Below, piece by piece: positions 1-33,165 of a stretch of 33,165 bases of DNA. The position numbers and the translations under genes were made by a program. This stretch comes from a virus. The notes under the pieces were generated by a model. It did not search any database. It was not told the origin of the DNA and saw only the letters and a program-made list of their open reading frames with translations. Positions within the stretch are counted from its first letter, which is position 1; each line of letters opens with the position of its first letter. The stretch covers positions 1-33,165 of the IMG/VR virus record IMGVR_UViG_3300045999_006056; one strand, given 5' to 3'.

Positions 1-126
1 CTGGATTATCACCAACTAATAACATAGTTGGACCCGATGTCATAAAATCGCCACCTCCTGCCGCTGCTCCCCCGATTATATTTCTTGCGCTTGTAATTGC
101 TCCAATAATTTGTGCTAAACCAGCGG
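1..126. repeat. Terminal direct repeat, left copy
   Basis: These 126 bases are identical to 33038-33163. The two final bases of the window (33164-33165, TT) differ from the CA at 127-128. The copy lies inside the tape-measure gene, and reading across the joined ends keeps that gene in frame. It is therefore most simply an assembly overlap of a circular or circularly permuted genome rather than a genuine terminal repeat. Confidence 0.97.
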
Positions 127-1792
127 CATATTTTACAAATCCTGCAACACCTCCAGTCGCTAAGTTGTCAGGACTCGGAGCGCTTGTACTAGCTGTTAAA
201 TTACCTATTGCAGTTCCTAAATTAATTGCAATATTTGTAAGTGCTAAAGCCTTTTGTAAATCGCTACCTTGCGATGCTGCATTTGCTAATTCAATTATAA
301 CGCCTTGCGCTGCATTTGCTACTGCTCGTGAGCTTTCAATATCTGCTTGGTCAAATCTTTTTTTATCCTTTGATTTTTTAAAATAAATATCGGTTTCGAC
401 TTTTGCGTTTTGTTCGAACATTCGCAAATCGTCTTCCATTTCTTTTAAGCTATCAGCTTTTTGTTTTTCTTCAAACTTTAAACGGTCATTATATCTTTGC
501 TCGTTATCTTTATTAAAGTTGTCAAGTCTTGCTTTTTCTTTTGCGTATTGCTTCTCTTGGTCTGCTATTCTTTTCGCCTCTGATGCATCTTTTTTAGCTT
601 GGAACTTTTGATTGATTGCGTCAACTCTATTTTCTCTACGTTCGGTTGCGACTTCAAACTCTTTTAAAATATTTTCACGTGCTGCATAAGAGGCGACAAA
701 CTCTTTGCGCATTTCTTCATTTATTTTTTGCGTTTTTATAGCCTCTAAATTCCTTTTGGCAAGTGCTTTGACTTCCAAATCAGCTATTTTAAATTTGCGG
801 TCTATTTCTTCACGGTCAAGTTTAGCTATTTGGTCACTAATTGCAATTAATTCCTGTTGTGTTTTAGTTTTATTTTTCAATTGAACATTTAAACTAGCTA
901 CTGCACGCTCATATTTTGATTGAGCTATTACTCCGTCCGTTTGTTGTTCTTCGATTTTATCAAAGATTTGCGCTAAATTATAACCAGCAGTATAGGCATT
1001 TTTCATTTCAGTAGTTACACCAGTTAGTTTAACTCCAAAATCTTTAAAATCTAGGTTCAAAATTGCTTTTCCAACATCGATAAAACGTGACACCAATACA
1101 TCGACTGCGGCAGAAATTCCACCAAATATAAACTCAACTTTCTCAATTATCGGTTCAAACTTGCTAAATACCGCAATCAACCCAGCCAAAGCAATTGCAA
1201 CTAATCCGAAAATATTTGCTTTAAATATTCCAGATAGTGACTTCATGTTTATATCGGCTTTCTTTATTCCTTCACTAGCTGCATTAAAGCCGTCTTTCAT
1301 GCCTTGCAAGCCTTGTATAGCGTTTCCTATTGGCCCTTTTATTCCACTTAATGCACTTGTGTAATTACCAATGTTTATTTTTTGTTGTTGGTATTGATCA
1401 ACATTTTCTTTGATAAATTTATTATGAGTATCAATCGAATTATTTAACTCAACTTGTCTTTTTTTTCCCTCGGTTGTGGAAATGTCAAGTTTATTGCGCT
1501 CAATAGTCAATTGCTTAACTGCGCTTCTTGCATCATCAATACTTTTTGCTTCTTTCCCAAAAGCTTCCATACTTGCCAAAACTGCTTTACTTTGTCTCCC
1601 ACGCTCATTAGTAGCTTGTTTTATAAGTAAATTGTTTTCAGTTATAGCCTTTGTATTATCGCCTTCTTGCGCTGCTAATTTTTTATTCGCTTCCTTTAAT
1701 CCGGTTATTTCTCTGGTCAAATTTGCAATTTTATCAACTGAATCTGACTGGTCAATTTGGATTGAAAATATAAGTTTTTCTTCGGTTTCCAT
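1..1792 (-). CDS. Tail tape-measure protein, N-terminal 597 codons (continues at 33037)
   Basis: The frame is open from the ATG at 1792 to the left edge. It continues from 33037 to a stop at 32763, giving 688 residues in all. Tape-measure proteins set tail length and sit inside the tail tube. The sequence shows a Lys/Glu-rich helical N-terminus, a hydrophobic segment at about residues 193-209 (FGLVAIALAGLIAVF), and a long charged coiled-coil stretch from about 260 to 490 rich in K, E, A and R. A Gly/Ala-rich C-terminus follows. The gene starts one base after the stop of the 49-residue gene at 1794-1943 and is the last gene of the tail operon. At 688 residues it is short for the family, implying a short siphovirus tail. 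The family assignment is inferred from composition, length and position. Confidence 0.8.
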   Translation of the reverse strand, partial: METEEKLIFSIQIDQSDSVDKIANLTREITGLKEANKKLAAQEGDNTKAITENNLLIKQATNERGRQSKAVLASMEAFGKEAKSIDDARSAVKQLTIERNKLDISTTEGKKRQVELNNSIDTHNKFIKENVDQYQQQKINIGNYTSALSGIKGPIGNAIQGLQGMKDGFNAASEGIKKADINMKSLSGIFKANIFGLVAIALAGLIAVFSKFEPIIEKVEFIFGGISAAVDVLVSRFIDVGKAILNLDFKDFGVKLTGVTTEMKNAYTAGYNLAQIFDKIEEQQTDGVIAQSKYERAVASLNVQLKNKTKTQQELIAISDQIAKLDREEIDRKFKIADLEVKALAKRNLEAIKTQKINEEMRKEFVASYAARENILKEFEVATERRENRVDAINQKFQAKKDASEAKRIADQEKQYAKEKARLDNFNKDNEQRYNDRLKFEEKQKADSLKEMEDDLRMFEQNAKVETDIYFKKSKDKKRFDQADIESSRAVANAAQGVIIELANAASQGSDLQKALALTNIAINLGTAIGNLTASTSAPSPDNLATGGVAGFVKYAAGLAQIIGAITSARNIIGGAAAGGGDFMTSGPTMLLVGDNP

Positions 1793-1793
1793 T

Positions 1794-1943
1794 TTACTTT
1801 TTTTCGTTTAAATCTTTTTGAATTAATTTGTTTATGCCATAAGAAACACAACGATTGCCAAATTTCTTTTCAACTTTCGCTTTTGTTTCTTTTGAAACAT
1901 AAACTTGAATTACTGAGTACTCATACTTTTTTTTCGCAGTCAT
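1794..1943 (-). CDS. Small basic protein upstream of the tape measure, 49 aa
   Basis: An ATG at 1943 opens a 49-residue frame ending one base before the tape-measure ATG. The protein starts MTAKKKYEYS and has a beta-strand-like VIQVYVS followed by an amphipathic helix rich in K and E, then SYGINKLIQKDL. This strand-helix-helix layout resembles ribbon-helix-helix proteins, but that is only a resemblance. Its place directly before the tape measure is where many siphoviruses encode tail assembly chaperones, although it lacks their usual size and slippery overlap. Tight spacing on both sides supports a real, translationally coupled gene. Function unknown. Confidence 0.65.
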   Translation of the reverse strand: MTAKKKYEYSVIQVYVSKETKAKVEKKFGNRCVSYGINKLIQKDLNEKK

Positions 1944-1948
1944 TTTTT

Positions 1949-3862
1949 TTATAATTTAATTAATTCTATTTCTGTTGATTCGTATCTATTTATTTTGAAC
2001 TGGTTTATTTTATTGCAATAAAAATAACCTTCAATTGTTCCAAATCCTTTAATAACTACACTTAAAAATATTGGTTTCGTAAAATCAATTTCTTTGTAAT
2101 CCTTTAAGCGAATTTTGAAGTTTGCTTTAAAAAAATAAGTATTCAAAAGCATATCAAATAATATTCGATAGTAGTTAGGAATTAAGCCACTACTAAATTG
2201 CAGCTTTTCAAAATACACCCCTTTGCTTGGACTGGAATCATAACCGACTCCCCCGCCTCCCCCGCCTTCGCCTTCAGTTTTGTAAAGGTCTAAAATTTCA
2301 TCATTATTATAAACATAACCAATTCTTGGTTTTACATTTTGGGTTCTAAAGGTTGTTTCAGAAAGCGCCCACAAATGAATAAAAGCCATTTCGAGATTAT
2401 CAGGCGACTTTAAAGCCATTTTACGAGTAATCGGGGCGAACTTGCTTAAAAATATTTCTTTTGTTTTTTCTAAACTTAAATTATTGCAGTTTAAAATACC
2501 TTGACCATAATTTTTAACTTTTCGCAGCTCCTCGTCATTCTCGTCAGTTTCGTAATTTAGTTCATTATTTTGACCATAGCCATCTAATTTATAAGTTATA
2601 GTTGGCAATTCGGTTAAGTCTATTTTATCGCTTAAATCAATTGCATTCGCTTTATTTGCTTCTACTGAATTGAAATATGAAAAATCAATAGTTCGTAAAT
2701 TAGTATCTACTTTCAACATCAAATTGAACTGATTTATTATAGTTAAAAGAAAATCCTTTTTTGATATTTTTGGCAAACATTCCGACACAAAAACGGTGTT
2801 ATTTTCAATTAGCTTTTGTGAATCATAGTCATTTGTCCAACTTCCATTCGACAAAGTAGTGGTTAAACTTGTTTGAATTTCCCAATAAAAATAAGTATCA
2901 GCCGCTTTTTTCTGAATTGATTGTGTAAATGTGTTCGCACCAACTGCACCACTAAATGGATAATCATTATAAAGTCCTAAACTTGGTGTTTTTTCTTTTA
3001 GTACAATAGCCGCAATAGTATCTAAAGTAATATTCAATACACTTGTTATTTTTCCGTAAATAGAGGGCTTGAAAACAGTTGAATTACTTGTGTTGTATAA
3101 TTGGTTATTGTTGTTTATTTGGTAGTAGTCAAAGTAAAAAGGGCTAACACCTGCAAAATATGACTGCCCATAAGTAATCAAACAATCTGTTTTTTGAGCA
3201 TCTAAATAATATTGCGGTGTTTCTGGTATTTCAACCATTGGCAGAATTTCACTTTCAAATAATTCATTTGTTAAAAACTCGCCTGTTACAGCATAACCGA
3301 TTGAGTGAAATATTCGTAAAAATAAATACTTACAAAATACAGAGGGATATAAATCATTCCAATATGCTTTAGTCTGCGAATCTGTCCATTTGCCATAATT
3401 GATGTTAGGATAAATAAAACCATCAGCCCAAACATTATTTCTATTAGCTACTACATTCGCATAAGTCCACAAATGATTGATTGCAGTTCCATCTGAAAAG
3501 TCTAAATTTAATTCATTTAAATCGCCTTCACCTATCAAATCGACAACATCGGCTAATTCGCTAAAACACCTAAAATTAAAACTTTCGCTAGTTTCTGTTA
3601 GTTCTGCGAATCCTTCCAAAACTCGCTCGCCTTTTATTTCTATTGCTGCCTTATTATTTTGATATGGGAAATTAGTATTGCTATTAGATGATTGAGCGTT
3701 ACTAGTAGCCATTCGATTATTGGTACTTAAACCAGCTTCTATGTCGCTTGAAAATGCACCCTCACGACTACCAAGCTGCATCATGTCGTTTACTGACTTA
3801 GTCAATGCTATATCTTGGTCACCAATCGCATCAATCTCAATATCGTTTATGAGTAATTTCAT
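1949..3862 (-). CDS. Large tail or baseplate-like structural protein, 637 aa
   Basis: A long frame starting MKLLINDIEID at 3862, whose ATG overlaps the upstream stop by one base (TAATG). It is rich in N, Y, F and T with beta-prone segments and has a short poly-glycine run (GEGGGGGGVG) near residue 540. No catalytic motif was recognised. Size, composition and position between the 393-residue gene and the tape measure suggest a distal tail or baseplate component, perhaps a hub protein. The genome order (baseplate-like genes before the tape measure in transcription order) differs from the lambda/HK97 order, so the role is an inference from location. Confidence 0.6.
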   Translation of the reverse strand: MKLLINDIEIDAIGDQDIALTKSVNDMMQLGSREGAFSSDIEAGLSTNNRMATSNAQSSNSNTNFPYQNNKAAIEIKGERVLEGFAELTETSESFNFRCFSELADVVDLIGEGDLNELNLDFSDGTAINHLWTYANVVANRNNVWADGFIYPNINYGKWTDSQTKAYWNDLYPSVFCKYLFLRIFHSIGYAVTGEFLTNELFESEILPMVEIPETPQYYLDAQKTDCLITYGQSYFAGVSPFYFDYYQINNNNQLYNTSNSTVFKPSIYGKITSVLNITLDTIAAIVLKEKTPSLGLYNDYPFSGAVGANTFTQSIQKKAADTYFYWEIQTSLTTTLSNGSWTNDYDSQKLIENNTVFVSECLPKISKKDFLLTIINQFNLMLKVDTNLRTIDFSYFNSVEANKANAIDLSDKIDLTELPTITYKLDGYGQNNELNYETDENDEELRKVKNYGQGILNCNNLSLEKTKEIFLSKFAPITRKMALKSPDNLEMAFIHLWALSETTFRTQNVKPRIGYVYNNDEILDLYKTEGEGGGGGGVGYDSSPSKGVYFEKLQFSSGLIPNYYRILFDMLLNTYFFKANFKIRLKDYKEIDFTKPIFLSVVIKGFGTIEGYFYCNKINQFKINRYESTEIELIKL

Positions 3863-5043
3863 TAATTTATTTGACTTTGATTTGTTGCTGACTTTCTAAA
3901 ACTAAAACTAAAATTTAAACTTTCATCCCAACTTTGATATTTTAAGAACGAATCTTTATTTATTACGATTGGCGTTAAATTTCCATCACTATCAGCTAAC
4001 CATGTCAAAGGACTTGCAATTATTTGGTCGATTGTTTCGCTGTGAGTACATCTAATATTTTCGCACGATACTTCATAGTTTTCAAAATGTTGAACTGATT
4101 GAATATATTCAGCTAATTGGTCATTTTTAAAGCGTGTTTCGTTTCCAAATTCACGACTTATGGCAATATCATTGTAAACTACATAATTCCTTAATCCACC
4201 TGCAAAGTTCAAATAAACAATATTTAAAGCATCTTTAAAACAGCCGTTTAATAGTTCGGTTGTTTGCGTTCCTAATATGTTTGTTGGAGCTGTTCCAGTT
4301 TGAGTATAAATAGTATTTACAGTGTTAAATAATTCATCAGGGCCACTCGTGAAGTTACTTTCGGTTATCCACGTTTTAAACCCTTGGAAGTAAATTTGGA
4401 CACTTGATAAATCTAATATTTTTGGAGCAATTGACCCACTCCCACCAGTCCGAAATAATGATTTTATTTGAGCACTTGTCAATATTGTGTTTACAACTGT
4501 ACTCGTTACAACTGCTGCCATTCCTGACTTGCTTACACCTATTGCAACACTATGTAAATTCGCACCGCTAAAATAGCTTCTTACATATTCGCTTACTTTT
4601 AGTTTGACAATATTATTCGCCAAAATAACAAATGATGGATTTGCAATGTTCGCAACATTTACTGGTCCTAAACCAACTTTATTGATAGTATAATTTAAGT
4701 CTGTGAATATTTCAGCATTTGCAACGTATGTAGGGCTTTCTGTTGCTGTAAATACTGTATTTACTACGAATGTTACAGATACTCCAGCCGCTAGTATAAT
4801 TTCAGTTACTACATGAGTACCGTAATAAATAGAAGCTGCATCGGTTACATGTACAATATTGCCAACTGCTAAGCTTGGGGGTGCTATTGCGGCTAAGTCT
4901 GCTAAACCAAATTTGGCCAACCCAAACGGAGTTGAACCATAACAAATGAAATAAACATTTGCAGGGGTTACCGTGTATTCGTATTCTATATTTTCAGCAA
5001 CCGATACTATCGCATCTGGTTGGCTATTTAGTGTTAAAGGCAT
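3862..5043 (-). CDS. Tail structural protein, 393 aa
   Basis: Starts MPLTLNSQPD at 5043 and overlaps the end of the preceding gene by 20 bases. The sequence is rich in V, T, S, A, N and I with alternating hydrophobic patterns, as expected of a beta-sandwich virion protein. A stretch near residue 190 (TGGSGSIAPKILDLS) looks like an exposed loop. No enzymatic motif was seen. It sits with the 637-residue protein immediately before the tape measure, so a distal-tail or baseplate role is likely. No confident family assignment. Confidence 0.6.
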   Translation of the reverse strand: MPLTLNSQPDAIVSVAENIEYEYTVTPANVYFICYGSTPFGLAKFGLADLAAIAPPSLAVGNIVHVTDAASIYYGTHVVTEIILAAGVSVTFVVNTVFTATESPTYVANAEIFTDLNYTINKVGLGPVNVANIANPSFVILANNIVKLKVSEYVRSYFSGANLHSVAIGVSKSGMAAVVTSTVVNTILTSAQIKSLFRTGGSGSIAPKILDLSSVQIYFQGFKTWITESNFTSGPDELFNTVNTIYTQTGTAPTNILGTQTTELLNGCFKDALNIVYLNFAGGLRNYVVYNDIAISREFGNETRFKNDQLAEYIQSVQHFENYEVSCENIRCTHSETIDQIIASPLTWLADSDGNLTPIVINKDSFLKYQSWDESLNFSFSFRKSATNQSQIN

Positions 5044-5530
5044 GAGTTATGTCGTTTATTTTCTTTAAAATTAAATCTTTTTTCGCTTTTGAAATTGAAT
5101 CAGTCAAATCAATATCATCAAGTAATCCACTATTTGCACCTTGAAATTTCCTAAATATACTTGATCCAAAGTCTTCAATATTTCTAACCATTAATTCAGC
5201 TATACTTTCATCTTCTTCAAATCCCTTGCTTTTCATCCATTTTTCAATTTCGAATAATTCTACTTTTGAAGGAGGTTTTCCGTAAATAAGATCGTCAATA
5301 TAACCAGCAACAAAAATATTCAACTCGGTTTCGCTTAATTCAATCCTTGGACTGTTTGCTAATTTACCGCTAGCATTTACAACTGAACTAAATCGAATGT
5401 GATTAATTGACCCATCTTTTTTCCTTTTGGTATATTTGCGTTCAATTTCCTTTGTTTCAATAGCTTTCTTAAACTGTTGAATATAATCAGTTGCAATGTC
5501 GTTAAATATTTCTTGCTCGAATATTGTCAT
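5024..5530 (-). CDS. Hypothetical tail-module protein, 168 aa
   Basis: Begins MTIFEQEIFND at 5530, with the stop inside the start of the 393-residue gene. The protein is acidic and helical with a basic patch (RKYTKRKKDG) near residue 30 and a C-terminal segment rich in K, D and I. No recognised domain. Overlaps with both neighbours indicate an operon and translational coupling. Its size and the mixed alpha content would suit a tail assembly or connector protein, but the sequence alone does not show this. Confidence 0.55.
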   Translation of the reverse strand: MTIFEQEIFNDIATDYIQQFKKAIETKEIERKYTKRKKDGSINHIRFSSVVNASGKLANSPRIELSETELNIFVAGYIDDLIYGKPPSKVELFEIEKWMKSKGFEEDESIAELMVRNIEDFGSSIFRKFQGANSGLLDDIDLTDSISKAKKDLILKKINDITHAFNTK

Positions 5531-5769
5531 CTTGTAAAAATTTCATTGTAATCTGAATCAATGCCACACCACCATGATTTAACGTATTCTAGTTTTGTAT
5601 CTTCTAGCCATTTTGTTGTTAAATCAAAAGTATAAACACTTCTTTTGCCTATCCAATTATTATCAACGATTTTCCACAAAATATTATTTGAGTCTAGAAA
5701 ATTAGAACCGTGAACCATTGCGAATGCCTCGCCTAAAATATTTGTCATTTGGCTATTGTTAAATGTCAT
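5527..5769 (-). CDS. Hypothetical protein, 80 aa
   Basis: ATG at 5769, with the stop overlapping the next start (ATGA type). The sequence ends in a Trp/Tyr-rich stretch (VKSWWCGIDSDYNEIF) and contains NILWKIVDNNW. It resembles the small beta-rich proteins found between connector and tail genes of many phages, but no family is recognised. Retained because it tiles perfectly between neighbours. Confidence 0.5.
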   Translation of the reverse strand: MTFNNSQMTNILGEAFAMVHGSNFLDSNNILWKIVDNNWIGKRSVYTFDLTTKWLEDTKLEYVKSWWCGIDSDYNEIFTR

Positions 5770-5779
5770 TTTCTTGCAT

Positions 5780-6043
5780 CTATTGCATTGGGATAAATAC
5801 TTCTGGTTTTTTAAATATAATTTGAAAAATTTGGCTTGGATTTATAGTATAAATAAAACCATCAGCATCTTTAACTAAATATTTTGTAACGCTGCCAAAC
5901 ATGTATACCTTTTCAGGGTTACTATGACTTGAATTATCATGCACATATTCAAGTTTAGATTCAAGCACATTTATTTTATCTAACACAGTTACCTTAATAT
6001 CACTGCGATTATTTATTTTTATAATTACTACGTTTCCTATCAT
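5780..6043 (-). CDS. Hypothetical protein, 87 aa
   Basis: Starts MIGNVVIIKINN at 6043 inside the end of the previous gene (ATGA overlap), with 10 bases before the next gene. The N-terminal strand pattern (VVIIKINNRSDIKVTVLD) suggests a small beta-barrel fold. No motif was recognised. Operon position in the tail module is the only functional hint. Confidence 0.5.
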   Translation of the reverse strand: MIGNVVIIKINNRSDIKVTVLDKINVLESKLEYVHDNSSHSNPEKVYMFGSVTKYLVKDADGFIYTINPSQIFQIIFKKPEVFIPMQ

Positions 6044-6312
6044 AATTCAACTGCTATTTTAATTTTGCTATTTACCAATTCTGCAACTCCTTGAATGTAC
6101 TCTCTTACCGCCTCAACTCCACCGCTTAAATAGGCTGTTTTAATTCTATTCTTGTGGTTGGTAACATAATGAAATTCGCCAGTAGTCTGTTTTAAAACTC
6201 TTTCTTTGTCAAGTCTTTTATAAGTCACTTTTGGTATTGCATACGTGGTCAATGGCAATTGTTTTGCAATGTTCGCCAACTTCTTTTCGATGTCCTTAGT
6301 TATTTTTAGCAC
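6040..6312 (-). CDS. Hypothetical head-tail or tail-completion protein, 90 aa
   Basis: A 90-residue, Lys-rich protein that starts inside the end of the 139-residue gene and overlaps the next start. It begins with an amphipathic helix (ITKDIEKKLANIAKQLP) and contains TTGEFHYVTNHKNR and a C-terminal helix. Location beside a terminator-like protein suits an HK97 gp10-like (neck or tail completion) role, but it is shorter than typical members. The assignment is therefore tentative. Confidence 0.45.
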   Translation of the reverse strand: MLKITKDIEKKLANIAKQLPLTTYAIPKVTYKRLDKERVLKQTTGEFHYVTNHKNRIKTAYLSGGVEAVREYIQGVAELVNSKIKIAVEL

Positions 6313-6725
6313 GGTAATTTAGTTTGAATGTTAAAACTGATTGCATATCCGCTAACATACCCGCCTAACTGACTGTATTCAGGGGTTGCGCTTTCGTTTA
6401 ATGCGCTTAAAACTTTCGGTAAGTCATTGTTTAAACTAGCGACATATAACTCTTTCAAGTCCCACATTGTTTGAATTAATGCTTGTCTTTGGTCAAGTGT
6501 ATTTTGAGTTGAATCCTGGGCAAAGAATGCAATTGTAACTTGACGGCTTATTTTGTTTTTTAAACGGTCGGTTGTTTCTCGAAATGGTGCAACCCAAATT
6601 AACGGATAAACCATGTTTGTGCTAATTAAACTAGCATCTGGTTTTTTGCCATGAACAAATGTTCCAGTTGGATTTACAACTAATGCTTTCGTTTGTAAGT
6701 AATCAATTAAATCTGAATATGTCAT
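6306..6725 (-). CDS. Tail terminator/completion-like protein, 139 aa
   Basis: The order of features fits the tail-terminator fold of gpU and gp17-type proteins. There is an N-terminal helix (YSDLIDYLQTKALVV), a strand with a PLIWVAPF core and a VTIAFFAQD strand. A long helix with paired acidic and basic residues (LDQRQALIQTMWDLKELY) follows, and the last strand is YVSGYAISFNIQT. In such phages the protein caps the tail tube and joins it to the head connector. It starts inside the stop of the 226-residue gene (6722-6725 overlap). The call rests on pattern and position, not on a unique motif. Confidence 0.5.
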   Translation of the reverse strand: MTYSDLIDYLQTKALVVNPTGTFVHGKKPDASLISTNMVYPLIWVAPFRETTDRLKNKISRQVTIAFFAQDSTQNTLDQRQALIQTMWDLKELYVASLNNDLPKVLSALNESATPEYSQLGGYVSGYAISFNIQTKLPC

Positions 6726-7402
6726 TTTTTTTGTTCGCTTAATCTTTTTTGAAACATTGCCTTTTCATAGTCAACTAGCAATTGATTGTAAACCTCAAAC
6801 GCTGCCATCTCTTTGACCTGTTCCCGTTTGGTTATATCTGAATGTGTTAATGCGTCTAAGGTTGCATAAAAGCCTAAATAGTCAAGTTGTTTTAATCCTG
6901 CTGCTAGTTCTTGCGGGCTTGGTTTGTACTCATTTAATTTCTTGAATGAATTAAAAAAGGTTTCTAACTCTAAAATAAAATGGTTGGCAATTGGTAAAAC
7001 TGATTTGATTTTTTCATTTGCCAAATCTTTACCTGTGTAATTTTCAATGATTGGAATTATACAATGGATTGCATTTAATTTTCCATTGTTTTTGATTATC
7101 ATTTTAGCAGTTTCAAGTTTTAAAAATGATTGTTCACCAACTTTTATACTGCTTATTTCTTCGCTCAATAAATCACATCTAAACAATTCTGTTGCTTCAA
7201 TAAATTCAATATGCGGCAAGCATAAGTTATAAACAAAATCGTTTATCAATTCTTTTGTAATCCCACTCAATAAATGAATATTATTTAAATTAGGATTGTC
7301 GGATTCATTGTTTAAAAGTAGCTGTAAATATTCCTTAAAAGTTACTTCATCGTAACTATTTTTAAGTTGATATTCTGTTTTATTTATGATTACTTTTATC
7401 AT
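6722..7402 (-). CDS. Tail-module protein, 226 aa, possibly an assembly chaperone
   Basis: Starts MIKVIINKTEYQL at 7402, 16 bases after the TerL stop. It is helical and acidic, with the phrase YDEVTFKEYLQLL near residue 18 and a final helix FEVYNQLLVDYEKAMFQKRL. The short N-terminal beta strand followed by mostly helices, and the start of the tail gene block, are reminiscent of tail assembly chaperones. However, there is no slippery-site frameshift product. Function is therefore open. Confidence 0.5.
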   Translation of the reverse strand: MIKVIINKTEYQLKNSYDEVTFKEYLQLLLNNESDNPNLNNIHLLSGITKELINDFVYNLCLPHIEFIEATELFRCDLLSEEISSIKVGEQSFLKLETAKMIIKNNGKLNAIHCIIPIIENYTGKDLANEKIKSVLPIANHFILELETFFNSFKKLNEYKPSPQELAAGLKQLDYLGFYATLDALTHSDITKREQVKEMAAFEVYNQLLVDYEKAMFQKRLSEQKK

Positions 7403-7418
7403 TGCAATTGCAAACTTA

Positions 7419-8588
7419 CTAAAATATTTTTGCTTTTCGTGAAAAACTTTTGTTTGCTATTGAGTGTGTTGCAATATATCGGATTGCATCAATCGTGTGG
7501 TTATAAGCATCAATAGGTTTATTTGTTGCTTTTCCTTCGCTGTCCGTAATCCATTTATAATTTCTTTGCTCTTTTATTACATTCAAACTTCGAGCGGTTA
7601 CATGTACGTTAAACCGTTTCAGTAAATCAATTCCGTTTTTGATTGAATCGGGTCCTTTTGTGGCTCCGATTATATTAACACCCTGGAGTTGAATTTCTGC
7701 AATACTTTTAGGTTCTGCGCAGTCAGCAACCACTATTCCTTTTTGTGTCCTGTTTTTTAGAAATGAACCAATATCATTATTATTTTGGTTGGTTAAATAC
7801 ATTTTTTCGTCAAGATAAATATCATCTTTTAACCGATATAAGTCAATAATCGTGGTTGGATCGTTGGTATATCCAAAATCCATTCCAGCACCTAAATAAA
7901 TTGCTTCGTTTGGAATTTCATTTATTATTTTCCAATCGTCAAAAATCAATCCTTGTAAACTTCCAACTTCGCCCAAACCGTAAACCTTCCACCAGTTCGC
8001 CCAATAGTCGCTTGTGGCTGCTTTTATTTTAGCTTTCTCAATTTCTTTTACTATTGATTGGTCGAGGGCTTCGTTATCCTTATAAGTTAAAATTATAAAA
8101 TCTGAATCAATTTCATTCATTAATTCATTATGTACCCAAAACTCTGAAGTCGGATTGTAGTCCAAATAAATAAACTTCTTTGTTCTGATTGCAAGTTGTT
8201 GGTAACTTTCAAAAGTTACATTATTGCACTCATTAATAAACAAAATATCACGCCTTGCACCCCTTAACTTATCTGGTTGGTCTGCACTAAAAAATTCAAT
8301 AAATGATCCGTTTGCAAAATGATAAGTTAGGCTTGATTTGTTCCAACGTGAATCGTTTAAGTTTCCAGTCCAATCCATTATTTTTAAAAAGTCACGAACT
8401 GCGCCACGTTTTAAATGCGGTATTGATTCGCTTACAACTGATATTTCAGACTTTGGACACTGACACGCATATTGAACCAATAAAGGAATAATACTGAATG
8501 TTTTCGAGCTTGATGTTCCGCCTTGAACTATTCGCAGTCGTTTCCTTAGTCTTTTTATTTTGCTTTGTGCTGTTGTTTGTATTAGCAT
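7419..8588 (-). CDS. terL: Terminase large subunit
   Basis: The DNA-packaging motor ATPase and headful nuclease. Walker A is GGTSSSKT at residues 23-30 and Walker B is ILFINE at 115-120. The RNase H-like nuclease domain shows its acidic residues at MDFGY (D237), VADCAEP (D289) and HTIDAIRY (D367). At 389 residues it is a compact, complete member resembling the PBSX/SPP1-type terminases. It lies 36 bases downstream of the putative small subunit and directly upstream of the tail genes. The start at 8588 is the first ATG and gives a normal-length N-terminus. Packaging type (pac or cos) cannot be seen from the sequence, though the circular assembly is compatible with headful packaging. Confidence 0.93.
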   Translation of the reverse strand: MLIQTTAQSKIKRLRKRLRIVQGGTSSSKTFSIIPLLVQYACQCPKSEISVVSESIPHLKRGAVRDFLKIMDWTGNLNDSRWNKSSLTYHFANGSFIEFFSADQPDKLRGARRDILFINECNNVTFESYQQLAIRTKKFIYLDYNPTSEFWVHNELMNEIDSDFIILTYKDNEALDQSIVKEIEKAKIKAATSDYWANWWKVYGLGEVGSLQGLIFDDWKIINEIPNEAIYLGAGMDFGYTNDPTTIIDLYRLKDDIYLDEKMYLTNQNNNDIGSFLKNRTQKGIVVADCAEPKSIAEIQLQGVNIIGATKGPDSIKNGIDLLKRFNVHVTARSLNVIKEQRNYKWITDSEGKATNKPIDAYNHTIDAIRYIATHSIANKSFSRKAKIF

Positions 8589-8624
8589 AAAATGCGTTTT
8601 TGCCCTCGAGCGGATATCAATGTT

Positions 8625-9050
8625 TTAGCCATTCTCGCTATTTTCAACGTCAAGGTTTATTGGAGTGAAAATTGGTTTCTCTTCGCTTATCTCAAGTTTT
8701 GTTTTTAACAGCCCATGTAAATTAGCTTTTTTCTCAACTACTAATACGGCTGATTTGTAATCTTTCACATTGATAAGTTTTTTGTAAAGAAAATCATAAC
8801 GTGATGTTGTTTGTTCAAACATTACTTTTTGGTTTTCGCTAATTCCCCCTTGAATTATATCGCTCGCAGCTTTTATGTAATTATCAATTTGTCTTTCACA
8901 TACTTTCCATTGTTTTAATTCTGAATGAGTTGCAATATTTTGCATAATTTCAAACCTCTTTAACCCAGATAAAAGCATTTCTACAATAATCGAAACTCTT
9001 TTTTCATAAATTACTTTCGAAGATTTGTTTTCTTTTTTATTTCCAGCCAT
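8625..9050 (-). CDS. Putative terminase small subunit
   Basis: A 141-residue basic-then-acidic protein directly upstream of the large terminase gene. Residues 19-60 look like a helix-turn-helix (IIVEMLLSGLKRFEIMQNI then WKVCERQIDNYIKAAS). A long helical oligomerisation region follows (MFEQTTSRYDFLYKKL ... VEKKANLHGLL) and then a Pro/acidic tail. This domain order is that of small terminase subunits, which bind the packaging site and feed DNA to TerL. Position and architecture support the call. Confidence 0.65.
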   Translation of the reverse strand: MAGNKKENKSSKVIYEKRVSIIVEMLLSGLKRFEIMQNIATHSELKQWKVCERQIDNYIKAASDIIQGGISENQKVMFEQTTSRYDFLYKKLINVKDYKSAVLVVEKKANLHGLLKTKLEISEEKPIFTPINLDVENSENG

Positions 9051-9051
9051 T

Positions 9052-9648
9052 TTATTTAATTATTTCATCCATCCAACTTTTATGAAAATCAAACAATTCT
9101 TTTGAGTTATAAATTGTAAATTGTTCAATTCTTGGATTAGATGTAAAATTTGCACTCCCACAAATAACGATAAAATCTTTACCATTTTCTAATAAAGTTA
9201 CTTTTGAATGATTTTCATTTGAAAAAATTCTTTGACCTCTTTCTTTTAACCCCTCGTAAATCATGTTAAATACTTGGGCTTCACGCTTCATAAAATACAA
9301 GCCAACTAAGCAATTAATTGATTTTACTTTTTTTTCGTCATAAAGTTTTAAAATAGATTCGCAATTTGAATTATTTAAAGTCCATGTTGAAAAATAGAAG
9401 TCATTTATATTTCCGCCCATCAATTCGATAGCAATTGGAACTAACGTAAAATAATCAAAAGTACCGTTTGACACAATATGAATTGATTCACCTGGTTCTG
9501 GAATTTCTGACATAACTACAATGGCTTTTTCTTTTTTCAAAAAAGATTTTACTTTCAGTTTGTCATTTATTTTTATTTTTCTTGATGTCATTAGTTTTGT
9601 TGAATTATCTTCCACTTTATCATCAAGTTCAAAAAGGTTAAATTCCAT
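9052..9648 (-). CDS. Phospholipase D-superfamily (single HKD) protein, 198 aa
   Basis: The C-terminal half carries one HxK motif: H147 and K149 in NENHSKVTLL, followed by GSANFTSNPRIEQ at residues 164-176. This is the typical HKD half-site of the PLD superfamily. Proteins with a single HKD act as dimers; many are nucleases (Nuc, BfiI-like) and others are phosphatidyl transferases. There is no signal peptide or membrane segment, so a cytoplasmic, DNA-directed enzyme is more likely than a lipase. It is one base upstream of the putative TerS gene, which suggests co-expression with packaging. The exact substrate cannot be read from sequence. Confidence 0.7.
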   Translation of the reverse strand: MEFNLFELDDKVEDNSTKLMTSRKIKINDKLKVKSFLKKEKAIVVMSEIPEPGESIHIVSNGTFDYFTLVPIAIELMGGNINDFYFSTWTLNNSNCESILKLYDEKKVKSINCLVGLYFMKREAQVFNMIYEGLKERGQRIFSNENHSKVTLLENGKDFIVICGSANFTSNPRIEQFTIYNSKELFDFHKSWMDEIIK

Positions 9649-9793
9649 TTTCTTTATGCTTTTTTATTTTTTCGTTTACAATTTTCAAGCATTCAACAAA
9701 GATACTTTCAGGAACTCTTTTGTAAAGTATCTTTGTTGGCTCGGTTAACCCTGGTCTTCCTTTTGGATTATTCACTACTCCTTTTTTTGGCAT
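9638..9793 (-). CDS. Small PKKG/KGRPG-motif protein, 51 aa
   Basis: The start at 9793 is preferred because it forms a TAATG overlap with the upstream stop; a longer frame would intrude far into that gene. The protein begins MPKKGVVNNPKGRPG, an AT-hook-like or extended basic arm, followed by ILYKRVPESIFVECLKIVNE. This resembles the small proteins with an RP-rich arm and a strand-helix-helix body often seen in phages. It is similar in plan to the 48-residue protein at 13333-13479. DNA binding is plausible but unproven. Confidence 0.65.
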   Translation of the reverse strand: MPKKGVVNNPKGRPGLTEPTKILYKRVPESIFVECLKIVNEKIKKHKENGI

Positions 9794-10329
9794 TATTGAT
9801 TTATATTTAACCCTTTTGATTGTAACAATTGATTTAGTTCGGCTGCAACTTTTCTGTGTTTTGCAGTATTTGGCATAGCGCACCATTTATTATAATCTGA
9901 ATGGCCAAAATACGGGTGCGCAGCATAAATATTTTTATTACCAACTATAAACATTTTTGCATAATTAGTATTTACAGTTCCTTCACTAATTTGTTTTTGA
10001 GTAAATTCAATAGCTTCTTGAATTGAAATAGTTAATCTTCTTTTTTGAGCAATTTTATTAAGTCTTGAATGTTCTTGATCTACTAAAGTTTTTACGTTTT
10101 TATAGTCATTTACTAATGATTCATTTTCAACTGAAACACAAATATAAGTGTTTAAATGTTTTGTTCTGGCGAATTGTTTATAAACTATAACTCCAGTTAA
10201 ATTAGCTGGATCAGTTCCAAAATAACCACCACTACGCCTGTAAGAAGTATCTTTACGTTCAAATGATACTAATTCAATTTGGTTTTCAATTTTACTAAGT
10301 TTTGCGTTTAAAATTTCTAATTTTTTCAT
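9793..10329 (-). CDS. Hypothetical protein, 178 aa, first gene of the packaging operon
   Basis: First gene after a consensus Bacteroidetes promoter (10374-10403), with a leader of about 40 nt. It starts MKKLEILNAKLSKIENQIEL, a short coiled coil, and ends with HPYFGHSDYNKWCAMPNTAKHRKVA, where His, Trp and Cys cluster. No known domain was recognised. Being first in the operon that leads to the PLD-like, TerS and TerL genes, it may be a regulator or a packaging accessory, but nothing in the sequence shows this directly. Confidence 0.6.
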   Translation of the reverse strand: MKKLEILNAKLSKIENQIELVSFERKDTSYRRSGGYFGTDPANLTGVIVYKQFARTKHLNTYICVSVENESLVNDYKNVKTLVDQEHSRLNKIAQKRRLTISIQEAIEFTQKQISEGTVNTNYAKMFIVGNKNIYAAHPYFGHSDYNKWCAMPNTAKHRKVAAELNQLLQSKGLNINQ

Positions 10330-10373
10330 AATTTGTGTTTTTTAAGTTTTTATTTCTTTCCCTTATTGTTACA

Positions 10374-10403
10374 CAAAGATACACATTTATTTATATAATG
10401 CAA
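10374..10403 (-). promoter_or_regulatory. Promoter of the packaging/tail operon
   Basis: Read on the minus strand this is TTG, 19 bases, TATCTTTG, a perfect match to the Bacteroidetes sigma factor consensus (TTG-N19-TAnnTTTG). The predicted start is near 10369, giving a leader of about 40 nt before the 178-residue gene. Just upstream of the -33 element lie two direct TTTACATTTA repeats and the 14-bp element at 10441. Confidence 0.85.
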
Positions 10404-10440
10404 GCAATTAATAAAATATATTTACATTTATTTACATTTA

Positions 10441-10454
10441 TTTGTATGTGTTTG
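10441..10454. promoter_or_regulatory. 14-bp element shared with 22866-22879
   Basis: TTTGTATGTGTTTG occurs here and at 22866-22879, in each case upstream of a minus-strand promoter. The gap to the -7 box is 59 bases here and 49 there, a difference of one helical turn. This suggests a binding site for a host or phage regulator. Confidence 0.55.
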
Positions 10455-10532
10455 ATTATCAGTTAATTTATTTTCATTATCTTGACTATTTATTTGCAAA
10501 TATAGTAATTTAGTTTAGTTCTTTGATTTGTT

Positions 10533-10775
10533 TTAAAATGGCAATTTTTCGGGTATAAATAATATTTTAGTTAATGGATACTGCTCAAGTTTGCTTTCTG
10601 CTTTAAATTTTCGGTTTATAAAATAACCAAAACAACCACTATTTAATTGTTTTTTGTAAATTTTTCCGTTGTCATAATTAATCATACCAATATCGCTTAA
10701 AACCAAATTTGTATTTTTGATTCCAGCGTATATAATTATGATTGTATCAAGGTTTATATGCTGTAAATATTGCAT
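10533..10775 (-). CDS. Hypothetical protein, 80 aa
   Basis: A frame starting MQYLQHINLDTIIIIYAG at 10775 with a strongly hydrophobic early segment, and further on a basic middle (NRKFKAESKLEQYPL). No family is recognised. It lies between the cassette array side and the packaging promoter and is followed by 203 bases without a gene that carry that promoter. It may be the last gene of the unit that starts upstream of the 151-residue gene. Confidence 0.5.
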   Translation of the reverse strand: MQYLQHINLDTIIIIYAGIKNTNLVLSDIGMINYDNGKIYKKQLNSGCFGYFINRKFKAESKLEQYPLTKILFIPEKLPF

Positions 10776-10820
10776 TCTTATACTTTTGTTTCTTATATCA
10801 CATAGTTAGAAAGCAATAAA

Positions 10821-11276
10821 TTAAACCTTGCTTGCTTCCGCCTTTTCCGCTCTGACATTTAAAGTGTTTATATCAATTGCTAATCCTTGTTCAATTAATC
10901 CTTCTGTATCAAAATGCCATTGATGTAATTGTCTTACATACCAATATGGCATATCGCATACTTTGTTGTAATTATCATTTATAGTATCGCAAATTTTTCT
11001 CCATTGACTTTCGCTTACAATAGTTTTTAGTTTATCGTAAGGCACAAAAGTTTCGCCATTAATCTCAATCTCTTTTGTTAAGTCTGATAGCGGGCGAAGT
11101 ATTGGTTTAAATCCACATGACTTTAGCCACATGCCACCATATCCCCCGCTTATGGTATCTCCAAATTCCGAAGTTCCTAGTGTCTGCAATTCTATTATTC
11201 TACCTCCAATACCTTCAAAAATCATTTTTAGGCTACATGGCAAATAAGGTGCTAAATCTTTTATTTCTAATTTCAT
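10821..11276 (-). CDS. Hypothetical phage protein, 151 aa
   Basis: Starts MKLEIKDLAPYLPCSLKM at 11276. It contains IVSESQWRKICDTINDNYNKV and the Trp-rich WYVRQLHQWHFDTEGLIEQG, phrases that look like a conserved phage accessory family whose role is not known. It ends about 45 bases before the next gene. It is the last minus-strand phage gene on the left flank of the cassette array, 55 bases from the first attC-like site. Whether it belongs to the phage backbone or to an older cassette is unclear. Confidence 0.6.
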   Translation of the reverse strand: MKLEIKDLAPYLPCSLKMIFEGIGGRIIELQTLGTSEFGDTISGGYGGMWLKSCGFKPILRPLSDLTKEIEINGETFVPYDKLKTIVSESQWRKICDTINDNYNKVCDMPYWYVRQLHQWHFDTEGLIEQGLAIDINTLNVRAEKAEASKV

Positions 11277-11331
11277 ATTTTTTTTTCTAATTTACTTACG
11301 TGAACCCCACGCACAAGGTTTAATTAACTGC

Positions 11332-11425
11332 TTTTAACATACGCTAATAGCTACTAGGGCTTACGTTTTCAAGTTGCGCATTTTCTTTCTAATCCCTAGC
11401 AGCTTTTAGCGTAGGAACGTTATAG
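11332..11425 (+). repeat. attC-like site A
   Basis: Left half-core TTTTAAC (11332-11338), one spacer base, stem arm 11340-11359, right arm 11394-11413 (18 of 20 positions complementary), spacer GGAAC, right half-core GTTATAG (11419-11425). It is the leftmost site and has no recognisable cassette gene of its own to its left. Confidence 0.75.
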
Positions 11426-11443
11426 CCAATTGTATTCGACATC

Positions 11444-11893
11444 ATGAATTTAGACAAACAAACATTTGAAATATTTAATAAATATAGAAGTGCCGAAGAC
11501 AAATCGCACGACTTATTTAGCAGTTGGGTAAAGACAATTGTTGCTGTTTCTGCTGGTCTAGTAAGTGTTTTAGTTTCTTTAAGACAAACCAAGTCGGATA
11601 CTCCATTACAACATGTTTTATTTAGTTTAACTATCATAGGACTAACACTTGGTATTTTAAGCGGTGTAATATTGCTGCGTAGACAAATAGCCTTGACTGA
11701 CAAACAGCGCAATTTTTATAGAAAGAAATTGGGAGAAAAACTGCTTTACAATAATTTTCCTGAAACATTAGAATTTTTATCCGTAGGTAAACTTTATAAA
11801 ATCGCCATGTATGTTTTTTATTTATCCTTGACAATTTCACTTTTGGCTTTGACGGTTTACGCTGTTTTAAAAGACAGTCTAACTGTTGATTAA
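11444..11893 (+). CDS. Cassette 1: membrane protein, 149 aa
   Basis: Plus-strand gene starting MNLDKQTFEIFNKYRSAEDK, 19 bases past half-core A, ending 66 bases before site B. Three membrane segments are visible at about residues 29-47, 57-78 and 119-142, with a basic loop (TDKQRNFYRKKLGEK) between the second and third. Small multi-helix membrane proteins with an N-terminal soluble helix are common in integron cassettes and resemble SLATT-type effectors, but the family was not confirmed. No consensus promoter was found. Its strand is opposite to all flanking phage genes, in keeping with acquisition as a cassette. Confidence 0.75.
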   Translation: MNLDKQTFEIFNKYRSAEDKSHDLFSSWVKTIVAVSAGLVSVLVSLRQTKSDTPLQHVLFSLTIIGLTLGILSGVILLRRQIALTDKQRNFYRKKLGEKLLYNNFPETLEFLSVGKLYKIAMYVFYLSLTISLLALTVYAVLKDSLTVD

Positions 11894-11959
11894 TGTTATT
11901 TCCTTTCTGACACATAATTTATAATTAATTAGACAAAATGAAAAATAAAGAACAACTAG

Positions 11960-12089
11960 CTATAACAGCAGCTACCCAAAAGGCGGGCTTCTCGTTTCGC
12001 TTTGACAATTTATTTTTCATTTTCATATTTTATTTTTACGATTTAAATTTACGTGCAACCGCCCTTCGGTTAGCTGCAAAACGTTAGCA
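11960..12089 (+). repeat. attC-like site B
   Basis: Left half-core CTATAAC (11960-11966), one spacer base, arm 11968-11986, arm 12059-12077 (16 of 19 complementary), spacer AAAAC, right half-core GTTAGCA (12083-12089). The 72-base centre is AT-rich with a T-rich run. Confidence 0.78.
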
Positions 12090-12098
12090 AACATAAAA

Positions 12099-12254
12099 TT
12101 ATTCGTCAATATCGAACTTCTTATCTGCTTGTCTTTGAGATGGTGTAAAATAACAAAGACCTTTAATACCTTTACCAACCCACTTCATGAAGTTCTTACC
12201 TCTACCCCAATGAAGTCTTTTATCTGCTTTACGTTTTTTCTTCTCTGATGCCAT
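12099..12254 (-). CDS. Cassette 2: small basic protein, 51 aa
   Basis: Minus-strand frame starting MASEKKKRKADKRLHWGRG, with later KNFMKWVGKGIKGLCYF and a C-terminal SQRQADKKFDIDE. It is very basic at the N-terminus and carries one Gly-rich amphipathic helix. No family recognised. It fills its cassette: 9 bases from the right half-core of site B and 12 bases from the left half-core of site C. The stretch is too short for automatic gene finders, but its exact fit between two sites supports it as the cassette gene. Confidence 0.6.
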   Translation of the reverse strand: MASEKKKRKADKRLHWGRGKNFMKWVGKGIKGLCYFTPSQRQADKKFDIDE

Positions 12255-12266
12255 AATTTTACGATT

Positions 12267-12358
12267 TGCTAACAAGCAATATATGTAATTGCCTATTAAG
12301 GTTTATATTAATTTTTAAGTTTATAGTAGGCAACTACATATATTGCCGACCGTTAGCG
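12267..12358 (+). repeat. attC-like site C
   Basis: Left half-core TGCTAAC (12267-12273), two spacer bases, arm 12276-12295, arm 12327-12346 (19 of 20 complementary), spacer CGACC, right half-core GTTAGCG (12352-12358). This is the best-paired stem of the five. Confidence 0.82.
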
Positions 12359-12429
12359 GTAAGTTGCGCTGATACTAATTTAGACCTTGATACCACTTTA
12401 TAATAGACTTAACAACAACCACAAAATTC

Positions 12430-12816
12430 ATGACTATAATAAATTCGCAAACAATATTCACTATGTTAGGAACATTACTACTAACATTAATATCAGTTGT
12501 GCTGACAAGATACCTCGAACTATATATGCCAGACAAAAAAACGGCAAATTCAAATATAAAAAAATGGTTCATTTTTGCTGTTAAATATTTATTACCAACC
12601 TCGACACTTATTATAGTTCTAATGCGGGACAGCATTGATAAATTTTTTGTTTTCGGTGTTTCTTTTTCTTTCTTTATCATACTTGTTAATTTTATTTTAG
12701 ACACTGCAACTAGACTACTTAAAATCAATGAATCTCACCAAAAAAACATGGGCAAAATTATTGGAGTTACAGAATCAATTTTATATATATTTAAAAATAA
12801 AGACGGCAAGAATTAA
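12430..12816 (+). CDS. Cassette 3: membrane protein, 128 aa
   Basis: Plus-strand gene starting MTIINSQTIFTMLGTLLLTL. Membrane segments lie at about residues 9-26, 46-64 and 72-91, followed by a soluble basic tail (RLLKINESHQKNMGK). The stop is 5 bases before the left half-core of site D. No family is recognised and no signal peptide cleavage site is evident. As with cassette 1, a small hydrophobic protein on the strand opposite to the phage genes. A role in membrane stress or superinfection control is possible, but this is only a guess. Confidence 0.7.
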   Translation: MTIINSQTIFTMLGTLLLTLISVVLTRYLELYMPDKKTANSNIKKWFIFAVKYLLPTSTLIIVLMRDSIDKFFVFGVSFSFFIILVNFILDTATRLLKINESHQKNMGKIIGVTESILYIFKNKDGKN

Positions 12817-12821
12817 CCTAC

Positions 12822-12903
12822 CGCTAACATTGGCTAAGCGTAAGTTTTAGGCAGCCCACAGATGCCATTAAAAAACCTAACGCCTAGCCAAAAACCGTTA
12901 GTG
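12822..12903 (+). repeat. attC-like site D
   Basis: Left half-core CGCTAAC (12822-12828), one spacer base, arm from 12830 to 12851, arm 12876-12891 (15 of 16 complementary, with a 6-base bulge in the left arm), spacer AAACC, right half-core GTTAGTG (12897-12903). Confidence 0.78.
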
Positions 12904-13260
12904 GCTATGCCGTTGGACACCCTGCAACATATCAATCAACATTAGTAATTGCCACATTTTATCAATCTTAATTTCTTGAAATTCTGTTCCTTGAACTATC
13001 TCAACTGTTGTGCTTTGATACTTGTATGTATCAGGTGCTTCAACGAACTTGAAACTATCAGTAATATGAATTTCAAGGTCGCCTACAACCTTCTTTTTGT
13101 ATGTGTCAATTTTCAGACTATAATATTCATCTGTTGCAAAGTCTTTATCATAATCAACTTTACATTCAAAGCCGTATTTATCTTCCAAATGAGTGGACAC
13201 GATAGGCACAGCAGCTAACAAGGTATTGGCAAAAAAGCCGTTTTGTTCTTCGTTTGACAT
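12898..13260 (-). CDS. Cassette 4: hypothetical soluble protein, 120 aa
   Basis: Minus-strand gene starting MSNEEQNGFFANTLLAA at 13260. The body has YGFECKVDYDKDFATDEYYSLKIDTYKKKVVGDLEIHITDSFK, an alternating pattern consistent with a small beta sheet, and it ends in QRHSH. No known domain was recognised. The stop codon TAA is part of the right half-core of site D. The first 13 or so codons lie inside the left arm and centre of site E, so the gene spans nearly the whole cassette and overlaps two recombination-site candidates. Confidence 0.7.
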   Translation of the reverse strand: MSNEEQNGFFANTLLAAVPIVSTHLEDKYGFECKVDYDKDFATDEYYSLKIDTYKKKVVGDLEIHITDSFKFVEAPDTYKYQSTTVEIVQGTEFQEIKIDKMWQLLMLIDMLQGVQRHSH

Positions 13261-13338
13261 ATTGTTCTAATTTTTAAGTTTTGTAATTCTATTGAGCTTT
13301 CGGTTACGGCTTCTTCGCCAATACCCGATACGTTATTC
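13213..13338 (+). repeat. attC-like site E
   Basis: Left half-core AGCTAAC (13213-13219), two spacer bases, arm 13222-13240, arm 13307-13325 (17 of 19 complementary), spacer CGATAC, right half-core GTTATTC (13332-13338). The right half-core is the junction with phage DNA and supplies the stop codon of the 48-residue gene on its right. Confidence 0.78.
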
Positions 13339-13479
13339 TACTTTTTGAAACTCCTTTATAAACTCATTTACTTTTGCCCTAAACTTATCCTTTCTCTTTG
13401 GGTGTACTCTAAATTGAGTTTGTATCAATTTGTTTACTCCTTTTTTTGGTTGCCCTGGTCCTGCTTTCTTTGGTGTCAT
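13333..13479 (-). CDS. Small PKKG-motif protein, 48 aa
   Basis: ATG at 13479 overlaps the stop of the 117-residue gene (TAATG). The protein starts MTPKKAGPGQPKKGVNKL and continues QTQFRVHPKRKDKFRAKVNEFIKEF. The Pro/Lys/Gly-rich arm followed by an RV strand and two short helices matches the plan of the 51-residue protein at 9638-9793. The two look like paralogues of a small, probably DNA-binding, family. Its stop codon lies in the right half-core of attC-like site E, so the cassette array abuts the very end of the gene. Confidence 0.65.
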   Translation of the reverse strand: MTPKKAGPGQPKKGVNKLIQTQFRVHPKRKDKFRAKVNEFIKEFQKVE

Positions 13480-13832
13480 TAGTTATTTAAATCTAATTCT
13501 TCATTTGTTAAAGAAAAGTGTATGTTTTGCCATTGATGCACAAATTTTTTAGCATTTATACATTCTTCGTTAAAATAAACAAAAATCATTTGTCCAGAAA
13601 ACTCATACTTTAAAGCAGGAAATTTTATACTTTGGTAAATAATTCTAGTACCAAATCCGCAAAAATCAAACTCTTTTTCGTTTATTTTATCAATCCATTT
13701 TTCGCTAATCTGTATTCGCTCACACCATATTCTTTGTGCTTCGAATACTTCCTGAATAACGCTTGGTGTAACCTGTCTAGCTACACCATTATCATCATAC
13801 CAATTACCAATTCTTAATTCAATTGCTTCCAT
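13479..13832 (-). CDS. Conserved hypothetical protein, 117 aa
   Basis: Starts MEAIELRIGNWYDDNGVARQV and ends VHQWQNIHFSLTNEELDL. The ELRIGN start and the VHQ-QN-FSLT-EEL ending look like a small hypothetical family seen often in Bacteroidetes genomes and phages, of unknown role. It lies 2 bases after the 72-residue gene, in the three-gene unit driven by the promoter at 14076. Confidence 0.65.
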   Translation of the reverse strand: MEAIELRIGNWYDDNGVARQVTPSVIQEVFEAQRIWCERIQISEKWIDKINEKEFDFCGFGTRIIYQSIKFPALKYEFSGQMIFVYFNEECINAKKFVHQWQNIHFSLTNEELDLNN

Positions 13833-13834
13833 AA

Positions 13835-14053
13835 TTAGTCGTTATAGCAAAATGTAACTTTAGCAATATTTTCACCACAATATTTCATTGTATTAGTTAC
13901 GTGTGTAATTTCTTTATTATTTTTTACTTCCCACATTTTCATAAATGGCAAGTCTTGAATTAACTTAATTTCAAGTTTTGAGTTTTCAATAATTGAATTA
14001 ACATTTGTCCAAGTATTATTTTTTGCTGCGTTTAAAATTTCTCTAGTTGTCAT
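13835..14053 (-). CDS. Hypothetical protein, 72 aa
   Basis: First gene behind a perfect promoter (14076-14105), with a predicted leader of only about 18 nt. The protein begins MTTREILNAAKNNTWTN and ends KYCGENIAKVTFCYND, with two cysteines. No domain recognised. It is coupled to two further small genes, the last of which touches the cassette array. Confidence 0.6.
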   Translation of the reverse strand: MTTREILNAAKNNTWTNVNSIIENSKLEIKLIQDLPFMKMWEVKNNKEITHVTNTMKYCGENIAKVTFCYND

Positions 14054-14075
14054 ATCCTTGTTTTTAATTATGGCA

Positions 14076-14105
14076 CAAACCTACATTTAATATTTGTAAT
14101 TACAA
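14076..14105 (-). promoter_or_regulatory. Promoter of the 72/117/48-residue gene unit
   Basis: On the minus strand: TTG, 19 bases, TAGGTTTG, a perfect Bacteroidetes consensus. The start is predicted near 14071, so the leader is about 18 nt. It separates this small unit from the replication operon that ends at 14149. Confidence 0.85.
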
Positions 14106-14148
14106 GTATTATTTTTGTTTTGCTTGTAAGTGGTTGGATTTTAGTAAA

Positions 14149-14556
14149 TTAAAATTCAAGTTGTTTTTTTAAAATTGTGTTTTCTTTTTCAAGTTCTTTG
14201 ATTCGCTCCAAAAACTTAAACTGATTACGTTCAAGTTCTGAAACTTTTGAGCGGTAAATAATAGATTCAAAATAAAATTTACCATATTGCTGCTGTATTT
14301 CGTAAAGCGTTTTTAGGTGTGCTGTTGCATTTTCTTTTTGCTTCCCTTGTGATTGTATCGTTTTGCTTTCAAAGTCCTCTATAAACGAATTTAAACGCCA
14401 TAAACTAATATAGCAAGTTTCCCATTGTGTTTCCCTTCCTATAAATCCACAGTATTCAATCATTAAATGTTTTAGTTTTTTATATTCTTCGTTTCGCAAA
14501 TCATTGATTTGTTTTTCTTGCTCTAAAAAAAGTTTAAGTTCTGCCTCTGTATTCAT
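14149..14556 (-). CDS. Coiled-coil protein, 135 aa
   Basis: Last gene of the replication operon, starting one base after the ATPase stop. Heptad-like runs occur at both ends: EAELKLFLEQEKQINDLR at the start, and VSELERNQFKFLERIKEL continuing into EKENTILKKQLEF at the C-terminus. The middle includes YCGFIGRETQWETCYISLW. No catalytic motif. Its fixed link to the ATPase gene suggests a helicase-loader or primosome accessory role, but that is by location only. Confidence 0.55.
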   Translation of the reverse strand: MNTEAELKLFLEQEKQINDLRNEEYKKLKHLMIEYCGFIGRETQWETCYISLWRLNSFIEDFESKTIQSQGKQKENATAHLKTLYEIQQQYGKFYFESIIYRSKVSELERNQFKFLERIKELEKENTILKKQLEF

Positions 14557-14557
14557 T

Positions 14558-15526
14558 TTAAAATGGTGGTTTAAATGGATCGTTTAAATTTATTGTTGAT
14601 TGTATTTCGTTTGTTGGTGCTTTGTACTTTTGTTTAAAAGGGCTTTCAACTTGGTAAATAATACCATCAATAGTTTCTGAATAGCACTTTTGATGAAAAT
14701 GATAATCTAGTTTAACTGTTCCTGTTTTGCCAACTATTCGAGGTTTTACTTTTTGAATAATTACATCAACTTCATTTCCTAGCTGCATATTTCCATTTAT
14801 TTCTACATAGTCACGATTAACGCAAATCATGTTGTATGCCTTTTGAATCCAAGCTGCACCACCATCAATTTCATAAACTGTTGGTGCTTTTGGCAAATCT
14901 CCAGTTTTGTTTCCAGTTGGGTTTCTAGCATGGCAAATCAAAAAAGAATGAACATTTTGAGTTAATGCTAACTTATTCCATTTCGGTAATTTCCGTTTTA
15001 AATAATCCGATACGTTGCTATAATTTTCGTGTTCAATGTCATTCCAATTATCAATCGAAGTAGTGTGTATTCCAAACTCTTTTTTACATGATTTAACCAG
15101 CTTTATGTATTCCTCAAAGTCCAAACCTTTTTCGTCTGTATCTTCGCAAACAATAAAATGTTCTTGAACAAATGGTTGTACTTTATAATATTCTTGTTCG
15201 GTTATTACATTACTTTTTCTACTATCAAATGTTTTCCCAGTTAAACCATGAATAATCATTGAATATATTTCAGCACTCGAACCACTTTCAGGGCTGTAAA
15301 TCAAGTGTTTTTTACCATATTTTAAACTCAAAGAAATTAACAATTGAAACAAAAACTCACTTTTGCCCATTCTGGGATATCCATAAATTATAGTTGTTCC
15401 TGTTGGTTTAACCATGTAAAAGTCGTCTAATGTTTTAAAACCAGTGCTTAATAATTCCGCTGCGCTGTTTTCAAGTAATTTTAAAACCTTTTCATTTATG
15501 TCGAATAATCGTGTTATAACTGCCAT
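14558..15526 (-). CDS. RecA/DnaB-like replicative ATPase, 322 aa
   Basis: Start chosen at 15526, one base after the upstream stop; an in-frame ATG 42 bases earlier lies inside that gene. Walker A is GYPRMGKS (residues 49-56) and Walker B is TTSIDNW with D159. A later stretch (QNVHSFLICHARNP, about residues 200-215) carries the His and Arg typical of motif H3/H4 in DnaB/twinkle-type helicases. The fold is that of the DnaB C-terminal domain without a primase or N-terminal domain, so it may need a partner. It follows the DUF4373 replication protein and likely unwinds DNA at the phage origin. Confidence 0.8.
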   Translation of the reverse strand: MAVITRLFDINEKVLKLLENSAAELLSTGFKTLDDFYMVKPTGTTIIYGYPRMGKSEFLFQLLISLSLKYGKKHLIYSPESGSSAEIYSMIIHGLTGKTFDSRKSNVITEQEYYKVQPFVQEHFIVCEDTDEKGLDFEEYIKLVKSCKKEFGIHTTSIDNWNDIEHENYSNVSDYLKRKLPKWNKLALTQNVHSFLICHARNPTGNKTGDLPKAPTVYEIDGGAAWIQKAYNMICVNRDYVEINGNMQLGNEVDVIIQKVKPRIVGKTGTVKLDYHFHQKCYSETIDGIIYQVESPFKQKYKAPTNEIQSTINLNDPFKPPF

Positions 15527-15527
15527 T

Positions 15528-16214
15528 TTAGTAAATGATTGGTAAATTTTTAGGGTTTCTAGGGTCAATTACTTTGCTTTCAAATTTTAGCTTTCCTTGT
15601 AACTCGTCACGCTTTGCCCAATTATTTATAGCTGACTTCCAATTTACATATTTATTACCCTCGTTTGAATAAGCCATTGCAGCTTCATAGTAGTATAAAA
15701 GTTTTGTAGTGTTCCATTCAGCAAATTCAGCTTTAAAAATATTCTTATCAAATAAATTGCAATTATTAAATAATACTTTCTTTTCTTTACTTTCCTTTAC
15801 TTTAATAGTATCGTTTCGTATTACGTTCGTATTCGGTTGTATTACGTTCGTATCATTTTTTAAAAGCTTTTGTTTGTCCCACCTAGCATTTATTGATGTT
15901 GTGGCTTTTTCGCTTTTCAATAACATTGATTGCTTTAAACGATTTGAATAAAAAAACTCATCGTTTTCTATAATAAATAAACTGTAATTTTTTACAACTG
16001 CATTTACTTTTTCTTTGGAAGTTCCCCACCTTTTTGCAAATGATTCTAAAACAATAAGCGGTAATTTATATTCACTTTCAGCTCTTAATTTTTCAACTAA
16101 TAACCAAAATATTCCATAACCTTCTACTCCTAATTGGTCAATTAAAACCATACACTTTGGATCGTCTTGTGCATTTGCATCATGACTGAAATAATAAGCG
16201 TCTTTTTTTGCCAT
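15528..16214 (-). CDS. DUF4373 (Lin1244/Lin1753-like) replication protein, 228 aa
   Basis: The start at 16214 (MAKKDAYYFSHDANAQDDPK) is preferred; an upstream in-frame ATG at 16268 would translate the terminator hairpin. The N-terminal 90 residues match the Lin1244/Lin1753-like pattern: YYFSHD, DQLGVEGYGIFWLLVEKL, and a winged-helix-like SFAKRWGTSKEKVN. The C-terminal part ends in KYVNWKSAINNWAKRDEL, the usual DnaD-like tail. Such proteins are replication initiators or helicase loaders of Bacteroidetes and Firmicutes phages. Expression is probably controlled by the leader at 16228-16322. Confidence 0.82.
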   Translation of the reverse strand: MAKKDAYYFSHDANAQDDPKCMVLIDQLGVEGYGIFWLLVEKLRAESEYKLPLIVLESFAKRWGTSKEKVNAVVKNYSLFIIENDEFFYSNRLKQSMLLKSEKATTSINARWDKQKLLKNDTNVIQPNTNVIRNDTIKVKESKEKKVLFNNCNLFDKNIFKAEFAEWNTTKLLYYYEAAMAYSNEGNKYVNWKSAINNWAKRDELQGKLKFESKVIDPRNPKNLPIIY

Positions 16215-16227
16215 AACTTTAAAAACG

Positions 16228-16259
16228 AAAAAACCCCCAACAGTTGCAGCTATTGAGGG
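16228..16259 (-). terminator. Attenuator terminator before the replication operon
   Basis: On the minus strand: CCCTCAATAG, loop CTGCAA, CTGTTGGGGG, then six T. The stem has 10 pairs including G-U pairs. It stands 14 bases before the ATG at 16214 and after the promoter at 16331, so it can only act on transcripts entering this operon. Confidence 0.85.
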
Positions 16260-16322
16260 CTTAATCATATACTTTTACACCATGTTAAAGTTCGATTATG
16301 TTAGTTGGCTGCAAACAACTAA
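16228..16322 (-). promoter_or_regulatory. Leader RNA 1 with loop-loop complementarity
   Basis: The transcript starts with hairpin TTAGTTG, loop TTTGCAGC, CAACTAA (16322-16301). A 41-nt linker follows that includes ATCGAA and TGATTA, then the terminator at 16228-16259. The 7 bases TTGCAGC of the first loop are the exact complement of GCTGCAA, which forms the terminator loop plus one stem base. The same layout recurs at 18766-18870 with different loop sequences. Pairing of the first loop and its 5' arm with the terminator could act as an antiterminator. Confidence 0.7.
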
Positions 16323-16330
16323 TTGTTTTA

Positions 16331-16360
16331 CAAAAGTAGCATTTTATTTTACTTTCGCAA
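16331..16360 (-). promoter_or_regulatory. Promoter of the replication operon
   Basis: On the minus strand: TTG, 19 bases, TACTTTTG, a perfect consensus, 10 bases after the stop of the methyltransferase gene. The first hairpin of leader RNA 1 begins 8 bases after the -7 box, that is at about position +3 or +4 of the transcript. Confidence 0.88.
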
Positions 16361-16369
16361 GTTTATTTT

Positions 16370-17392
16370 TTAAATCAATTCAAGTGTTTTAAAATTTGTT
16401 TTGAATCGCTTTTGACATTCTTTCATATTCAAAATAGCTTGTTTATAGTAACTATCTTTTAGCTCAATCCCGATAGCTTTTCTACCCATTGAAACGGGAC
16501 TAAAAACTTCGCTACCTACACCCATAAAAGGAGTTAGTACTACTTCATTTTGATTTGAATACAATTCTACAATTCTATCAATTACATCCAATTGTAGCGG
16601 GTGAACGTGTTTCTCATCGTCAACATCTTTCGAGTCTCTAAATGGTAAAATGTTATCAATCCTTATGTCTTCCCAAACACTTGAAGCGTAACGCTGCCAA
16701 ATATAGTGACTTAATTTATTACTTTTTGGATCTTCATGGTTTTCGAAATTAGCATTTAAATATTCCCACAATTGAGTTTCATTTAAATTACTTTCGTTTG
16801 CATTATTCCATGCTTTTAAAATGTTTGGCAAAATAGGGGTTTCACCAGCATAATATTTTAACCCGCACGGATGTGTTACTGGAACTTCGTTATCACCTTT
16901 TTTTGTAAAAATTAATACATAATCTGGCATAGCTGTAAAACATTTTGTAGAATCTTCAACTATAAATTTATGCATTAGACTTTGTACCATTGTTCTCATT
17001 CGAACCTTTAAAGGCTCTTTCCAAATAGTAATGCGGTTTCTGTACTCAAAACCATACTTCTCGTGTAATTTAATTACTTCGTGTGGAAAGTCCCACAAAC
17101 GACAAGTATTATCAAATACATCGGTGCAATGAACCGCATTGATACGACCTTTTTTCGTAACCCTTGCTAATTCTTTTATCAAAAATTCGTACTGATCTAA
17201 AAACTGTTCTTTTGTTTCGCAGTTACTAAAATCATTTTCAGAACTTGAATAATTATAAAGTCCCGCGAATGGTGGTGAATAAACTACTAAGTCTATACTT
17301 TCATTCTCTAAGGTCGGTAAAACTAACATACAATCACTATTGTAAATTGCATAATTTTCTGTAACTAATTGGTCTTTTACTTTGTTTTCCAT
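16370..17392 (-). CDS. DNA methyltransferase (N4-cytosine/N6-adenine, beta type), 340 aa
   Basis: The catalytic motif IV SPPF is at residues 39-42, and the AdoMet-binding motif I FMGVGS at 289-294 near the C-terminus. That order is of the beta class. The end (GRKAIGIELKDSYYKQAI) carries the acidic residue that holds the AdoMet ribose. Between them lies a target-recognition region. No restriction gene is adjacent, so it is an orphan enzyme probably protecting phage DNA from host restriction or marking it for packaging. It starts 2 bases after the helicase stop and shares its leader. Confidence 0.85.
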   Translation of the reverse strand: MENKVKDQLVTENYAIYNSDCMLVLPTLENESIDLVVYSPPFAGLYNYSSSENDFSNCETKEQFLDQYEFLIKELARVTKKGRINAVHCTDVFDNTCRLWDFPHEVIKLHEKYGFEYRNRITIWKEPLKVRMRTMVQSLMHKFIVEDSTKCFTAMPDYVLIFTKKGDNEVPVTHPCGLKYYAGETPILPNILKAWNNANESNLNETQLWEYLNANFENHEDPKSNKLSHYIWQRYASSVWEDIRIDNILPFRDSKDVDDEKHVHPLQLDVIDRIVELYSNQNEVVLTPFMGVGSEVFSPVSMGRKAIGIELKDSYYKQAILNMKECQKRFKTNFKTLELI

Positions 17393-17394
17393 GT

Positions 17395-18759
17395 TTAAAA
17401 ATTTGGTTTTATTATTGATTTATTAAATTCTTTTACTTTGTTTTCAAAACTTCTTTTTACGTTTTCAGTAAGTTTTTTATGAAGTTGAATTGCTTTTTGT
17501 GTTTTCTGTTCAATCGCTTCGAGCACTCTAGTTTGTCCATCTGAAACAACTAAATCAATGTTTACATCATTTAATTGCCCAAACCTCCAAAACCTCCTAA
17601 TCGCTTGGTAATATTGTTCATAACTCCATGTAGGAAAATATACAGAGTGGTTGCAATGTTGCCAATTCAAACCAAATGAGGTCATTTTAGCTTTTGTAAT
17701 TATTCTTTTTATTTCGCCTTTTGAAAACGCTAACAAAATTTCTTCTTTGCGTTCAATAGATTGACTCCCAATTATTTCAACTGCTTGTTTATCTTGTGAT
17801 TTAAGTATTGAGCTTTCGTTGTTGGTATTGCACCAGTACACCGATGTTTTGCCCCATGCTAAGTCTATTGCTTTTTCGCATCTTTTTTCTTCTGTTTGTT
17901 TTTGCTCAAGTCTAACCTCAGTCATACTTTTTGCAATTGGAACAAACATTGTTATTTGACCATTTACATCAAACATTGATTGGTTTTTTACAATATGATT
18001 GTTTATGTTCAAATTTGGTAACGAATATCTATCATTGCTAAAACCTAAATCACTAGGCATTTTTGCCATAATTGACCATTGATTTACCCATGCAAAAAAA
18101 TCTTTTTCGGCATGTGGTTTTAAATAAAACTTTTCTCCAATATTTCGATTATTCGAATCAACTGAATTTTGATTATTTTTAAAAAACTTTGTAAGCATAT
18201 CCATATAGCCCATATACCCCAATGCTTCGCTACTTGTGCCTAATTCGATAAAATCGTTTGGACTTGGTGTTGCAGTGCTTAAAAATCTGTATGGGATTTT
18301 CTTTACAAAAGCATTTACTTGACCTTTTATTTTACCATCAAAGTTTTTTAAAATACTGCTTTCATCTAAAATTATACCCTCAAAATCATTTGAATCGAAA
18401 TAATGTAACCGCTCGTAATTGCAAATAACTATTTTTTTCGTGTGTTTGCCATCTTTTGAGTATTCTATGTCGTATATACCAATCTTTTCGGCTTCTAATA
18501 TAAACTGAAAAGCAACCGCTAAAGGTGTTAAAATTAGTACCTTTTTGTTGGTATGATTAACAATATTTTTGGCTAAAGATAATTGAACCAATGTTTTGCC
18601 CAATCCGGTGTCTAAAAAAATAGCCGACCTCCCTTTTAAAATTGCTTTTTCAATAACATATTTTTGGAAATCAAAAGCAATGTCAGGTATATAATTTGCC
18701 TCAAATCCAAAATTACCTACTGAATGCCGTTTTTTGTTTAAAAATTCTTCGTACTTCAT
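17395..18759 (-). CDS. SNF2-like DEAD/DEAH helicase, 454 aa
   Basis: The start at 18759 (MKYEEFLNKKRHS) is chosen because the eight extra residues of a longer frame come from the terminator U-tract. Walker A is TGLGKT (51-56), the DExx box DESS (132-135), motif III STATP (161-165), and the C-terminal helicase lobe ends in RRFWRFGQ (about 388-395), an arginine-finger motif VI. This SNF2-type phage helicase is usually found near replication or methyltransferase genes and may remodel or unwind phage DNA. It is the first gene of a two-gene operon behind leader RNA 2. Confidence 0.85.
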   Translation of the reverse strand: MKYEEFLNKKRHSVGNFGFEANYIPDIAFDFQKYVIEKAILKGRSAIFLDTGLGKTLVQLSLAKNIVNHTNKKVLILTPLAVAFQFILEAEKIGIYDIEYSKDGKHTKKIVICNYERLHYFDSNDFEGIILDESSILKNFDGKIKGQVNAFVKKIPYRFLSTATPSPNDFIELGTSSEALGYMGYMDMLTKFFKNNQNSVDSNNRNIGEKFYLKPHAEKDFFAWVNQWSIMAKMPSDLGFSNDRYSLPNLNINNHIVKNQSMFDVNGQITMFVPIAKSMTEVRLEQKQTEEKRCEKAIDLAWGKTSVYWCNTNNESSILKSQDKQAVEIIGSQSIERKEEILLAFSKGEIKRIITKAKMTSFGLNWQHCNHSVYFPTWSYEQYYQAIRRFWRFGQLNDVNIDLVVSDGQTRVLEAIEQKTQKAIQLHKKLTENVKRSFENKVKEFNKSIIKPNF

Positions 18760-18765
18760 TTTCGT

Positions 18766-18806
18766 AAAAAAGAAAAGCCCCAAAAGAGTAGTAGTCTAGT
18801 GGGGCT
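18766..18806 (-). terminator. Attenuator terminator before the helicase operon
   Basis: On the minus strand: AGCCCCA, 17-nt loop, TGGGGCT, then TTTCTTTTTT. The stem has 7 pairs and ends 16 bases before the ATG at 18759. The loop contains CTACTAC, complementary to the upstream leader hairpin loop. Confidence 0.85.
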
Positions 18807-18870
18807 AATCAATATATTTTCGTTTGAGTGAAAATTCGATTTAAATTAACTGGCTACTACCTCAGTCAAT
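18766..18870 (-). promoter_or_regulatory. Leader RNA 2 with loop-loop complementarity
   Basis: Minus-strand order: hairpin ATTGACTG, loop AGGTAGTAGC, CAGTTAAT (18870-18845), a 38-nt linker with ATCGAA and TGATTA, and the terminator 18766-18806. GTAGTAG in the first loop is the exact complement of CTACTAC in the terminator loop. The linker keywords match leader RNA 1, but the loops do not, so the complementarity has been conserved while the sequence changed. Confidence 0.7.
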
Positions 18871-18877
18871 GGTGGTG

Positions 18878-18909
18878 CAATAATAAATAAATATTTCTAT
18901 TTTTTACAA
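18878..18909 (-). promoter_or_regulatory. Probable promoter of the helicase operon
   Basis: Minus strand: TTG, 21 bases, TATTATTG. The -7 box has one mismatch to TAnnTTTG and the spacing is two longer than usual, so it should be weaker than the one at 16331. The leader hairpin begins 7 bases after the -7 box, as at the other leader. It overlaps the end of the 88-residue gene. Confidence 0.5.
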
Positions 18910-19163
18910 TTTATTTTATCGTAAACTTCTTTAGCTACTTTTTTATTTTCCAAACTCCAACATCCATAAGTAATTGCTCTGTTGTGCTTGTTTTTAGTTT
19001 GTATTTTAGTACAAATAATACTTAAATTATGTCTAAGTCGTAAATCTGCAATTCGTGCGGTTACGTTCAATATTCCACAATCTGACATAATACTTCGCCT
19101 GGTTATTGGAAATTGCAAAAGCTCATAAAGTACTTCAGCGGTTTGGTTGGTTGGTGCTTTCAT
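18897..19163 (-). CDS. Winged-helix/helix-turn-helix protein, 88 aa
   Basis: Starts MKAPTNQTAEVLYELLQFPITRRSI at 19163, overlapping the previous stop. Residues 20-50 (RRSIMSDCGILNVTARIADLRLRHNLSI) form the helix-turn-helix of the small phage winged-helix family. The family signature is an RI-DLR segment followed by a basic wing (KNKHNRAITYGCWSL). Such proteins are recurring DNA-binding accessory genes of unknown target. It is the last gene of the early unit that starts at 22767, and the leader of the helicase operon begins at its stop. Confidence 0.65.
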   Translation of the reverse strand: MKAPTNQTAEVLYELLQFPITRRSIMSDCGILNVTARIADLRLRHNLSIICTKIQTKNKHNRAITYGCWSLENKKVAKEVYDKINCKK

Positions 19164-19693
19164 TTGTATTTGTTTTTTATTTCGTTTAATTCCTCGTCTG
19201 TAAATGTTTTTACTTTGGTCAAATAAGCATCTAATCGTAATTTTTCCATAAATTCATATCCGTGCTTTTGTTTCATTTGGTTAAAGTATTCCAACTGATT
19301 ACCATCTAAAAAAACATTGCATTTTTTACACTGCTTATTACAATTGCGCTCGTCAAAAATTAACCCTGAATAGTTTTCTGCTTTGTAAAGGTGTCCAGCG
19401 TGCCATTCAATTGCTGTAATTGCGCCACAGCTTACACAAGGTAAAGGTTTATCACGCTCCCGAATCCACTTTTGAAATATAACTTTAATTGCATTTAATC
19501 GCCTTACATAAGTTTGCTTTTTAGTTTCCAAACATTCAATTTTATCACGCTTTATTTTAGCATAATTAGGCTTTACTGGTTTAAGTTTCCCTATTTCAAT
19601 TGCACAAAGAACCGAACATGAATTTTCTAAACTTGACCTTTTTGGAGTGAATCGCACACCGCAATTTTTGCATTTACAAGTTGCTGCTTTCAT
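19160..19693 (-). CDS. ninG: NinG-like recombination endonuclease, 177 aa
   Basis: The start at 19693 forms a TAATG overlap; an ATG 6 bases upstream lies inside the previous gene. Zinc-finger cysteines appear in KCKNCG (C8, C11) and again in CVSC (86-89), followed by an HNH-like core HAGHLY (H98, H101) and QCKKCN. This is the order of the lambda NinG (Rap) family, a Holliday-junction endonuclease that stimulates recombination and resolves branched DNA. It follows the DnaA-domain protein and a YqaJ-type exonuclease, giving a plausible recombination module. Confidence 0.8.
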   Translation of the reverse strand: MKAATCKCKNCGVRFTPKRSSLENSCSVLCAIEIGKLKPVKPNYAKIKRDKIECLETKKQTYVRRLNAIKVIFQKWIRERDKPLPCVSCGAITAIEWHAGHLYKAENYSGLIFDERNCNKQCKKCNVFLDGNQLEYFNQMKQKHGYEFMEKLRLDAYLTKVKTFTDEELNEIKNKYK

Positions 19694-20079
19694 TACCATT
19701 TAATTAATAAGTTAAAGTTTTCTTTTATTTGTTCCCACTCTTTAAATTTTGGGTCACGTTTGCCAAGGTGTTCAATGTCTTGGATAATTTCGCAATGTCG
19801 GATAATAGTTGAATGATCATATTGTATTTTATAAAGCTCGCCTATTTCTCGCAAACTTAAACTTGTATTTCTTTTTACTAATGCTGTAAAACATTGCCTT
19901 GCAAAAGTATATTCTCTTTTCCTGCTTGGTGTATCGTAAGTATCAAAAGCAATTTCAGTAATCATTTTAACAGCTGCTTTTGCTGCATTTATTTTCCTTT
20001 GCTGTTGTGTGAATTCTTTGTATAATAAAGGCACATGCTTATTCTTGTATATTTGAAATGTTGGTGATAAATTAGTCAT
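19693..20079 (-). CDS. Stand-alone DnaA domain IV-like DNA-binding protein, 128 aa
   Basis: Residues 53-100 match the DnaA C-terminal domain: RKREYTFARQCFTALVKR (with ARQ at 60-62), SLREIGELYKI, then DHSTIIRHCE with the DnaA-box signature DHST at 88-91. The N-terminal 50 residues are a basic helical extension, and no AAA+ module is present. Such proteins may bind DnaA boxes in the phage or host origin and so redirect or block host replication. It overlaps the previous gene by 8 bases. Confidence 0.78.
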   Translation of the reverse strand: MTNLSPTFQIYKNKHVPLLYKEFTQQQRKINAAKAAVKMITEIAFDTYDTPSRKREYTFARQCFTALVKRNTSLSLREIGELYKIQYDHSTIIRHCEIIQDIEHLGKRDPKFKEWEQIKENFNLLIKW

Positions 20080-20821
20080 TTGGATAAATTGTTTTTAAAA
20101 AAGTTCTTGCTTCTTTTATTCTTTTTTCAATAAATTCCATTCGTAAATGGTCGTATTTAAATTCTTTGGTGCTAATTCGCTCTTCGATTGGAATATGAAT
20201 AAAACTATCTAGTACTCTGTTCGTAAATTCATCACCACCCAAACCACGAATATTTACAAAACGCTCAAAATTATTTTTATCATAAATCAATTGAGTTATG
20301 ATTTGCGCTTCTCTCCATTCGGGGGTTTCTAAATTAGGGTGATTATAGCTTTCTTTTTCAAGTTCTTTTAAAACTGTTTCATCAGGTGCATCAGTTAAGA
20401 CATGAACCAATTTAAATTTAGACCTACCAAACAACTTCATATAACTATCTCCTTGAAACTCATAGTTTTTATTATTATCAGTTTTACTATCGTGAAAAGT
20501 AAATATGTCCCAACTATTTTTTATATCTATAATTGTGTCGTTAGCTTCATCGTTAATATCACATTCTCCCGTAATAAAGTCATTTGATATTCTAATTTCA
20601 TTTTTTACATAATTAGTACCGTAAATAGCATTATAGTTTAAAATAGCTTCGTTTTCGTTTATTGTTCCCTTTTTCGTTTGCTTACTACTAAACTCCTTTA
20701 CTCTGCCATATTTTGCTTCTAGGTAAGTGTAAATAGCCCTTTTTTGACCCGTTACGCCTAGCCCTGTTTTTCCACACAGTTCACCTACTTGTGAACTTCT
20801 AAAAATTAATTCGTCTATCAT
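20072..20821 (-). CDS. YqaJ-like exonuclease (PD-(D/E)XK), 249 aa
   Basis: The start at 20821 forms TAATG with the preceding stop; the longer frame would begin inside that gene. The nuclease core is visible: NENEA (E57/E58), GECD (85-88) and IIDIKNSW with D99 and K101, the E..D..DxK set of lambda exonuclease/YqaJ nucleases. An N-terminal FRSSQVGELC motif is typical of viral recombinase exonucleases of this type. It should degrade one DNA strand for recombination. No obvious single-strand annealing partner gene is recognised, although the 118-residue neighbour may serve. Confidence 0.8.
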   Translation of the reverse strand: MIDELIFRSSQVGELCGKTGLGVTGQKRAIYTYLEAKYGRVKEFSSKQTKKGTINENEAILNYNAIYGTNYVKNEIRISNDFITGECDINDEANDTIIDIKNSWDIFTFHDSKTDNNKNYEFQGDSYMKLFGRSKFKLVHVLTDAPDETVLKELEKESYNHPNLETPEWREAQIITQLIYDKNNFERFVNIRGLGGDEFTNRVLDSFIHIPIEERISTKEFKYDHLRMEFIEKRIKEARTFLKTIYPND

Positions 20822-21177
20822 TATCTTGACCATTTAACTCTTACAGCTTCTACTGTGCTACCAAATGCGCTAACATTCGCAACATATAAAATTATTTCTT
20901 TGCCTTGCCATTGCTCAACATAAGGGCTGCCAACTACTTTTGTAATTAACTTCATGTTTTCTTTGTTAAGAATCATTGGCTTTTTTGCTCCTTTAAAATA
21001 TGCCAGAATACAATTTTTTATTTCAAGTTTTTTGCCATTAAAAAGTTCAATATCTACATTTTCAATTTTTTCAATAGTTACTTTTACTTCTTGGTTTGGT
21101 TGGAAGTCATGGCTGCCTAAATAATTAGGATTAGTTAATTTTTTCCAATGGGTCAATTTTTCTATTTCTTCGCTCAT
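20821..21177 (-). CDS. Hypothetical protein, 118 aa, partner of the YqaJ exonuclease
   Basis: Starts MSEEIEKLTHWKKL at 21177 and ends VEAVRVKWSR. The body has strands such as QEVKVTIEKIENVDIEL and WQGKEIILYVANV, and a helix with KENMKLITKVVG. It resembles a small OB-like or SSB-like module seen beside YqaJ genes in Bacteroidetes phages, but no motif proves nucleic-acid binding. Coupling to the exonuclease (TAATG) supports a shared process. Confidence 0.55.
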   Translation of the reverse strand: MSEEIEKLTHWKKLTNPNYLGSHDFQPNQEVKVTIEKIENVDIELFNGKKLEIKNCILAYFKGAKKPMILNKENMKLITKVVGSPYVEQWQGKEIILYVANVSAFGSTVEAVRVKWSR

Positions 21178-21416
21178 ATTATTTCGTTATTTAATTGGTT
21201 AATTATTTCTTTGATTTGTTCTTCTAAAAAAACTATTTTCTTTTCAGCTTTGGCAAAGTTCTTTTCTGCTTTGTCAATATTATTGTGTAAATCTTCACGT
21301 TCTCGCCAATAGTTTAAATCGCTTTGCGCTACTTCTTTATTTTCAAGCTCGTATTGGATTCTTACAATTGCTGATACAATTTCATTTGCACTATCCTTTA
21401 TTTTTTGGTGCTTCAT
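21174..21416 (-). CDS. Coiled-coil protein, 80 aa
   Basis: Starts MKHQKIKDSANEIVSAI at 21416 and has a long heptad-like stretch (YELENKEVAQSDLNYWREREDL ... AEKNFAKAEKKIVFLEEQIKEI). No membrane or catalytic motif. Stop overlaps the 118-residue gene (ATGA). Likely a structural or adapter protein of the early module; unknown function. Confidence 0.55.
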   Translation of the reverse strand: MKHQKIKDSANEIVSAIVRIQYELENKEVAQSDLNYWREREDLHNNIDKAEKNFAKAEKKIVFLEEQIKEIINQLNNEII

Positions 21417-21449
21417 TTTGCAAGTCGTTTAAAATTGTTTTCAATAGTT

Positions 21450-21632
21450 CTAGTCTTGGGCTTTTATTACATATAATTTTTGCGTGTTAATATCCCAATC
21501 AAAATAACAATATGAGTTTAGTTTTTTTTGTAAAAGAAAATATTCAAACCCATATTGGTCAAAAAAAATATTATCTTTTATATCTGTTCTCTTAAAGCCT
21601 TTTTCGATAAGCCAACTGTAATTAAATTTCAT
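21450..21632 (-). CDS. Hypothetical protein, 60 aa
   Basis: The start at 21632 (MKFNYSWLIEKGFKRTDI) is chosen because it sits 11 bases inside the end of the preceding gene, whereas an earlier in-frame ATG would lie deeper. The sequence is rich in F and Y and includes FFDQYGFEYFLLQK, resembling small phage proteins that read WLxxxGF and are of unknown function. Confidence 0.5.
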   Translation of the reverse strand: MKFNYSWLIEKGFKRTDIKDNIFFDQYGFEYFLLQKKLNSYCYFDWDINTQKLYVIKAQD

Positions 21633-21765
21633 TGTCGTATTTGTTTTTACTTGGTGAACTATCAAACCAGCATTTTAAAATTAATGCAGCGGTTAAAAGT
21701 ACTATTGTTGCTGTCGCAATTACTAAGGTATAAAACCAAATTGCTTGTTGTGTTGTTTCGCTCAT
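21622..21765 (-). CDS. Small membrane protein, 47 aa
   Basis: The start at 21765 (MSETTQQAIWFYTL) makes an ATGA overlap with the upstream stop. One membrane helix at about residues 8-33 (IWFYTLVIATATIVLLTAA) is followed by a short charged tail. Probably a single-pass inner-membrane protein of the early operon; early membrane proteins often affect host physiology or exclude other phages, but no evidence is visible here. Confidence 0.55.
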   Translation of the reverse strand: MSETTQQAIWFYTLVIATATIVLLTAALILKCWFDSSPSKNKYDNEI

Positions 21766-21992
21766 CTTATTTCGTAAATTATACCCATGTCCGATAATGC
21801 CATGCAAATATTCTTTTTTGCTTGGTTAAAATAATCAATAGCATCATATTTATTTAAAAATATTCGACCGTTGATATTTGCTCCGGATTCGTGAAGTACT
21901 TTGTAAAATTGCGCATCTTCATAAATTGCAATTTCACTTCTATACTCCTGTGTTTCCGAGTTATAAAACATTTCTTTTTTAATCAGTTCCAT
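21762..21992 (-). CDS. Hypothetical protein, 76 aa
   Basis: The start at 21992 (MELIKKEMFYNSETQE) lies 13 bases after the previous stop; a longer frame would overlap the upstream gene by 44 bases. The sequence contains YRSEIAIYEDAQFYKVLHES and INGRIFLNKYDAIDYFNQA, a mixed alpha/beta pattern. No family recognised. Confidence 0.55.
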   Translation of the reverse strand: MELIKKEMFYNSETQEYRSEIAIYEDAQFYKVLHESGANINGRIFLNKYDAIDYFNQAKKNICMALSDMGIIYEIR

Positions 21993-22005
21993 TAGTTGTG
22001 TTTGC

Positions 22006-22245
22006 TTAAAATGATTCGTCAATTGTGTAAATTTCGCTAATTTTGGCATTACTAGGTAAGCCTAAAGCCTTTTGTATTTGACACTCATATGCAGGCTGTG
22101 TAAGGTACTCAGAATTTCTACGAATAGCTTGTTTTAAACTTGCTAATCCAACTCCAAAGTGAACCGCTATTTTAATAACTCGTGGCTCGCTTTTTTTTTC
22201 TAATAGCAGAGCGGCTATGCTTGGTTTAAGTCTTGATTTTTCCAT
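22006..22245 (-). CDS. Possible small regulator, 79 aa
   Basis: Starts MEKSRLKPSIAALLLEKKSEP. Helices at residues 10-18 and 22-42 (VIKIAVHFGVGLASLKQAIRR) could form a helix-turn-helix, with a basic N-terminus. It sits fourth in the early operon, whose promoter carries a palindromic operator, and would be a candidate autoregulator. The evidence is only a helix pattern. Confidence 0.5.
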   Translation of the reverse strand: MEKSRLKPSIAALLLEKKSEPRVIKIAVHFGVGLASLKQAIRRNSEYLTQPAYECQIQKALGLPSNAKISEIYTIDESF

Positions 22246-22246
22246 G

Positions 22247-22411
22247 TTATTTGTTTTTAAAAATTGTTTTACATTCGTTTAACATTTCTTCGCTTGCATC
22301 TAAAAGCGAATAGGCAAAGGCTATTGTAGCAATTAATATAAGTGTGATTATGCTTAAAGTAATTGACCCTATTGGAGTTAATATCCAATTTAAAATATCT
22401 GTGTCGCTCAT
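22247..22411 (-). CDS. Small membrane protein, 54 aa
   Basis: ATG at 22411, stop one base before the next start. The sequence MSDTDILNWILTPIGSITLS is followed by a membrane helix (about residues 14-38, IIT-LILIATIAFAYSLL) and a charged tail. Not otherwise recognised. Its exact tiling between neighbours supports it over a longer frame in another phase. Confidence 0.55.
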   Translation of the reverse strand: MSDTDILNWILTPIGSITLSIITLILIATIAFAYSLLDASEEMLNECKTIFKNK

Positions 22412-22414
22412 AAT

Positions 22415-22591
22415 TTAATCGGTTAAAATTGCAACGGTTAAACTTCCATGTTCTTTCATTAGCCAATTTTTTAATGGCTCAATTTGCTTGTTTACTTCGG
22501 CTCTGTTTGATTTGTCGCTTGTTAAACTAGCTAACAACTCACCCCTACACAAAGGGGCTTGTTTTTCGTATTTAAATATTTGTACTATCAT
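22415..22591 (-). CDS. Hypothetical protein, 58 aa
   Basis: ATG at 22591 opens a frame of 58 residues: MIVQIFKYEKQAPLCRGELL and, later, KQIEPLKNWLMKEHGSL. It is separated by 2 bases from the preceding stop and by 3 from the next start. No domain recognised. The fit with its neighbours and the lack of any better frame support it. Confidence 0.55.
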   Translation of the reverse strand: MIVQIFKYEKQAPLCRGELLASLTSDKSNRAEVNKQIEPLKNWLMKEHGSLTVAILTD

Positions 22592-22593
22592 GA

Positions 22594-22767
22594 TTAAGCA
22601 TTTAAAAGGGCTGTAATTTTTATTTTAAATCTTTTCTCAAAAATTGCTTCGGTATACCATGAAGGAGTTGCACCGTTAACAGATACATAAGCCATACATC
22701 CAATACTTTCGTTTAAGATTTTAAAATCTACTAATTCCAATTTGGTTGTTAAATTTAAAGTTGTCAT
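22594..22767 (-). CDS. First early gene, 57 aa
   Basis: ATG at 22767 is 42 bases after the early promoter's -7 box. The protein starts MTTLNLTTKLELVDFKIL and carries SIGCMAYVSVNGATPSWY and a basic C-terminus. No family recognised. As the first gene of the early transcript it should be made in large amounts soon after infection, so a host-takeover role is plausible but unproven. Confidence 0.55.
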   Translation of the reverse strand: MTTLNLTTKLELVDFKILNESIGCMAYVSVNGATPSWYTEAIFEKRFKIKITALLNA

Positions 22768-22808
22768 AATATTTATTTTTTAGTATTTGTTATTGCTTTA
22801 TTGCCCTA

Positions 22809-22837
22809 CAAAGATAATATTAGTTTTGAATATACAA
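22809..22837 (-). promoter_or_regulatory. Early promoter
   Basis: Minus strand: TTG, 18 bases, TATCTTTG, one base short of the usual 19. The start is near 22804, giving a leader of about 37 nt before the ATG at 22767. The spacer and -33 region are covered by the operator at 22820-22855. Confidence 0.8.
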
Positions 22838-22855
22838 AACTAAAATACAAAACTA
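22820..22855. promoter_or_regulatory. Palindromic operator over the early promoter
   Basis: TTAGTTTTG (22820-22828), 6 bases, CAAAACTAA (22835-22843) form a perfect 9-bp inverted repeat. A third CAAAACTAA half-site lies at 22847-22855, 12 bases after the second, as a direct repeat. The palindrome overlaps the -33 element and the spacer, the usual position for a repressor. Confidence 0.65.
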
Positions 22856-22865
22856 AACGAATTAT

Positions 22866-22879
22866 TTTGTATGTGTTTG
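22866..22879. promoter_or_regulatory. 14-bp element shared with 10441-10454
   Basis: The same TTTGTATGTGTTTG as at 10441, here 49 bases upstream of the -7 box of the early promoter. Both copies have the same orientation relative to their promoters. Confidence 0.55.
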
Positions 22880-22912
22880 TTAATCAATAGTCTTAAATTT
22901 TGTAATGCGCAT

Positions 22913-22941
22913 AAAAAAACCCCAATAAATCAATATTGAGG
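22913..22941 (-). terminator. Terminator after the lysis operon
   Basis: Minus strand: CCTCAATA, loop TTGATT, TATTGGGG, then seven T. It follows the stop of the spanin gene by 22 bases and separates the lysis genes from the early promoter. Confidence 0.85.
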
Positions 22942-22962
22942 TGCTTTTATCTTGTTATTATT

Positions 22963-23385
22963 TTATTGCCGATTCATTATTTTATGGAAATAAGCTATAC
23001 CAAAATACATACTTATAAGCAATGGCCACAACCACCAGTAATCGGCCGCATATTGTTTATACCATACCAATTTAGGGCAATTTGTAGGAACTTTTAAGGT
23101 AACTATTTTAGTAAAATATATCGTATCTGATTTACATTTTCCTTGTAAGTAAATTTTACCATACTTTTTTACATATTGAATTTCAATTTTATCTTGAGTG
23201 ATATAAACCGAATCAATATTTTCACTAAATACTGTATCAATTTGAACGGAATCAGTAAAAATTGTATCATGTAAATAAATAGTATATTGGGTTGTGTCTG
23301 TTTTGCAAAACTTCTTTAAAGCTTGGTTCTTTGTATAGCAGCTCGAAAGGAGTAAAATGGATAAAATTATAAGTGTGTTTTTCAT
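22963..23385 (-). CDS. Unimolecular spanin (lipoprotein with C-terminal membrane helix), 140 aa
   Basis: An N-terminal lipoprotein signal (MKNTLIILSILLLSSC) puts a lipid-modified Cys at residue 16. The middle is a beta-prone, Thr/Asp/Ile-rich periplasmic domain (residues 30-105). A hydrophobic helix at about 117-135 (WWLWPLLISMYFGIAYF) precedes a basic tail. A lipid anchor in the outer membrane and an inner-membrane helix at the other end is the architecture of T1 gp11-type u-spanins, which fuse the membranes after endolysin action. It is the last gene of the lysis operon, after holin and endolysin. The family call is from topology. Confidence 0.75.
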   Translation of the reverse strand: MKNTLIILSILLLSSCYTKNQALKKFCKTDTTQYTIYLHDTIFTDSVQIDTVFSENIDSVYITQDKIEIQYVKKYGKIYLQGKCKSDTIYFTKIVTLKVPTNCPKLVWYKQYAADYWWLWPLLISMYFGIAYFHKIMNRQ

Positions 23386-23486
23386 TTTCGTTTTTTATTT
23401 GATTTTAGTCTTTGAATAACACGCCTTTTTAAATTCCAATAACGATTATGGTCTTTGATAATTTCTATAAATTCCTCTTTTGTCAT
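23382..23486 (-). CDS. Micro-ORF, 34 aa
   Basis: ATG at 23486 and a TGA that overlaps the spanin ATG (ATGA). Sequence MTKEEFIEIIKDHNRYW and a basic C-terminus ending NKKRK. No family recognised. It is kept because it tiles exactly with its neighbours through two ATGA overlaps. It may be a coupling peptide or a small lysis regulator. Confidence 0.45.
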   Translation of the reverse strand: MTKEEFIEIIKDHNRYWNLKRRVIQRLKSNKKRK

Positions 23487-23596
23487 TTTCGTTTTTTCTT
23501 ATCTTCTAAAATTAACTTTTTGTCAGCTTCAATTTTTGCGTATTTGTCTTTAATAATTTGAACATTTTTAGCTCTCTCAACATCCACCGAATCCAT
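23483..23596 (-). CDS. Micro-ORF, 37 aa
   Basis: Starts MDSVDVERAKNVQII at 23596, ends with ILEDKKKRK and a TGA overlapping the next ATG. It overlaps the end of the 54-residue gene in a different frame by 20 bases. Highly charged, helical. Function unknown. Confidence 0.45.
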   Translation of the reverse strand: MDSVDVERAKNVQIIKDKYAKIEADKKLILEDKKKRK

Positions 23597-23741
23597 GTTT
23601 ATCGCTTGTTTTAGGTTGTAAATGTTCTAAAATTACATCAATTGCTCGAGTTATTAAAGAAGGTTCTTGTAATGGTATTTCTGCACCACATCTCCAGCGT
23701 TGATGTTCGGATAGTATTTTAGTTGCTTCGCTTATATTCAT
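23577..23741 (-). CDS. Hypothetical protein, 54 aa
   Basis: Starts MNISEATKILSEHQRWRCG at 23741, 13 bases after the endolysin stop. It has a C-terminal KHGFGGC. The phrase EHQRWRCGAEIPLQEP looks like a small conserved phage motif, but I cannot name a family. The stop lies within the following micro-ORF. Confidence 0.5.
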   Translation of the reverse strand: MNISEATKILSEHQRWRCGAEIPLQEPSLITRAIDVILEHLQPKTSDKHGFGGC

Positions 23742-23754
23742 TATGCAAATATAA

Positions 23755-24174
23755 CTATTTTATGTGAATTACCTTTTTTCTATTGCCAACTTTTTTATAA
23801 GAAATATGCACCCAATCAGGACCGGTAATGTCCCCATATTCAAAAATGATTTCATCAAAATCTGTGAAATTTTTTACACACCAATCAAATATTTTTTTGT
23901 TTTCTGTTTTGTTCCCTCCAGTAATATCAATCGCTTCACCCCTTAAATGATTTGAATTAGTTGCGCCTTTAACTAATTTATTTACTTCTGGGCTTCGAAA
24001 AAATGAATTTATTTTGATCGGTTTTCCATACCATTTTCGTAAAGGTTCAAATAACTTTTCGGCAACTAATTGCATAGCTTCCAATTGTGCTTCATTTGGA
24101 ATGTTAGAAACTTTGTTTTTTATAGCCTTTTCGCTGTGCGTGGCTTCTTCAATTGTTATGTGAGTTGATATCAT
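23755..24174 (-). CDS. Endolysin, peptidase M15 (D-Ala-D-Ala carboxypeptidase type), 139 aa
   Basis: The zinc ligands of the M15 family are in SNHLRGEAIDI (H76, D83, residues 74-84) and GPDWVHIS (H123). The fold matches the Peptidase_M15_3 group of small phage endolysins, which cut peptide cross-links in peptidoglycan. No signal peptide is present, so release depends on the holin encoded directly upstream (ATGA overlap). Length is typical for single-domain members. Confidence 0.87.
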   Translation of the reverse strand: MISTHITIEEATHSEKAIKNKVSNIPNEAQLEAMQLVAEKLFEPLRKWYGKPIKINSFFRSPEVNKLVKGATNSNHLRGEAIDITGGNKTENKKIFDWCVKNFTDFDEIIFEYGDITGPDWVHISYKKVGNRKKVIHIK

Positions 24175-24416
24175 TTTTCGTTGTTATTAGTGCCATTCTT
24201 TAACTTAATTACTTGCTCGGCTGTAATGATACCAAGCAGCATAAACACACCGCACAAATCAACTATAAGAAAACTTACTGATGTTGTAATATCTACAAAT
24301 TTATAATGTAAATAAGCAACACAAATCATCAATGCAAATGCTGTTAATTTTCTTGCGCTTGCACCCTCTTTAGAGTTGTCAAAACTTGCACCAATGTAAT
24401 CAAATATTTTTTTCAT
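24171..24416 (-). CDS. Putative holin, 81 aa
   Basis: Two membrane segments, at about residues 27-44 (AFALMICVAYLHYKFVD) and 47-69 (VSFLIVDLCGVFMLLGIITA), are separated by a short loop; the N-terminus and the charged C-tail (KLKNGTNNNEK) flank them. Size and topology suit a class II holin. The gene lies immediately before the endolysin and overlaps it, as expected of a lysis cassette. Confidence 0.7.
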   Translation of the reverse strand: MKKIFDYIGASFDNSKEGASARKLTAFALMICVAYLHYKFVDITTSVSFLIVDLCGVFMLLGIITAEQVIKLKNGTNNNEK

Positions 24417-24684
24417 CGTCTTTTAGTTTTTCGATTAACATGTTTAAAGCAGTATTCATATTGGTTTCTTGATTTGCTGCCTTATGAACCATTTTACTAA
24501 GGTGTTCTACTTCTTTTTTCATGGATTCGATTTCAGTAATTAAATGTTCGAATTTTATTGAAAAAATATCTTCAACTTTTTGAATTCTCTTTTCGTGATT
24601 TTGAACCATTTTAAAAAAGTAAATAGCCACGCCAACCAGTGCAGAAATTGCAAGGTTAAATATTGGTTGTAACTCAACTGTCAT
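24400..24684 (-). CDS. XhlA-like membrane coiled-coil protein, 94 aa
   Basis: One N-terminal membrane helix (about residues 7-25, IFNLAISALVGVAIYFF) is followed by a long coiled coil with ITEIESMKKEVEHLSKMV. This helix-plus-coiled-coil arrangement is that of XhlA/hemolysin-type lysis accessory proteins, which work with the holin. It overlaps the holin gene by 17 bases. Strictly a topological call. Confidence 0.6.
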   Translation of the reverse strand: MTVELQPIFNLAISALVGVAIYFFKMVQNHEKRIQKVEDIFSIKFEHLITEIESMKKEVEHLSKMVHKAANQETNMNTALNMLIEKLKDDEKNI

Positions 24685-24977
24685 AATGCAAATTTGTGTT
24701 TAGGATTAGCAGGAACAAAACCATCAAATTCAAAAATTGATTCATCAAAATCATCAGGAACTAAAAGGTTTGCATGTTCAAAGCCAGCCATTAGAGCTGG
24801 TGTAATAATTTCACGGTTTTCATTTAGCACTGGAGGTACTAACATTAAATCACCAATGTAGTGACCAAACATTTCACCATTTCCAAACTCAATTTCACCA
24901 TTGTATTCGGGCAAAACTTTTTGAATATCTGAAATTAATTCGTCTTTTGTAGATGCCTTTAAATATATTATTTTCAT
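24681..24977 (-). CDS. Hypothetical structural-region protein, 98 aa
   Basis: Starts MKIIYLKASTKDELISDI, with later GEMFGHYIGDLMLVPPVL and LVPDDFDESIFEFDG. Acidic and soluble. The pattern resembles small proteins next to tail-fibre-like genes that may assist fibre assembly, but no family is recognised. The ATGA overlap with the next gene shows co-translation. Confidence 0.5.
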   Translation of the reverse strand: MKIIYLKASTKDELISDIQKVLPEYNGEIEFGNGEMFGHYIGDLMLVPPVLNENREIITPALMAGFEHANLLVPDDFDESIFEFDGFVPANPKHKFAL

Positions 24978-24981
24978 AGAA

Positions 24982-26334
24982 TTACGTTGTTAAAGCTATT
25001 AATTGAGATGATGTCAATGCCCCCAAAACATCGAACTGCTTAAATTTAACTAAGAATCCTGCGCCACAAGACATTCTTGTTTTAGTAAATGATGAATTAA
25101 ATGCAGTTGCAGAACTAGCAACCAATACTCCATTTAAATAAACTGTAACTCCAGCTGCTCCAAATCTAATTGCTATTTTACCACTAGTATTTGCATTTTG
25201 ATAATCTATTAATGTGGTTCCAATATTTCTGAAAAGTATCCTAAGCGGATTAGCTGCTGTATTAGTCGTTAACCCAACCCATGCGTTAAAAGTTGTATCA
25301 GTAATGCTTAAATCAGGATTTCCTGTTGAAGTTGATTCTGTTACTTGAGTCAAATCAATAAATAACGTTCCTTCCGTTACTGCTGAAATTACTGAACTTG
25401 CATCATCAAAAATTCTAGTAACTGAAGTGGTTGTTGTAATTATTGGACTTGTTGCATAGTTTCCTATTTCTGCTCCAAAATACGCTAACCTAAAACCATT
25501 TGAACCAACTAAGGCATTTGCTGTTGAGTTATCTGCATCACTTGCTCCAACAACTGCATAGGGTGTTGCTCCAGCTATTGCTCCAGTAATTGAAATAGTA
25601 TAATAACCGTTTGATTCTGAAATAATTTTAGCTGTAATTCCTGACAATACAGTTCCAATTACTCCAGTTGAAACATTAAACCATGCTAAAGGAGAAAACC
25701 CCGATCTAATTCCACCTAAATAAACCCAATTTTTGCCAGCTGCTTTTACCTTTGCCGAATAGGTAACAACAACTGCAACATTTACTCCTGAAGCCAAAGC
25801 TAAATATGCTTGGCCTGACAAAACATTACCAGTCGATGTATAAATTAAATATGAACTATAGCCATTAAGTAAATCATTTGCAATTGCTGTATTAATTACT
25901 CCTTGATATACGCTCCATAAACTAGGATTTGCTGACTGTATTGCATAGTTTGTTCGTTGCGGTTCTAGCAAAATACTTGGGCAACCACCTCCGCTAGGAT
26001 ATTCAATTCTTGGAACTCCAGTTGCCATACTTTCAAGTACTCCAACCGAATTAGTTCTATTAGCCACACTAGCCCTAGTAAAAGTTAAATCACTTCCTTT
26101 TAAAGCATAAATTTTACCTGACTTTACACCATTAGGCGTTACAATTAACGATGCAGAATCGTAAATGCCTTTACTTACTAAATCTTGCACATTAGTATTT
26201 AGGCATGATTCCGCTTCAAATGTTCCTCCATCAGCAAATACACGTGATTTGAATGAAGCAACAATCTGAGCCACTAAACTGAAAATAGGAAATACTCCTT
26301 TATTTAATATGTATCTATGGTCAAAATACCACAT
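24982..26334 (-). CDS. LamG/fibre-like appendage protein, 450 aa
   Basis: The N-terminus carries FKSRVFADGGTFEAESCL, then a conserved block FTRASVANRTNS ... ATGVPRIEYP ... PSILLEPQRTN at about residues 85-130, a signature of phage appendage and tail-fibre proteins in Bacteroidetes. The rest (residues 130-440) is a repeated Ser/Thr/Ala/Gly-rich beta pattern suited to a carbohydrate-binding or concanavalin-like domain. It is probably a virion receptor-binding or capsid-appendage protein. It is encoded with the head and connector genes rather than the tail genes, so its virion location is uncertain. Confidence 0.65.
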   Translation of the reverse strand: MWYFDHRYILNKGVFPIFSLVAQIVASFKSRVFADGGTFEAESCLNTNVQDLVSKGIYDSASLIVTPNGVKSGKIYALKGSDLTFTRASVANRTNSVGVLESMATGVPRIEYPSGGGCPSILLEPQRTNYAIQSANPSLWSVYQGVINTAIANDLLNGYSSYLIYTSTGNVLSGQAYLALASGVNVAVVVTYSAKVKAAGKNWVYLGGIRSGFSPLAWFNVSTGVIGTVLSGITAKIISESNGYYTISITGAIAGATPYAVVGASDADNSTANALVGSNGFRLAYFGAEIGNYATSPIITTTTSVTRIFDDASSVISAVTEGTLFIDLTQVTESTSTGNPDLSITDTTFNAWVGLTTNTAANPLRILFRNIGTTLIDYQNANTSGKIAIRFGAAGVTVYLNGVLVASSATAFNSSFTKTRMSCGAGFLVKFKQFDVLGALTSSQLIALTT

Positions 26335-26336
26335 AT

Positions 26337-26579
26337 CTAAGCAGTTGGAGCGTTTACAATATAACTTACAACGCCAGTACCGCTAACAGTTACCTTATTT
26401 GCATTTGAAACATCTAATGGCAACATTTGCCCGCTTAAAAGTGTTGCAGTATCTCCACCATTTACCACGAATGACAAATTTGCTGAGGTGCTGTTTATTA
26501 AAGCCAAACCGTTAGTTGATTGAGCTGTTAGGGCTACTTGTGAGCCTGTTAATGTTTGTGTTTTAGTTATGCTTGGCAT
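26337..26579 (-). CDS. Small structural protein, 80 aa
   Basis: Starts MPSITKTQTLTGSQVALT. Thr/Ser/Val/Asn-rich beta pattern throughout, no charged clusters, ends VSYIVNAPTA. It lies 4 bases after the 163-residue gene and 2 bases before the appendage gene. The composition and place suit a head decoration or adaptor protein, but the assignment is inferential. Confidence 0.5.
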   Translation of the reverse strand: MPSITKTQTLTGSQVALTAQSTNGLALINSTSANLSFVVNGGDTATLLSGQMLPLDVSNANKVTVSGTGVVSYIVNAPTA

Positions 26580-26583
26580 CTTA

Positions 26584-27075
26584 TTAAACTGCTCGTATTC
26601 CGAAACGGTTTCGAGGCTTTTTTATTGGTGAAACTTTAGTGTAATTTATGGTGTCAAATGTATAGTTTTTTAACTCTAACTCATTCAACATTCTTGTTAA
26701 GTAAACTTGTGAGTCATGTTCAATATTATTGATTAATTCGCCACGAGCTTTATCGCTAATTTGCGAGGTTGTATCATCGTTAATTGAAACTAATCCAAAT
26801 TGAGTAATATTGCGGCCGTGCCAAGTAAAAAAACGAATGTACGCAAAATAACTCCAAACTTGTTTGAAATAATTGTTATAAAATGCTTTTAATTCAGTAT
26901 TCCCACCACCAGTCAAACTTAATGCAACTAAAGCATTAATCAAAGTTTGCGGCACTATTTCAGTAAATCCAATGTCAATCGTTTTTTGAATATGTGGATT
27001 AATTAAACGATCTTCAATATTAGTTGTAAATTGTTCAACTATTGCAGCTAATTCTGTTTTGCTAAGCGTTGGCAT
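26584..27075 (-). CDS. DUF6712-like connector protein, 163 aa
   Basis: Helix-rich sequence starting MPTLSKTELAAIVEQFT, containing YFKQVWSYFAYIRFFTWHGRN and GLVSINDDTTSQISDKARG, with a basic tail (KKPRNRFGIRAV). The pattern resembles the DUF6712 family seen next to portal genes in Bacteroidetes phages, probably a head-tail connector. It overlaps the portal gene end by 14 bases, and the gene order supports the role. Confidence 0.6.
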   Translation of the reverse strand: MPTLSKTELAAIVEQFTTNIEDRLINPHIQKTIDIGFTEIVPQTLINALVALSLTGGGNTELKAFYNNYFKQVWSYFAYIRFFTWHGRNITQFGLVSINDDTTSQISDKARGELINNIEHDSQVYLTRMLNELELKNYTFDTINYTKVSPIKKPRNRFGIRAV

Positions 27076-28393
27076 TTGGTACTCCTTTCATTCCTGTTAA
27101 TCCTACTAATCCTCTTATTTCTTCTTCGCTTAAACTTTCTAAAACTTTGTTTGCAACAAGTGGCGAAAGTGAATTTAATGAATTAATTAATAATTCTTGT
27201 GAGCTTGATGTTTTTGTTTCTTGTGGAGCGTAACCGCCTAACTGTCTCAACTCATCTGTAGTTAAACTTGCAAGTACTTCTGTTGGCAAATAATCGTAAA
27301 TATTTAATTGTTTAATCGACCAATCAACACCAGGAAATAAAATATTAAAGGATTCAATAATTAGTTGCTGTCTTGACTTTACAATTAGCATAAACATTTT
27401 TAAACTATTGTAAATTGCTTGCGCATTTCCTAAAACATTTGCAGCTTCCAACCCAATTAATACTGGTGGTACTGAAAAATGACGACATACACAATTAGCA
27501 ACCCTAATACGCGCTTTTTCAACACCGTCTAACATTTCAGCTAGTGGAAACACAACGATTTGCGGCATTGCGTCCTTTGTTTGCCCTTCTAAAAGTATAA
27601 CCGAGCTTGCCTCATCTCCTACAAATTTACCGATTGTATCATCTAAGTAATCGCTTTCAGTTTTTCCATTCTCGTCTTGTGTTTGGTCATCTGTTTTTCC
27701 TGCCATTGATATCGCAACATTGGGTTTAAACCCTTTTGTTATGTTGCGTTTTTCAAGCCTTTGCAAACTTGCATCACTTATAATATCTTCTAACCCGCTG
27801 TTGCTATCTGGAATCGGATAAATATCGCCAAAATCAAACTCTTTTGCCTTAAACGGATAGTAAATTGTTCCCACCTGTTCACCATATTGGATAAGCTCGT
27901 TTTTAACTTGTTTAGCTCTTTCTTGTGGTGTTGAGTGTGGGTTAAATTCTTTTAGTATTTTGTCCTCGCCTTTTAAGTAATCTGCTTCGCCCATTCTCGG
28001 GTTATAACGAATTTCACCGTTTGTATTTTTGCGAACTTCTTTTAAACCTACTTTATAAATACTCGCTACATTACCGCTTATATCACATAGAACTTTTAAA
28101 ACAAATCCTTCAAAAATTGCAACTGGATGCGCTATTTCTTCTAAAAACTGATTGCCGTTTTGAGTGGCGTTTATTCTGTATTTTTTTGCAACTTCTTCTA
28201 TAAATCCTTCGCCTTGAATAAATGAAGCTGTACGACTTACACAAGCTGTCGCAGTTCCTGAATCATTAATTGAACGCAATAATACATTTGGCAAATTATC
28301 CTTTTCGCCATAAATAAATCGCTTATAACCTGTTCTTTGTTTGGTTATTTCAGCGACTTTATTTTGTATGATTCTAAAAAATGATTTTTTCAT
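27062..28393 (-). CDS. Portal protein
   Basis: A 443-residue protein with the layout of siphovirus portals: a basic N-terminal helix, RTGYKRFIYGEKDNLPNVL, an internal block with EEVAKKYRINATQNGNQFL, a helical stem region with MLDGVEKARIRVANCVCRH, and a C-terminal helical crown with TKTSSSQELLINSLNSL. The position between the capsid module and connector, and the length, fit a portal ring through which DNA enters and leaves. No single invariant motif exists for the family; the call is from overall pattern and context. Confidence 0.75.
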   Translation of the reverse strand: MKKSFFRIIQNKVAEITKQRTGYKRFIYGEKDNLPNVLLRSINDSGTATACVSRTASFIQGEGFIEEVAKKYRINATQNGNQFLEEIAHPVAIFEGFVLKVLCDISGNVASIYKVGLKEVRKNTNGEIRYNPRMGEADYLKGEDKILKEFNPHSTPQERAKQVKNELIQYGEQVGTIYYPFKAKEFDFGDIYPIPDSNSGLEDIISDASLQRLEKRNITKGFKPNVAISMAGKTDDQTQDENGKTESDYLDDTIGKFVGDEASSVILLEGQTKDAMPQIVVFPLAEMLDGVEKARIRVANCVCRHFSVPPVLIGLEAANVLGNAQAIYNSLKMFMLIVKSRQQLIIESFNILFPGVDWSIKQLNIYDYLPTEVLASLTTDELRQLGGYAPQETKTSSSQELLINSLNSLSPLVANKVLESLSEEEIRGLVGLTGMKGVPNANA

Positions 28394-28397
28394 AAAT

Positions 28398-28715
28398 TTA
28401 AACTAATTCTACTAATTCCATAAGTGTAGGAATATCTAAAATCAAAGATATATTTTCGTTTAAATCTTCGCTTTTAATTGGGGACATTCTGCCAGCTAAA
28501 TGAATTTCAGTATCTTCAAAACCTGCTTTAAATTTATATGTTTTTTCGCCTTCGTTAGGCTCTGTTTTCTTTGCCATTTTATTGAAATAATTAAACACTT
28601 TTACTTTGTCAGACCAGCAAGTTTGACACGGTTTATTTAAAGTGAGTTGCTCGTATTCTGCGAACAACTCACTCCAATTATTTATTTGATAAATGCTATT
28701 GCCTAGGTGAAGCAT
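28398..28715 (-). CDS. Hypothetical CxxC protein, 105 aa
   Basis: Starts MLHLGNSIYQINNW at 28715, overlapping the 201-residue gene by 13 bases. It contains a CQTC pair (about residues 30-33), then a basic-acidic linker MAKKTEPNEGEKTYKF, and an acidic end. The CxxC pair could bind a metal, but no family is recognised. Located just upstream of the portal, so probably a head or assembly protein. Confidence 0.5.
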   Translation of the reverse strand: MLHLGNSIYQINNWSELFAEYEQLTLNKPCQTCWSDKVKVFNYFNKMAKKTEPNEGEKTYKFKAGFEDTEIHLAGRMSPIKSEDLNENISLILDIPTLMELVELV

Positions 28716-29308
28716 AAAGCATCTAATTCAGCAATTGTAGTAGCCAATGCTACTGCTGGTTTATATGCTTTTGGCGCGCTCCAGAACTCGCCTTCCATTG
28801 GTACTTCTACCCATGAATCAGCATCAAATGTAACGCCTTCCATTCCTTTGGCCGCTAAACATTTTAAACCTCTCTCATCGTCAAAATCTCCACCGATGTA
28901 AGGGTTTATGTCAATTCCTAAAGTCTTTACTTGACCGTACAAATTTACATAAATTACAAACATTCTTTTTGATGAAATTAACAACTCTAAGTTGTTTACA
29001 TCTGCTTGCAATTCTGGGTATAATACCAATTTTGCACTATGTTTGTATTTTGGGTAAACTCCTTTTTGTGGTATTGATTCCCAGGTAATTTCGTGTTGCT
29101 CTTTTTTACCTCCGAACTTGGCTAATTTCTTGCCACTTGTTAGCGTAAAAGTAGTGATTGCGCCTGCTGTTAATGCTAAGGTTGCAATGTCAGGTCTGAA
29201 CCCAATATAAACAACTCCATCAATACCGCCAACCTTATTTAACCCACCACAACTAGCGACAAAATTCGCTGCTAAAAGTTGGTTACATCTATTTGAACTT
29301 GATGCCAT
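28703..29308 (-). CDS. Probable tail tube or head structural protein, 201 aa
   Basis: Starts MASSSNRCNQLLAANFV at 29308. The middle has beta-strand phrases such as GVVYIGFRPDIATLALTAG, ITTFTLTSGKKLAKFGG and RMFVIYVNLYGQVKTLGI, and a late W-rich loop (DSWVEVPMEGEFWS). It follows the capsid gene and a terminator, so it may be expressed at a lower level than capsid. The fold could be a tail tube or minor head protein; the sequence alone does not decide. Confidence 0.45.
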   Translation of the reverse strand: MASSSNRCNQLLAANFVASCGGLNKVGGIDGVVYIGFRPDIATLALTAGAITTFTLTSGKKLAKFGGKKEQHEITWESIPQKGVYPKYKHSAKLVLYPELQADVNNLELLISSKRMFVIYVNLYGQVKTLGIDINPYIGGDFDDERGLKCLAAKGMEGVTFDADSWVEVPMEGEFWSAPKAYKPAVALATTIAELDALCFT

Positions 29309-29326
29309 AATTTTTTTATTTTTTGT

Positions 29327-29355
29327 TTAAAAAAAAAGTGGTGTTTTTGCACCAC
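29327..29355 (-). terminator. Partial terminator after the capsid gene
   Basis: Minus strand: GTGGTG, loop CAAAAA, CACCAC, then about ten T/A bases starting with TTTTTTTTT. It lies 29 bases after the stop of the capsid gene and before the 201-residue gene, so it should reduce downstream transcription and keep capsid mRNA in excess. Confidence 0.8.
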
Positions 29356-29383
29356 CTTTTTAAGTTAATTATTTATTGAATTA

Positions 29384-30583
29384 CTATCCTAAATATAAAA
29401 CCTTATCGCTTTGGTTAAATATCCATGACTCTTGATTGTAAACAGTTTTCATGAAGTAATCTTCGCGATTGTTTGCTATACGATCAACTTTTACTTCCAT
29501 ACCATCAGCTAATAAATCAGCCGCCCAAACAAACTCCATTTTTAAACCAGCAATCATACAATTGTCAGGAATTGGAACGAACTCAATTTGAATACCATTA
29601 AATTTAAAAGTACCATCGCTTTGAGGAATGAATACGTCTTTAAAATTAGTAGCATTGTTATTGTAGGTATTGATAAAAGCCATACAACTATATGGTAAAT
29701 AAATAGCCATACCAGTAATATTTGCAGGCTGCAATAATTTAGGTTTGATTTGAACATAAACCTTATCAATTTCAGTCTTGATATTACTTGCACTTAAAGT
29801 TGTGCCAGCTACTTTGTAACGTGTACCAACTGCCCCAGTATTGTAAATTAACTTGGTAACAATACCATCAGTTAAAGTTACGGGAGCCGCTGCAACGTAA
29901 GTTTGTTCTGCTGCGCCAACCGCTGCTTGACCAGTTCCAGCTGTTAATGCTGCTACTGATACTGCTGTTGCTGCTTTTGCACCATTCCAAAATGCTGATT
30001 CCATTGCTAAACCTTGTTTCGGACCTACTAATGCTAGTGCATTTTGTGTAAACATATCCGATACAATTTCAAATGCACCCGCTTTCATATCTGTACCATG
30101 TGCTGTGCCTCTTAAAGTTTCGTAGTCAAATTCTTGATAAAACATTTGTTTAATCGGAGTGATTAACTTATCGCCTGGTGTTAAAGTTCCGCTTGATGTT
30201 GGTGCGCCACTCGAATAGGATTGACTTGCAACAGTCACGGCCATTGTTTTAATTGGAATATTTGCTTTTACATTTTCAATAAACCTTACTAATTTACGGT
30301 CAATTGTTTGATTTGCGTATAAAATTTCATTCATTACTTCTTCGTAAACATCGCCAGTAATTGAAGTTGGTGAAGTGTACGAAATTGCAAAAGCCATGTT
30401 TGTATTGCCTTCTTTAGCCATACCAAAAGCTATGTAAAAATTAGCTACGATTGAGAATAAAACAGTTGTTGCTGTTTGTAGTGGAGTGAAGTCGAACTTT
30501 GCCGAAATTCCGAACCCTAAAATCAAACTAAATGCAATTAATGCAAGTAATTGGAATATTGCTTTTTTGTGTATTGTTTTCAT
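29384..30583 (-). CDS. Major capsid protein with hydrophobic N-terminus, 399 aa
   Basis: The HK97-like body begins around residue 63 (MAFAISYTSPTSITG). It contains ENVKANIPIKTMAV, FYQEFDYETLRGTAHG and a Gly/Ala-rich loop (AKAATAVSVAALTAGTG), and ends QESWIFNQSDKVLYL. The first 62 residues are unusual: two predicted membrane segments (about 8-26 and 38-54) before the presumed mature start. The frame is open from the ATG at 30583, 7 bases after the previous stop, so the extension is probably translated. It could be a membrane-tethering propeptide or delta domain removed by the ClpP-like protease. Alternatively translation may start at Met55 or Met63. Confidence 0.75.
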   Translation of the reverse strand: MKTIHKKAIFQLLALIAFSLILGFGISAKFDFTPLQTATTVLFSIVANFYIAFGMAKEGNTNMAFAISYTSPTSITGDVYEEVMNEILYANQTIDRKLVRFIENVKANIPIKTMAVTVASQSYSSGAPTSSGTLTPGDKLITPIKQMFYQEFDYETLRGTAHGTDMKAGAFEIVSDMFTQNALALVGPKQGLAMESAFWNGAKAATAVSVAALTAGTGQAAVGAAEQTYVAAAPVTLTDGIVTKLIYNTGAVGTRYKVAGTTLSASNIKTEIDKVYVQIKPKLLQPANITGMAIYLPYSCMAFINTYNNNATNFKDVFIPQSDGTFKFNGIQIEFVPIPDNCMIAGLKMEFVWAADLLADGMEVKVDRIANNREDYFMKTVYNQESWIFNQSDKVLYLG

Positions 30584-30590
30584 TGTTTAT

Positions 30591-30803
30591 TTATTTTTTT
30601 TTACTAGGTTTTACTTCTTCGTTTACTTCCAAATCTTCGCTTGCTACTTTTTCGCTTTCGATTAAGTATTCTGCTAATTCATCGGTTAAAATCATTTGAT
30701 TTTCTGCTTCTATTGGATCTGATGAAAGTTCATTTACAACTTCTTTACAATGCGCTCCAAATGGAAAACATTTTACGCCTTCTTTTATTTTATAGTTTGC
30801 CAT
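30591..30803 (-). CDS. Hypothetical head-module protein, 70 aa
   Basis: Starts MANYKIKEGVKCFPFGAHC and ends in an acidic-then-basic tail (SEDLEVNEEVKPSKKK). Two cysteines sit near residue 12 and 19. No family recognised. Placed between the protease/scaffold gene and the capsid gene; could be a decoration or assembly factor. Confidence 0.5.
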   Translation of the reverse strand: MANYKIKEGVKCFPFGAHCKEVVNELSSDPIEAENQMILTDELAEYLIESEKVASEDLEVNEEVKPSKKK

Positions 30804-30805
30804 AA

Positions 30806-31993
30806 TTATCTAAATTTACGTCTATTTTCTAAATCAATTTGAGCTTTTGTTTTTGGCTTATCGGAATCCTTCGCAATGTTTTTAATATCACTCGGAATGA
30901 TTTTCTTTAAGTTTTGGAACTCGGTTGAAATTTCTTTTAACTGATTTACAGTTTCTAAATTTGCAGCTTCAATAGTTGCGTTGGTTGTTTTCAATGCTTC
31001 CAATTCAGCTTTTAAAGTTGAATTTTCTAACTTTAACGCTACTGTTGCGACATCTTCAATTGTTTCGATTTTTTCAACTAAGCCCGCAGTCACATAAACT
31101 TCGCTCCCGTCAATTTGATAAATTCCATCAGTTGCAGGAATTGTCATTGCTTCGTCCGAAAATACTGCAATTCCATCCACTAAAGTTGATTCGGTAAAAT
31201 ATAAAATTGTTCCGTCTGATGCTGTTGCGCTTGAATTGGTAACTGTTAGCGGTGTGCCATCTTCATTCAAGTTTTGCGCCTTGAAAAGGTTTTTAATTCC
31301 ATTGGCCAACTTATCTAATTGGCTTTTTATTTCTTTGTCCATATTGTTATTGTTTGTTTTTTCTTTTAAAATAGCTGCAATTTTATCAGTATAAGCATAT
31401 ACTTTACTTTCGTTTTTATGTGCTATAATATTTTTGATTAAGTGAGTTGCAAAACCATATTTCAAAGCTCCTGCGCCCTCTATATTGGTTTCGTTTTTCA
31501 TTAATTCCTGAACCTCTATAAATTCTGAATCTGTTAATTTACAAGCGGCTTTATAAATGTCAAAAATTTGCGTTTCTGCATCAATTATTTCTGATGTAAT
31601 TTCTTGTAATTTTTCACTAGTTAGGTTTTCATTTTTTAAAGCATCGCCTTGTAAAAAAGGGAAGTGAATCATAATTTCAGATTTAGCGAAAACCTCACGA
31701 ACATCACCAGCCGCAAAGATTACAGAACCGATTGAATTAGCTTTAAATGCTACTGTTTTTACTTGCTTGCCTTTTGTTTTTTCTGCTAATAAAAGATTGT
31801 AAATTGCAACGCCTTGTGTTACTGAACCTCCGTTTGTATTAAGCAACACTTCGAATATGTCAGCATCTTGATTGCTTTCAATGAAATTTTGCATATCTAA
31901 TAATGAAAATGTCATTGCTTCGCCAGCCTTTAATTCCTCGGCTGTGGGCGTCAATCCAATGTTTTTATCAATTACTATTTTTGCAGTTTTCAC
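30806..31993 (-). CDS. ClpP-like prohead protease fused to a scaffold-like domain, 395 aa
   Basis: Residues 1-200 are a ClpP/S14-type serine protease: NTNGGSVTQG (oxyanion region, about 52-61), NSIGSVIFAAGD with the catalytic Ser at S87 by alignment with ClpP ASMGA, and IMIHFPF with H110. Residues 200-395 carry a linker with a beta-like stretch and then a long coiled coil (LKLENSTLKAELEALKTTNA), ending in a basic tail. A protease-scaffold fusion is known in HK97-like phages, where it assembles and then digests the scaffold and trims the capsid protein. It is the first gene of the late operon. Confidence 0.85.
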   Translation of the reverse strand: MKTAKIVIDKNIGLTPTAEELKAGEAMTFSLLDMQNFIESNQDADIFEVLLNTNGGSVTQGVAIYNLLLAEKTKGKQVKTVAFKANSIGSVIFAAGDVREVFAKSEIMIHFPFLQGDALKNENLTSEKLQEITSEIIDAETQIFDIYKAACKLTDSEFIEVQELMKNETNIEGAGALKYGFATHLIKNIIAHKNESKVYAYTDKIAAILKEKTNNNNMDKEIKSQLDKLANGIKNLFKAQNLNEDGTPLTVTNSSATASDGTILYFTESTLVDGIAVFSDEAMTIPATDGIYQIDGSEVYVTAGLVEKIETIEDVATVALKLENSTLKAELEALKTTNATIEAANLETVNQLKEISTEFQNLKKIIPSDIKNIAKDSDKPKTKAQIDLENRRKFR

Positions 31994-32023
31994 ACAACGA
32001 AAATAAATAGCAAAATTTTTTAG

Positions 32024-32053
32024 TTGTTTTTTTAATATTAAAACTTATTTTTG
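32024..32053 (+). promoter_or_regulatory. Promoter of the plus-strand lipoprotein gene
   Basis: TTG (32024-32026), 19 bases, TATTTTTG (32046-32053): a perfect consensus. The ATG is only 4 bases after the -7 box, so the transcript is predicted to be leaderless or nearly so. The same spacing is seen for the tRNA promoter at 32444. Confidence 0.85.
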
Positions 32054-32057
32054 TGCA

Positions 32058-32363
32058 ATGAAAAAAGTCATAATGTTACTAATTACTATTGCTGTAATAG
32101 TTTTATCAAGCTGCCAAAAAGAGGAAATAAAACCAATTGAAATAAGTATAAATGGCACTTGGTACACCTCACAAGAATTGATTGGAAATACTTATACAAT
32201 CAATTTAAATGATAGTACACTAACGAGTAAATCACAAACAGTAAAGATGGTTGAAAAATGTTATTTGATGCCTTTAAAACGAATAAAAATAAACAATAAA
32301 GTTTCCTATTATGATTTTGATAGCCATAATTTAATAATTGGAAATACAGAATACTTCCGATAA
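32058..32363 (+). CDS. Moron: lipoprotein, 101 aa
   Basis: The signal peptide MKKVIMLLITIAVIVLSSC has a lipobox LSSC with Cys19. The mature part has strand-like segments (IEISINGTWYTSQELIG, NTYTINLNDSTLT) and reads like a small lipocalin- or DUF-type domain of Bacteroidetes lipoproteins. Its strand is opposite to the phage genes, and it has its own promoter and terminator, which is typical of a moron. Possible roles are superinfection exclusion or change of the host surface; nothing in the sequence decides. Confidence 0.75.
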   Translation: MKKVIMLLITIAVIVLSSCQKEEIKPIEISINGTWYTSQELIGNTYTINLNDSTLTSKSQTVKMVEKCYLMPLKRIKINNKVSYYDFDSHNLIIGNTEYFR

Positions 32364-32404
32364 AATGTTGTCATAGTTTATAAATGTAAGTTTAGTGCAA
32401 ATCA

Positions 32405-32427
32405 GCCTCTTAATTGAGGCTTTTTTG
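32405..32427 (+). terminator. Terminator of the lipoprotein gene
   Basis: GCCTC, loop TTAATT, GAGGC followed by TTTTTTG, 41 bases after the stop. It separates the lipoprotein transcript from the tRNA promoter. Confidence 0.8.
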
Positions 32428-32443
32428 TTGCTTAAAAATAAAT

Positions 32444-32473
32444 TTGCATTTATAAAAAGTATTATTATTTTTG
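32444..32473 (+). promoter_or_regulatory. tRNA promoter
   Basis: TTG (32444-32446), 19 bases, TATTTTTG (32466-32473). The tRNA begins 4 bases after the -7 box, which calibrates the start site for all promoters in this genome. Confidence 0.88.
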
Positions 32474-32476
32474 TAG

Positions 32477-32551
32477 TGCGGTTTAGGGGAGCGGCACTCC
32501 GTTAGGCTCATAACCTAAAGTTCATCGGTTCGAGTCCGATAACCGCAACCA
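32477..32551 (+). tRNA. tRNA with anticodon CAT (Met, or Ile if lysidine-modified)
   Basis: A complete 75-nt cloverleaf: acceptor TGCGGTT/AACCGCA, discriminator A, D-arm GGGG/CTCC with loop AGCGGCA, anticodon stem TTAGG/CCTAA with loop CTCATAA (anticodon CAT), and T-arm ATCGG/CCGAT with loop TTCGAGT. CCA is encoded (32549-32551). The absence of the three G-C pairs of initiator anticodon stems argues against an initiator. It could be elongator Met or Ile2 after lysidine modification. Transcribed from its own promoter. Confidence 0.93.
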
Positions 32552-32719
32552 CGACCGAAAGAGGTTTTTTGGTTTTGATTAGTAGAAAAATAAGGGTGCG
32601 CATAACCATGTTTTAACTATTGGTTTATTGGAACGCTATTTGACCAATTGTAAAAATTAGGGATAGTCGAATTATTTAACGAAAAGAAAAGCTAGTAGCA
32701 AAAAAACTTCGCCTAAAAA

Positions 32720-32758
32720 AGAAAAAAGCTCCTCAATTAATTTTGAAGGAGCTTTTAT
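32720..32758 (-). terminator. Terminator at the end of the tail operon
   Basis: Minus strand: AAGCTCCT, 13-nt loop, AGGAGCTT, then TTTTCTTTTTT. It stands just after the stop of the tape-measure gene at 32763. The plus-strand side also has a short T run, so it may work in both directions and also stop the tRNA transcript. The 32552-32719 stretch between tRNA and this terminator holds no gene. Confidence 0.82.
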
Positions 32759-32762
32759 GTTT

Positions 32763-33165
32763 TTATAAACTTGCTTTTACCAATACTTTATTTTGATTAC
32801 TTTGAACTTTATTTAGCTCTGTTATATGGAGTATCGGATTTGGTAAATTAGCCATTGATTTTGCCAACATATTATAATCAAACATTCCATTTTTACCGCT
32901 ATTCCTTTGTGCAAATCCACCGTATCCAGTAGTTGTTAATGTTCCACCACCTGCCATTGCTATAAGCCCGCTATTTGGATTGATAGTTGTTTGACCTCTT
33001 CCAGAAATAGGCTCAACAGTTACTCGCTCTCTCCCTCCTGGATTATCACCAACTAATAACATAGTTGGACCCGATGTCATAAAATCGCCACCTCCTGCCG
33101 CTGCTCCCCCGATTATATTTCTTGCGCTTGTAATTGCTCCAATAATTTGTGCTAAACCAGCGGTT
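32763..33165 (-). CDS. Tail tape-measure protein, C-terminal end (continues from 1)
   Basis: The frame is open from the right edge and stops at 32763. It encodes the C-terminus, beginning (in the repeat) with the Gly/Ala-rich stretch and MTSGPTMLLVGDNPG, then GRERVTVEPISGRG, and ending VLVKASL. The portion 32763-33037 is unique, and 33038-33163 repeats the start of the window. Joined to 1-1792 it gives a 688-residue protein, in frame. The final TT at 33164-33165 disagrees with the left copy and should be treated as end-of-contig error. Confidence 0.8.
   Translation of the reverse strand, partial: TAGLAQIIGAITSARNIIGGAAAGGGDFMTSGPTMLLVGDNPGGRERVTVEPISGRGQTTINPNSGLIAMAGGGTLTTTGYGGFAQRNSGKNGMFDYNMLAKSMANLPNPILHITELNKVQSNQNKVLVKASL
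33038..33163. repeat. Terminal direct repeat, right copy
   Basis: Identical to positions 1-126, marking the circular junction. See the left copy. Confidence 0.97.

Follow-up and report, generated by a model that had tools for sequence, protein, structure and literature searches.

Complementary loops in 5' hairpins and terminators of phage leaders point to a candidate RNA switch before replication genes in Bacteroidota viruses

The plasmid attenuators of pT181 and pIP501 and the RNAI/RNAII pair of ColE1 combine replication control and attenuation with loop-loop pairing of about 7 bp, whose specificity is set by alleles. The loops of the c4 antisense RNA also vary and match downstream targets. 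Another type is represented by the put leaders of phage HK022, promoter-proximal hairpins that are conserved and act on RNA polymerase. To our knowledge, early-gene control in phages of Bacteroidota is little described. In phage P4, pairing of the CI RNA with leader RNA governs premature termination before the replication genes, and the IsrK RNA of Gifsy-1 has its 3' end at a Rho-independent terminator, past which read-through reaches the genes (PMC4825925).

The window analyzed here is a 33,165-base virus record with two intergenic leaders, both on the minus strand. Each comprises a 5' hairpin (H1), a linker, and a predicted intrinsic terminator whose apical loop is complementary to the loop of H1; we call such elements kissing-terminator leaders. 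This layout, known here from sequence alone, fits leader pairing before replication genes, as in the case of P4. The P4 CI RNA acts in trans after processing and is flanked by seqA and seqC, whereas here a 5' hairpin loop has the apical loop of an intrinsic terminator as its partner, the carriers are Bacteroidota phages, and each genome has at least one different word. Like c4 of P1/P7 and IsrK, the leaders are phage RNAs sharing a promoter with the genes they would control, but the putative target is neither a ribosome site nor a Rho-dependent region; it is a terminator loop. The plasmid systems pT181, pIP501, and ColE1 use a counter-transcribed antisense RNA, whereas both loops of a kissing leader belong to one strand and one transcript. 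Unlike HK022 put, the leaders share no conserved sequence, and complementarity to the terminator loop is conserved instead. A 5' hairpin loop that pairs with a terminator apical loop by freely varying matched words fits none of the definitions of P4 CI RNA, c4/IsrK, and plasmid attenuators; by analogy, its proposed logic resembles all of these.

A preliminary description of this DNA knew of no family with this layout, and our searches agree. No Rfam 15 family exceeds its gathering cut-off over the leaders, the covariance model of the c4 antisense RNA (RF01695) does not match them, and a literature search for a kissing-loop phage terminator leader, with thin coverage of subscription journals and preprints, found none. 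The gap in Rfam may reflect the blindness of sequence-profile searches to loop-loop pairing. The window also gave a match to His_leader, at E 2.5 and below the cut-off, which was judged to be chance. Rfam also locates a tRNA gene with the CAT anticodon at 32477-32548 on the plus strand.

Both leaders of the window have a TTG at -33, a spacer of 19 or 21 nt, and a -7 box of the form TAnnNTTG, with H1 within about 8 nt (Table 1). The loops match exactly over 7 nt, TTGCAGC/GCTGCAA in leader 1 and GTAGTAG/CTACTAC in leader 2. Folding yields both hairpins in each leader (z of -3.0 and -3.9, with 0 of 200 shuffles as stable) and recovers H1, the inner part of the linker hairpin P2, and the terminator. 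Thus, sequence and folding confirm the hairpin-linker-terminator layout and the 7-nt complementarity given in the preliminary description. The words ATCGAA and TGATTA, which occur in the 38-nt linker, represent two sides of P2, a third hairpin formed by TAATCG/TGATTA and an inner stem. The suggested paralogy of the two leaders is supported by their alignment (A4), in which the inner stem of P2 shows a C-G to U-A exchange between leaders 1 and 2. The start codons are at 16214 and 18759, in each case 16 nt past the terminator. Pfam matches and a survey of downstream genes agree with the initial placement of the leaders before helicase/methyltransferase and replication genes.

Table 1. Features of the two kissing-terminator leaders and adjacent genes in the window
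Feature	Position	Strand	Sequence or remark	Basis
Leader 1, -33 TTG	16358-16360	minus	spacer of 19 nt to the -7 box	
Leader 1, -7 box	16331..16338	minus	TACTTTTG, fits Bacteroidota TAnnTTTG	
Leader 1, hairpin H1	16301..16322	minus	stem TTAGTTG/CAACTAA, loop TTTGCAGC	folding and stem covariation
Leader 1, kissing segment in H1 loop	16308-16314	minus	TTGCAGC	
Leader 1, linker hairpin P2	16262..16298	minus	TAATCG (16293-16298) with TGATTA (16262-16267)	
Leader 1, P2 inner stem		minus	ACTTT/AAAGT	sequence and fold (inner stem)
Leader 1, intrinsic terminator	16231..16262	minus	followed by TTTTTTCGTTTTT	predicted
Leader 1, terminator kissing loop	16244-16250	minus	GCTGCAA	
Gene after leader 1	15528..16214	minus	Lin1244_N replication protein, 228 aa	Pfam
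Next gene in leader 1 operon	14558-15535	minus	DnaB_C-like ATPase	Pfam
Leader 2, -33 TTG	18907-18909	minus	spacer of 21 nt to the -7 box	
Leader 2, -7 box	18878..18885	minus	TATTATTG	sequence
Leader 2, hairpin H1	around 18846..18870	minus	loop AGGTAGTAGC	folding
Leader 2, kissing segment in H1 loop	18854-18860	minus	GTAGTAG	
Leader 2, linker hairpin P2	18807..18842, ends approximate	minus	AATCGA...TTGATT	fold and alignment
Leader 2, P2 inner stem		minus	ATTTTC/GAAAAT	fold and alignment
Leader 2, intrinsic terminator	18776..18806	minus	AGCCCCA/TGGGGCT, T-rich tail after	predicted
Leader 2, terminator kissing loop	18788-18794	minus	CTACTAC	
Gene after leader 2	17395..18759	minus	SNF2/DEAD-like helicase, 454 aa	Pfam
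Next gene in leader 2 operon	16370-17392	minus	N6_N4 DNA methyltransferase	Pfam

Because a 7-nt match is weak in a single genome, we examined homologs of the window helicase and replication protein, inspecting 140 nt upstream of the gene. The leaders of these relatives have the same arrangement with unrelated sequences and different loop words. A detector combining H1, a terminator, and a 7-nt match, which needs seven contiguous Watson-Crick pairs and misses 6-nt cases, found 77 promoter-linked matches in 0.96 Mb vs. 5, 8, and 5 in dinucleotide shuffles. In a test blind to complementarity, every promoter-terminator-ATG leader was taken and the matches were counted afterwards; at least 7 nt matched in 47 of 77 leaders, compared with 7.2% of cross pairs. 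Terminators flanked by a -7 box and an ATG matched the 5' segment over at least 7 nt in 56 of 100 cases (7.3% of cross pairs), or in 52 of 100 (7.4%) after removal of redundancy. Among about 1245 terminators that lack a promoter or a start codon, 9-12% matched, the same as in their own mismatched control. The excess recurs in later locus sets: matches of at least 7 nt are present in 38 of 53 leaders of one set (72% vs. 8.7% mismatched), 28 of them extending over at least 8 nt where 1.7 are expected, and 10 of 32 leaders of another set are matched (31% vs. 7%). Alphaproteobacterial-type helicase neighborhoods show no enrichment of loop matches. The shuffles, the cross pairs, and the later locus sets rule out a chance origin. 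An upstream TTG is situated 17-23 nt before the -7 box in 30 of 58 leaders and at 13.6% of control positions. No third leader was found in the window: the other detector matches are located within coding sequence or have no promoter or no ATG, and we therefore rejected them as chance. Inverted repeats occur at 12815-12905, with a detector match that lacks a promoter, and at 12268-12358, with a weak and surely spurious match to a miRNA model.

The covariation of the loops can be observed at several levels. Among the 13 leaders of the window subfamily, pairing reaches 100% in the H1 stem and 93.8% in the loop-loop helix, and each of these has five pairs in which both sides have changed. A second subfamily, with eight leaders, shows such two-sided changes in six of its eight loop-loop pairs. 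The covariance model R1 contains the H1 and terminator stems only and found 58 leaders, with an alignment blind to loop pairing. Across its 45 distinct rows, 98.5% of the loop-loop helix is paired, and the 327 loop-loop cells include 88 double changes, one G-U pair, and 5 unpaired cases. Six of eight pairs again changed on both sides (score 0.571 vs. 0.183 shuffled, 0/500), and pairing falls to 28-59% when the partner is shifted by one to three columns. The H1 and terminator loops of homologous leaders thus covary, as expected from the earlier suggestion that their pairing had been preserved through compensating change.

Close relatives provide individual examples. The near-identical Flavobacterium phages hattifnatt and snusmum, whose leaders come from IMG/VR records assigned to the isolates by sequence match, carry GTGAGACG/CGTCTCAC vs. 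GTGGAACG/CGTTCCAC, with matched changes. A matched change is also seen in the 6-nt loops of the related leaders L256:6678 and L258:4973 (GTGCAT/ATGCAC vs. GCGCAT/ATGCGC). Window leader 1 and its homolog in L112 retain the same backbone but differ in the H1 loop, TTTGCAGC vs. AGGTCGAAGC, and the terminator loops match accordingly; the loops differ by 35% and the non-loop positions by 12%. For L055 compared with L056/L123, these values are 25% and 7%. Such loop switching beyond backbone change is seen only in some close pairs, and over all of them faster loop evolution is absent (199/1179 in loops vs. 1208/6828 in the rest). A few leaders are imperfect, such as that of Bacteroides phage BF766P1 with one mismatch in the loop match. 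The loop alleles AGGTCGAAGC and GTAGTAG reappear in unrelated backgrounds. The word GTNGNRG is found in the H1 loops of 7 of 51 alleles, which is above shuffles, and was rejected as a general rule for this loop.

The family set consists of 60 curated leaders, pruned and extended by hand and non-redundant at a threshold of 75% identity over 60 nt. Median values are 5 nt from the -7 box to the start of H1, 6 pairs for the H1 stem, and 18 nt from the terminator to the ATG; most loop-loop matches span 7-10 nt. When the hairpins are folded separately, 85% and 84% of the complementary letters are unpaired, compared with 56% and 36% in control windows. Some linkers are short and have no structure; the long ones mostly hold a local hairpin, so that the effective length is mostly 3-20 unpaired nt. 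They are conserved within subfamilies (AAAATATTATA in A2, P2 in the window subfamily), and no family-wide motif is present, with ATTA in 33 of 60 leaders vs. 30 shuffled. We propose to define the family by a promoter no more than about 10 nt before H1, an H1 loop complementary to the terminator loop, and an ATG at most about 50 nt downstream of the terminator, as found here. Separately, a short conserved element, AATAGTTTATCGGTATCTTAAAACCGTTATTATTATGGC, occurs in the terminator-ATG interval of L368, L374, L400, L414, L439, and others; its CGG/CCG-type stem differs among phages and has no Rfam match. This subfamily, including Cellulophaga phi10:1, precedes a small MAKFE-like protein. The Rfam DUF805b RNA (RF02914) at L013:376-408 adjoins the end of a kissing-terminator leader and lies outside it.

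All downstream genes of recognizable function are early or replication genes, and none is structural. They encode helicases, replication initiators, primase-like and recombination proteins, methyltransferases, HNH endonucleases, and a Rha regulator; several of these names come from reading translations, the Pfam scan having covered the window genes only. The named carriers are Flavobacterium phage snusmum6-1 (three leaders), Cellulophaga phi10:1, and Bacteroides phages B40-8 (leader near 28403-28491), BF766P1, and BF702P1. Leaders within one genome have different loop words, with no cross match of at least 7 nt. We ascribe the family to Bacteroidota phages, which for most of the metagenomic contigs is a presumption. 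No convincing leader was found in phage 6H or in the first 50 kb of crAss001. Model R1 gave zero matches in the host chromosomes of 149 genomes from one bacterial family, a weak negative because the model represents one subfamily and had no positive control genome; its single weak match in another genome was judged spurious. A kissing-type leader at L124:3333 belongs to a phage labeled as infecting Rhodobacteraceae (OP947161.1, LS06-2018-MD05), which also has the helicase/methyltransferase pair of the window at 77% DNA identity. Both features make this host label doubtful. A Bacteroidota phage contig has a match to domains D1-D4 of a group II intron (L116:7404-7609).

We consider it probable that a functional loop-loop interaction modulates the leader terminator in cis. 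Kissing-terminator leaders would then be transcription attenuators of one phage RNA family. Transcription from the host-type promoter would begin a few nucleotides before H1; many transcripts would stop at the predicted terminator, yielding an RNA of about 90-110 nt, and read-through would produce the early or replication mRNA. Within the same transcript, 7-10 Watson-Crick pairs would join the loop of H1 to the apical loop of the terminator. As H1 is transcribed ahead of the terminator, whose loop segment exits the polymerase before its 3' arm, the loop-loop helix can precede the terminator stem. In the nascent state lacking this arm, each loop segment has the other as its preferred partner. 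The helix would thus form in nascent RNA before the terminator closes and set the level of read-through. Most likely it would hamper closure of the terminator base, held back by the short effective linker, and favor read-through. Our preference for this sign, which is only slightly favored over the opposite one, comes from the expectation that a short tether linking H1 to the terminator base would oppose closure of a stem whose loop is docked. The leader transcript, its termination, and read-through are predictions from the sequence, from which we also infer pairing in vivo and its effect on termination.

An antiterminator had also been suggested in the preliminary description. Complementarity of the upstream sequence to either terminator arm equals that in mismatched pairs, and we reject a classical antiterminator, in which one fold excludes the other through a terminator arm. 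Since only the apical loops pair, base pairing alone allows kissing and the terminator to coexist, and the contact may do no more than stabilize the terminated RNA.

Under the proposed control in cis, terminated copies with the same loops could compete for the contacts, leading to more termination as they accumulate. Such competition in trans, which is speculation by analogy, could provide feedback or same-allele exclusion. A reading that we regard as rather unlikely makes the terminated RNA mainly trans-acting: it would pair at both loops with nascent leaders of the same allele and shut the operon, for autoregulation or for exclusion of a related superinfecting phage. The precedent is the P4 CI RNA, whose pairing with leader sequences stops transcription of the replication genes (PMC4825925). 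Different loops in paralogous leaders of one genome and the switches between close relatives that keep the remainder (window leader 1/L112, L055 vs. L056/L123) agree with action in trans, and the recurrence of alleles in unrelated backgrounds is not required by a purely cis role and speaks against it. However, every leader has both partners, and therefore cis pairing would occur at a much higher local concentration; the short effective linkers are unneeded for a trans role, and over all close pairs the loops evolve no faster than the rest. Slightly less probable still is a hypervariable RNA identity code, in which each early operon has its own loop word and the leader RNAs accumulated by a resident phage turn off the replication operons of any co-infecting phage that shares its words. 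If true, the loops would diversify like plasmid incompatibility loops, and an RNA-only exclusion system would extend across the phages of one phylum.

Two other explanations appear improbable. The purpose of the leader could be the short RNA itself, a structured and stable sRNA directed at another target, with the terminator as its 3' end and kissing serving only to compact it. H1 near the expected transcript start would cap such an RNA, and the terminators are strong, but the leaders are tied to gene starts and to early genes, and since the loops change freely no fixed external target fits. A little less credible is a leader that senses a protein or ligand, with a phage or host factor binding the kissing complex or H1 to set termination; linkers conserved within subfamilies would suit it, whereas the absence of a family-wide linker motif and the free variation of stems and loops do not. 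Finally, inverted operator half-sites for a DNA-binding protein, suggested by 7-10-bp repeats that lie directly past the promoter with a spacing of about 70 bp, are very hard to reconcile with segments that are unpaired loops of two separately conserved hairpins, one of them a terminator, and that differ at each operon of a genome.

In summary, the leaders, for which we favor modulation of a terminator in cis, point to a widespread and apparently undescribed RNA switch before replication genes in Bacteroidota viruses. A compact and common element that loop complementarity makes recognizable from sequence alone would open general access to the study of timing, copy control, or exclusion. Its freely variable matched loops make the mechanism accessible to loop-pair swaps and could supply many natural orthogonal terminator-linked RNA switches.
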